Of a stretch of DNA of 41,332 bases, positions 1 through 41,332 are shown in pieces; position 1 is the stretch's first letter, and every line of letters starts with the position of its first letter. This stretch comes from a virus. Both the position numbers and the translations under genes were made by a program. A model generated the notes under the pieces. That model was not told where the DNA came from. It was given only the letters and a program-made list of their open reading frames with translations, and did not search any database. The stretch lies in the IMG/VR virus record IMGVR_UViG_3300046810_000209, positions 1 through 41,332 of that record; one strand, given 5' to 3'.

Positions 1-59
1 GCTTCAGTCTGGATGACATCCCGGACTTCAGTACAGCTGTTTCCGCTTTCTGCACGTAA
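1..59 (+). CDS. 3' end of an unidentified host gene (partial)
   Basis: Frame 3 is open from the window edge to a TAA at 57-59 and reads FSLDDIPDFSTAVSAFCT. It lies outside the prophage, upstream of the tRNA promoter, so it should be the last codons of a chromosomal gene. The fragment is too short to recognise, and it may also be a chance open frame. Confidence 0.3.
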   Translation, partial: FSLDDIPDFSTAVSAFCT

Positions 60-118
60 CGTTAGCGCGTGCAGAAAACCGGAATTGCTGGCGGAATGAG
101 CAAACGGACGGCGACGTA

Positions 119-148
119 GTGAATCTCACTGCCTGTTTGCGCTATACT
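119..148 (+). promoter_or_regulatory. Original host promoter of the tRNA-Arg gene, now orphaned
   Basis: A TATACT -10 box lies at 143-148 and a weak GTGAAT -35 at 119-124, with 18-bp spacing. It is followed by a GC-rich discriminator (GCGCGCC, 149-155), which is typical of stringently controlled stable-RNA promoters. It reads into the first 20 bases of the tRNA, where the prophage begins, so it now fires into phage DNA. Confidence 0.55.
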
Positions 149-158
149 GCGCGCCGCT

Positions 159-178
159 GTCCTCTTAGTTAAATGGAT
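159..178 (+). other. attL: attL core (first 20 bases of tRNA-Arg)
   Basis: GTCCTCTTAGTTAAATGGAT is identical to 40968-40987, where the same 20 bases begin a complete tRNA-Arg(CCU). After base 178 the sequence leaves the tRNA completely, so this is a truncated 5' tRNA stub at the left prophage junction. The crossover must lie within these 20 bases. Confidence 0.9.
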
Positions 179-401
179 GTGCATACCTAACCAAAAAAAA
201 CCTTAAAAATCATAAAATTAAAATTGATAAACCCAATAAAAAGTACACATATATGTACGCACAAATATCTCAGAGAAAATCTTATAGTTGACAGGTACTT
301 TCCCAACATCACTTCTTGCCAAACTTCTATTTTATAAGGCATTTTTTACAGACCTGCTTAACCTTTGCATTGAGGTGACACCTTTTTCAATTACTATAAA
401 T

Positions 402-431
402 CTTGCACCAGTGCAAGCCTCAGGCTATAGT
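402..431 (+). promoter_or_regulatory. Promoter with operator-like inverted repeat over the -35
   Basis: TTGCAC (403-408) and TATAGT (426-431) are separated by 17 bp, a good sigma-70 match. A perfect inverted repeat, CTTGCAC-CA-GTGCAAG (402-417), covers the -35 box and could be a repressor site. The predicted start is near 438. The transcript would carry the 14-codon ORF at 496, the hairpin at 566-590 and then the gene at 611. The preceding 179-400 is AT-rich phage attachment-arm DNA in which I see no credible gene. Confidence 0.55.
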
Positions 432-495
432 GAACTTGTATGCTTTCTACAGCATTCTTATAGAGTTCATTAAGTTAACCATATTAGGAGTAAGC

Positions 496-540
496 ATGAT
501 TATGAAATTTCGATTCTCAGACGAGCATCCGGATTTCTAA
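496..540 (+). CDS. Tiny 14-aa leader-type ORF
   Basis: ATG at 496 follows a clear AGGAG (486-490) at 5-base spacing. The ORF reads MIMKFRFSDEHPDF and ends with TAA at 538-540. It lies between the promoter at 403-431 and a strong hairpin at 566-590, upstream of the gene at 611. A hydrophilic 14-residue peptide in this position could be a regulatory leader peptide. I know no family for it, and expression is inferred only from the ribosome site and position. Confidence 0.4.
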   Translation: MIMKFRFSDEHPDF

Positions 541-561
541 ATTAAGCTTTTAGGTCCGGAC

Positions 562-590
562 AAAAAGAAAGGGCGAATCTCGCCCTTTCT
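562..590. terminator. Strong hairpin, terminator or attenuator
   Basis: The arms AGAAAGGGCGA (566-576) and TCGCCCTTTCT (580-590) form a perfect 11-bp stem with a 3-base loop. On the minus strand it is followed by five T, so it looks like a terminator for leftward transcripts. On the plus strand the tail is only TTCAATT, so it could act as a weak terminator or attenuator before the gene at 611. Confidence 0.65.
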
Positions 591-610
591 TCAATTAAGA
601 TACTGGTAAA

Positions 611-1606
611 ATGGATAAAAACTCGTATTTTTCTTTAATCAAACACCCTACGGTTGAAGTGCTTCTTAATTTTGGTTTTCTAGTATTGATAATACTAGCC
701 GGCGCTATTTTAGGAAGTAATCTTAGGCGAGGTAAAATTTCTATTACAGAAGAAGATAAAAATCTAAAAATACTAAGTTCTCATTCAATAGGGATTGGCT
801 CCGCATTCATATGCCTGCCATTCATTGCATCATTTTTGCATCTAAACTATGAATCTATCCTGCTACCTTTAGGTGATAAATCACCTTCGGTTTTTATTGA
901 ACAAATTTTTATGTTGATTTCTCTTGCTGGCATTGCTTCTTACCTTGGATATGGGTTACTTGATAATATTGCAAATAAGGTTCTTCAAAGTGAAGTGAAA
1001 GTGCTTAACGAAGAAAGTAAAGAAACCAAACATGACATTGATTCATTACAGCGTGAAAATAAAGAACTGAAACAACGCGATATTGAATTAAGAATTGACC
1101 TTCTTTATATCAAAGCTAAAGATGCTGTTGAAGCAGCTCAGCGATATAGTCAACAAAAACCGATCACTGATGAAGCCAAGCTTGCATCTCAAAAGAAATA
1201 TCATGATGCCATCTCTTTTATCAATGAAGGCTTGAAGTTGATTGATAAGAAATCAAATTATAAGCTTTATGATAAATTCCTAGTACTTAAAGCCTTCGTA
1301 CTAAAACGTATCAATGACGTACAGGGAGCTCTTAAAATAATTAAAGAGCTAGTAAAGAATGACAATAGCAACCCGGTACTACTCTATAACCTAGCTTGTT
1401 ACACGCTAATTTGTAAGGAGTATATTGATATCAAGGAAATCAAAGAGTTAGTTACGAGAGCACTAACAGTTCCCACTAAAGATAAAACTCACCAAACGTT
1501 ACAGAAAAAGTTAATTGAAAAAGTTTTATCTAAACTTGATGATGACATTAAAGACTTATTCAATGATGATGAAATAAACCATATTAGAACACTCATTAAG
1601 CCCTGA
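611..1606 (+). CDS. Membrane-anchored coiled-coil/TPR-like cargo protein
   Basis: This 331-residue protein belongs to no family I recognise. It has three hydrophobic segments (about 15-37, 57-80 and 92-118). A charged coiled-coil stretch follows (about 122-165), then a lysine-rich helical C-terminal half (about 170-330) with TPR-like helix pairs. It should be an inner-membrane protein with a large cytoplasmic helical domain. The gene is clearly AT-rich compared with the late genes, sits at the attL edge and has its own promoter and flanking hairpins, so it is a cargo (moron) gene. A role in superinfection exclusion or anti-phage defence is possible by position only. The ribosome site is weak (ACTGGTAAA), which fits coupling to or regulation by the upstream leader. 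Confidence 0.75.
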   Translation: MDKNSYFSLIKHPTVEVLLNFGFLVLIILAGAILGSNLRRGKISITEEDKNLKILSSHSIGIGSAFICLPFIASFLHLNYESILLPLGDKSPSVFIEQIFMLISLAGIASYLGYGLLDNIANKVLQSEVKVLNEESKETKHDIDSLQRENKELKQRDIELRIDLLYIKAKDAVEAAQRYSQQKPITDEAKLASQKKYHDAISFINEGLKLIDKKSNYKLYDKFLVLKAFVLKRINDVQGALKIIKELVKNDNSNPVLLYNLACYTLICKEYIDIKEIKELVTRALTVPTKDKTHQTLQKKLIEKVLSKLDDDIKDLFNDDEINHIRTLIKP

Positions 1607-1639
1607 AAACCGTAAGCTTTATGCGCGGCTCTTTTAAAC

Positions 1640-1666
1640 TAAAAGCAGCATTAAAAGCTGCTTTTA
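1640..1666. terminator. Bidirectional terminator between convergent genes
   Basis: TAAAAGCAGC (1640-1649) pairs perfectly with GCTGCTTTTA (1657-1666) around a 7-base loop. A/T-rich flanks lie on both sides. It sits between the plus-strand gene ending at 1606 and the minus-strand gene ending at 1687. Confidence 0.75.
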
Positions 1667-1686
1667 AAAATATAATTCCTTTCATT

Positions 1687-2010
1687 CTAAATAATTGGTC
1701 TATACGGTTCGTACACAGTTAATATTTCAGCAGTTACCTTACCTATAATGATAATCCCATCCAGCCCTACTCCATCAATCGTCTCACCCTCTGAAGTGAT
1801 GATGCCTGTACGAAAGAGTCTTCCAAGTTGCGGGTACTCGCCTATCTGGAATGCGACCTTGTCGCCCGGCGCTGGCTTCAGAGATTTGTCCGCCAGCACG
1901 AACCCGTCAGGCGTCTCAATCAGGATCATGTTGTTGCGGTGAGGCATCAGTACATCGTTCAGGTCGATGCGCCGCTCTATGTAATCTGAAGCTGGTGATG
2001 GAAACCCCAT
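1687..2010 (-). CDS. UmuD'-like protein lacking the self-cleavage segment
   Basis: The 107-residue product opens with GFPSPASDYIERRIDLN after its initiator Met. This matches UmuD from Gly25 onward, which is exactly the new N-terminus of processed UmuD'. UmuD' partners UmuC in translesion polymerase V. Aligning the remainder by eye, the UmuD segment containing catalytic Ser60 (GDSM...) is absent and no Lys97 equivalent is obvious, so it should be unable to cleave itself. Phage P1 HumD is a known precedent for a phage gene encoding a UmuD'-sized protein. The gene starts 2 bases after the stop of its partner at 2013-2252, with GAGG inside the partner's end, and shares its LexA-controlled promoter. 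No umuC is present in the prophage, so it would have to act on host UmuC. Confidence 0.75.
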   Translation of the reverse strand: MGFPSPASDYIERRIDLNDVLMPHRNNMILIETPDGFVLADKSLKPAPGDKVAFQIGEYPQLGRLFRTGIITSEGETIDGVGLDGIIIIGKVTAEILTVYEPYRPII

Positions 2011-2012
2011 AG

Positions 2013-2252
2013 CTACCTCACATATCCCATGTTGCGTAACGACCAGGTCTTATTCTCGGTCTCTTCAGTAACCAGCTCGAAGAAGAAATTCTGGTAACGC
2101 CTAATCCACCGGTTGCACTCTGCCAGCGTCCACACGTGATTCAGGTCATCCAGCCGCTTCTGGAATGCCGCGGTGGTGACAATCTGCCGTCCCCGGCCGT
2201 CCTTCGTTATCGCTCCAGTGAATGCCGCGTGTATGTCACTCTCTCTCGCCAT
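2013..2252 (-). CDS. Small SOS-operon protein of unknown function
   Basis: This 79-residue basic protein contains NHVWTLAECNRWIRRYQNFF and ends RNMGYVR. I believe similar small proteins occur beside UmuD'-like genes in enterobacterial prophages, but I cannot name a function. The start is supported by GGAGGGG eight bases upstream. A LexA-type box lies 20 bases upstream, so expression should follow DNA damage. It is the first gene of a two-gene operon with the UmuD'-like gene. Confidence 0.75.
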   Translation of the reverse strand: MARESDIHAAFTGAITKDGRGRQIVTTAAFQKRLDDLNHVWTLAECNRWIRRYQNFFFELVTEETENKTWSLRNMGYVR

Positions 2253-2272
2253 GATAAATCCCCTCCGATAAA

Positions 2273-2292
2273 CACTGTATGGATAAACAGTA
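2273..2292 (-). promoter_or_regulatory. LexA (SOS) box
   Basis: CACTGTATGGATAAACAGTA contains the full CTGT-N8-ACAG core of the enterobacterial LexA operator. It lies 20-40 bases upstream of the start at 2252. On the minus strand, TTGATC and TACTGT at 18-bp spacing give a promoter whose -10 overlaps the box, so LexA would block the UmuD'-like operon. Confidence 0.85.
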
Positions 2293-2445
2293 ATATCAAT
2301 CGATAGGTTTGATCAAGGCGTGCTGGTACACAGATTTGTAAAGGGTTTGAGGCGAAAGGGATTTTTGGTTGGCGCTTGCGATTGTGAGTGACTAATCTCA
2401 AATCACCCATCCCGCAGCCTGCTGAGACTGGCGCGGTACATGTCT

Positions 2446-2468
2446 GCCCCGTCGCCGGGGCTTTTTTT
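2446..2468 (+). terminator. Plus-strand intrinsic terminator with no known gene
   Basis: GCCCCG-TCGC-CGGGGC (2446-2461) is followed by seven T (2462-2468). The T run is on the plus strand, but the genes on either side (ending at 2487, beginning at 2252) are on the minus strand. It may end a short non-coding RNA from about 2300-2460. I see no protein-coding gene in 2253-2486. Confidence 0.7.
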
Positions 2469-2486
2469 GATCACTCTTCAGGCTTG

Positions 2487-3554
2487 CTAAATTTGATTTG
2501 TAACCGACAACCCCTTGCTACGCATAAAATATTTGCGCGCTTTTTCTGAAGGTCTTTCGATAACAATGTGAGCAATGATCCCAACGATAAATGCCGACAG
2601 GATTAAAACAAAGAAATTTACAAAGCCTGAGTTTTCCATCGGAATGGCTCTCATAATGTAGTTATACAGGTATATTGAAAAAGAGCACCTGCCTATGAAG
2701 GCTAAGAATCTGATAACGACATTATCAACTTTTGCTCTGACTCCCATTACAGAAAAATAAGCCAGCACCAGAGAGAACAGGCAAGAGAAAATAATTTCAT
2801 AAATTCTGGCCTTGTTATCATAAACGCCAAACTTAGAGGAAAGCATGATAAACATGGAAATAGATATTACCCAAACTATCCCAAATCGCGATAGCATGCT
2901 GTAAATCAAATCCCTGTGCATATAACTGAGAACGCCAGCCACGAACAGGCACAGGTAGGCTGGCAGTCCAAAAGTAAGGATCGTGTTGTCAGAGCTTACG
3001 GAGATGGTAATAGCCATCACTAGCGACAGCAGGAGAGTCAAAGCCTTTCCCGTCATCGATGACAGTAAGGCGAAAATGAACGGGAGGAGGATATAGAACT
3101 GCATCTCAGCGGCAAGGGTCCAGTACACCCCCGATATTGAATACATAGTTTGCTGGAAGAAATTATGAATAAATAACAGGTGAGTCAGTATATCGAAAGG
3201 AGCTACTGGCTTAACGACAACGTCGTATTGCGTGATAATAAAATACCAGAAAGCTATGGATGCATAATATGACGGAGCAATCCTCAGGAATCGGTTAATT
3301 ACGTAGCGAGCATACACTCTACCACTAAAACCATCAGAGAACTTCCTTTCAGTTGACGCACCCATGCAGAAGCCAGAGATAACAAAAAACATTCCGACTC
3401 CAACCCATCCGTTTCCAAAGATATTTCCTAATGAAAATCCATCCTTGTCCATTCCAGGGCCCCCAAAGGTGGCCCCGAGATGGAAAAGCGTAACCAGAAT
3501 TATTGAGAGTGCCCGAAAGCAATCGATCGCGTTATTTCTCATTTGAATATGCAT
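2487..3554 (-). CDS. Acyltransferase-3 family membrane protein (O-antigen/sugar O-acetylation)
   Basis: The 355-residue protein is very hydrophobic, with about ten membrane segments. It starts with the acyltransferase-3 signature: Arg14 and His25 separated by ten residues within RALSIILVTLFH. This family (OafA-like) transfers acetyl groups to surface polysaccharide from the inner membrane. It lies just after the tail-fibre genes, where SfV-type phages keep their serotype-conversion genes, so lysogenic conversion that modifies the phage receptor is the likely role. The gene is AT-rich relative to the tail genes, indicating separate acquisition. The start is uncertain: ATG at 3554 or at 3542, and neither has a good ribosome site. 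Confidence 0.85.
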   Translation of the reverse strand: MHIQMRNNAIDCFRALSIILVTLFHLGATFGGPGMDKDGFSLGNIFGNGWVGVGMFFVISGFCMGASTERKFSDGFSGRVYARYVINRFLRIAPSYYASIAFWYFIITQYDVVVKPVAPFDILTHLLFIHNFFQQTMYSISGVYWTLAAEMQFYILLPFIFALLSSMTGKALTLLLSLVMAITISVSSDNTILTFGLPAYLCLFVAGVLSYMHRDLIYSMLSRFGIVWVISISMFIMLSSKFGVYDNKARIYEIIFSCLFSLVLAYFSVMGVRAKVDNVVIRFLAFIGRCSFSIYLYNYIMRAIPMENSGFVNFFVLILSAFIVGIIAHIVIERPSEKARKYFMRSKGLSVTNQI

Positions 3555-3608
3555 GATAGTTTTTTGTTACGCAAAACTACCATAACATTAGCGGAACTTA
3601 CAAAAGAG

Positions 3609-4016
3609 TTATGCGGGTTTCTGAGGCCAGGTAATTGCTTTCGCGTTTTCGATATCAACACGGCTCAGTAGCACACGGTACTTCTTCCATAACGGCAGGT
3701 CTGTTGTTTCTTCTTCCGTAGCCATTTCCAGATCAACGGCATCCTGGAGTACTGCAATTTGCTGTGTAGCCTCACTCATCAACTGATTTTTGTTGATTTG
3801 ATTGACAGCCATTTCCTCTTGTCTCTGCTTCTCGATCTGCTCTTCCGTTAGAGGTGGGGCGGTAAATTTCCCTTTAGCGTACGCGAAACCAATTGAGACG
3901 TTATCGCTGCCTTCTATTTTTACCGCACTGACACCATCTTCAAACTCCATTTCTGCTCCATCCCAAAGGATGAGGTTTACCACCTTGCCTTCTTTTACAA
4001 GTGCATAGCCTGCCAT
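3609..4016 (-). CDS. Tail fibre assembly chaperone (Tfa family)
   Basis: The 135-residue protein has a small beta-rich N-terminus. [15 protein letters not shown] helix leads into a long helix-rich half and a C-terminal [20 protein letters not shown], typical of caudoviral Tfa proteins that help fibre trimers fold or attach. Its ATG overlaps the stop of the fibre gene (TAATG at 4016), so the two are translationally coupled. Confidence 0.85.
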
Positions 4017-4813
4017 TATGAATACTCCTCAATATAAACAATGCCATTTTGCCCTGCTGACTCACCACCACCACCGCTAGCGGCTTGGTTGCCACCGCCG
4101 CCAGCCCCATATGCTCCAGCGGCACTACCATCTGAACCCGTACTACTGCGACGACCTCCCCCCCAATAAGAAGCACCACCATCGCCAGAACCGCCGCCCG
4201 CGTTACTCGCTACTGCACCGTCGCTTCCTTGGCCGCCCTGAATATTGATGTCTCCGCCAGTAGCTAATCCACCTGCGGCTCCTGCGTTTGCTGTTCCGTG
4301 GACTCCTCCAGCAGCTGAACACTCTGATCCAAATGAGCTTCCACCACCTGTTGTTGCCGTAGAGCTACCCATGCCCACAGTTACTGCATATGAAGCCTGA
4401 GATAACGTAACAAGCTTAATTGCTGTGGCCCCAGCGCCACCACCACCTCCACGTGGATTCGATGTGCTAAGGCTACCTCCGCCTGCCCCTCCTGCTGCCG
4501 TGACATAAACGCGGGCCTTCTTTGCTCCAACGGTAGGAACATAAGTGCCGCTTGATGTAAATACTTTCACCCCGATTAAGCGTCCAGCACCAAAAAGGGA
4601 TTTGATAGCTGCTGCAAGCTGATTGTTTTTTGATTTATCCAGAGCGATACCGGCGCTCTCGATAACGGCTGCGATCTCTTCCTGTACTGAATCAAAGAAA
4701 TCGGCATCAAGCGCTGTAGGCAGTTCGCCGGTCTGTGGATTGCCACCAGTAAAGCCATTTTTACCCGCGCCAAATTTATCCACCTGTGCGGTAGATGTGT
4801 CGATACGATGCAT
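4016..4813 (-). CDS. Short tail fibre with glycine-rich C-terminal receptor domain
   Basis: The start [15 protein letters not shown] at 4813 has CCGGAG six bases upstream and follows the gp48-like stop by 2 bases, so the longer reading from 4876 is rejected. The N-terminal 90 residues are a conserved fibre/baseplate-attachment region ([19 protein letters not shown]). The last 165 are extremely rich in Gly/Ala/Ser with GGGGGAG and GGGGE tracts. That looks like the glycine-rich lattice adhesin domains of phage fibres, whose loops determine host range. The protein (265 aa) is short for a fibre. Confidence 0.85.
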
Positions 4814-4815
4814 GT

Positions 4816-5397
4816 TTACTCCGGATATCTGAAAATTACGTAGGTATGAGAGGGAGCGAGCTTTTCCAGTACGCACTCTGCGACGGTATCTCCCCAGATG
4901 CGCAGGCTGTCTGTGCAGTTACTGATTGCCGTCATCGGCGTTATCTGTGTGGCCACTGGCATATTGACCTGCCAGTAGTAACGCCAGTCGTCGCTATAAA
5001 GAGAGTCTGTACAGTCAGAGAGGCAGGTGAACTGGCTCTTGTTGTAACGGGTAATAGTCACCCCGGTATAGCCAAGCGCTTCAAGCTGCCCGAGATAAAA
5101 AGCCTCGTTGATACCGCCAGGCAGATTCAGTTTTGCATCCAAACGCTGGCGACGCTGCTGAAGTGTCTGAACGCCAGCAGGGGCGCAACTGTCGGGAAGC
5201 CCACTTATCTCTTCATAACGGTCAATCAACTCCGTTACCGATCGGGGGTCGATTTCCAGCATAAGTGCGTCGCCGCGACCGTGAACTGCTGCCAGTGAAG
5301 GTGCAAATCCCGTCAGCAGCAGATCGTCTGCATCCCACGCAGGGCCGCGCGGAAGTAGCGCACCAAGCATCTGCCGGTACTGAGCTGTCATGTCCAT
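4816..5397 (-). CDS. Baseplate/tail protein, Mu gp48 (YmfQ/DUF2313) family
   Basis: The 193-residue product begins [20 protein letters not shown], the characteristic opening of the DUF2313/YmfQ family. Mu gp48 connects the baseplate wedge to the fibre. It overlaps the end of the gp47-like gene by 10 bases and sits directly before the fibre gene, the usual Mu/SfV order. A second in-frame ATG (MTAQ, two codons in) is an alternative start. Confidence 0.85.
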
Positions 5398-6455
5398 GAA
5401 ATAGTCCCTACTACGCCGACCTCACCTTTTGCAATCAACACATCGGCTGCCGGACTGACCAGCGTGTGGCTGTATTCACCCGTTGCGATACTGATTGCCT
5501 CACTGATGCGTGAAGGTTTAAGCACACCTTCTGGCACGCCATCGCGCAGCATCATTGATCGCAACTCAGCCTCAACGGCATATCGCACTTCCGGAGCATC
5601 GGGGTTAAGCCGTATATGAAAATCCACGACATGGGGCGTCGCAGCAAACACATAAATGTCAGCCCCGGCCACCGGTGCGCGCGGTTCAATATAAGACTGC
5701 ACAGCTGCTACTGTTGCAGCGTCAGGGATGGGATTCACCAGGTCGCTGTTGGCAACCATGACCCCGACCGTTCCCCGTCCGCTCCAGTGCCGGTATGTCC
5801 AGGCACGCGTTACGCCAGCCACTTCCTTAGCCCAGACTTCATAATCTCCGTCAGCACCGCCCTGTGGAGTCCAGTACCATCTCTCGATGACACGCGCCCG
5901 CCACACTTCAATATCTTCGATATCTGCGCCACCCTGAATACTGTCCGCCTCGCCGGCTGAAGGCAGGCCGGTAACTGGGCTGACAAGTCGCATGGCCAGC
6001 CCGTCATCGGTGTTGCCAGCTTTCCCTGCCGTATCACAGATAACAGGAACGCGCAGGACACCGCCTGCCGATTCGGCTTTTGCTGATGTGGTGAAGGAAG
6101 TCAGATCGTCACGCTGAATAGTCACGCCTGCAGGAATGGGGATGCCGTCCGTTGCAACGTCCCATCTCGCAAACCCTGTTGCAAACGTGGCCGCCTTGCG
6201 CGGGCATCGCTTCATGTTGGCGTGACGCGTCAGCCAGTCCTCATCCGCAAGGTCTGGCAGAAGGTTGCGCGCAAGATAGTCGATGTAACCATATACGGTA
6301 TGCACCGCCGCCGCCTGCACACGTCCGTAAACTTCGGCGTCGGTACGTCGCAATGCTGCCAGCGTAGTATCGGCTGCCAGGCGGGTAAGGATATCGTTGC
6401 GGACGGTGGTGATTAACTGAGGGAGTGTCGGACGGGTAAATCCACTGTCAGCCAT
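5388..6455 (-). CDS. Baseplate J-like wedge protein, Mu gp47 family
   Basis: I chose the start [15 protein letters not shown] at 6455, supported by GGAG eight bases upstream; an upstream Met at 6479 is less likely. The 355-residue product has the gp47/gpJ pattern: an N-terminal helical region, then [21 protein letters not shown] near the middle and a beta-rich C-terminus. It forms the baseplate wedge of contractile tails. It overlaps gp46 by 8 bases. Confidence 0.9.
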
Positions 6456-6861
6456 TAAGTTCACTCCATAAATCATCAAAGGAAAAGGCCGTGCGGTTGC
6501 CGTCTTTCTGGCTGATAACCACTGAGGCGCTTAGCGTATTAATGCCGGTTCGCTCGGCCTTCACATCCACCCGCACCGCCACTCCGTCATCCACCAGCCA
6601 CTGAAGCGCCTGGCTGATATATTCGCGGGCTTTCAATGGTGTTTTATTGGTGAGCGTCTGGCGACTAAGGAGATAGAGACGCGAGCCGATACGGTCGTTC
6701 TGGACGGTCGGGAAGCTGTCGCCCCACCATCCGTTATCCTGCTCAGGGTTGTCGTCAGGCTCGGCCTTTCGCCAGGAGAACAGGGAGATAATCACGGCGC
6801 GGGTGAGTGGGTCAGGCGGCCACGTTACGTCACGCTGAATGCCGTTGATGACAATAATCAT
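6448..6861 (-). CDS. Baseplate protein, Mu gp46 (GpW/gp25-like) family
   Basis: The 137-residue protein contains PDPLTRAVIISLFSWRKAEPDD and a long central EYISQALQWLVDDGVA helix region, as in Mu gp46, the small wedge protein related to T4 gp25. It overlaps its neighbours on both sides by 4-8 bases in the tail operon. Confidence 0.85.
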   Translation of the reverse strand: MIIVINGIQRDVTWPPDPLTRAVIISLFSWRKAEPDDNPEQDNGWWGDSFPTVQNDRIGSRLYLLSRQTLTNKTPLKAREYISQALQWLVDDGVAVRVDVKAERTGINTLSASVVISQKDGNRTAFSFDDLWSELNG

Positions 6862-7415
6862 GACGCCTCCATTTTCTGCGTTGTCGCGTCAGTAGTGCCG
6901 CCGCCATCGCCGTTCTCTTCATGCGTATGCCCGTTGTAGGTCACTCGCATTGCTGACATCGCCAGGCCGCCTGAGTCGCACCTATCTTTAATTTCACCAG
7001 TGGACTCGATGTCCATTTCGAATCGTGCCTTTGGCGCATTGGTAAAAGTAATTGGCTTTCCCGCGCCATTGACGATAATCCCTGCCCGGGTCAGCGTGAC
7101 TGACTGCCCCTGATCGTCATACACCGCCACCTCACCGGACTTAAGATCTTTAATGCGGAAGCGACGGTCAGAGACGACCAGCACCACACCGTGAGATCGG
7201 TCACCGTCAAAGTAGGCGGCCACGGCCTCTGCACCGGTAAGCGGCGCGGCGGTAAAGCCATAAGGCTCCATGTGTTCTATATCGCTTTTCCCCTCGCCCC
7301 CGGCCATTTCAACCTGAAGCATCTGGCACTTTGTAGCCGTGTTCAATCCGCGAACCACGGCGCGGGCCAGAAGGTTTGACAGCGCACGTCCCATACCTGA
7401 AATCGGGTTAGCCAT
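6858..7415 (-). CDS. Baseplate assembly/spike protein, Mu gp45 (gpV-like) family
   Basis: The 185-residue product has an N-terminal helix (MSGMGRALSNLLARAVV-like) and an OB-fold-like middle with AYFDGDRSHGVVLVVSDRRFR. The C-terminal end is Gly-, His- and Thr-rich (TYNGHTHEENGDGGG). The last motif is typical of membrane-piercing tail spikes with metal-binding tips. Position between gp44 and gp46 homologues fits the Mu order. Confidence 0.88.
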   Translation of the reverse strand: MANPISGMGRALSNLLARAVVRGLNTATKCQMLQVEMAGGEGKSDIEHMEPYGFTAAPLTGAEAVAAYFDGDRSHGVVLVVSDRRFRIKDLKSGEVAVYDDQGQSVTLTRAGIIVNGAGKPITFTNAPKARFEMDIESTGEIKDRCDSGGLAMSAMRVTYNGHTHEENGDGGGTTDATTQKMEAS

Positions 7416-8485
7416 CAGAAATCATCCTCTTCTTTCTTTTTCTTACGCTTGCCGGGCTTGGCCGGTTCGGGAAGGTAGGCATCCGGCGGCCCGACCCGGA
7501 TTTCTGTAACGGTTCCGTTTTCATCCTGCTGGTAGGTCACCTCAGCAATGACCATCTGGCGATTATTGAAGCCGAGAATGGGATCGAAGACGATAACCTG
7601 CAGGTTAGGCAGCCAAAGTGAGCCGTCACCCTGTCGCCAGCCCTGCACGGTGTAGGTCACCTCATCGGTGCGTGCTGCACGCTGGCGCATCTCAAACTCC
7701 GCGCGTGCGCTACAGGTTGCCGTGGTGGCGTTGCCGGTCTGGCGGATAATCATCGGGCGGTAGCGCTTCAGGCCACCATCAATAGTTTTTGAACGAATGG
7801 CCGTAGTTGTGGCCTCGCCAAAGTCGTCGTCGTTACCCTTACGCTGTCCGGACACCTGATAGTCGCTGAAACGGTCCCGAATGCTTTTTTCGGTGTCGCA
7901 GGAAAGAATGTTTTCACCCAACACCAGCGCTGTATGCGCCTGCTGGCTGCCGATGCCACCGATAACCAGATTGCCCTGCGCGTTGTCATACGCCAGCGCC
8001 TGCTGTAGTCCGAGCATCTTGTTCAGCACGTCCATGACCGTTTCGCCCTGGTCGGCCTGAATGCCCTGAAGCGCACCGGATGCGCCGCCCGCATCCACCA
8101 CCTTAATGCTGAACGGCTTCGCCAGCTCTGCAGCCACCTGCGCCAGCGAACGACCGGCATATTGTGACGGCGTGGCTGAGCAGTCGATAAGGTCAGCAGT
8201 TTTGCTGCGCCCCGAAATGCCCACGCTGATGCTACGTGCGTCATACCGGACCGGCGTCGCCTCAACGTAGCCGGTCAGCACTTTATCGGTGCCTATCAGC
8301 ACTTCGACGAGGTCACCGTTTTTAATGCGGTTGCTGCGGTTTGCCTGGTCGGTGTCGCCCGGCCAGCTGCGGGTAATCTCAACGGTAAAGTCTCGGGCGA
8401 TGCGCTCAATACCGGCCGCGATCCGGACCGAAGTCCAGCCGCCCCACTCCTGACCGTTCACCCGTAAAATAACTGTGTTGTTCAT
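7415..8485 (-). CDS. Baseplate hub protein, Mu gp44 (gpP/gpD-like) family
   Basis: The 356-residue product begins with a beta-rich domain (VILRVNGQEWGGWTSVRI) and has the gp44 core AGRSLAQVAAELAKPF and ARAEFEMRQRAARTDEVTYTVQGW. It ends in a lysine-rich tail. Mu gp44 is the trimeric hub under the tail tube. It overlaps the gpN-like gene by 4 bases. Confidence 0.9.
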   Translation of the reverse strand: MNNTVILRVNGQEWGGWTSVRIAAGIERIARDFTVEITRSWPGDTDQANRSNRIKNGDLVEVLIGTDKVLTGYVEATPVRYDARSISVGISGRSKTADLIDCSATPSQYAGRSLAQVAAELAKPFSIKVVDAGGASGALQGIQADQGETVMDVLNKMLGLQQALAYDNAQGNLVIGGIGSQQAHTALVLGENILSCDTEKSIRDRFSDYQVSGQRKGNDDDFGEATTTAIRSKTIDGGLKRYRPMIIRQTGNATTATCSARAEFEMRQRAARTDEVTYTVQGWRQGDGSLWLPNLQVIVFDPILGFNNRQMVIAEVTYQQDENGTVTEIRVGPPDAYLPEPAKPGKRKKKKEEDDF

Positions 8486-9858
8486 CGCACCGGCACCCTC
8501 AGTGACTGAACCGGCACGAAGCCGGGATGGCGGATGCCGTTACGCGCGGTAATATCACCAACCCGGGAGGCTGAGTCGTACCAGTCGGCGGCCAGCACAA
8601 GAGCGGGCGTCACCTGTGAAGGTGTGCGCTCCGTCATGCGCTCGACCTGCTCAAGGCGTGCAGAGATATCGCGATTAACATCTGTTCGCACGGTGACCAG
8701 CGCCTGGTAAAGTCCATCATCTGAAACGCGCTCCATCTCAAGGTCAATGGCCTCATTGAGACTGTCACGCACCTGCGCGAGATCATCCCAGGAAATGACG
8801 GTGCTGTTATCAAGAGAGGTGGTTACGCCGGAAGATGCGGAAACGGTGCCTGTCGCTGTGGTATCAGTATCTGAAGCCGCACTGCCAGAATCAGTCCGTA
8901 TGTTGCTGACGGCAGGATGCGATACCGAGACTGGCTGCTGCGGGTCCTGCTGGCGCGTGACAGTCCGGTTTGCAGGCTGTGGCAGGCTGGTGACCGTTGC
9001 GGCCGCCTCGCTGATGGCCGTGGTGCGAACCGCCTGCGCAACATAATTGCGCTGCGTGGTCTGCGCCTGTGCTGTCTTACTGTCGGTTTTCCAGACGCCG
9101 CGCGGGGCCAGACCCGAATCAACCGTGACGCCGGTCAGCCCTTTAATCATCGACATCAGGTCCGAAGTGTTACCCGTCAGCCGCGTTCCGGCGCGCCACA
9201 TGGTCTGCAACCGGTTAACAAAGCTCATGCCGCTCGACGGCGGGCTGAGCAGCACCGATAAATCGCCCTGCATCAGACGTGATGCGGCGCTGATACCAGA
9301 ATCAACATACTGAAAGGCGCTGGTTACGGTGCTGAACATGTCTGCCGCCTCATCCAGCACGCCGTCCTGCAGGAAGTCCGGCAGGCCATCCATACCAAAG
9401 GCACCGAACGCCGATGAAATGGCATCGTCCAGGAATGAAACTGACGAGGTGAGTTTCTGTCCGGTTGCCAGTCCAGCGGTGGGGAAAGATAATTCACCGG
9501 ACTCAACGAAGCTGAAGCTGACGCGGCACATACGTCCTTCGCTCTGTGAATGGCTGACGCGAACGGCATCATCTACTACCACGGTCATCTCGCCGTAGTA
9601 AGGATGAACAAGCGTGCATGACCCCGGCTTTTCAATGGCTTCAATCAGCCGGTTACGCTGCTCAAAGAAATCATCGCCAATCAGATAAGCCTGAACGCTG
9701 AAGCGGCGCGTCGCGCGGCCCAAATCTTCCGCCCACGGTTTGTCGCGATTGGGGTACTCATGCACCTGCACGCGACGCCCAAAGGTTGCCTCATCGCTGT
9801 CCACCTTAAACGCGATGCCCCGCAGTGAGGCATCCTGCAGATTATCTTTCCAGCTCAT
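8482..9858 (-). CDS. DNA circularisation/tail protein, Mu gpN family
   Basis: The 458-residue protein begins MSWKDNLQDASLRGIAFKVD and has the conserved EYPNRDKPWAEDLGR and YLIGDDFFEQRNRLIEA of the gpN (DNA circulation protein) N-terminal domain. A long Ser/Thr-rich variable middle follows, then a conserved end. It is part of the tail-tip/baseplate hub. GGAG lies eight bases before the ATG, just after the terminator of the moron at 9903-10397. Confidence 0.9.
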   Translation of the reverse strand: MSWKDNLQDASLRGIAFKVDSDEATFGRRVQVHEYPNRDKPWAEDLGRATRRFSVQAYLIGDDFFEQRNRLIEAIEKPGSCTLVHPYYGEMTVVVDDAVRVSHSQSEGRMCRVSFSFVESGELSFPTAGLATGQKLTSSVSFLDDAISSAFGAFGMDGLPDFLQDGVLDEAADMFSTVTSAFQYVDSGISAASRLMQGDLSVLLSPPSSGMSFVNRLQTMWRAGTRLTGNTSDLMSMIKGLTGVTVDSGLAPRGVWKTDSKTAQAQTTQRNYVAQAVRTTAISEAAATVTSLPQPANRTVTRQQDPQQPVSVSHPAVSNIRTDSGSAASDTDTTATGTVSASSGVTTSLDNSTVISWDDLAQVRDSLNEAIDLEMERVSDDGLYQALVTVRTDVNRDISARLEQVERMTERTPSQVTPALVLAADWYDSASRVGDITARNGIRHPGFVPVQSLRVPVR

Positions 9859-9872
9859 GGCTTTCTCCGGGC

Positions 9873-9897
9873 GAAAAAAAACCCGCCGGAGCGGGTT
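9873..9897 (-). terminator. Intrinsic terminator after the moron gene
   Basis: On the minus strand AACCCGC-TCCG-GCGGGTT (9897-9880) is followed by eight T. It lies between the moron (ending at 9903) and the gpN-like gene (starting at 9858), inside the tail operon. Late transcription must therefore be terminator-resistant (Q-modified) to pass it. Confidence 0.85.
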
Positions 9898-9902
9898 AAT
9901 GT

Positions 9903-10397
9903 TTATTTAAGGTGTATCTGTATCGAATAAGAGTCACCAGTTTTTACGAAAATAGAATCAGCTTTTTGATCATTAGACTCAAACCGCTGAACGCCTTTGA
10001 ACTTATCCAGCTTATTTTCGAAAATTGTAGAACTGTTGCCCGTCAGGTATTCAAAAGCTTTACTGGCCAGCGCCACGTTAATCTCATTCATCGATTTATC
10101 TTCATTTGCGAACAAATGAATGCTTATCTCATCAGGACACGGTGGATCATAAACGGTAACGTAAAGCTGAGGTTCATACTCAGCGTTGCTGTTATCGTCG
10201 AACGCCTCTTCATCCGTTTGCTCTTTGCGGAATGAATACTGATGCCTTAGCGTGCCGCCATCTTTGAACACCTGCACTTTCTGAGGTTTTTTCCCGATTG
10301 CGTTAATGAAATCCGTCTCATTAAAAGCGGGGTAGCACTCGCTGGCAGATACCCCACTGACAAAAAATAATGCCATTAAAAGCGGGAAAGGACGCAT
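9903..10397 (-). CDS. Secreted protein of unknown function (moron) inside the tail operon
   Basis: The 164-residue product has a classic signal peptide (MRPFPLLMALFFVSGVSA, cut before SECYP). The mature part is charged, with two Cys, and is presumably periplasmic. It has no resemblance to Mu or SfV tail proteins and separates two genes that are normally adjacent. GAGGAG lies ten bases upstream of the ATG, a perfect TATAAT lies at 10431-10436, and a terminator follows directly. This is the textbook structure of a moron expressed from the silent prophage. Superinfection exclusion or interference with a periplasmic host factor is possible but not shown. Confidence 0.8.
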   Translation of the reverse strand: MRPFPLLMALFFVSGVSASECYPAFNETDFINAIGKKPQKVQVFKDGGTLRHQYSFRKEQTDEEAFDDNSNAEYEPQLYVTVYDPPCPDEISIHLFANEDKSMNEINVALASKAFEYLTGNSSTIFENKLDKFKGVQRFESNDQKADSIFVKTGDSYSIQIHLK

Positions 10398-10409
10398 GAA
10401 GGCTGCTCC

Positions 10410-12293
10410 TCAATTTGGATTAGAAAATCGATTATAACCCACATCAAGGTTAAACCACGGCAGAGCGCCACCTACTGGTTCAACGCGCATTCCGGGGGGA
10501 GAGTTTTCGAAAGAAACTTTAAGCTCTCCCTTTTGTGATGTTGCATCATCACGCATTAATGGACCGCTCATGCTTTGCGGATTTAATGGAACGTTACCAC
10601 CCTTTAACTGCTGCTCGTTGTTATACCAGCCGCCAGCCTTCCATCTTTTCTTAAGAGACTCCCAGAATGACTCCGTTCCATCTTTCTGCGTGGTCGCGTC
10701 AGATATTTCGTTTAACTTTTCAAACATGTAAAGGGCAACGGCGATTGATACAGTCAGGGCGCTGAGCTTACCTATCTTGCTCAATATAGCGAGCAGTCCA
10801 CCTGCCTTGGTTGTTGCGGTCGTTAGTGAGCCAATAACCTGAAGCGTAAACGCCCCGGCCATCAATCCACCAATTCCCGTAATGATCCCATTCATACCCC
10901 CCAGCGCACCTGCCAGGCCATCTATTTTTGTCCAGATTTTCTCAACTACCGGGCCGAACTTATCCCAATCAGAAATCAACAATCCAATTCCCAACGCAGC
11001 AAGTCGAAGGAATAGACCCATAGGTGAGAGCTTCAGGCCTTGCCCCAAAATACCCAGCGCAAAGTTAATTCCCAGCAGCCCCAGCTTCATTCCGACAAAA
11101 CCGGCTGCGATGCCAAATGCACCACGAATAACCCTCGGGTTTTTGTCAGCAAACTCAGTAAAGCGCTCTGACATCTCACCCAGCCAGCCCACCAGCCTTT
11201 TAGCATCACCAGCAAAGGCCCCGCCGATTGCCGCAAGACCATTGACCGCTGTACCGGTCAATGACTCCCAGATATTCGAAAGTGTGCTTAGCTGAGCATT
11301 AACGCGCTTATTAAGGTCCGCCTGCTTTCCCATTTTCTCCTGAATCTGGTCATAGCCGGTTTTACCTTTATCAATCAGCGCATTTAGCACCTGTAGTGTT
11401 TCGGCGTCATCACCGAATATCTGCTTAATGATGGTGGTTTTTTGTTTTGTTGTTAATGACTGAAGCTTATTCAGTTGCTTGAAAAGATTATCAAGGCCGC
11501 CGAACTCTCCCTTGCCATCGGTAAAATCTAACTGAATACCTTTTCGACTTAGCAGCTTGTTGGCTGCCTTCATCTTTTTACCATCAAAGCCAGCCTGGAA
11601 TACTTTTCGGAGGGCGTTACCGGAAGCCTCCCCCTCCATCCCCATCTGATCCATCATCACCGAAATTGGTGCCAGGGCGCGGGCTGCAGTCAGGCCATCT
11701 TTACTGACCATTTTTAAAATGGAGCTGGTCTTAGAAAAGAAAGAGAGCATGTTGGTATCATCGACGCCCAAGTAAAAAGCTTTTTGGATCGTATCAAATA
11801 ATCCCATCATATCTTCTGAAGCTGTGCCGGTAGCATCCTGCATTTTTGCAGCAAACTCTGCAGCCGCTTCGGGCGTTTTCTTGAGCTGAACTGCCAGATA
11901 AGCAGAAGCTTCGCCAACACCACTTAGAATGTTCTGGGCCGGAATACCCTGCCTGACAAGCATCTGCATCATGTTCTGAAAGTCAGCAGTGGTGCCCGGC
12001 AGTTTATTGCCGAGGCCTATAGCCAGCTTATTGATCTTTTCGAAGTCCGAACCGACTGCGCCGCTGGCATCCATCATGGCAACCTTTAAGCCAGTGGCAG
12101 CGTCTTCCTGTTTGGCAAAAGCAACCAGCGAACCTGTCAGCCCGGCAGCAAGACCGCCTGCCATAGCCATACCACCCTTACCCGCCTCCTCTGCGTCTTT
12201 ACGGAACCGGCGCAGGTTCTTTTGCATACGGCCAAGTGCAGGTGAAAGCCTGTCAACGCCAGTGATAAGCGCCTTCAGTTCAAATTCAGCCAT
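10410..12293 (-). CDS. Tail tape measure protein, Mu gp42-like
   Basis: The 627-residue protein opens with a basic helical region (ELKALITGVDRLSPALGRMQKNLRRF). A long Ala/Lys/Gln-rich body includes FAAKMQDATGTASEDMMGLFDTIQ. Several hydrophobic Gly-rich stretches occupy roughly residues 395-490. This is the usual layout of short tape measures of contractile Mu-like tails. It sets tail length and is ejected with the DNA. Its ATG lies inside the end of the frameshifted chaperone reading frame. Confidence 0.9.
   Translation of the reverse strand: MAEFELKALITGVDRLSPALGRMQKNLRRFRKDAEEAGKGGMAMAGGLAAGLTGSLVAFAKQEDAATGLKVAMMDASGAVGSDFEKINKLAIGLGNKLPGTTADFQNMMQMLVRQGIPAQNILSGVGEASAYLAVQLKKTPEAAAEFAAKMQDATGTASEDMMGLFDTIQKAFYLGVDDTNMLSFFSKTSSILKMVSKDGLTAARALAPISVMMDQMGMEGEASGNALRKVFQAGFDGKKMKAANKLLSRKGIQLDFTDGKGEFGGLDNLFKQLNKLQSLTTKQKTTIIKQIFGDDAETLQVLNALIDKGKTGYDQIQEKMGKQADLNKRVNAQLSTLSNIWESLTGTAVNGLAAIGGAFAGDAKRLVGWLGEMSERFTEFADKNPRVIRGAFGIAAGFVGMKLGLLGINFALGILGQGLKLSPMGLFLRLAALGIGLLISDWDKFGPVVEKIWTKIDGLAGALGGMNGIITGIGGLMAGAFTLQVIGSLTTATTKAGGLLAILSKIGKLSALTVSIAVALYMFEKLNEISDATTQKDGTESFWESLKKRWKAGGWYNNEQQLKGGNVPLNPQSMSGPLMRDDATSQKGELKVSFENSPPGMRVEPVGGALPWFNLDVGYNRFSNPN
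10431..10436 (-). promoter_or_regulatory. Candidate moron -10 box
   Basis: A perfect minus-strand TATAAT lies within the last codons of the tape-measure gene, 34 bases before the moron start. The -35 region is weak (CGTGGT at 17-bp spacing), so strength is uncertain. Confidence 0.4.
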
Positions 12294-12704
12294 TGGCTTT
12301 TCGCTCCCGTTCTATCCGGTTCGCCTGGTTGATAAGTAATTGCAGGCTTTTTAAGTCCTCGCTCAGGACTTCCAGAGGATTTATGCGCCAGTAACTGGCG
12401 CAATCGAAGTACAGATTAAGCAGCTCTTTAGCTGTCAGGCCTGAAGGAAAAAACCGGCAACTACCCAGCCAGCAGCATTAAGGTCTGATGGCGACATATC
12501 ATCAACCGAGCTGGGGGGAATACCGCCCAATTGGCTGATGTATTTAGCCACCACATGAGCCAGCAGCTTTACGGACTCATCCTGATTCATCTGATAGGGA
12601 TAGCCCAGCTCACGGACATCCTTGCCCGTTGGCTCACGCAGCTCCAGCACATGAAGGGTTTCGCCATGTGCCGTAATAGGTTTTGAAAGTTGCAGTTCAC
12701 TCAC
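12286..12704 (-). CDS. Tail assembly chaperone, short form (12435-12704) plus -1 frameshift extension to 12286
   Basis: The unshifted product is 89 residues (MSELQLSKPITAHGETLHVL..., ending at TGA 12435-12437), of the Mu gp41 type. At its end lies a perfect slippery heptamer, T-TTT-TTC (12453-12447). A -1 shift there reads PSGLTAKELLNLYFDCASYW and continues 49 codons in all to a TGA at 12286-12288, overlapping the tape-measure start. The 130-base gap between chaperone and tape measure is thereby filled, exactly as in the programmed frameshift of Mu and most long-tailed phages. Both forms coat the tape measure during tail assembly. Confidence 0.88.
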
Positions 12705-13057
12705 TGATAAAATCCTTCTGAGCCGTGGAATTCGAGGTCTACCGTACCCTCTTCCGCATTGTGGTTAGCTTCACCGAACTGGAACGCTTCGGACAGCACG
12801 TAAACCATGCCGTTGGCCAGTTCGGCAGTGATGGTCATCTGGTCTGAATCCATCAGCTTGGTGACAGGAAACGCCTTCGGAACTTTGAAGGTGCCTTTGA
12901 CGTAAGGCGCACGGTGCGTTTCTTTGTAATCCACGTCACCGGCCAGGCCGATCACGTCATCACGCACTTTGGTGTTCATCGGCACCTCAATGCCGCCGGT
13001 CAGCGACAGCTGCTGGCCGTCCACCTTGACATATGCTGTACCCGCAATCTTTGCCAT
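12701..13057 (-). CDS. Tail tube protein, Mu gpM family
   Basis: The 118-residue protein (MAKIAGTAYVKVDGQQLSLTGGIEVPMN...) shows the gpM pattern with FKVPKAFPVTKLMDSDQMTIT. It forms the inner tube of the contractile tail. It starts 1 base from the end of the sheath gene and overlaps the chaperone by 4 bases. Confidence 0.92.
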   Translation of the reverse strand: MAKIAGTAYVKVDGQQLSLTGGIEVPMNTKVRDDVIGLAGDVDYKETHRAPYVKGTFKVPKAFPVTKLMDSDQMTITAELANGMVYVLSEAFQFGEANHNAEEGTVDLEFHGSEGFYQ

Positions 13058-14553
13058 TACGCGGTCTCCTCGCTGTATTGCAGACGGAACTGATTAAGCA
13101 GCGCAAAGACGCGCAGCTGGTTGACGTAATCCGGCGGGAACAGGACATCCACACGGGTCGGGTCACTGACGTTGCGCTCTACCACCAGGTGCTGCTTGAA
13201 GAGATCGAAGTTCTCCACAATTCCCGCCCGCTCCATGGTGCGATAGCTGGCGCACATCTCACCCTTCAGCACTGCTGGCGTCACAATGGCCTGACCCGGA
13301 CCGAAGCGCGTACCGTCATTCGCCAGCTTATGGCGCGGGTACTTACTGGTGATGATGCTTTTCAGCTGACGGATAACGTATGCGCTGGTATGCAGCGTTT
13401 CACTGTCCAGGTAGCTGTTGTCCGCCACGCCATAGGTGTTTTTCTGATAGGTGGTAATATCGCGCTGAATGCGCAGCACGCCGCTCTCAGCATAGGCCGT
13501 GGCAATACCGTGCTTCAGCAGCGACTGTTGCTCAGTCAGGGTAAAGCGGCTGCCTGCCGGTGCCGGTAATGCACCGTTCAGCTCACCGGTCTGAGTCGGT
13601 CGGGCCGGGTCATTGCGGATAAATACCGCGTTACGGGCGGTACGCAGCGCGACCAGCTCATCTGCTGCTGTCTGAACAGCAGTCTCATAACCGGCAACGG
13701 TAATATGCTGGTTGTTCATGGTGTCGCCGAAGGCCACCAGGTCGGAGAGCGTGCCGATTTTTACCGTGTAGACGTGACCGTAAAGCTGTCGTGCATAGCC
13801 CCAGCGCCCGGACGAATCGTTCATTTCCAGCGCCAGCGTTGCCAGCGAGGCGGAATCACTGAACGGCGTGCCGATGAAGTCAAACGGCTCATCGCCCATC
13901 GCGGCCACGGTTGCAGTCAGTGACGGTGAACCCGTACCGCCTGCCATCGCGGCAATCACAGCGTTAACCCCGTCAGGCGTGGTTTCGCTCCCCACGGTGC
14001 CGTAGTAGTTCAGCGCTAGAGGAATGCTGTTGCCGGTAAGCCCCCTGTGGCGGGCAGTGAGCGTCACCACACCAGCTGCTGCCGCTGCTGTCACGGGCAG
14101 GTCTGCATTAGCGTTAATTGCGGCTGCAAGTGTGGCGGCCACTGCTGCAGGGGCATCGCCGGTTACCACAGCGGCCTGAACGCGTACCGCGCCAATATAA
14201 AGGCTCAGCGAACCTGAAGCCTGTGCGTTGCCGGTTAGCGTCACGGTCCCTTTGGCGGTCTCGCCATCAGGCTCAGTTACCGCGATAACCCACAGCTCAC
14301 CAAATGGATCGACGGCACGATAGCGCGCCACCATACGGGCTAACTGGCTGCCACGACCTGCAACCTTACCCGCCAGTGCCGCTGACGGCATGATGGTGAG
14401 CTTATTTTTAACGATGGAGCTGTCGGCAGAAGCAAAGCCAATCAGCAGCGATGGGCCGCTATCTTGCGTGGTATTCGCTTCGCTGTTGTCCATCTCCGCC
14501 CAGAACAACGGCACGCGGAGGTCTGACGGAATATTGGGGAACGAGACTGACAT
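13057..14553 (-). CDS. Contractile tail sheath protein, Mu gpL family
   Basis: The 498-residue product begins MSVSFPNIPSDLRVPLFWAE and has the gpL signature stretches PFGELWVIAVTEPDG, TARHRGLTGNSIPL and a C-terminal KHKLANDG/FDLFKQHLVVERN region. It polymerises around the tube. Its presence makes this a myovirus-type tail. Confidence 0.95.
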   Translation of the reverse strand: MSVSFPNIPSDLRVPLFWAEMDNSEANTTQDSGPSLLIGFASADSSIVKNKLTIMPSAALAGKVAGRGSQLARMVARYRAVDPFGELWVIAVTEPDGETAKGTVTLTGNAQASGSLSLYIGAVRVQAAVVTGDAPAAVAATLAAAINANADLPVTAAAAAGVVTLTARHRGLTGNSIPLALNYYGTVGSETTPDGVNAVIAAMAGGTGSPSLTATVAAMGDEPFDFIGTPFSDSASLATLALEMNDSSGRWGYARQLYGHVYTVKIGTLSDLVAFGDTMNNQHITVAGYETAVQTAADELVALRTARNAVFIRNDPARPTQTGELNGALPAPAGSRFTLTEQQSLLKHGIATAYAESGVLRIQRDITTYQKNTYGVADNSYLDSETLHTSAYVIRQLKSIITSKYPRHKLANDGTRFGPGQAIVTPAVLKGEMCASYRTMERAGIVENFDLFKQHLVVERNVSDPTRVDVLFPPDYVNQLRVFALLNQFRLQYSEETA

Positions 14554-14741
14554 TATTCACCGCCCTTTTTCTTGGCGTCAGCTGCGGGCTTTTCTTCTTC
14601 CGCAATGACTTCTTCGACATCACCATCCGCAATGCGGCGGTGCCAGTAGCTGCTTTCTTCGACGTTCCGGCCTTCTGACGGCAGCAGATCGCCCCGGACA
14701 GGGTCAGGGACTGACCGCCCGCGCTTGGGTCTGAGTTGCAT
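14553..14741 (-). CDS. Small Mu gp38-like protein (DUF2635 family)
   Basis: The 62-residue protein has the DUF2635 pattern: MQLRPKRGRSVPDPVRGDLLP followed by VEESSYWHRRIADGDV and an acidic/lysine tail. Function is unknown. It is regularly found between tail terminator and sheath in Mu-like tails. Its stop overlaps the sheath start (TAATG). Confidence 0.85.
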   Translation of the reverse strand: MQLRPKRGRSVPDPVRGDLLPSEGRNVEESSYWHRRIADGDVEEVIAEEEKPAADAKKKGGE

Positions 14742-14744
14742 GAT

Positions 14745-15305
14745 TTACTCGCTGAGGTTGATTTTGGTGTGGTGCTCAATGATGCCGTCAGGCCCGTTAC
14801 CCGGATCGATGTAGTCAACGTCGATTTCGACCGTTTTCAGTTCATCCAGGGCGTCAAGATCATCCTGCTGCCGCGTGTCCTCTTCGGTGATTTCCCGCGT
14901 CAGCATGAATTCAAACTGGTAGTAGAGTCGTCCCCGGTCCATATCCAGAAGCTGCCCGCCAGAATATGCGACGGGGCCAGCATCTTCATCCGGCTCCCAG
15001 CCCAGAAGTGCCTTCCAGATTTCGCGGCGCACATCATGCACGGCGTCATAACCTGCTGCCTGACCGCGCTCGTCGCGCGTATTGTCCAGCACTACGACAA
15101 CCGCAAAGCCTTCGGTTACGTTCTGCCAGTAGTCAGTCAGGGACTTCTGCTCAGCTGTGACGTCTTCGGTCGGCACCACATACGCCGCCGGCAGCTTCAT
15201 CTTCCCGGTTTCGGGGATAGACCTGAATTCAGCCGCCCCGGCTACGTTGCAAGCGAACATCGGACATCGCGCCCGGAGAGCGGCGATCACAAGTGATAGC
15301 TTCAT
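14745..15305 (-). CDS. Tail terminator-like protein, Mu gp37 family
   Basis: The 186-residue product contains LPAAYVVPTEDVTAEQ, FAVVVVLDNTRDERGQAAGYD and ALLGWEPDEDAGPVAYSGGQ. These are typical of gp37-like proteins thought to cap the tail and join it to the head. It overlaps the preceding gene by 4 bases. Confidence 0.8.
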   Translation of the reverse strand: MKLSLVIAALRARCPMFACNVAGAAEFRSIPETGKMKLPAAYVVPTEDVTAEQKSLTDYWQNVTEGFAVVVVLDNTRDERGQAAGYDAVHDVRREIWKALLGWEPDEDAGPVAYSGGQLLDMDRGRLYYQFEFMLTREITEEDTRQQDDLDALDELKTVEIDVDYIDPGNGPDGIIEHHTKINLSE

Positions 15306-15808
15306 TTCTTTTTCCTTTCAGGACGCAGGGAGGTACGCAGCGCACGGGTCAGCACATAACGCGTCCACGTTTTGCGCGCCTCCAGCACTTCGGTCATGTA
15401 GTTTTTACGCGGGGCAACTCGCCAGCCATTACCGCCGGATTTACCTTTGTGATGGCTCTTTTTGCGCTTAGAACCACGCTTCACGCCGTAGAACAGAAAC
15501 GCGGGGTAAAAGTCGCCCTCAATGAGTCGGTTACCCTCGCCCCGCTTCTGGTTTGGCGCGATGCGCACCATCAGGCCCGGACGGCTTTTTGATGCGCGGG
15601 GAACGTAATAGCCGATTGACCGTGCCAGCCTGCCAGTCCTGAATCCCGGATACTCACCCGGCGCGGAACGACCACGACGCATGACCAGACGCCTGGCATC
15701 ACGCATGTGAACCTGACCAATCTGTATGAAGGCGCGGCGCATTTTTGCCCGGTTAAAAACGAGGTCTTTGGGCTGCTGAAAATCAACGTGCAGAAGCGGC
15801 TTAGCCAT
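15302..15808 (-). CDS. Tail completion/neck protein (HK97 gp10-like)
   Basis: The 168-residue protein is very basic, with RMRRAFIQIGQVHMRDARRLVM-like helices, GEYPGFRTGRLARSIGYYV and a Lys-rich C-terminus. The TGRLARSI motif is characteristic of gp10-like neck proteins acting at the head-tail junction. It overlaps both neighbours slightly. Confidence 0.75.
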   Translation of the reverse strand: MAKPLLHVDFQQPKDLVFNRAKMRRAFIQIGQVHMRDARRLVMRRGRSAPGEYPGFRTGRLARSIGYYVPRASKSRPGLMVRIAPNQKRGEGNRLIEGDFYPAFLFYGVKRGSKRKKSHHKGKSGGNGWRVAPRKNYMTEVLEARKTWTRYVLTRALRTSLRPERKKK

Positions 15809-16190
15809 ACATCTCTCCGTCGCTGTCCACAGCCCTCAACTCTTCGCACTCCAGAAGCAGGTAACGACCGGCTGAGTTGAGATCGCGCAGGCGCTTAACG
15901 CGATATACATAACCGCCGTAAACCACCTCAAAATCTGAAGTGATGCCACGTAGATAACGGATGGTCATGTAGTGGGTTATGGTGTCGTCAGCCTGAACGG
16001 ATTCATGATAGGTGGTAGCACCTACCTGTCGGACCTTCGCCCAGACGTCCTTTTCATTCTGATAGACCGAGTCAGTGCCACCATCATCTGCTGGCTGGTC
16101 GATGCGCTGGCGCAGGTGGATGCGCTTATTCAGTTCACCGGGATCGGGCAGCGTGAATACTGCGCTGGTATTTGATGAGCGTCGCTGCAT
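15801..16190 (-). CDS. Head-tail adaptor (head closure) protein
   Basis: I chose ATG 16190, which follows the connector stop by 1 base and has GGGG seven bases upstream, over the longer frame from 16238. The 129-residue product contains LNKRIHLRQRIDQPADDGG, VWAKVRQVGATTYHESVQ and MTIRYLRGITSDFEVVYGG. This is the typical pattern of SPP1 gp16/HK97-type head-closure proteins. Confidence 0.82.
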   Translation of the reverse strand: MQRRSSNTSAVFTLPDPGELNKRIHLRQRIDQPADDGGTDSVYQNEKDVWAKVRQVGATTYHESVQADDTITHYMTIRYLRGITSDFEVVYGGYVYRVKRLRDLNSAGRYLLLECEELRAVDSDGEMYG

Positions 16191-16191
16191 G

Positions 16192-16521
16192 TTAATACCC
16201 CGATACCGGCAGACGCCGTGAGTAGAGCAGGAACTCAAACGCCTGCGGCGTCTCAGTCATTTCCAGTTCTGACACTGAACTGCGATGCTCATACCAGTGA
16301 CTGACCAGCATCAGGAGTGCAAGCCTGATATCCTCGGTGACTACCATGCCGTCCGTATCAAGCGGTGCAATATCTGCCACCGTTTTATAAAGATTGCGAT
16401 TGAGGTAAGTCACTGCCTTTGCCTCAGCAGCCAGAGCAAAAAGCTCAAGCAGCCGATCTTCTTCCGTGAAGTCGCTCTCCAGTCGGCACTGCTGTTTAAT
16501 TTCTTCAAGTGTCAGCAGCAT
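16192..16521 (-). CDS. Head-tail connector protein (HK97 gp6-like)
   Basis: The 109-residue protein begins MLLTLEEIKQQCRLESDFTEED and continues LLELFALAAEAKAVTYLNRNLY, the classic gp6/DUF3168-region connector pattern. It forms the ring under the portal. It starts 10 bases after the Ala-rich protein gene. Confidence 0.88.
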   Translation of the reverse strand: MLLTLEEIKQQCRLESDFTEEDRLLELFALAAEAKAVTYLNRNLYKTVADIAPLDTDGMVVTEDIRLALLMLVSHWYEHRSSVSELEMTETPQAFEFLLYSRRLPVSGY

Positions 16522-16530
16522 GACAGCGCC

Positions 16531-16824
16531 TTATTTTTTGGCTTTTTCCTTCGCCTCAGTTGCCGCTTTCGCGCTGGCTTCAGCGTCCGCTTTTTCCTGT
16601 GCTTCAGCAGCGGCCTTTGCTTTGGCCTCTTCTTCAGCTTTCGCAAGCGCTTCGGCTTTTTCCTTCGCCTCAGCTGCCGCTTTCTCCGCTGCGCTGTCAT
16701 CCACCTCACTGGCATAGCCCAGCTTAATAAGCTCGCGACCATGCTGTTCTGTGGTCTCAATGGTATTGCCTTCAGAAACAACAGTGCCGCCGAAGTAGTT
16801 CGGTTTAATCAGAAGCAGTTTCAT
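16531..16824 (-). CDS. Ala/Lys/Glu-rich small head-region protein
   Basis: The first 45 residues are a small conserved domain (MKLLLIKPNYFGGTVVSEGN, GRELIKLGYASEV). The last 50 are low-complexity Ala/Glu/Lys repeats (AEAKEKAEALAKAEEEAKAK...). The repeats are near-identical codon runs and probably vary in length between phages. It lies between capsid and connector. Function is unknown, possibly capsid decoration or head-tail joining. Confidence 0.75.
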   Translation of the reverse strand: MKLLLIKPNYFGGTVVSEGNTIETTEQHGRELIKLGYASEVDDSAAEKAAAEAKEKAEALAKAEEEAKAKAAAEAQEKADAEASAKAATEAKEKAKK

Positions 16825-16865
16825 ATGTAACTCCCGGAAAGGCGGCCCGGAGGCCGCCGTTGCTG

Positions 16866-18080
16866 TTACGCAGCTGCAGCAGGTGCGGTGAAGGAACCGT
16901 AAACGAACGCTTCAGGACGCTTAACGGCCAGCGCCAGACGTTCCTCACAGCGGATTGAGATCATGTTTTTCTCAAAGTCGTCGGCGTTTTCAGTGGAGAT
17001 AACCACGTTGGCATCTTCGCGGTCGAAAATCTGCGCACCGGCATTGAATGCGCCGGTCAGGAATTTACCCTGGAACGCAGCCGCTTCGGTCGCGACAACC
17101 GGCAGACCCCACAGGGTAGGACCAGTCAGCGCTGCCGGGTTCGCCAGAATGTAACGACCCAGCGAATCCTTAGTGAGCTCGATCTTCGCCCAATCAATGA
17201 AGTGCAGAACATGGCCAGACGCCGGGAAGCGCGCCAGCTGCGCCTGCAGCATAGCCAGTCGCAGATCATCAATACCACTTTGATTAGCCACGCTGAAGGC
17301 AGCAGCATATGCAGATGCCTGCGGAACGATACCGTTCAGGTGCGTGCCGGTGCCGTCGCCGAACAGAATCTCCTGCTCTTCAACGTACTTCAGCCCGTAG
17401 CGCAGTTCGGCGTCAATCGTTGACTGCAGCTGCGGCATATCATCAAGAATCTGCTTGGCGGCTTTGAACAGGTGCGCGATAGTGCGGACCGGCGTGATTT
17501 TTTCCGAAAAAGTGATATCGCTGTACGGCTTCTTAGTGTTCTCAGCGACGGTCGCCGCATTATTGGTAAATCCAGTCTGCTGAACCCAATAAATGGTATT
17601 GGACTCAGTACGGCCCGGTGCAATCAGGTCTCGGATAAACAGTCGCTGTTTTGGCTGCTGATCGATACCTGGCAGGCGGTCAGGTGCAACGATCTGGCCC
17701 GGCACGTTGACCGACAGCAACGCAGCCTTTACCGGAATGCTCAGGCGCTTATTGCCTTCGATGCTGGCTGAAAAAGCTTTCAGCGCTTCGGAGGAAACAA
17801 CCTGACCCCCAACGGTTTCGATAACGTTTTTCGCATTCGCCAGCGGCATCTGTGCAACATGCTGCTCAAGATCACCCAGCGCCGCCTTCAGCGTTTTTTC
17901 AGCTTCACGCATGGCGTTAAGTTCACTCGCCATTTTATCCACTGCCGCTTTTGTCTCAGTTGACAGCGAGCCAGATTTTTTCGCCTCCGTCAGCGCTTCC
18001 TCAGCCTTCGCATTAAACTTGCTACTGGCTTCGTTGATGCTGGCAGTAACCTGCTTCAGTACTTCATTTACTTCAGACAT
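16866..18080 (-). CDS. Major capsid protein, HK97 fold
   Basis: The 404-residue protein has an N-terminal coiled-coil scaffolding (delta) domain of about 105 residues (NEVLKQVTASINEASSKFNA...). The HK97-like shell domain follows, with PDRLPGIDQQPKQRLFIRDL, YWVQQTGFTNNAATVAE, KAAKQILDDMPQLQSTIDAE and a C-terminal RCEERLALAVKRPEAFVYGSF. The delta domain is expected to be removed by the neighbouring protease. This is the usual head module order: protease, then capsid. Confidence 0.95.
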   Translation of the reverse strand: MSEVNEVLKQVTASINEASSKFNAKAEEALTEAKKSGSLSTETKAAVDKMASELNAMREAEKTLKAALGDLEQHVAQMPLANAKNVIETVGGQVVSSEALKAFSASIEGNKRLSIPVKAALLSVNVPGQIVAPDRLPGIDQQPKQRLFIRDLIAPGRTESNTIYWVQQTGFTNNAATVAENTKKPYSDITFSEKITPVRTIAHLFKAAKQILDDMPQLQSTIDAELRYGLKYVEEQEILFGDGTGTHLNGIVPQASAYAAAFSVANQSGIDDLRLAMLQAQLARFPASGHVLHFIDWAKIELTKDSLGRYILANPAALTGPTLWGLPVVATEAAAFQGKFLTGAFNAGAQIFDREDANVVISTENADDFEKNMISIRCEERLALAVKRPEAFVYGSFTAPAAAA

Positions 18081-18089
18081 TGTTGATCC

Positions 18090-18938
18090 TTATTTGCCGA
18101 ACGCGGCCAGCGCGTTTTTAAGTTGTGCAATATTTTCGGGGTTGATTTCGTCGGTAGCGCCCGGCATACCTTCAGGGGTGGCAGCAGCGCCAGGCTTGCC
18201 GCCGGTTAATGCTTTAAGAAGTTTTCGACGCTCGGAGCGTGGCGCGTCGGTTTTTGCCAGCATCGCGTCCAGCTTGCGCAGCGCAGCTGCTGGGCTGTCG
18301 TCCCCATCAGCAATTTCATCTGCCGCCAGCAGGCGATCTGCAAAACCTTTTTCAACCGCATCGCTGCCGCCGATGTAAGTTTCTGCATCCATCATCGCGT
18401 CGATGGTGGCCGCATCCAGACCGGTTCGTGCGCCATAGATATCGTTCATCGCCTTATCAAAAGGCACCATGTCCGCTGCAATCTGCTGCAGGTCGTGACG
18501 GTTGCCCATCGCGTACACCCAGCAGTTATGGATCATCAGAAAGGCACCGCGACCGATCTGCACCTCATCACCGGCCATCGCGATAATCGACGCAGCAGAA
18601 GCAGCGAGGCCCAGCACCTTGACTGTGACTTTCCCTTCGTACTCACGCAGCAGGTTGTAAATTGCCAGGCCTTCAAACATGTCGCCGCCTGGCGAATTGA
18701 TATTCACGGTAACGTCAGCACCGCCGATTGAGCGGAGCGCGGCAGCAATGCGGCTGGCGGTGACGCCGTCGCCATACCAGTCAGCGCCAATGACGTCGAA
18801 CACGGAAATGCTGTTGTCATCACTCTTTGCGGCCTTGATGCTGCCGTTCCAGCGATCCATTGCGGAAGACGGCAGATCGCGATTTTCGCGCGCAAAAGGC
18901 CGCCCCTCCGGCGCTGCCGGAAGACTTTTTACTGTCAT
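18090..18938 (-). CDS. Head maturation protease, ClpP-like (S14/S49-type)
   Basis: The 282-residue product has the ClpP-like core: VNINSPGGDMFEGLAIYNLL (oxyanion loop), GLAASAASIIAMAGD with the nucleophile Ser, then FLMIHNCW with the catalytic His. It processes the capsid delta domain during prohead maturation. The C-terminal 80 residues are Ala/Gly/Pro-rich and may bind the capsid precursor. Confidence 0.93.
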   Translation of the reverse strand: MTVKSLPAAPEGRPFARENRDLPSSAMDRWNGSIKAAKSDDNSISVFDVIGADWYGDGVTASRIAAALRSIGGADVTVNINSPGGDMFEGLAIYNLLREYEGKVTVKVLGLAASAASIIAMAGDEVQIGRGAFLMIHNCWVYAMGNRHDLQQIAADMVPFDKAMNDIYGARTGLDAATIDAMMDAETYIGGSDAVEKGFADRLLAADEIADGDDSPAAALRKLDAMLAKTDAPRSERRKLLKALTGGKPGAAATPEGMPGATDEINPENIAQLKNALAAFGK

Positions 18939-18949
18939 TGGGGATGCTC

Positions 18950-20254
18950 CTAAGCCGCCTGTTTAAGCGGTGATTGTTCGAAAGGAATGTCCGGGAAAAC
19001 GGCGTTGTGAACTTCGCGCAACAGTGTGGCCCTTGCGGCGGTGCTGTTTTTGCGCAGGTCTTCAAGCGGTGTCAGGTTCAGCTGTACGGTATAGATATCA
19101 CCACCTTCAATCGGCGGCAGATTCTCCAGGCGGCGCACGTCATTACGGGACATCCACCCGTTCTGCAGCGCGGTGGTGTAATAAGCGGAACGTCCGGCGC
19201 TGTCGGCACGCAGCAGACCTTCAACGGAGAACTCAGCAAACAGGTCTTCATCACCATTCAGCAGACAGCGTGAAATCTCCTGTTCAATGTTCACCAGCAT
19301 CGGGCGCAGCGTATTCGTCAGGAACAGCAGATTCATGCCTTCAACGCTCGACGCCCAGCTACTCTGCTTGTCAACGTGACCAACCATAAAGGGCGGCACG
19401 CGGAACCAGCGGCAGATTTCCTCAATGCTAAATGATCGTGACTCCAGCATCTGAGCATCTTCAGGGTTAAGGGTGATGCCCTGATAGGACATATCACCCT
19501 CAAGCACCATCACCTTGCCCGCGTTTTTTGAACCAACGAACCGGTTAAGGTTTTCGCGGTTTTTCTGTCGCTGCTCTTTTGTCAGCAGATTCTTTGACAG
19601 AAAGAAGCCTGATGTCTGAATACCGTTTTCAAAAATTTTTGCGGCTGACTCTTCGACCGCCATCGCTGCGCCAAACACGTCACGCCCGGTGCGCATCGGC
19701 ATCATTCCGCATACGCCATCCAGACCAAAGCCCCGGATGTGCATCATGTTTTTAACCGGGATGATGCGCTTCACGCCTTTCTCTGTGTAGGTGTACTGCA
19801 GTTCGCCGCTGTCCAGCCGCTCCACCTTCATGCACTGAGGGAGAAGCGGCACGAGAGAGACCAGTTTCAGGCCGATCATCTTTTTCTCAACGTAGGCATT
19901 ACCACGCAGGCAGATGCTGGCAACCACCATCAGCATGAAGCGCGACGGCGTCATTTCGCTGTTCGGGCGACGGCATAGCAACTGATAGGCCGGATGATTA
20001 AGCGCCAGCTTGCGGGAGCCGTCAGCTGCTCTTTCATATACCTTCATCGGCAGAGTTGAAACTGACTCACTCAGCAGGCGCACACAGGCCCAGACAGAGG
20101 CCAGCGCCAGCGCTTTCTCTGCTGTAACTACCTTTCCGCTGCTGCTTGTGCCGTACCATTCCTGCCAGAACGCAGCATCATTCAGTCCGATTGACTCACC
20201 GAGCCAGTTAACAATCGCGCTCTTAATGCGACCCGGCTGTTTTTTTTCCTTCAT
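18950..20254 (-). CDS. Portal protein, HK97 family
   Basis: The 434-residue product shows WACVRLLSESVSTLPMKVYER, NHPAYQLLCRRPNSEMTPSRF, GNAYVEKKMI and SIEEICRWFRVPPFMVGHVDK, the standard HK97 gp3-type pattern. It forms the dodecameric DNA port. Its start overlaps the terminase stop (ATGA). Confidence 0.95.
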   Translation of the reverse strand: MKEKKQPGRIKSAIVNWLGESIGLNDAAFWQEWYGTSSSGKVVTAEKALALASVWACVRLLSESVSTLPMKVYERAADGSRKLALNHPAYQLLCRRPNSEMTPSRFMLMVVASICLRGNAYVEKKMIGLKLVSLVPLLPQCMKVERLDSGELQYTYTEKGVKRIIPVKNMMHIRGFGLDGVCGMMPMRTGRDVFGAAMAVEESAAKIFENGIQTSGFFLSKNLLTKEQRQKNRENLNRFVGSKNAGKVMVLEGDMSYQGITLNPEDAQMLESRSFSIEEICRWFRVPPFMVGHVDKQSSWASSVEGMNLLFLTNTLRPMLVNIEQEISRCLLNGDEDLFAEFSVEGLLRADSAGRSAYYTTALQNGWMSRNDVRRLENLPPIEGGDIYTVQLNLTPLEDLRKNSTAARATLLREVHNAVFPDIPFEQSPLKQAA

Positions 20255-21999
20255 CAGATACCTACCATGATCGGGTCATCAAAAAAGTCATCAGGATCGC
20301 CGCTGTCCACCAGCACCGCATCCTCTGCTGCACCGATTGCCATAGCGGAAGCCACCACGCCGTCGATACGGCCGGTGCTTTTCTTCTTGGCAAATATGCG
20401 GTTGTCCTTCTGGTCAGCCTCAAGCACCGCAGAGGCGGCGTTCCAGCGAAGGCAGGGATTAGGACGTATGACAAGCACCCTGTTGTTTAGGTGCTCTTCA
20501 AAAAGCTCAATGGATCGCGGCATCCACAGCCCGGACTCCTGCGCCTTATAAAAGCCCTGTCCATGCGGAACAAGGTCAACGCTCACAGACTCGCTTTCGA
20601 GTTCGGGCTCCAGATACTTGATGCGGTACTGGTCAAACGCGATGCACTTAATATCGTATCTGGCCGCCAGTTCACCGATACGCACCGCCACAAAACCGTA
20701 ATTGACCGCCTTACCAGGTGGCGCGTGAATAAAGCCATTACGCAGCCAGGCGTCATAGGGAACGTGGTCAGTTTTGGCACGCTCCAGCAGAGAATCTTTC
20801 GGCGTCCAGAACTCAACTAAAAGCTTTTTGGATTTCGGAAAGTAAAGCGCCAGCGCTGTCAGGTCGCGTGAACCGGACAGGTCAAGACCGCCATAGCACT
20901 CTTCCCCCGCCAAATCTTCGGGATCAAAGTCCTGCTCGCAGTTCATCCAGGTGTCGCTATCAATCCACGGATCGGATGCCTCAACCCACTGGCAGAAGTT
21001 CAGGCGGCGGACGATGCTTTCTTTCGACGGCATGCCGCGCGCCTGCGTCACCTGCTCCCGCAGATATTTATCCGTGAAGGTCTGACCCAACGATGGATTA
21101 GCTTTGCCCCAGCATGATTCATCCTTAAACGGGTCATCGCCCTCATCCAGCGAACAGATGAAGCTGAAAAAGCTGTCATCGACCAAATCACCGGCTGCCA
21201 CCTTGCGACCGTATTCGTGATATTCAAAACAGACGCTGGTTTTATCGTGGCCACTGTTGGTGATAAGGAACATCAGCGCCTGGCGACGACCCTTCGTACC
21301 AGCACGCATCATTTCAACAACGGCGTTTGTTTTGTGCTCATGCACTTCGTCAATCAGCGCGCCATGCGGACGCGGGCCTGACTGACCATCATCGGAGCTG
21401 ATCGGCTTAAAGAAAGAGCCTGTCTGCAGGAACGCAAGGTTCCAGACGTTCAGCCCGGTCCCGGATTTGGTGATGCGCTGTGCCAGTGCGGGCGACTGAT
21501 CGACCATCGTTACCGCATCGCGGAACAAGATCATCGCCTGGTCTTTTTTCGTAGCAGCCGCGTAGACTTCGGCGCGTGGCTCTTTATCCGCCATCAGCAG
21601 GTAAAGACCGACTCCGCCCGCAAGCGGCGACTTTCCGGAACCCTTGCCGGACTCGATGTAGCTCATGCGAAAACGGCGCGTACCGTCCTCCGCCTTCCAG
21701 CCAAACAAAGAGCCAACGATGAAACACTGCCACGGTAGCAGGATAAAAGGCTTACCCTCATGCTCACCGCCGTTGAGCTTCAGAACCTGAGCGAAGAAAT
21801 TAACGACACGCGTTACAGCTTCAACGTCCCAAAACAAGCCACGCTTCGGACCCTCTTCCAAATCCCTTATGTGGCGAGCGCAAGCTGCGCGAATGTCTGG
21901 TCCGGCAATTACCGTCCCGCTGGTAACATCCATTGCATACTGCGTCGCCGGATCAACCGAAGAACTGGTTGAGCGGGTCTTCTTCTTTTTCTCCACCAT
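20254..21999 (-). CDS. Terminase large subunit, HK97-type
   Basis: The 581-residue product has a Walker-A-like SYIESGKGSGKSPLAGG, Walker-B-like GALIDEVHEHK and a nuclease domain with YGGLDLSGSRDLTAL and DGVVASAMAIGAAED. It packages and cuts DNA. The start ATG 21999 has AAGGTGA upstream and overlaps the small-subunit gene by 47 bases. Confidence 0.95.
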   Translation of the reverse strand: MVEKKKKTRSTSSSVDPATQYAMDVTSGTVIAGPDIRAACARHIRDLEEGPKRGLFWDVEAVTRVVNFFAQVLKLNGGEHEGKPFILLPWQCFIVGSLFGWKAEDGTRRFRMSYIESGKGSGKSPLAGGVGLYLLMADKEPRAEVYAAATKKDQAMILFRDAVTMVDQSPALAQRITKSGTGLNVWNLAFLQTGSFFKPISSDDGQSGPRPHGALIDEVHEHKTNAVVEMMRAGTKGRRQALMFLITNSGHDKTSVCFEYHEYGRKVAAGDLVDDSFFSFICSLDEGDDPFKDESCWGKANPSLGQTFTDKYLREQVTQARGMPSKESIVRRLNFCQWVEASDPWIDSDTWMNCEQDFDPEDLAGEECYGGLDLSGSRDLTALALYFPKSKKLLVEFWTPKDSLLERAKTDHVPYDAWLRNGFIHAPPGKAVNYGFVAVRIGELAARYDIKCIAFDQYRIKYLEPELESESVSVDLVPHGQGFYKAQESGLWMPRSIELFEEHLNNRVLVIRPNPCLRWNAASAVLEADQKDNRIFAKKKSTGRIDGVVASAMAIGAAEDAVLVDSGDPDDFFDDPIMVGI

Positions 22000-22417
22000 T
22001 CACGTTCACCTTTGACCGGGCAGCCGGTGTAAGGCCGAACTCTACCAGGTAGCTTTTGAATCGCCGGTCTGCATCGGCCAGCATTGAAACAGCCGGGTTG
22101 GCCTTGATAAGAAATCCGCCTTCGGTCTGAACCGTGTATGTCCTGCCCTCTTCGGCAATAGTGATCCGCAGCTGAAGAATGTCGGCGTAGATATCGCAGA
22201 GCCTTTCCAGTGCCAGCACATCGGCAACGGTCAGCACGCCCATCCCGTCAAGAAGAACGGTCAGCTTTCCCCACGCAACCTTTCCCCAATCGGTGAGGTG
22301 TGATGGCGGGCTTGGGATTTCTCTCGCAGGTGCAGGTTCTTTGTCGTTAAGTTTTCGCTTGCCCGGATTGCCGGTAACGACCTTAAGGTGGGTCGGCTTT
22401 GGTCGTCTTCCGGCCAT
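21953..22417 (-). CDS. Terminase small subunit, P27 family
   Basis: The 154-residue protein begins MAGRRPKPTHLKVVTGNPGKR, the recognisable opening of the P27/HK97 gp1 small terminase family. It ends in the usual FGLTPAARSKVNV motif. It recognises the packaging site. GGGAGG lies five bases before the ATG. Confidence 0.94.
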   Translation of the reverse strand: MAGRRPKPTHLKVVTGNPGKRKLNDKEPAPAREIPSPPSHLTDWGKVAWGKLTVLLDGMGVLTVADVLALERLCDIYADILQLRITIAEEGRTYTVQTEGGFLIKANPAVSMLADADRRFKSYLVEFGLTPAARSKVNVNGGEKEEDPLNQFFG

Positions 22418-22465
22418 AAAAACCTCCCAGAAAAAAACTTTTCATTTCGCGGTTGTGCATAAAAA

Positions 22466-22498
22466 GGGGGGCGGGCGGTCAGGAGGTAGCTACCCGCT
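22466..22498. other. Candidate cos/packaging region
   Basis: In HK97/SfV-type phages cos lies between the HNH and small-terminase genes, here 22418-22590, which has no gene. It contains a G-run (GGGGGGCGGGCGG), the perfect 10-bp palindrome GGTAGCTACC (22485-22494) and GCGGG...CCCGC arms. The exact cut cannot be told from sequence. Confidence 0.4.
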
Positions 22499-22590
22499 GA
22501 ACTCTGCACCCACCCTCCCCAATAGTGATTGATAATGCTTATCATCTGTACCTATGGGCCACCAGACACCATGATAAATGAGATGCATTA

Positions 22591-22929
22591 TTATTTTCGC
22601 CAATGGGATGCGGGATCGAGTGGGAGTCCGTTTTCATCGCACCCAATCACGTGACCACGCTTCTCTTCACGTTGCTTTGTCGAGTCGTGATGCTGCTTGC
22701 AAAGGGGTTGCCAGTTGGCATTGTCCCAGAAGAGCTTCTGAGCCTTTGCTATCTCTTCCTGTTTGCCTCCGTTAATCGCTTCCTTCAGCCTATGAGGCTT
22801 GATGTGGTCAACAACAGCAGCCGCCACTGCTCTGCCCTGCCGGTGGCACATCGCGCAGAGAGGGTGAGACTTCAGAAATGACAGTCTGGCTTTGTCCCAG
22901 CGGCTATTGTAGATGCGTGGCTCGGACAT
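22591..22929 (-). CDS. HNH endonuclease (terminase partner)
   Basis: I chose ATG 22929 (AGGAAAC upstream) rather than 22959. The 112-residue product has CAMCHRQG, VVDHIKPHR, the central WDNANWQPLCKQHHD and a terminal GLPLDPASHW. This gives the two Cys pairs and the DH...N...H catalytic motif of HNH nucleases like HK97 gp74, which stimulate terminase cleavage at cos. Position next to terS fits. Confidence 0.92.
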   Translation of the reverse strand: MSEPRIYNSRWDKARLSFLKSHPLCAMCHRQGRAVAAAVVDHIKPHRLKEAINGGKQEEIAKAQKLFWDNANWQPLCKQHHDSTKQREEKRGHVIGCDENGLPLDPASHWRK

Positions 22930-23041
22930 AAGAGTTTCCTGCTGGCTAGATGTGTTCAACCCTCGGCAATGATGAAACCACCAGCCGAGGATTCAGTGTT
23001 TTTATGCTGAAAAGTGAACTCAGTGAATGCAGTTTTTAGCA

Positions 23042-23069
23042 CAAAATAAAAAGCCACCCGGAGGTGGCT
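23042..23069 (-). terminator. Intrinsic terminator
   Basis: On the minus strand AGCCACC-TCCG-GGTGGCT is followed by TTTTTATTTTG. It ends the small gene at 23076-23273. Confidence 0.8.
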
Positions 23070-23075
23070 ATAGCT

Positions 23076-23273
23076 TCATGGCGCATCTGGTAAATACATC
23101 CAGTGGATTATCTCGATGCCATGATGTTGAGAGTTGTCTATAAAAACAGGCCCGTCAAAACCAAACCCTGCAGTATAAGATGCCACTCCAACGCCTTTTG
23201 CCGTATTAACGATTAGCCAAGATATCTGTTTAGTCGTTTGTGGTTGAGATGTTTTTAATGAATTCCAGCCCAT
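23076..23273 (-). CDS. Small DUF551-like phage protein
   Basis: The 65-residue protein has WLIVNTAKGVGVASYTAGFGF and ends GIEIIHWMYLPDAP, like the 'THWMPLPEPP' ending of DUF551 proteins. Function is unknown. It has a strong TAGGAGA six bases upstream and a terminator directly after, so it is a compact expressed unit. Confidence 0.7.
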   Translation of the reverse strand: MGWNSLKTSQPQTTKQISWLIVNTAKGVGVASYTAGFGFDGPVFIDNSQHHGIEIIHWMYLPDAP

Positions 23274-23343
23274 TTGAGTCTCCTATAAAGTGGAGATTCA
23301 GATTACCATCATTGAGTCAGGGTGGCATTATCAAGCGATCTAG

Positions 23344-23499
23344 CTAGTGCGCCTTGTAATGATTACACTGCCAAACTTCTTTTTTTGCTCTCTTTAGGAT
23401 GGTGGCATGGCTAACGCCATGCTTTTCACCTATCGCCTTAATGGTCAATGAATCAGCATGGCAAGCCGATTCTATGGCCTCCTAATCTAGTGTGGCCAT
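23344..23499 (-). pseudogene. HTH DNA-binding protein with in-frame TAG at codon 6
   Basis: The minus frame reads MATLD, then TAG (23482-23484). It continues open as EAIESACHADSLTIKAIGEK, then a clear helix-turn-helix HGVSHATILKRAKKEVWQC, to a TAG at 23344-23346. Related phage small HTH proteins usually have Trp after the initial ..LD, so a TGG to TAG change is the simplest explanation. The C-terminus is also short. It is either a pseudogene or an amber allele that could be read in a suppressor host. Confidence 0.65.
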
Positions 23500-23576
23500 G
23501 ATTCCCCTAAATTTTTTAGAAAAAATGCCGATATATTTCTTTTAAACCGTAGAAATGGATAAAAGAGAATCTAAAA

Positions 23577-23864
23577 ATGCTTATAGAAAAAGGTCTATGC
23601 AATAAGATTTTGATAGCGCTGCTTGCAAACTACCCTGGGTTCATGTCCTCGAAATCATTTGAATCTACGATCCCTCACGAAAGTTACCCTCAGAGGGTTT
23701 TTGCAGCGCATTACAAATACCTGGATGAGAAAGGATTAATTGAGACAGAAATCAGTATCCAGGAAAACGCTGACGGAACTCAGTCTCATTTGGTTGTTTG
23801 GCACCAAACTCGCATTACTGCTCTGGGCATCGACTTCATTGAGGAAGGCGGATTCACAGAATAA
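23577..23864 (+). CDS. Small winged-helix-like protein of unknown function
   Basis: The 95-residue product (MLIEKGLCNKILIALLANYPGF..., YLDEKGLIETEI, ARITALGIDF-like end) has the helix-strand-wing arrangement of a small winged-helix protein similar to YjcQ-type proteins. I do not recognise its function. It is on the opposite strand to the lysis and head genes, AT-rich and independently terminated, so it may be expressed in the lysogen. Confidence 0.65.
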   Translation: MLIEKGLCNKILIALLANYPGFMSSKSFESTIPHESYPQRVFAAHYKYLDEKGLIETEISIQENADGTQSHLVVWHQTRITALGIDFIEEGGFTE

Positions 23865-23879
23865 TAATTAACATCATCG

Positions 23880-23900
23880 GGCGCACTGCTTGAGTGCGCC
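23880..23900. terminator. Bidirectional hairpin terminator
   Basis: GGCGCACT-GCTTG-AGTGCGCC is a perfect 8-bp stem between two convergent genes. T tracts are weak on both sides. Confidence 0.6.
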
Positions 23901-23909
23901 ATGTGATTA

Positions 23910-24380
23910 TTACTTCCGGCATAGCTCTGTGATGTATTGCTGCAACCCGGTTATCTGCTTTCCGGCAACTTCGATTCGCTCTCTGAGTGTGAAATAATCC
24001 CGCTGAGCGGCGTCAGTAAGTCGGGCGCTGGCTGCATCATCCAAGCTGGAGGTGCCGGTGGTCGATTGCTTCGCACAGGTGGCGTTGAGCTGCAACCGGC
24101 GCTTGCCAGTAGCAACATCATCATGCAGCTGATCGATAGTGGCTTTGGCATTTTCTAATTCCTTCGTGTATTTATCATCGAGTGCCGCCACATCACGCTG
24201 GCGTGTCTGCATGTCGGTGATGGTGTCATTAGCCAGCTTGAGGTTACTGGATGCGGTGTCACGCTGCGCCTTGTAGTCAATGGCATTGCCTCGGTAATAA
24301 AGCGCGAATGATACTGACGTGGCTAGGAGAAGAAGAACCAGCAGGATGAGTGCAGTGAGCACTTTAGCCTTTGAAGTCAT
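23910..24380 (-). CDS. Rz: Inner-membrane spanin (Rz-like)
   Basis: I chose ATG 24380, inside the endolysin end. A single N-terminal membrane segment (VLTALILLVLLLLATSVSFALYY, about residues 6-28) is followed by a periplasmic coiled coil to the C-terminus, the i-spanin layout. With the nested Rz1 it spans the periplasm and fuses the membranes in the last step of lysis. Confidence 0.9.
   Translation of the reverse strand: MTSKAKVLTALILLVLLLLATSVSFALYYRGNAIDYKAQRDTASSNLKLANDTITDMQTRQRDVAALDDKYTKELENAKATIDQLHDDVATGKRRLQLNATCAKQSTTGTSSLDDAASARLTDAAQRDYFTLRERIEVAGKQITGLQQYITELCRK
23951..24151 (-). CDS. Rz1: Outer-membrane spanin lipoprotein (Rz1-like), nested in Rz
   Basis: A second reading frame inside Rz codes for 66 residues with the lipobox LLLASAGC (lipidated Cys20) and a Pro-rich mature part (PPVRSNRPPAPPAW). 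This is the classic embedded Rz1. It pairs with Rz across the periplasm. Confidence 0.88.
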   Translation of the reverse strand: MPKPLSISCMMMLLLASAGCSSTPPVRSNRPPAPPAWMMQPAPDLLTPLSGIISHSESESKLPESR

Positions 24381-24873
24381 CAGCACTCTCCGCCAGGCAC
24401 ATGGTGCGCTCCATATCGCGACGGTTGATCAATCCCCGCCATTTCTGTCCACCAGCGTAAATCCAGCGGCGCAGTTCTTCGCATGCTCCGTCCACATCGC
24501 CAGAGTTAAGCCGCTTCAGCAGGGTAGATTTAGAGAATGCGCTGATGCCAACGTTATAGGTGAAGCTGTAAAGCGCGGCGCGCTGATATTCACCTAGTGG
24601 AATTTTGACCATCCCATCAACTGCTTTCTTAACTGGTTGCAGGTCATTCCACATCAGGCGATCGCATTCGCGGTCGGTGTACCTCTTGCCTTTGATGATA
24701 TCGGTGCCGGTATGACCATCGCAGACGGTCCAGACGCCAGCCACATCTTTGTAAGGCTCGTACACCCTGCCCTCCACACCATCCTTTCCGCCGAGGAATA
24801 CCGTAGCGATAGCCATAGCTCCACCACCCGCGACAGCAATCAGCTTATTGCGCAGGCTGTTTGACATAGCCAT
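24364..24873 (-). CDS. SAR endolysin, GH24 lysozyme
   Basis: The 169-residue protein starts with a Gly/Ala-rich signal-arrest-release segment (about 11-29: LIAVAGGGAMAIATVFLGG). The catalytic triad Glu34-Asp43-Thr49 has the T4-lysozyme spacing (E-x8-D-x5-T). It is membrane-tethered and inactive until the pinholin depolarises the membrane. It follows the holin by 4 bases and overlaps Rz at its end. GAGG lies eight bases upstream. Confidence 0.93.
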   Translation of the reverse strand: MAMSNSLRNKLIAVAGGGAMAIATVFLGGKDGVEGRVYEPYKDVAGVWTVCDGHTGTDIIKGKRYTDRECDRLMWNDLQPVKKAVDGMVKIPLGEYQRAALYSFTYNVGISAFSKSTLLKRLNSGDVDGACEELRRWIYAGGQKWRGLINRRDMERTMCLAESADDFKG

Positions 24874-24876
24874 GGG

Positions 24877-25119
24877 TCAATCCTCGTTGATGTCTGGCGC
24901 AGTAGGCCAGCGCTGAAGGGCTTTGATTTGTGCCAGGGTAGCCTTGCGTTTGTAATACCAGTTGATGCCGAGCGTGAACAGCGCCACCAGAATACCGGCC
25001 AGGACGCCAACAGCACTCCATTCATCGGGACTCAGCCTGGTCAGCAGACCGTTAGCAATTGTCCCGGCAGATGCGCCGTATGCCGCGCCTGATGCCAGTT
25101 TGCTCATATCGATACTCAT
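24877..25119 (-). CDS. Pinholin, phage 21 S-like
   Basis: ATG 25119 has GGAGGTGAT upstream. The 80-residue product MSIDMSKLASGAAYGASAGT... has a Gly/Ala/Ser-rich first segment and a second true membrane segment (VGVLAGILVALFTLGINWYY), then a basic end, matching S21. Two Met codons (residues 1 and 5) could give holin and antiholin forms as in S21. It works with the SAR endolysin. Confidence 0.9.
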   Translation of the reverse strand: MSIDMSKLASGAAYGASAGTIANGLLTRLSPDEWSAVGVLAGILVALFTLGINWYYKRKATLAQIKALQRWPTAPDINED

Positions 25120-25193
25120 ATCACCTCCGTGATTACGGTCGGTGCTGTCGGTAGTCAAAAGAAAATTGCGCAACACCACGGCGTCAAAAGTTT

Positions 25194-25203
25194 GTGTGTG
25201 GAG
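25194..25203 (+). repeat. Orphan copy of the GTGTGTGGAG motif
   Basis: A perfect copy on the plus strand, antisense to the lysis leader. A GTG (25212) follows eight bases later, but no supported gene begins there. Confidence 0.6.
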
Positions 25204-25223
25204 ACTGATTGGTGTGCGCAAAA

Positions 25224-25248
25224 AGGGGAAAAGCCCACAAAGGTGGGC
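25224..25248 (-). terminator. Intrinsic terminator upstream of the holin
   Basis: On the minus strand GCCCACCTTTGTGGGC is followed by TTTTCCCCTTTTT. It lies between the small membrane protein gene and the holin, so late transcription must read through it. Confidence 0.65.
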
Positions 25249-25300
25249 CTCAAGGTATAGCGTTTTATCAAAGGCGCTTGATGACGCCTTTTGTGAAACG

Positions 25301-25453
25301 TTATTTACTGGCTCTGAACACCGGCAACAGAAGCACGATGACGCCAGCCACCAGCACACCATCTGCCAGGAATGACATCATTTTCCCGGTGAAGTCTATT
25401 GCAACGACCAGAAACAGGAGCACGGCCGCAGCTAACCACCGCAGTTTGAACAT
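25301..25453 (-). CDS. 50-aa membrane protein, possible holin/antiholin
   Basis: MFKLRWLAAAVLLFLVVAID is the first of two hydrophobic segments; the second runs to LLLPVFRASK. The ATG overlaps the stop of the TerB-like gene. Small two-segment proteins in this lysis position are often accessory holins, but here that is only inference. Confidence 0.7.
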   Translation of the reverse strand: MFKLRWLAAAVLLFLVVAIDFTGKMMSFLADGVLVAGVIVLLLPVFRASK

Positions 25454-25878
25454 CAGAGGTATTGATCCAGTGGCAACTGCAGAGCCTGAGCAATTTTCTT
25501 CAGCTGCTTTTCTTCGTCTTCACCGATACCATCCTGATCCGCGATATCCAGACACAAGCAGAGAACGCTAACAGCATCTGGTGTACCAGCGACATCGGCC
25601 AGCTCGGTCATTGCCTGAGCATTGGCACTGCGTGGCGACGCATCATATCGAGCGCGAATGTTACTACTCATCTGAGCAATCTCACCTGCGAACGGGGAGA
25701 ATGCAGGCAGTGCACTGATGGTCTTTTCAAGAATGGCGATCTCTTTTGCATCACAGGTGCCGTCAGAATAAGCGATAGAGTAAGCACCCCAGACCGTAGC
25801 TTCGACAGCATCGCGATTCTCCATCTTCTTAACTTCAGCAACTGCTTTACGGGCTTTCTTTTTAAACAGGCCAAACAT
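25453..25878 (-). CDS. TerB-like protein
   Basis: The 141-residue protein has an N-terminal Lys-rich stretch (MFGLFKKKARKAVAEVKK). A TerB-type all-helical acidic domain follows (AYSIAYSDGTCDAKEIAILE, CLDIADQDGIGEDEEKQLKKI). TerB proteins bind metal and are linked to tellurite and phage resistance. It is the first gene after the tandem terminators, so it is expressed in the late, Q-dependent transcript, and its ATG follows GGAAAG. Confidence 0.85.
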   Translation of the reverse strand: MFGLFKKKARKAVAEVKKMENRDAVEATVWGAYSIAYSDGTCDAKEIAILEKTISALPAFSPFAGEIAQMSSNIRARYDASPRSANAQAMTELADVAGTPDAVSVLCLCLDIADQDGIGEDEEKQLKKIAQALQLPLDQYL

Positions 25879-25894
25879 AGTGACTTTCCTTTTA

Positions 25895-25963
25895 GCGGGT
25901 GAGCCAGCGCTCAGGAGTAGTCAGCCCACAGAGATAGTCACACTGACCATCACTCTGGCTCAC
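25895..25963 (-). ncRNA. Structured late leader before the TerB-like gene
   Basis: The arms GGGTGAGCCAG (25895-25905) and CTGGCTCACCC (25953-25963) are perfect 11-base inverted repeats. They enclose a 47-base region that itself has short stems. It lies within the late leader, 17 bases upstream of the TerB-like start, and may regulate its translation. The whole 25879-26255 gap otherwise holds terminators and no supported gene. Confidence 0.45.
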
Positions 25964-26010
25964 CCCTGAAAGGCTCTGTGGTTGAAGTGCGCCGAGCGTG
26001 GCGCGGATAT

Positions 26011-26035
26011 AAAAAAAGGCCGCCCTGTGGCGACC
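26011..26035 (-). terminator. Intrinsic terminator (late leader, second)
   Basis: On the minus strand GGTCGCC-ACAG-GGCGGCC is followed by seven T. It is downstream of the terminator at 26157-26190, so there are at least two terminators between Q and the lysis genes. Confidence 0.7.
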
Positions 26036-26156
26036 CCTTTGTAATTGAAACCCTGACGCTACTGCGGTAAGTACCTTGCCCGTCGGCAACAGGGTTAATT
26101 TTTATCCCCTGAAAGGGATAGGCAAAACTCTATCCCCCAAAGGGTATATTTGAAAT

Positions 26157-26190
26157 AAAAAACGCCTCCAGGCTGGTAAGGCCCGAGGCG
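26157..26190 (-). terminator. tR'-like terminator downstream of Q
   Basis: On the minus strand CGCCTC...GAGGCG with inner GGC/GCC pairing is followed by six T. It is the first terminator after Q, so the late promoter and Q-utilisation site should lie in 26190-26255. I could not fix a convincing -10/-35 there. Two short TATCCC...GGGATA hairpins at 26103-26120 and 26131-26148 follow. Confidence 0.7.
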
Positions 26191-26255
26191 CTTTGACATC
26201 CACATTTGGAACTGACTTTTAGCAGATAAGCTGCACTGCTTGGTAATCGACCTTA

Positions 26256-26684
26256 TCAGATTACTAAGGAAAATGCGGACCGCGTGAGAGGTTTTTTCAA
26301 TATTTTTTTCGGCGTCAGTTCGTCGTCCATATCCAGCCGCACATCCAGCATTGCCAGACAGCCTTCAATGAACCCCTCAGCCATCTGGATTTCAATTCTC
26401 ACTATCTTTTCATCGCGCTTGGCCTGCTTCGCAAGGGTGCGCTTTGAGATATTGAAGAAGTAATGCAGCACAATGATCGCGTGCTCATCAGGGCGCTTGG
26501 CTTTAAGCTGGGACAGGCAACCCTCAATAATCAATCCGTCTCCATCGCTGCAGGTAAGCGTTAACTTTGAATCCTGCGGCAGCAGCCCTTTAAAACCCGC
26601 TGCGATTGCTGAGTAATCAACACCGCTGCTGTCTGATTTAGCCCATCCCGCCCAGCGCTCTAATACCTGTGACATGTCACGCAT
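26256..26684 (-). CDS. Q: Late antiterminator, Q-like (phage 21/933W type)
   Basis: I chose ATG 26684, six codons inside the longest frame. It is preceded by GTGTGTGGAGAGGATTAAAT, a copy of the recurrent GTGTGTGGAG motif. The 142-residue product has the Q signature MRDMSQVLERWAGWAKSDSSGVDYS, GFKGLLP and the HTH-like YFFNISKRTLAKQAK, EGFIEGCLAMLDVRL. Q loads on RNA polymerase at the late promoter and lets it pass the terminators. Confidence 0.92.
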   Translation of the reverse strand: MRDMSQVLERWAGWAKSDSSGVDYSAIAAGFKGLLPQDSKLTLTCSDGDGLIIEGCLSQLKAKRPDEHAIIVLHYFFNISKRTLAKQAKRDEKIVRIEIQMAEGFIEGCLAMLDVRLDMDDELTPKKILKKPLTRSAFSLVI

Positions 26685-26705
26685 ATTTAATCCTCTCCAC
26701 ACACT

Positions 26706-27722
26706 TTATTTTTTGTCTGTCCCGATCACGCCGACTGCAATCGCGAAATCGAGGAACCTGAACAGCAGCTCAATCTGACTGCCGTATTTCGCTTCAAACG
26801 CTCTCATATCCCGGTGCAGTTCATCGTGATGCGCTCTGCATAGCGGTATCACAAATAAATCATGCGCCTTCGTACCCATTCCCCCCTGTCCGTATCCAAT
26901 GATGTGATGAGGATCGTCAGCCTGTATGCCGCAACATGCGCACGTCTGCGACTTTACCCATCGTGTGTATTTCTCACTTTCCCAGCGCTTACGCTTGGGG
27001 CGCTTCATGAATGATTCTGGTGATTCCGGATCGGCATGGAGGCTGATTATCTTTTTGACGATCTGCGCTGCATCCTGAATAACTTCCCGCGCTGGTCGCA
27101 CCGGAACAATGCGGGCCTCTTTCAGCTCGCCGCTCTGGATACTTTCTTTCGGCATGCGCAGAACGCGCCGGGCCGGTGCCTCTGGTATCAGGTCAATCAC
27201 ATCATTCAGGGTTGCCCACCAGCACAGTTCCGGCAGGGTCAGCTGGTGGTCACCTGTTAATGCCATCTGGTTACACGCGGCTCTGATTATCCAGAGCGCG
27301 GTGTTGCCCTTTGCGATGCTCTCGACCTTGCCAGGGACACCATTTTCCCTGAACTCATTATCGTGGCTGTAGCAAAGAGACACCAGGCCGTTTTCGATTT
27401 CTGACACTGTGAATTCATGGTGATGCCATACGTCCAGCTTCTCCCACTGGCAGCAGCCGAAGGACTGGACGAAAGATGCCAGCGCATTCGGTCCACCAGC
27501 GGCCTTTATCACGCGCTCGTGACTGAAGAAGGGAATCAGTGATGGCTCATCAAGTAACGGCTGCGTGCCGTCATTCAGCCGCCCTGATGGCAGGTCTTCC
27601 ATATCCATTGTCGGTGTGCTGATCACCACCCTGCCCTTAAACAGCTTCAACAGGTCTGGTCCTGGCTTCAGCAATACAATCCCGGTGCGAGGTGCTACCT
27701 CTGGCGTAAGTAATGCTCTCAC
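26706..27722 (-). CDS. DUF968 protein (HNH-like, YdfU/YbcN type)
   Basis: I chose GTG 27722 (M-RALLTPEVAPRTG), with GAGG five bases upstream and following the KilA-N stop by 7 bases; an ATG further upstream is inside the KilA-N gene. The product is about 338 residues. The C-terminus carries CACCGIQADDPHHIIGYGQGG and CRAHHDELH, a Cys-pair plus His metal-binding motif typical of DUF968. The nuclease role is inferred. Confidence 0.87.
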   Translation of the reverse strand: MRALLTPEVAPRTGIVLLKPGPDLLKLFKGRVVISTPTMDMEDLPSGRLNDGTQPLLDEPSLIPFFSHERVIKAAGGPNALASFVQSFGCCQWEKLDVWHHHEFTVSEIENGLVSLCYSHDNEFRENGVPGKVESIAKGNTALWIIRAACNQMALTGDHQLTLPELCWWATLNDVIDLIPEAPARRVLRMPKESIQSGELKEARIVPVRPAREVIQDAAQIVKKIISLHADPESPESFMKRPKRKRWESEKYTRWVKSQTCACCGIQADDPHHIIGYGQGGMGTKAHDLFVIPLCRAHHDELHRDMRAFEAKYGSQIELLFRFLDFAIAVGVIGTDKK

Positions 27723-27729
27723 AGTCACC

Positions 27730-28509
27730 TCAATGCACGGTGTCGAGTAGGCGGAGAAGCTCGGCAAATTTTGATTCGAAGAAATGAGGCTGGGTTTCAC
27801 GCGGATTAGCCGGGCTGGTGATGTTTTTACCGTACATGCAGCCTTTAGCCGTCAGTGACCAAAATAGCTTCACACCATCGGTGCCTGACCGGCTGGCTCT
27901 ACTTTTATGTTCAACGATCCCCAGCTTCTCAAGCTGACGATAGGCCTGACTGGCATTCATCCGAATACCGTTAGCCTTCAAAAGCGCGCTCAATGACAGA
28001 GTTGGACGGCTTGACCCGTCTTTTGCATCAACTGGCGCGTCGATAGCATAGGCAGGCATCATATTCGGGATGCCATAATGCTGTTGAATCTTCTGATATG
28101 CACCCAGCTTTGAAGAGTTCGAGAAGTTCAGCATTCGTGACGCTGACTCAAGCAGAATGATACTGGCCTGCACTTCTTCTGGCATTGAAACTACCGGGGG
28201 CTTTGATGTCAGGGAATCATACGTGCGAATTACTTTTAAACTGAATTCGGCGCTGATCCACATCGCATATGAGTAGACCAGTTCTTTGCATACGAACGTG
28301 CCTTGGTTCATTCCGCCCTTAATTACCGATACAGGAATTCCTGTATCGCTCAGAAGCTGAACGAGTTCATTGGTCTGTTGAAGGTTACGCCACAAGGAAG
28401 GTTCATGTCGTCGTTCGCCGCCTGCTGCACGATGAAGATCGTTAAGGCAATAACGGCCAGAGTTGTCCTGACGAACGGAAACCCCATCAATCACTAAAAG
28501 CTGATTCAT
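27730..28509 (-). CDS. KilA-N domain protein (putative antirepressor)
   Basis: I chose ATG 28509, just after GTGTGTGGAGAAGAAAGC. The 259-residue product has KilA-N features (NSGRYCLNDLHRAAGG, SLWRNLQQTNELVQ, VCKELVYSYAMWISAEFSLKVI) at residues 1-110. A C-terminal winged-helix region follows (LSLSALLKANGIRMNASQAYRQLEKLG). Such proteins are phage antirepressors or regulators. The position before DUF968 and Q matches the end of the left early operon. Confidence 0.88.
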   Translation of the reverse strand: MNQLLVIDGVSVRQDNSGRYCLNDLHRAAGGERRHEPSLWRNLQQTNELVQLLSDTGIPVSVIKGGMNQGTFVCKELVYSYAMWISAEFSLKVIRTYDSLTSKPPVVSMPEEVQASIILLESASRMLNFSNSSKLGAYQKIQQHYGIPNMMPAYAIDAPVDAKDGSSRPTLSLSALLKANGIRMNASQAYRQLEKLGIVEHKSRASRSGTDGVKLFWSLTAKGCMYGKNITSPANPRETQPHFFESKFAELLRLLDTVH

Positions 28510-28744
28510 GCTTTCTTCTCCACACACTGTTTTTAACAGGCCCCGCCCCATCATCTGCAAATGAACGGGACCAACCATAGACACCAATGACTGCAATTCA
28601 TTGGCGAACAAGTCAACTATAACTATTTTTTATGAACGTGTAACCAGGGAATGCTGCTTACAAAGGAGCCTTTCAAGCGAGTAATCTGATCAACATATCA
28701 ATTGGACCAATACTCTTACATCTAAATCTAAGTGAAAAACCACT

Positions 28745-28750
28745 TTGACA
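28745..28750 (+). promoter_or_regulatory. Candidate promoter region of the DUF2971 gene
   Basis: TTGACA at 28745-28750 with ACTATC 17 bases later (28768-28773) gives a plausible plus-strand promoter. A TACAAT (28777-28782) also lies nearby but is not well spaced. The 240-base gap 28612-28851 is AT-rich and holds no gene. Confidence 0.35.
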
Positions 28751-28851
28751 ACATGATTTTTTGATCAACTATCACGTACAATCAGAGTCACAATGTAAAG
28801 TCTCAAACATTATAAACACAGTAATCAAACGAGTGAACTCAAATCGAGGAA

Positions 28852-29988
28852 ATGAAAGTGAAAATATACAGGTACCAATCATTCAGCCCTTATTCAGTCA
28901 AAGGCTTAATTTATGATGAACTATTTTTTGCTTACCCTAAAGAACTGAATGATCCAATTGATGGAAAGGTAACATTTAGATTTCACAGCAATGAAAACCG
29001 CTGGACAAACCTATTAACTCAAGCTTGGGGAACTATACCTGAAGTTCAACTGGCGGCAAAAAACTTGATGAGTCACAGCCAAATCACAATATCTGACCTA
29101 ATAGATACAAGCCTACTGCCCTACTTTTTGTTTGGCGTGGAAAACAATGTAAATATTTCACCAATACAGAATTATAACAAAACGATCCTTAGTGAAAAGC
29201 TATCGTTTTATGTATCACAATGGATAAAAGCTGACACTGCATCTGTATCTTTCTCATACGCAGGTGACAACAATTTAATGTGGTCTCATTATGCAAATAA
29301 GCACGAAGGATTTTGTCTTATTTTTAGAGACGATGAAGGTCACCTGAATCAATGCCCAATCAGGAGGCGCGAAAGTGTTTCGAAAACACACTTTTCTCGC
29401 GGCATGCAATCACTGGTTCCATTTCGGATGAAGTTCGAAGAGATTGTTTATATTCCACCTTCAGAAAAAGATTACCCCGACGCGTTTTTTCTATTTCCTG
29501 AGATGGTTTATGGTGAACCTATCACTGAGCAAGACAGATTAGCTTATTGGGATAAGGTTAGACTCCATCAGGTGACTAAAAATGAAAACTGGTCGTATGA
29601 AAAAGAAGCTCGTTTGATTCTTCATTCATCAGAACATGACATCTCTCCTAACCAAAGGCTTTTCTATTATAACTTTGGTCAGCTAGTAGGCGTAATCTTT
29701 GGCATGCGCATGGCCAGTTCGAAACGAGAAGAAATCGTAGAAATTTTATCCATGAAATCAGAGCAGAATGCCAGAAGTAATTACAAGCCTAAATGGCTAC
29801 CTGACATCATACTCCATGAGGCTAGCTTTGATTCTAACAATAAAATGACATTCAGACCTATCGCTGCTATCTCACACGGTAAGATTATTGAAAGGCGCTC
29901 GGAGAAATTCAATAACATCTATAAGAACTGGGAAGATGATAAGTGCCTTTACATTGATGAATCAGGTGGGGTGTCAATTCGCAGTTAA
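28852..29988 (+). CDS. DUF2971 family cargo protein
   Basis: The 378-residue product has the DUF2971 pattern: IYRYQSFSPYSVKGLIYDELFFAYPKELNDPID-type opening, MWSHYANKHEGFCLIF in the middle and NWSYEKEARLI, HQVTK, then a VIFGMRM region. Members are found in mobile elements and near toxin/defence genes, but I do not know the biochemical activity. It is AT-rich, on the opposite strand to the replication operon, with its own GAGGAA ribosome site and terminator, so it is likely a cargo or defence gene expressed in the lysogen. Confidence 0.82.
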   Translation: MKVKIYRYQSFSPYSVKGLIYDELFFAYPKELNDPIDGKVTFRFHSNENRWTNLLTQAWGTIPEVQLAAKNLMSHSQITISDLIDTSLLPYFLFGVENNVNISPIQNYNKTILSEKLSFYVSQWIKADTASVSFSYAGDNNLMWSHYANKHEGFCLIFRDDEGHLNQCPIRRRESVSKTHFSRGMQSLVPFRMKFEEIVYIPPSEKDYPDAFFLFPEMVYGEPITEQDRLAYWDKVRLHQVTKNENWSYEKEARLILHSSEHDISPNQRLFYYNFGQLVGVIFGMRMASSKREEIVEILSMKSEQNARSNYKPKWLPDIILHEASFDSNNKMTFRPIAAISHGKIIERRSEKFNNIYKNWEDDKCLYIDESGGVSIRS

Positions 29989-30100
29989 ATAAAAAATATC
30001 AACTTATACATCTTTGACTTGATATATCAGAGCAATAAACTTTTAGATCGGAATATTTTGATGAATACAATTTGATGTAATCGCTTATATAATTTTCCCC

Positions 30101-30124
30101 ATGCAGCGCCTAACGGCGCTGCAT
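30101..30124. terminator. Bidirectional terminator between convergent genes
   Basis: ATGCAGCGCC-TAAC-GGCGCTGCAT is a perfect 10-bp stem between the DUF2971 gene and the convergent ParB-like gene. Confidence 0.75.
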
Positions 30125-30188
30125 TCTATCAAGGATAAATCCACTCTCAGATATAAAAATAAAGTAATCATTTTTAAAATTATTCTGT

Positions 30189-31505
30189 CTACGGTGTGGT
30201 CACTTGACTGACAAACTCACGAACTGCCTTGCGTAGCATCCTATAGTTGGACCAGCAATCCCGGTTTACCTGCCCTACCAGCTTTATGAAATCCTGAGCA
30301 GTACACGGATGATCCTGGCGCAAGTCAGTGAGAGTCCCTGTGAACCGGCTCAGCTGCTCTGCCACCAGTTCTGGGTCATCATGCTGCTCTGATAGCCACT
30401 TTTTTATCGCCTGTTCGTCCTGGTGCTGCTTGATGAGGCGCACTGCACTGGCAATCGTCTCTGCAGGAACCGTCACACAGGTAGGATTCTCAACTGAGTC
30501 TGCCGCCCATGTATGCGCCCACTTAGATTCGCTGTAGGTGTACTCAGCCTTCATTTTGAACGCGGCCTGAACGCATGCCCACACTTCAACACCGCTCTTC
30601 TCAAGGATTTCGTGCTTCAGCAATGGCAGGTCATCACCCGCTTCGTTCGCTGGTTCAACGGGTGCCGGTTTTTCACTGACTGATGGCATGACGCCGTAGT
30701 GTTCTTTGGCCATCAGGATGATATCCATAAGCTCAGCCGCCTGCAGGTCCGTAGCAAAATCCAGGCTTACCTGTGCGTCCTCATGCAACTCTGCCTCACA
30801 GTGTCGGGCAATCAGTTCTGCCAGCTTGCGTGCGTGGGCTGCGCTGAACTGCGGCATAGCATCGGTCTTAGTCAGCTTCTTCTTCCCTGCCGCTTTCGCC
30901 TTCTGCATCTGCTCCTGTGCTACTGATGATGCTTTCACACCATGCTCACGCTGCAGGGCTACGGCTGTGGTTGCGGCCACTTCGCCAGACTTCACCATCT
31001 CAATCAGAGGTTCGCCAACGGTCAGCAGCTGCAGGTGCTGTTCAACGTCGGTGATCGAACGTTTCACCTTGGCGGCGATCTCGGCTGGCTCTAAGCCCTG
31101 GTTAACAAGGCGCTGATAGGCGGCTGCACGTTCCAGCGGCAACAGGGCGCGGCCCTGACTACTGGTGACCATGAACGCCACGCTGTCCGCCTCACTCCCC
31201 ACGAAGTCTTTGCACTCAAGGCGCAGCGTATATCCCTCTTCCTGAGCCAGCTTCGCACCGTAATAGCGGTGATGGCCATCGATGATCTTAATGCCTTTTT
31301 CGGTGACCTTAACAGCCAGCGGAGGCACGTGTTCACCAGCGATAAAGGCGTCGCGGAACTCCTCGACATGAGTCTGATCGATATCACGAATGTTGTAATT
31401 AGTTTCGACATACAGCTCATCAACGCCCAGCAGGTAAGTTTTACGGGTGGTGATATCGGTATCGCTATTTTTCTTGTCGTCGTAAATGCGCGCTAATGTG
31501 CTCAT
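30189..31505 (-). CDS. ParB-like nuclease/DNA-binding protein
   Basis: I chose ATG 31505 (MSTLARIYDDKK), which overlaps the stop of the small membrane-protein gene. The N-terminal ParB domain (about residues 25-130) has NIRDIDQTHVEEF, IKIIDGHHRYYGAKLA and TSSQGRALLPLERAAAYQRL. An HTH region follows (EIAAKVKRSITDVEQHLQLL), then a long helical tail of unknown role. It lacks a partner ParA nearby, so plasmid-type partition is unlikely. It may act in replication or as a nuclease. Confidence 0.85.
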   Translation of the reverse strand: MSTLARIYDDKKNSDTDITTRKTYLLGVDELYVETNYNIRDIDQTHVEEFRDAFIAGEHVPPLAVKVTEKGIKIIDGHHRYYGAKLAQEEGYTLRLECKDFVGSEADSVAFMVTSSQGRALLPLERAAAYQRLVNQGLEPAEIAAKVKRSITDVEQHLQLLTVGEPLIEMVKSGEVAATTAVALQREHGVKASSVAQEQMQKAKAAGKKKLTKTDAMPQFSAAHARKLAELIARHCEAELHEDAQVSLDFATDLQAAELMDIILMAKEHYGVMPSVSEKPAPVEPANEAGDDLPLLKHEILEKSGVEVWACVQAAFKMKAEYTYSESKWAHTWAADSVENPTCVTVPAETIASAVRLIKQHQDEQAIKKWLSEQHDDPELVAEQLSRFTGTLTDLRQDHPCTAQDFIKLVGQVNRDCWSNYRMLRKAVREFVSQVTTP

Positions 31506-31624
31506 GCTGTGGTCAGCTCCCATGTCAGGACAATAATCAGGGCGGCAATCATCACCGCTGCGGTGCGGATGGCCTGGTAGAAAATCTCATTGCGTTGGTA
31601 GTGGCTCTTCAGGTGCGCTTTCAT
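31502..31624 (-). CDS. 40-aa single-pass membrane protein
   Basis: MKAHLKSHYQRNEIFYQAIR leads into one hydrophobic segment (TAAVMIAALIIVLTW). Both ends overlap neighbours as ATGA, so it is translationally coupled to the PerC-like and ParB-like genes. Function is unknown. Confidence 0.75.
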   Translation of the reverse strand: MKAHLKSHYQRNEIFYQAIRTAAVMIAALIIVLTWELTTA

Positions 31625-32055
31625 TGGCGACCCTCACTCAGGAAGCTTTCGCCAATACGGCCTGTATCAAGCCCGCCATAGCTGCCACAGTTAAGCGAGC
31701 CTCTTGCGGCACAGCGGTAGCAGTTCTCTTTGGCTTCATTGCGGGATGCATCGAACCGGGCCACCAGCATCGCTTCACGCCAGACCTGTGCAGCACGCAG
31801 CCAGAACCCTTTGGTCTCCAGTTCGGTAGCCTGCTTCGCCAGCTGGCGATGCTTTTCGCTCTCTTCTGGCACCGGCGCGGTGTTGATCGAATAACTCCAG
31901 TCGCTGGCACGCTTGAGAGTCCCTCTGGTGAAAAGTGGTTTGATAAAGCGCTTCACTGAAGTCTCATGCAGGCCGGTAAGCTTGCAGAGTTCGCGCACCT
32001 TCAGCGGACCATTGCGGGTAATCAGTTCAAGAATTTTTGATTCGTGGTTAATCAT
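31621..32055 (-). CDS. Winged-helix protein with PerC-like C-terminus
   Basis: The 144-residue protein has an N-terminal winged helix (LITRNGPLKVRELCKLTGLHETSVKR). A PerC-like segment follows (ATELETKGFWLRAAQVWREAM...), then Cys pairs. PerC-family proteins are transcriptional activators. It starts 13 bases after the replication gene stop. Confidence 0.8.
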   Translation of the reverse strand: MINHESKILELITRNGPLKVRELCKLTGLHETSVKRFIKPLFTRGTLKRASDWSYSINTAPVPEESEKHRQLAKQATELETKGFWLRAAQVWREAMLVARFDASRNEAKENCYRCAARGSLNCGSYGGLDTGRIGESFLSEGRQ

Positions 32056-32067
32056 CGCTCTATCCCC

Positions 32068-32964
32068 TTATGCGCCGCGAAAGCCGTGAGGCACTGAGCT
32101 GTCAGGCTGCGGAATGACAGTGATATCCCGCTGCATGTTGCGCTTCAGAGCATTCCATTCAGAGCGCGGCGGGCGACCGGCCTTATCCCATTTGGTAGCA
32201 GACTGCAGATAGCCAGGCAGGTTGCCGGGGATGAACAGGGTTTTGGGGCGCATGTACTGGTATTCCTCAGTGCCTTCCCAGTGGGCGTGTTTGTAATCCA
32301 CCACAAGGCAAAGCTCTTCCACCGTAAATCCATCTTTCAGCCGGGATTTGATGTGACCCATCGACGACTGCGCCTCTGTGTGCTTAGCGCCAGTAACTTT
32401 GTTCAGGTGGCGTAAGACTTCCCGAGAACGATGAAGGGTTGACCACTCACCGTCGGGTTGCGTCGCAACCTGACAAGAAGGGGTTGTTGTAATCTCTGTA
32501 GTATTCTCTGTTGTATTCTCTGTAAGATGAGGGCAATTTGCCCCGATGGATGAGGGCATGTTGCCCTTATCGATTGGTGCAGGCTGCTCTAATCGATTGG
32601 TGCAACTTGCACCCTTCGATGAGGGCAAATTGCCCTCATCGGTCAACAGTGGGTTTGCGTGGTTAATTGCGTAATAATTAGTCCGATCATGCTGAGATTT
32701 TTTCAGCTGCTCGACAAAAATCAAATTGTGCTTTTTGAGAGAGGTCAGAGCGCGTTTAACCGTGTCAGACGACCAGAACGGGAACTGATTAGTCCACTCT
32801 TCGATAGTGTTATAAACCCAGCGTTTGCCGTCATATTCGACGCCGGATGTAGTGTCTTCCAGCCAATAGCAAATCTGCTGCAGCACAATCGCCTCATTAA
32901 GGCCAATACGCTGCGCAAGCTCTGGGCTGATCACCAGTGGCTTAACTTTCAGAAGTAGGCTCAT
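32068..32964 (-). CDS. Replication initiator protein (lambda O-like function)
   Basis: The 298-residue product has an N-terminal winged helix (VLQQICYWLEDTTSG..., WSSDTVKRALTSLKKHNLI). A low-complexity middle (ENTTENTTEITT) is encoded by short DNA repeats. The C-terminal domain (RHLNKVTGAKHTEAQSSM, KTLFIPGNLPGYL) is of the conserved phage C-terminal type (Phg_2220_C). The gene itself holds five 23-bp palindromic iterons, so it both encodes and contains the origin, as lambda O does. No helicase or loader gene follows. Confidence 0.9.
   Translation of the reverse strand: MSLLLKVKPLVISPELAQRIGLNEAIVLQQICYWLEDTTSGVEYDGKRWVYNTIEEWTNQFPFWSSDTVKRALTSLKKHNLIFVEQLKKSQHDRTNYYAINHANPLLTDEGNLPSSKGASCTNRLEQPAPIDKGNMPSSIGANCPHLTENTTENTTEITTTPSCQVATQPDGEWSTLHRSREVLRHLNKVTGAKHTEAQSSMGHIKSRLKDGFTVEELCLVVDYKHAHWEGTEEYQYMRPKTLFIPGNLPGYLQSATKWDKAGRPPRSEWNALKRNMQRDITVIPQPDSSVPHGFRGA
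32490..32640. repeat. Replication origin: three 12-bp repeats plus five 23-bp palindromic iterons
   Basis: Three AT-richer 12-bp units (TAATCTCTGTAG, TATTCTCTGTTG, TATTCTCTGTAA) run from 32490 to 32525. They are followed without a gap by five units of exactly 23 bp at 32526, 32549, 32572, 32595 and 32618. The last unit is a perfect palindrome (GATGAGGGCA-AAT-TGCCCTCATC). Units 3 and 4 carry GATTGGTGCA instead. They lie inside the replication gene, so initiator binding to its own coding sequence is the obvious reading. Confidence 0.88.
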
Positions 32965-33136
32965 GAGCTAATTTGACCTCTCTGAAATACTGCTTGAACC
33001 GTTCGAGAGAGCTGAAGCACTCGCCATGTTCGTAGTTGTCACGCAGATAGATAACCCTGTCGTTCTCTGGCTCCCAGCGAATGACCCGCACAGGGATGCC
33101 GCGCTTGTCGCGGAAGATTCGGTCGAGATCTCGCAT
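32942..33136 (-). CDS. DUF4222 small phage protein
   Basis: The 64-residue product MRDLDRIFRDKRGIPVRVIR... ENDRVIYLRDNYEHGECFSS ...RFKQYFREV has the RDK-G...V-VI-Y...YEH...P-RF...F pattern of DUF4222. Function is unknown. It overlaps the replication gene by 23 bases and lies inside the longer frame at 32968-33318. Confidence 0.82.
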   Translation of the reverse strand: MRDLDRIFRDKRGIPVRVIRWEPENDRVIYLRDNYEHGECFSSLERFKQYFREVKLAHEPTSES

Positions 33137-33318
33137 TTGGTCGCCTTCATTCGCTGGTTAGCATTGCCCACAGCCCAGTCAACAAAGCTGTGGTTAACTT
33201 CTTCGCTGACGCCTGGTACATTGAGCACATACCGCAGCGGCTCACTGCTGAGACGTCCACCAGCTGAAGGAAGGCAACGGAATTGCGGTAACCCTGATAA
33301 TCTGATTAAATTGATCAC
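32968..33318 (-). CDS. Hypothetical protein overlapping the DUF4222 gene
   Basis: GTG 33318 follows GTGTGTGGAGAACTAATCGC, the recurrent motif. The first 60 residues (INLIRLSGLPQFRCLPSAGG, YVLNVPGVSEEVNHSFVDWA) look like real protein. The last 57 overlap DUF4222 in another frame and are Ser/Thr-rich, as shadows usually are. Either the two genes truly overlap by 169 bases or this one is partly degenerate. Confidence 0.45.
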   Translation of the reverse strand: MINLIRLSGLPQFRCLPSAGGRLSSEPLRYVLNVPGVSEEVNHSFVDWAVGNANQRMKATKCEISTESSATSAASLCGSFAGSQRTTGLSICVTTTNMASASALSNGSSSISERSN

Positions 33319-33322
33319 GCGA

Positions 33323-33871
33323 TTAGTTCTCCACACACGTTGATTTAGTCGCATCGAACGCCGCGGGCTGCAATCCTGCGGCGTTCACCTTTTCTGGCGG
33401 GCAAAACACGCGATACAGCAGCGTCAGATGCTCCTGCCACTTAGCCATAACCTGATAGCTGTTCTCTTCAATCTGCTCACGCTCCGACGCATCAATCACG
33501 CCATCGGCGGTTGCTTTACGAATGTAGGCAGAGTGCTTGCCAATCCACTCAACTGACTCCATCAGTCGCTGATTGATATCCGCGTTATCAACATCCTCAA
33601 TGTCCACCAGCGGAACGTTGACGCTGTTTGACTGGCGGGATACGGCGTTAGCGATGTACTTGGTGCCGCTTGCCTGTTGCAGGACTATCGCCCAGCCCAT
33701 TGGGAAAATCTGATCGCCATTGGTACGAAGACGGTTGAACAATGCATCTTCAGTCACGCCCAACCATTCAGCTGCTTCTGCATACCCGCCCGGTAGACTT
33801 GAAATAGTCTTCTTGATTGCTGCCACCAGCCATGCCGGTTGTTTCTCTACTTGCCAATGCTTTTGATCCAC
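33323..33871 (-). CDS. YmfL-like early regulator
   Basis: I chose GTG 33871 (M-DQKHWQVEKQPAWLV) with AGAGGA upstream. The 182-residue product has an HTH region (GGYAEAAEWLGVTEDALFNRL) followed by FPMGWAIVLQQASGT, as in YmfL and CII-like proteins. It lies directly after cro, in the cII position, so it probably activates transcription in the lysogeny decision. Its last codons contain the GTGTGTGGAG motif of the next gene. Confidence 0.83.
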   Translation of the reverse strand: MDQKHWQVEKQPAWLVAAIKKTISSLPGGYAEAAEWLGVTEDALFNRLRTNGDQIFPMGWAIVLQQASGTKYIANAVSRQSNSVNVPLVDIEDVDNADINQRLMESVEWIGKHSAYIRKATADGVIDASEREQIEENSYQVMAKWQEHLTLLYRVFCPPEKVNAAGLQPAAFDATKSTCVEN

Positions 33872-33899
33872 GGTAGTCCTCTGCTTTCTGTGGTTATCT

Positions 33900-34109
33900 T
33901 TACGAAGCGTTTGAAGTAGGCTTGTCGTAAAGGGACGGTTGGAATTTGAGCTTGCCTTTAGTGCGGAAGGCAGCTTCGGCGGCACGGCCTTTTGGAATTA
34001 AACCGCCCGGACGCTTTCGCCACTGATAAAAGGCTTCTGGTGAAACATTGAAAAAGGCTGCCGCCTTGTTTGGCGTACCGAAAAACTTCTCTAAATCACT
34101 GGTAGTCAT
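33900..34109 (-). CDS. cro: Cro-like repressor
   Basis: The 69-residue protein has MTTSDLEKFFGTPNKAAAFF-NVSPEAFYQWRKR-GGLIPKGRA, the YdaS/Cro-type HTH. It is first in the left early operon, divergent from cI, with GGAGG before its ATG. Confidence 0.9.
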   Translation of the reverse strand: MTTSDLEKFFGTPNKAAAFFNVSPEAFYQWRKRPGGLIPKGRAAEAAFRTKGKLKFQPSLYDKPTSNAS

Positions 34110-34120
34110 AATGGCCTCCC

Positions 34121-34183
34121 CTAAGAATTCTTAGATAGTATTTTCTAAATTAACTTTGGTCAATAAAAACTAAGATAACTTAG
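34121..34183 (-). promoter_or_regulatory. Left early promoter (PR-type) with three operators
   Basis: On the minus strand TTGACC (34163-34158), 17 bp, then TACTAT (34140-34135) form a strong promoter for cro. The operators are CTAAGAATTCTTAG (34121-34134, at the start site), a degenerate CTAAATTAACTTTG (34145-34158, in the spacer) and CTAAGATAACTTAG (34170-34183). The last also lies over the presumed cI promoter (TTGGTC-18-TTAGTT), so CI could regulate itself. Confidence 0.85.
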
Positions 34184-34208
34184 TTACTTTTCATTTAGGG
34201 GATTTACT

Positions 34209-34853
34209 GTGAGCTCTCTTGGGGGGCGCGTTAGGGCGCTACGCATGGAAAAAAGGCTGACGCAGGGTCAGCTCGGTAAGGCAGTAGGCGTTTCGGACGT
34301 GACCGTAGGCTATTGGGAGCGCGATCAGAACACACCCGGAGGTTTGAAGCTTTCTAAGTTAGCTTCTGCGTTAGGTGTAAGCGAAACGTATTTATTGTAC
34401 GGTAAGGAAGATGAATCAAACATTGCGCCAGCGCCTATCGGCAGCATGAAGGTTCCAGTAATAAGCTATGTGCAAGCTGGAGTCTGGAGCCCTGAATGTG
34501 ATGCGCGCAATTTAGAAGGGAATATTGATTACGTGTTTAGCACTGGTAACTTCTCACAGGGAACGTTTGCCTTAAAGATCAAGGGCAAGTCGATGGAGCC
34601 AGATTTTGTTGAAGGTGACCTTATCCTTATCGATCCAGAACTTAGCCCTCAGCCAGGCGATTATGTTGTGGCTAAAAATGGCGAAGACGAAGCGACCTTT
34701 AAAAAGTACCGAGCCAGAGGTGTAACTGAAGACGGCAAGGAAATTTATGAGCTTGTTCCTCTGAATGAAGACTTTGCTGTACGCAGTTCAGCCAAAGAAA
34801 AATTTAATATCATTGGCGTTCTCGTCGAACATCGTCGCCTTATGAGGCGTTAA
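34209..34853 (+). CDS. cI: CI-type repressor with S24 self-cleavage domain
   Basis: It starts at GTG 34209, with AGGGGA seven bases upstream. The 214-residue product has an N-terminal HTH (LTQGQLGKAVGVSDVTVGYWER). An Ala-Gly cleavage site lies in VISYVQAGVWSP, the catalytic Ser in GKSMEPDF and the Lys in ATFKKYR. It should be cleaved after RecA activation, linking induction to the same SOS signal as the LexA-controlled operon at the left edge. Confidence 0.95.
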   Translation: MSSLGGRVRALRMEKRLTQGQLGKAVGVSDVTVGYWERDQNTPGGLKLSKLASALGVSETYLLYGKEDESNIAPAPIGSMKVPVISYVQAGVWSPECDARNLEGNIDYVFSTGNFSQGTFALKIKGKSMEPDFVEGDLILIDPELSPQPGDYVVAKNGEDEATFKKYRARGVTEDGKEIYELVPLNEDFAVRSSAKEKFNIIGVLVEHRRLMRR

Positions 34854-34872
34854 ACATATAAAAAAACTTGGA

Positions 34873-34896
34873 GCCTAAATTTATTTAGGCTTTTTT
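34873..34896 (+). terminator. cI terminator
   Basis: GCCTAAAT...ATTTAGGC is followed by six T, 20 bases after the cI stop. It ends just before the right early promoter. Confidence 0.85.
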
Positions 34897-34897
34897 C

Positions 34898-34926
34898 TTG
34901 ACCTCAAATCTAAGTTATCTTAGATT
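34898..34926 (+). promoter_or_regulatory. Right early promoter (PL-type) with operator in the spacer
   Basis: TTGACC (34898-34903) and TAGATT (34921-34926) at 17-bp spacing. The perfect operator CTAAGTTATCTTAG (34910-34923) fills the spacer and -10. It is the same CTAAG-N4-CTTAG half-site as in the cro promoter, so CI shuts both early operons. Confidence 0.85.
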
Positions 34927-34985
34927 AATTGCAGATTACTTAGCCGCGCTTGCAGGCGCCGTTTTTAAAAGTGTGTGGAGAGGCA

Positions 34986-35141
34986 ATGAAAATGATCAAG
35001 AACATGTCGAACACAACGGTCAGGGACCTGATTACCTTTTTGAGGCTCTTTCCAGATGCTGATGTTGTCTGTTGTGGTGATGCCGGTGTGGTGAGTGTGC
35101 AGTGTGATGTTGAAAACGTGGTTCGCGGACCAGCGTTTTAA
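34986..35141 (+). CDS. 51-aa protein, first gene of the right early operon
   Basis: ATG 34986 follows GTGTGTGGAGAGGCA. The product MKMIKNMSNTTVRDLITFLR... is small and not recognised. A terminator follows directly, so it may be made from a short early transcript. An in-frame ATG two codons on is equally plausible. Confidence 0.6.
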   Translation: MKMIKNMSNTTVRDLITFLRLFPDADVVCCGDAGVVSVQCDVENVVRGPAF

Positions 35142-35161
35142 GAGTACGGAATTGCTGTGTT

Positions 35162-35199
35162 GGCGGTTACTCATGAGGGTTTGTTTAACCGCCCTTTTT
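35162..35199 (+). terminator. Terminator after the 51-aa gene
   Basis: GGCGGTT (35162-35168) pairs with AACCGCC (35187-35193), followed by CTTTTT. It would stop the early transcript unless antiterminated, or define the 5' boundary of the structured RNA that begins at 35200. Confidence 0.7.
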
Positions 35200-35412
35200 C
35201 ACAACGGCAAGAGCATTGCTAGAGCTGGAGCATGACAGCTATCAGGAATGGGCGTCGGAACCTAATGGCCTGAAAGCTGTAAGTTAAGCAATGCTCTTCC
35301 CGTTGTGGTGAATGCGGCCAGCGCGCGCGGAAGACTGACAAAGATTGCACACAGTCTAAGAGTTTCCGCTCTGGTGTTTGTCAGTCTGACCAGAGCACCG
35401 GGAGGCACCCGG
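35200..35412 (+). ncRNA. Highly structured RNA region, C4-antisense-like (candidate)
   Basis: This 200-base gene-free stretch folds very strongly. A 21-bp stem (35200-35220 with 35287-35307, one mismatch) encloses a second stem (ACAGCTATCAGG with CCTGAAAGCTGT, one mismatch). Next come AGACTGACAAA (35332-35342) with TTTGTCAGTCT (35377-35387), and GCTCTGG (35368-35374) with CCAGAGC (35390-35396). These are interleaved as A-B-A'-B', so a pseudoknot or a switch is possible. Then CCGGG/CCCGG (35398-35412). An alternative stem GCGGA/TCCGC plus AGACT/AGTCT exposes a loop with CACACA (35348-35353), which can pair with the UGUGUG of the recurrent GTGTGTGGAG ribosome motif. Order and logic recall the C4 RNA-icd arrangement of phage P1, but I cannot confirm the family by eye. 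Confidence 0.55.
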
Positions 35413-35431
35413 CACCGCAGCAACCTTTCAA

Positions 35432-35441
35432 GTGTGTGGAG
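35432..35441 (+). repeat. GTGTGTGGAG extended ribosome-binding motif (family of eight copies)
   Basis: Copies (strand): 25194 (+), 26695 (-, before Q), 28518 (-, before KilA-N), 33329 (-), 34971 (+), 35432 (+), 35545 (+, before YfdR) and 39423 (+, ATGTGTGGAG, before the AlpA/Xis-like gene). All lie 5-10 bases before a possible ATG/GTG, and GGAG is the Shine-Dalgarno core. A 10-mer should occur less than once by chance in this window. A palindrome, GGCTGTGGGTTA...TAACCCACcAGCC (35448-35478), begins seven bases after this copy and would hide the GTG start at 35452. Confidence 0.8.
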
Positions 35442-35451
35442 TAATCGGGCT

Positions 35452-35763
35452 GTGGGTTATTGCAGTAACCCACCAGCCAAATTAAACGAATCCCAAAAGT
35501 TTTTTATTGCCATCACTGGCAAGGGATTCATGCAACCAAAAATCGTGTGTGGAGAAATTGTATGGTCTGGATTTGCACCAATAGTCGCAAAAGCTTCAAC
35601 TTCATTGACCCGGAACCAGAGCAAATCTGTATTGAAGATATTGCCTGCGCCCTGTCGAACATCTGCCGTTTCACTGGTCATCTGGACGAATTCTACAGCG
35701 TGGCTCAACACTCTGTACTTTGCAGCACAGTGGTGCCTCAGAAGTATGCATTTGAGGCGCTGA
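35452..35763 (+). CDS. Possible Icd-like ORF overlapping YfdR
   Basis: GTG 35452 follows GTGTGTGGAG and lies inside a 12-bp hairpin. The frame reads GYCSNPPAKLNESQKFFIAI... and stays open for 104 codons, the last 67 overlapping the YfdR gene in another frame. I recall that phage C4-RNA loci are followed by short ORFs of this kind (Icd-like), but the match is weak and translation is not certain. Confidence 0.3.
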   Translation: MGYCSNPPAKLNESQKFFIAITGKGFMQPKIVCGEIVWSGFAPIVAKASTSLTRNQSKSVLKILPAPCRTSAVSLVIWTNSTAWLNTLYFAAQWCLRSMHLRR

Positions 35764-36098
35764 TGCACGATGCCGCTGAGGCTTATTGCAATGATATTGC
35801 AGCCCCACTGAAATCGATTTTGCCCGATTATAAAGCTGTTGAGGCTCGTATTGATCTGGCTGTTCGGCATCGGTTCAACATCCCTGTGCGTATGTCTGAA
35901 TGCGTGAAGCATGCTGATCTGGTTCTTCTGGCTACCGAACGCCGTGATTTCGACATGGACGATGGTACGGTCTGGCCGATCCTCGAAAATATTGAGCCAG
36001 CGCATTTCCTTATCACCCCGCTAAACCCGCGTCAGGCAAGAGTGCTTTTCATCACCCGATTTAATGAGCTTTGGGAGCAGCACAATGCAAAAGCCTGA
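35562..36098 (+). CDS. yfdR: HD-domain phosphohydrolase, YfdR-like
   Basis: ATG 35562 follows GTGTGTGGAGAAATTGT. The 178-residue product has an HD motif (HSVLCSTVVPQKYAFEALMHDAAEAYCNDIAAPLK region: H...HD...D) as in E. coli prophage YfdR and 5'-nucleotidase YfbR, which hydrolyse deoxynucleoside monophosphates. It could adjust nucleotide pools during phage replication. Confidence 0.88.
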   Translation: MVWICTNSRKSFNFIDPEPEQICIEDIACALSNICRFTGHLDEFYSVAQHSVLCSTVVPQKYAFEALMHDAAEAYCNDIAAPLKSILPDYKAVEARIDLAVRHRFNIPVRMSECVKHADLVLLATERRDFDMDDGTVWPILENIEPAHFLITPLNPRQARVLFITRFNELWEQHNAKA

Positions 36099-36243
36099 TG
36101 ATCATATCACCGTAGGCATCATCACCCTGCCCTACAGCCATATCCTGAACGGCTGGATTTTGCCTGACGGCTCTGTAGTCACCAATCCAATTAAGGCGCA
36201 GAACGAAGCAGAGCGTCTTAACAGCACCATCACCATTCACTGA
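36085..36243 (+). CDS. DUF1317 small phage protein
   Basis: MQKPDDHITVGIITLPYSHI...GWILPDGSVVTNPIKAQNEAERLN is the DUF1317 pattern known from lambda's ORF61 region. The 52-residue gene overlaps the YfdR end by 14 bases. Function is unknown. Confidence 0.82.
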   Translation: MQKPDDHITVGIITLPYSHILNGWILPDGSVVTNPIKAQNEAERLNSTITIH

Positions 36244-36253
36244 GGGCGATGAC

Positions 36254-36697
36254 ATGCATCATTTCAAATCGAATAAAGAAGTCGTCGCTGCCGGCCACCA
36301 GTTCGCTAAGAACATCGGGATGGATACTCCTCTTATCGAAATGGCAAAGATGGTGACTGAGCTGTCGTCGCGTCTCGACGTTGCCACCGTTCGCGCCAAT
36401 CTGATGGTTTCAGAAGTTCTGCGTATCAACAGCGTGCTTCCTGACACTATTTCAGCCCTACAGGCTGCAGGCGCAGACCTGACGCTGATAGATGACCTGA
36501 ATGCAGCACTTGCTACGCCAGCCTGTGACCAGTGGATTCGAACACTGCGCGGTGAAGCACTCGGTGAGGCACGTCGGGCTGTAGCAACTATGGGTAATCA
36601 ACAGCTGCCAGGCAGCACACAAGCGATCAACATCCTTTCCCAAATGGAAATGGATTTGCTGCGCACGCGCACGGCAACGCTGAAGGTGGTCTCATGA
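36254..36697 (+). CDS. Helical early protein of unknown function
   Basis: The 147-residue product is mostly helical (NKEVVAAGHQFAKNIGMDTP, VTELSSRLDVATVRANLMVSE), with C-terminal Arg/Leu heptads (MEMDLLRTRTATLKVVS). It resembles the Ea22/Ead-type accessory proteins of lambdoid early operons. GAGGGCGATGAC precedes the ATG, and its end overlaps the next gene by 4 bases. Confidence 0.65.
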   Translation: MHHFKSNKEVVAAGHQFAKNIGMDTPLIEMAKMVTELSSRLDVATVRANLMVSEVLRINSVLPDTISALQAAGADLTLIDDLNAALATPACDQWIRTLRGEALGEARRAVATMGNQQLPGSTQAINILSQMEMDLLRTRTATLKVVS

Positions 36698-37098
36698 AAA
36701 AGGTCGCCCAATTTCGCCGCAGCAATGGCCCTAATGCCGGTTTCAGCGAAAAGCTGGCCTGGCAGTTATCAAAAGGCCCGGCAACGGGTCGGGAGCTGGC
36801 GCAGAAACTCGGTATGACCCTTAGTGAGTTCAACCGTTTGGTCCTTCACATCATGCGCCGCGGTGGTGAAACACTTCAGGTTGAGGCATCCAATCAGGTC
36901 TGTCTCGGTGGAGGATCAATTGACCGCACTTACACCCTGGTCAGAAATCCGCGCCGGGTTGCTCCCCCGCCATGTAAACCAATGGTTATCAACTACAGCA
37001 ACGACCGTTCTGAAGAGGCTATTAAGCGCCATCGTGAAGCAGCTGCACGCCGTGCTCGTCTGATTGCCAGCGGGCTGTATCTGGAATGCATGGGTTAA
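36694..37098 (+). CDS. HTH-like early protein of unknown function
   Basis: The 134-residue basic protein has GPATGRELAQKLGMTLSEFNRL, a likely winged helix, and an Arg-rich C-terminus (KRHREAAARRARLIASGL). Possibly DNA-binding. Not further identified. Confidence 0.65.
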   Translation: MKKVAQFRRSNGPNAGFSEKLAWQLSKGPATGRELAQKLGMTLSEFNRLVLHIMRRGGETLQVEASNQVCLGGGSIDRTYTLVRNPRRVAPPPCKPMVINYSNDRSEEAIKRHREAAARRARLIASGLYLECMG

Positions 37099-37110
37099 GG
37101 AGAAGATTCA

Positions 37111-37422
37111 ATGAGCATTAAGCCCTTAAAAGTTAAACGCGACCAATATGGCTATTGGTCTCATCCAGATTATCTGACGTTCTGTGATGGTCGTGAATTT
37201 ATCCCTACCGCTGAGTTTGATCAGTGGATGTCCGAGCATGATTTGCAGTGGAAGGTTGAGTACCGTGATGAAGACATGATCGACCCCACTGTAGATGGTT
37301 GCGATATCTCTGACTGGCAACCTGAAAGCCCTGAAGGTGAAGGCTGGTTCGTTGGCTCCATCCATGACACTGAGGATGGTGCGGTTTGTATTTGGCTCCG
37401 CGCCGGTAAGGATTGTGAGTGA
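37111..37422 (+). CDS. Phage protein of unknown function
   Basis: The 103-residue acidic protein (MSIKPLKVKRDQYGYWSHPDYLTF, WFVGSIHDTEDGAVCIWLR) is similar to small proteins common in lambdoid early operons. GGAG lies 11 bases upstream. It is coupled to the next gene (GTGATGA). Confidence 0.7.
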   Translation: MSIKPLKVKRDQYGYWSHPDYLTFCDGREFIPTAEFDQWMSEHDLQWKVEYRDEDMIDPTVDGCDISDWQPESPEGEGWFVGSIHDTEDGAVCIWLRAGKDCE

Positions 37423-37724
37423 TGACAAAGAACATCAAGTATTTGACACGCAAAAACTTATCACCTGAATTTCCTTCAATAGCGACTATTGAGGCTGTTG
37501 AAGTAGTGAAAGAAACAGCTAAAAGTTGGCTGATCATTGCTGGTAGAACTCGGCACGCAAGCTATCACCCAAAAGACCGTTACTGCCTCTTTGATACGGC
37601 TGACGAGGCTAGAAGCTATATGAAATCGTTAGCCGAAAAAAATATAGCCGAGTTGAAGGATAGCGTATCAGCTTGGCTGGATGTGATGAGCGGCGCAAAA
37701 GTGGAGGGATGGGTCAATGAGTGA
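37422..37724 (+). CDS. Hypothetical protein
   Basis: ATG 37422 overlaps the stop of the preceding gene. The 100-residue product (KYLTRKNLSPEFPSIATIEA..., HPKDRYCLFDTADEARSYMK) has no features I recognise. AT content is a little higher than its neighbours. It overlaps the ASCH-like gene by 8 bases. Confidence 0.6.
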   Translation: MTKNIKYLTRKNLSPEFPSIATIEAVEVVKETAKSWLIIAGRTRHASYHPKDRYCLFDTADEARSYMKSLAEKNIAELKDSVSAWLDVMSGAKVEGWVNE

Positions 37725-38289
37725 ACGTCCAATCCTCTTTAACGCCGAAATGGTTCGTGCAGTTCTCGACGGCAGAAAGGTGCAGACGCGCCGGGTTATG
37801 AAGGTGCAGCCACACGCCGGAGTGCGCAATTCTCCATTCGTTAAATCTGGCATTGAAGACGGGCATGGTAAGGAGTTGATTTGCCCGTTCGGAGAAGTTG
37901 GTGATCGCCTGTGGGTGCGTGAGACGTGGGCTGAAGCTGGCGGAAACGCGCCTGAACTGCAACTTTACCGCGCCAGTTATCCGGCGCACGTGCCATCACA
38001 TTACGAGAACGTACCGCCTCCTGAGAGTATCCGTTGGCGTCCATCAATCCACATGCCGCGCTGGGCTTCCCGCATAACGCTGGAGATTACCGGCGTTCGT
38101 GTGGAGCGGTTGCAAAGTATCAGTGAGGAGGATGCAAAAGCTGAGGGCGTAAAAACGGAATGTAGCGTTATGGGTGATAAGCACTTCCTTGGTTTTCGCA
38201 GCCTGTGGAAATCCATCTGCGGCGATGACATCTGGCAGGCTAACCCGTGGGTGTGGGTCGTTGAGTTTAAGCGCGCGGAGGGCCAATGA
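37717..38289 (+). CDS. ASCH-like phage protein
   Basis: The 190-residue protein has the pattern MSERPILFNAEMVRAVLDGRKVQTRRV, GEVGDRLWVRETWAE, WRPSIHMPRWASRI, ISEEDAKAEGV and PWVWVVEFKR. It is the ASCH-domain phage family often called morphogenetic protein. It probably binds RNA or modified nucleotides. The overlap with the methyltransferase (ATGAATGA) suggests coupling. Confidence 0.85.
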   Translation: MSERPILFNAEMVRAVLDGRKVQTRRVMKVQPHAGVRNSPFVKSGIEDGHGKELICPFGEVGDRLWVRETWAEAGGNAPELQLYRASYPAHVPSHYENVPPPESIRWRPSIHMPRWASRITLEITGVRVERLQSISEEDAKAEGVKTECSVMGDKHFLGFRSLWKSICGDDIWQANPWVWVVEFKRAEGQ

Positions 38290-39041
38290 ATGAGCTGGCT
38301 CTTTTCGCAGGCGCTGGCGGAGGAATACTCGGAGGGCACCTCCTTGGCTGGCGCACAGTTTGCGCCGTTGAGCGTGATGCCTACGCCGCACAAGTTCTGG
38401 CGCAACGACAAAATGATAGAGCACTACGCCCTTTCCCGATTTGGTCTGACGTGTGCAGTTTTGACGGAACAGCATGGCAGGGAATTGTTGATGTCGTTTC
38501 TGGCGGGTTTCCCTGCCAGGACATTTCAGGTGCCGGCAAGGGAGCAGGAATTGAAGGCGAACGCTCAGGGCTTTGGCTTGAAATGGCGAGAATCATCAGT
38601 GAGGTTCGACCTAAATACGTGTTCCTGGAGAACTCACCACTGCTTGTGGGAAGAGGACTTGCAGTGGTACTCGGTGACCTTGCCAAAATGGGGTTTGATG
38701 CAGAATGGTGTTGTTTATCAGCATCAGACCTCGGAGCGTCCCATCAGCGTGACCGTATCTGGCTTGTCGCCTACCCCTCGGGCCAGCATGGGGTCTCACG
38801 GGGTGGCATGGTGCAGGGCAAGAACTGGCGATCACAGGCACAACCTGGAGGACTGGTTAGCCCACCAGCACATTCAAAATGGCGGGGAGGAAACGCCTGG
38901 TCTGAATGTGAACCCAAATTATGCAGAGTGGCTGATGAAGTGGCCTGCGGGGTGGACAGACTTAAAGCCCTTGGAAATGGACAGGTTCCGCGAGTGGCAG
39001 CAGGAGCATTCAGCATTCTCAGTGACAAAGGGGATAGCTGA
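38286..39041 (+). CDS. Dcm-like DNA cytosine-5 methyltransferase
   Basis: The 251-residue product carries C5-methyltransferase motifs: I (LFAGAGGGILGG, residues 6-17), IV (GGFPCQDI, Cys77), VI-like (FLENS), VIII (HQRDRIW) and X (ALGNGQVP near the C-terminus). At 251 residues it is smaller than typical Dcm. The target-recognition region is reduced, so its specificity cannot be told. It could protect the phage from host restriction. The whole gene is also open in the +1 frame. Confidence 0.88.
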   Translation: MNELALFAGAGGGILGGHLLGWRTVCAVERDAYAAQVLAQRQNDRALRPFPIWSDVCSFDGTAWQGIVDVVSGGFPCQDISGAGKGAGIEGERSGLWLEMARIISEVRPKYVFLENSPLLVGRGLAVVLGDLAKMGFDAEWCCLSASDLGASHQRDRIWLVAYPSGQHGVSRGGMVQGKNWRSQAQPGGLVSPPAHSKWRGGNAWSECEPKLCRVADEVACGVDRLKALGNGQVPRVAAGAFSILSDKGDS

Positions 39042-39048
39042 TGCCTAA
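38290..39048 (+). CDS. Long alternate-frame ORF fully overlapping the methyltransferase
   Basis: ATG 38290 lies four bases after the methyltransferase start and the frame is open for 252 codons. The product is MSWLFSQALAEEYSEG..., with LSRFGLTCAVLTEQHGRELL, TLPKWGLMQNG, YAEWLMKWPAGWTDLKPLE near the end. I recall very similar MSWLYSRALVEEY... proteins, including the LN.(E/N)..EWLMGWP.GWTDL ending, as common hypothetical proteins in phages. They are probably derived from this overlap. So both frames may be real genes, or one is a widely mis-annotated shadow. Confidence 0.5.
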   Translation: MSWLFSQALAEEYSEGTSLAGAQFAPLSVMPTPHKFWRNDKMIEHYALSRFGLTCAVLTEQHGRELLMSFLAGFPARTFQVPAREQELKANAQGFGLKWRESSVRFDLNTCSWRTHHCLWEEDLQWYSVTLPKWGLMQNGVVYQHQTSERPISVTVSGLSPTPRASMGSHGVAWCRARTGDHRHNLEDWLAHQHIQNGGEETPGLNVNPNYAEWLMKWPAGWTDLKPLEMDRFREWQQEHSAFSVTKGIADA

Positions 39049-39388
39049 GTCCCCCGCCGAACGCAAAGCAGCGCAGCGTGCCAGACAGGCCGCTGCCGGT
39101 GGTAAAAAGCTGGAGCTGGCTCTAGATAGTCAGGAACTGGAGATGCTGGCGCAGAACTGCGCCGCACGCCGCCCCGGTCGTGAACCGTATGAGCTGAACG
39201 AGTATATCGCGTTGCTCATCCGCAAAGATGCCGCTGAGCTAGCGCAGCAACTTGAGGCGCTGAGCCACCAGCGGTGCGGGAAATGCAAAGAGCAGCTGCC
39301 GGTGCAGTCATGCCCTTGCCAGGGTGAAGCAGCGTGCTGGGCCACCAGCGGCTGGCACAAACTTAAATTGAATATCGATACGCCGTGA
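39041..39388 (+). CDS. Phage protein with a possible zinc-ribbon
   Basis: The 115-residue protein begins MPKSPAERKAAQRARQAAAGG and has EMLAQNCAARRPGREPYELNEYIALLI. A C-terminal cluster of four Cys (RCGKCKEQLPVQSCPC) suggests a zinc-binding knuckle. It is widespread in lambdoid early operons. The ATG overlaps the methyltransferase stop. Confidence 0.78.
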   Translation: MPKSPAERKAAQRARQAAAGGKKLELALDSQELEMLAQNCAARRPGREPYELNEYIALLIRKDAAELAQQLEALSHQRCGKCKEQLPVQSCPCQGEAACWATSGWHKLKLNIDTP

Positions 39389-39438
39389 CCTGTCACGGCT
39401 AAACAAACCTGATGCAGCGGGAATGTGTGGAGAAGAAT

Positions 39439-39621
39439 ATGCACCACGACTTTATGAGTGAAAAAGAAGTTATGGATCAGATTGGTAAAGCGAGAACGGC
39501 ACTCTGGCGGCTGCGTAAGCAGCATGGCTTTCCTGCGCCAGTGCTAACGCACCCGGCGCGGTATAGCCGCAGAGCGGTGGAGAAATGGATTTGTGATGGG
39601 GGGATTAACCGAGCTGTTTAA
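39439..39621 (+). CDS. AlpA/Xis-like DNA-binding protein
   Basis: ATG 39439 follows ATGTGTGGAGAAGAAT. The 60-residue product MHHDFMSEKEVMDQIGKART..., YSRRAVEKWI is an AlpA/excisionase-type winged HTH. It overlaps the end of the convergent integrase by 17 bases, so it is in the recombination directionality factor position. Confidence 0.85.
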   Translation: MHHDFMSEKEVMDQIGKARTALWRLRKQHGFPAPVLTHPARYSRRAVEKWICDGGINRAV

Positions 39622-40774
39622 CGTGCCAAAATATTTTATCTGCGTACAGCTCATATGCCTTTCTTTGATCTTCCAGCCAGTCATGTTTGTTGTACACAGC
39701 CATGACACCACCAAGTTCATGCCCCAGCATTTTCTCAGTGACATGGGGCATGATCCCTTCGCTTGATAAGTTAGTCACCAAAGAACGGCGGAAGTCGTGG
39801 GTGCGCCATTCAGGTATATCAATACTCTCTCTCAGTTTCCGCATGTACAGATTTGAAGAAGAGCGGTCGATGGCTTTATCCAACTCCTGCCCAGGAAACA
39901 AAATCTTATTCCCATTATTGAGAAGACGCTCAACCATAGGCTTCATTTGTTCAAAGATCGGACGCCTGATGATGTTCCCCATCTTTGAATGTTCCGATGG
40001 GGTAGTCCATATCCAATCAGTGGTATTAAATTCTTCAGCATTTGCAAGGCGAAGCTCAGACAAGCGAGCCCCCCACAGCAACAGCATCTGATGCAGTAAC
40101 CTGTTTGATGTAACGACCTTGCTGTTCTCAAGCGCCAGCCATACTTTAGCGAGCTCGCTGTAGGTCAGAACGCGATCACCAACGTCCGGTTTCTTGCCAA
40201 TATTTTTGACACTCAGTTTAGTGATCTCACATGAAGGTATCAGCTGCCGGCTGATGCACCAGTGAATGACTGATCGGAGTTGGAGCAACAGAACGCGGGC
40301 TTTCTTCTTATTCAGCTTTTCCTGTTTATCAAAGAACTGGACCCAGGCTGATACAGGGATGTTGGCAACAGGCACATCTTCAAATTCGTTGTACATGGTG
40401 TTGTACACAACAGATTTGTACAGCACCTGTGTGTTGTGCTTGAGGTCTTTAACGTACTTTTCCCACCAGTTATCGAGGCACTCTTTCAGTGTCAGCTCAC
40501 CAGTGCTTCCGGCAAAATAGGTTTTTGGGTTAACCCCCTTCGTGTACAATCCACGCATCTCGCCTACGGCAATGCGGGCATCTTTCAGCGATGTTGAAGG
40601 GTAGCGACCGACAGTGAGACGCACAGGTTTTCCATTCCAGCGGTAGCGGTGCTGAAATGTAATCGTGCCAGATGGAGTGATGCGAACGCTCAGGCCGTCA
40701 CCATCGGTGAGTTCCGCTGGTCCGTTGTAAGCTTTGCCATTGATGCTTCTTAATTTGGTGTCACTCAGCGCCAC
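39605..40774 (-). CDS. int: Tyrosine integrase
   Basis: The 389-residue product has a DUF4102-type N-terminal arm-binding domain (LTDGDGLSVRITPSGTITFQ, PVRLTVGRYPSTSLKDARI). A core-binding domain and the catalytic domain follow, with Arg in WGARLSELRLA, HxxR in THDFRRSLV, LGH and Tyr in MLGHELGGVMAVYNKHDW. It inserts at the tRNA-Arg gene, 190 bases away, consistent with the att sites. Confidence 0.95.
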   Translation of the reverse strand: MALSDTKLRSINGKAYNGPAELTDGDGLSVRITPSGTITFQHRYRWNGKPVRLTVGRYPSTSLKDARIAVGEMRGLYTKGVNPKTYFAGSTGELTLKECLDNWWEKYVKDLKHNTQVLYKSVVYNTMYNEFEDVPVANIPVSAWVQFFDKQEKLNKKKARVLLLQLRSVIHWCISRQLIPSCEITKLSVKNIGKKPDVGDRVLTYSELAKVWLALENSKVVTSNRLLHQMLLLWGARLSELRLANAEEFNTTDWIWTTPSEHSKMGNIIRRPIFEQMKPMVERLLNNGNKILFPGQELDKAIDRSSSNLYMRKLRESIDIPEWRTHDFRRSLVTNLSSEGIMPHVTEKMLGHELGGVMAVYNKHDWLEDQRKAYELYADKIFWHVKQLG

Positions 40775-40784
40775 AATGATTTCC

Positions 40785-40829
40785 TGTACACAATCCCTAA
40801 AGGCATTCTGTACTCAATGTGTACTCAAT
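40785..40829. repeat. Three TGTAC(A/T)CAAT repeats, likely integrase arm sites
   Basis: TGTACACAAT (40785-40794), TGTACTCAAT (40809-40818) and TGTACTCAAT (40820-40829) run upstream of the integrase, between it and attR. They are spaced like arm-type binding sites. A weaker relative (TGTACGCACAA) lies near 253 at the left arm. Confidence 0.6.
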
Positions 40830-40898
40830 GGCAAGTGAACGAAGCGATGTTCAAGGCGAAGTCAGGGGAACCACGCGAAACAAATTAGAATGCAAAGC

Positions 40899-40928
40899 TT
40901 GTAAAAAACTGAGGTTTTACGATAGGAT
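40899..40928 (+). promoter_or_regulatory. Candidate phage promoter now driving the tRNA
   Basis: TTGTAA (40899-40904) and TAGGAT (40923-40928) at 18-bp spacing point at the tRNA about 40 bases downstream. Since the host tRNA promoter is left behind at 119-148, some phage-borne promoter must feed the tRNA after integration. This is the best candidate but the match is moderate. Confidence 0.4.
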
Positions 40929-40967
40929 GCGAACCGTCGGAACAACTTCAAAACTTCCGAGAACAAC

Positions 40968-40987
40968 GTCCTCTTAGTTAAATGGAT
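40968..40987 (+). other. attR: attR core
   Basis: GTCCTCTTAGTTAAATGGAT is identical to 159-178. Here it continues into the rest of a complete tRNA, so these 20 bases (or part of them) are the phage-supplied 5' end of the restored tRNA. Confidence 0.9.
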
Positions 40988-41042
40988 ATAACGAGCCCCT
41001 CCTAAGGGCTAGTTGCAGGTTCGATTCCTGCAGGGGACACCA
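40968..41042 (+). tRNA. argW: tRNA-Arg (anticodon CCU), argW-like
   Basis: The 75 bases fold as a standard cloverleaf: acceptor GTCCTCT/AGGGGAC, anticodon arm AGCCC-CTCCTAA-GGGCT with anticodon CCT, T arm GCAGG-TTCGATT-CCTGC and encoded CCA. It matches enterobacterial argW closely as I recall it. It is intact after integration, but its 5' region and promoter come from the phage side. Confidence 0.96.
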
Positions 41043-41114
41043 GGCCTGCCCTGTACTTAAACCCGCCCTATCAATTAAAACTCTTAATAATCAATATCAA
41101 GCCATTACTGACGG

Positions 41115-41258
41115 CTATCCCCCTTTGCCCTTTTTCTTCTCAGAATCAATAATCATTTGCCGGCCCTGGCTATGTTCTTTAGGCAAATCCATCAACACCA
41201 GTGAATGAGTTGTGATTATGACCTGCCAGGTCTGGGTTATTAGCTGGATACCTGTGCT
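41115..41258 (-). pseudogene. Remnant of an AAA-type ATPase (host flank)
   Basis: Between an upstream TAA and TAG 41115-41117 the minus frame reads TQTWQVIITTHSLVLMDLPK and continues to EKKKGKGG. VIITTHS followed by LxLMD is the histidine-switch region of SMC/OLD-like ATPases, so this is probably the tail of a decayed ATPase gene. No ribosome site or upstream reading frame is present. The rest of 41043-41332 shows nothing I can assign. Confidence 0.35.
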
Positions 41259-41332
41259 TTAAATATCTTTTTTATTTTAATGAATCCTGTTTTATTTCTG
41301 CATAACGGGCAATCAGTTGCTTCAGATGCATC

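Follow-up and report, generated by a model that had tools for sequence, protein, structure and literature searches.

The set of genes marked by the ribosome-site motif RTGTGTGGAG in the Pantoea-type temperate phage analyzed here is real, and it is wider than had been stated in a first-pass annotation of the same DNA, which joined two separate things: the motif element and a structured RNA at 35200-35416. In the window (the whole stretch of DNA that was analyzed, 41,332 nucleotides) the motif (GUGUGUGGAG) and a hairpin with the loop [T/G]UGCAG would together form a two-part translation-initiation element, placed at the head of genes of the lysis/lysogeny switch, that is, the gene behind CII, the KilA-N regulator, Q, yfdR, xis and the 51-aa early open reading frame (ORF). 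A hairpin in the late leader is the best candidate for a partner of this element, and the RNA at 35200-35416 would be a separate leader. As a whole, this explanation, drawn from comparison of sequences, is given about an even chance of being correct.

When phage genes that are not linked are controlled together, this is as a rule attributed to DNA-binding repressors and antiterminators. If the explanation is true, a post-transcriptional layer would be added to the lysis/lysogeny decision, involving replication, antirepressor, Q and excision genes. Widely known phages would be affected, with SfV, ST64B and the CPS-53 remnant of K-12 all bearing the hairpin part, and a testable role would be given to sequences annotated as nothing, separable from the STnc100 and C4 RNAs with which they can be confused. 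The features discussed below are collected in Table 1.

Table 1. Features of the motif element, the late leader and the structured RNA, in order of position in the window.
Feature	Position	Strand	Context or basis
Late-leader hairpin TTGCGCACACC-AATCAGTCTCCACACACAAACTTTTGACGCCGT-GGTGTTGCGCAA	25166-25222	-	between Q and holin, just after terminator
Hairpin CGA-TTGCAG-TCG and motif	26695-26743	-	precedes antiterminator Q (26256-26684)
Hairpin TCAT-TTGCAG-ATGA and motif	28518-28564	-	precedes KilA-N gene (27730-28509)
TTGCAG hairpin (loop 33373-33368) and motif	33329-33373	-	precedes ORF 32968-33318
Promoter-like TTGACC-17-TAGATT	34898-34926	+	consensus scan; overlaps CI-operator-like repeats, downstream of cI
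Target hairpin GCGC-TTGCAG-GCGC	34946-34959	+	upstream of 51-aa ORF
Motif GTGTGTGGAG	34971-34980	+	precedes 51-aa ORF (34986-35141)
Terminator-like stem GGCGGTTA..TAACCGCC and CTTTTT	35162-35199	+	conserved upstream of stem B; module in relatives
Long stem B (CACAACGGcAAGAGCATTGC / GCAATGCTCTTcCCGTTGTG), hypervariable interior	35200-35307	+	fold -52.8 kcal/mol; z -6.8, computed on stem 35196-35312
Folded RNA R	35308-35416	+	STnc100-like; alignment and pair counts
Helix S1 (35332-35342 with 35377-35387), interleaved with S2	35332-35387	+	covariation
CACACA, proposed antisense to motif, pairing unsupported	35348-35353	+	comparison and energies
Helix S2 (35368-35375 with 35389-35396)	35368-35396	+	fold and comparison
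Motif copy in RNA tail	35432-35441	+	TTGCAG hairpin 3' of motif, not 5'
Hairpin gtgggtta-TTGCAG-taacccac	35452-35473	+	conserved in L003-L010
Motif copy	35545-35554	+	precedes yfdR (35562-36098, phrog_318)
Hairpin cctg-ATGCAG-cggg and motif ATGTGTGGAG	39408-39432	+	precedes AlpA/Xis-like gene (39439-39621)

The Two-Part Start-Site Element

The unusual density of the motif, on which the first-pass annotation had already remarked, is borne out: eight copies of RTGTGTGGAG are found in the 41-kb window, where 0.11 are expected, and none of 100 shuffles attains this number. The accompanying claim that the motif nearly always stands just before a start codon holds for six of the eight copies, each followed by a credible start, and fails for those at 25194(+) and 35432(+), the former having no gene behind it and lying antisense to the holin leader. 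The ORF at 32968-33318(-), one of the genes so preceded, belongs to phrog_1170, has a GTG start at 33318 and lies behind the CII-like gene.

The second part of the element, a hairpin with the six-base loop [T/G]TGCAG, precedes the motif, which is an extended Shine-Dalgarno sequence specific to the phage; TGCAG hairpins upstream of the motif sites had not been mentioned in the earlier description. The hexamer [G/T]TGCAG lies within 90 nt upstream at five of the eight motif sites of the window, where the background is 6.8% (P = 7e-5), and hairpins with a TTGCAG loop are found at 34950, 28560, 26740 and 33373, as well as at 35460 behind the RNA. Enrichment of hairpin-loop hexamers across the whole window was uninformative.

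In relatives (designated here by L numbers) the same element is found at the same genes, namely the replication-proximal gene, KilA-N, Q, yfdR and xis, with other motifs (AGCGTGGAG, GTGTGGAG and TATGGAGAA). The Shine-Dalgarno flavor AGCGTGGAG is that of L004-L008 and GTGTGGAG that of L009 and L010, while TATGGAGAA is found in many prophages of the Klebsiella, E. coli and Salmonella type, among them the annotated phages Flotzy and phiNP; the hairpin loop is GTGCAG in the TATGGAGAA group and TTGCAG in the window group. SfV, ST64B and the CPS-53 remnant carry TGCAG hairpins without a uniform Shine-Dalgarno flavor. Among the loci fetched, NTGCAG is found within 70 nt at each of the 77 sites homologous to the replication-proximal one and at 86 of 100 yfdR sites. 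The hairpin arms vary between sites, and the loop and the Shine-Dalgarno flavor stay the same. The triplet before GGAG agrees in 110 of 180 within-phage gene pairs, compared with 54 ± 4 when shuffled between phages, a figure that still contains, and is inflated by, the kinship of the phages. The idea of a ribosome-site motif shared by lytic-switch and excision genes is in this way supported, and it is extended by the hairpin part and by the relatives.

Loop and Shine-Dalgarno flavor are largely uniform within a phage and differ from one phage to the next, which makes it most likely that the element is read by a trans-acting factor proper to the phage group, one that would adjust the translation of the whole set. 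Two apparent recombinants, L257 (a class-C type RNA with GTGTGTGGAG motifs) and L256 (mixed GTGTGG and GCGTGG flavors), are natural mosaics that should be useful to test what the motif follows.

The Structured RNA at 35200-35416

The strongly folded RNA with interleaved stems that the first-pass annotation had described is real and conserved. The region of the RNA (421 nt) folds strongly (z -4.25), as does the long stem that opens it (Table 1), and both interleaved helices, S1 and S2, were recovered. RNA R is made up of a closing stem GGTG/CACC, P2, a variable hairpin, S1, S2 and an invariant 3' hairpin, CCGGG-AGGCA-CCCGG, and 55 distinct copies of it were collected. When covariance was checked in an alignment of 23 homologues, five of the 11 pairs of S1 were found to change on both sides, and 89.6% of cells pair, against at most 46% with the partners slid; in the same homologues the 3' hairpin is invariant, and so is S2, with no double change. 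When SfV and ST64B were included in a MAFFT alignment, the middle region of both came out misplaced, and the pair counts do not draw on that alignment; by eye, the arms of S2 are different yet complementary in SfV, ST64B and the TATGGAGAA phages L025, L056 and L074. S1 is interleaved with both P2 and S2, and by simple geometry the three cannot all be formed together; as the loop connecting S1 and S2 is a single base, these two helices are probably mutually exclusive.

The outer arms of stem B are conserved, and its interior is unrelated between the window and L003 despite near-identical flanks (L004, L005 and L008 were also compared); tRNA-like pieces are found beside or inside the stem in L019 and L059. 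To judge from these comparisons, the interior looks like a cassette or an insertion slot. The locus gave no match in the E. coli genome.

From its match to the Rfam model RF02076, RNA R appears to be a distant relative of STnc100. The match covers 35268-35464 and model positions 1-206 with 32.2 bits (E 3.8e-5), short of the gathering score of 47, and the corresponding matches in SfV and ST64B reach 39.5 and 35.1 bits, respectively. The two RNAs share a full-length alignment, an identical 3' hairpin (CACCGGGAGGCACCCGGCACC), the GGTG/CACC closing stem and a prophage-borne location, whereas the first hairpin and the middle region of RNA R are unlike those of STnc100, and the RNA of the window has no terminator directly after it (scan of 34100-35620). 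STnc100 has been described as related to PasD (PMC13192938), and its copies in EHEC are transcribed, one of them being verified by Northern blot (PMC5331693).

The promoter-like sequence at 34898-34926 is, from its sequence and position, the probable early-left promoter; the consensus scan behind it is weak, with 2 promoters found against 1.9 expected. Operator-like CTAAG..CTTAG repeats lie on both sides of cI, at 34100-34210 and at 34900-34945. Repeats of this kind on either side of cI are what a lambdoid-type repressor would be expected to have as its OR and OL.

RNAs of the R type are located in the early-left operon in the window, SfV and ST64B. In L008, STnc100 lies between Q and holin, as a tandem pair at 1104-1541(-), and a third STnc100-like RNA precedes yfdR. 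In the tail region of L233 and L237 a unit composed of promoter, stem, RNA, stem and terminator stands before a phrog_322 ORF. Stand-alone units outside the early operon, with a promoter-like TTGACA..TAATAG, hold the RNA in L233, L237 and L091, the phrog_322 ORF being that of L237. Of 128 distinct R copies, 69 have a terminator-like hairpin in the 200 nt that follow, compared with 22 of 256 random places. These recurring contexts and terminators favor a portable leader RNA or small RNA (sRNA) gene that would act at or near its own transcript. The RNA at 35200-35416 may be pictured as the leader of the early-left operon, with a stem that is probably cut by RNase III, followed by an RNA of the STnc100 superfamily; RNA R would most likely either influence termination or processing in cis or be freed as an sRNA, and would not work through its CACACA.

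A more specific role, that of a processive antitermination element like put of phage HK022 or of a promoter-proximal attenuator, is conceivable, if somewhat unlikely. In several operon settings an R-type RNA stands between a promoter and a terminator, its helices are interleaved and probably exclusive, and put is likewise a structured leader RNA of phage early operons. However, put consists of about 70 nt with two stem-loops that suppress termination (PMC9378689), whereas RNA R, compared with it by size and fold, is larger (about 110 nt) and has an interleaved helix; moreover, RNA R lies some 400 nt from the probable promoter, and the obvious terminator of the window is upstream of it, with none immediately downstream.

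In L001, at 10932-11347, two small hypothetical genes of Pantoea phage AH07, 39 and 40, are placed over a noncoding region in the published annotation, one of them (39 or 40) being antisense to the structured RNA; both are probably misannotations.

Candidate Readers of the Motif

The leading RNA candidate for the reader of the motif, a candidate and not a demonstration, is the late-leader hairpin. Its loop holds CTCCACACAC (25203-25194, -), the exact reverse complement of the motif, and the orphan motif copy at 25194(+) is simply the other strand of this loop, upstream of holin. In the window group (class A) the late loop is an exact anti-motif, with a predicted pairing energy of -20.8 kcal/mol, and the stem of the hairpin covaries (A:T, T:A and C:G at one pair, G:C and A:T at another). 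In the AGCGTGGAG phages (class B) the homologous loop is ACCACGCTT in L008, and in L297, L395 and L004 it is a sequence ending in UUUCACGCU, with G.U pairs; the class-B loops fit AGCGUGGAG with p values from 0.003 to 0.03 against shuffles, and their G.U pairs are possible solely for RNA of the holin strand. Over eight lineages, pairing of the late loop with the motif of the same phage gives a Fisher p of 6e-6, or 5e-4 without class A, whose anti-motif match taken alone is post hoc.

Several results do not follow this pattern. The L293 group has GTGTGTGGAG sites and a late hairpin with no complementarity to its own motif (p 0.70), and the late hairpin of class C (L252 and L330) likewise has none (p 0.32). 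In class A the anti-motif is no more conserved than the remainder of the late loop. The TATGGAGAA phages that were examined yielded no late hairpin, and Flotzy and phiNP, when searched for an anti-TATGGAGAA RNA, gave no convincing one. Duplexes were also scanned across the genome for a better antisense site; with the anti-motif windows excluded, an exclusion that kept the late hairpin from view, no consistent locus came out. In the single case of L008, the late-hairpin loop contains CTGCAA beside CCACGCTT.

If the late-leader hairpin is the reader, base pairing of the late transcript to early-gene ribosome sites would shut the early genes off once late transcription begins. The full form of this proposal, in which each phage possesses a private ribosome-site code and a complementary late-leader hairpin, late transcription silences the early and switch genes, and code and antisense co-evolve, is put forward as a tentative one and is rather unlikely to hold as it stands.

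The main rival to the late-leader hairpin is a phage-encoded RNA-binding protein that would read the [T/G]UGCAG loop and the adjacent Shine-Dalgarno sequence and repress or activate the set. Hairpins bound by proteins typically have a conserved loop on arms that vary freely, and loop and motif both differ from one phage group to another; nevertheless, no RNA-binding protein was evident among the families common to all carriers (CI, the CII-like CP76, a 64-aa ORF, YfdR and HNH), and this alternative is judged unlikely. CP76 (33326-33985, -) and the 64-aa stretch behind it (32945-33136, -) have homologues in every carrier compared, with 30-84% and 39-70% identity, respectively, and rank among the most conserved of the group's non-structural proteins.

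It is distinctly unlikely that the element acts purely in cis, the hairpin keeping the start open or insulating it and the uniformity reflecting shared ancestry or recombination between sites. The retention of hairpins without a uniform Shine-Dalgarno flavor in SfV and ST64B would agree with such a reading, as would the relatedness of the phages that is still within the concordance statistic, but simple copying does not predict differing arms with the same loop and flavor, and the apparent recombinants L257 and L256 show mixed motifs.

Highly improbable, finally, is the model of the first-pass annotation, a C4-type antisense RNA whose CACACA would act on the GTGTGTGGAG sites by base pairing, both in cis and in trans: the CACACA is indeed present at its reported place, with a 6-bp match to the motif, and the CATACA loop of some relatives still pairs with the motif by G.U, but loop and motif are uncoupled, the energies are null, half of the CACACA lies in a stem, no C4 match is obtained and true C4 RNAs are located elsewhere. 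The predicted fold leaves just CACA in a 4-nt loop. Near-identical RNAs are found in six contigs (L091, L121, L204, L213, L233 and L237) with zero copies of RTGTGTGGAG, the CACACA being intact in five of them and L204 having lost two bases of the loop; in the other direction, motif-bearing phages have other loops (CACCCA in L269, no CACACA in L110 and a quite different loop in L257). A motif that varies freely while the loop stays CACACA had been named in that annotation as evidence against the pairing, and this is what the relatives present. In interaction predictions, the variable segment of RNA R pairs with its own and other motifs with energies no better than those of shuffled loops, and its pairing with its own motif gives a Fisher p of 0.07 over ten lineages. 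By all tests made, RNA R is not the reader of the motif. CTGCAA, the complement of the TTGCAG loop, was not found in RNA R near CACACA, and a kissing TGCA:TGCA interaction between RNA R and the target loops was dropped as too short.

Identity of RNA R with a C4 RNA was likewise rejected. The search with the C4 model (RF01695), which had been suggested as a check, gave no match in the window at the gathering score, and none in the stretch 34850-35620 with E values allowed up to 10. A C4 RNA shares its transcript with an icd/ant-type gene located downstream of it, and it has sequence complementarity to the ribosome sites of its targets. In the window, the GTG at 35305, which had been taken for an icd-like start, opens a frame that is not a supported gene; the next supported gene, at 35562, is yfdR (phrog_318), the KilA-N gene lies at a distance of 7 kb, on the opposite strand, and the uncoupling and null energies described above leave the complementarity unsupported. 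What RNA R shares with C4 (RF01695, with the a1/b1 target RF03163) is the idea of an RNA in a phage immunity region, and relatives hold C4 alongside R: in SfV, ST64B and L056 genuine C4 and isrK are located in the rightward operon, apart from RNA R. IsrK of Gifsy-1 adopts alternative structures and exerts control over translation in the neighborhood of antirepressor and Q-like genes (PMC4825925); it resembles RNA R as a prophage RNA with alternative structures, and differs from it in that the IsrK model (RF01394) has no match in the window and that the two RNAs are separate in relatives. The C4 copies beside isrK are found at L281 9051-9239(-), L282 9193-9381(-) and L056 5168-5369(-) (SfV, ST64B and L056), and all of these pairs lie downstream of the replication-proximal two-part site.
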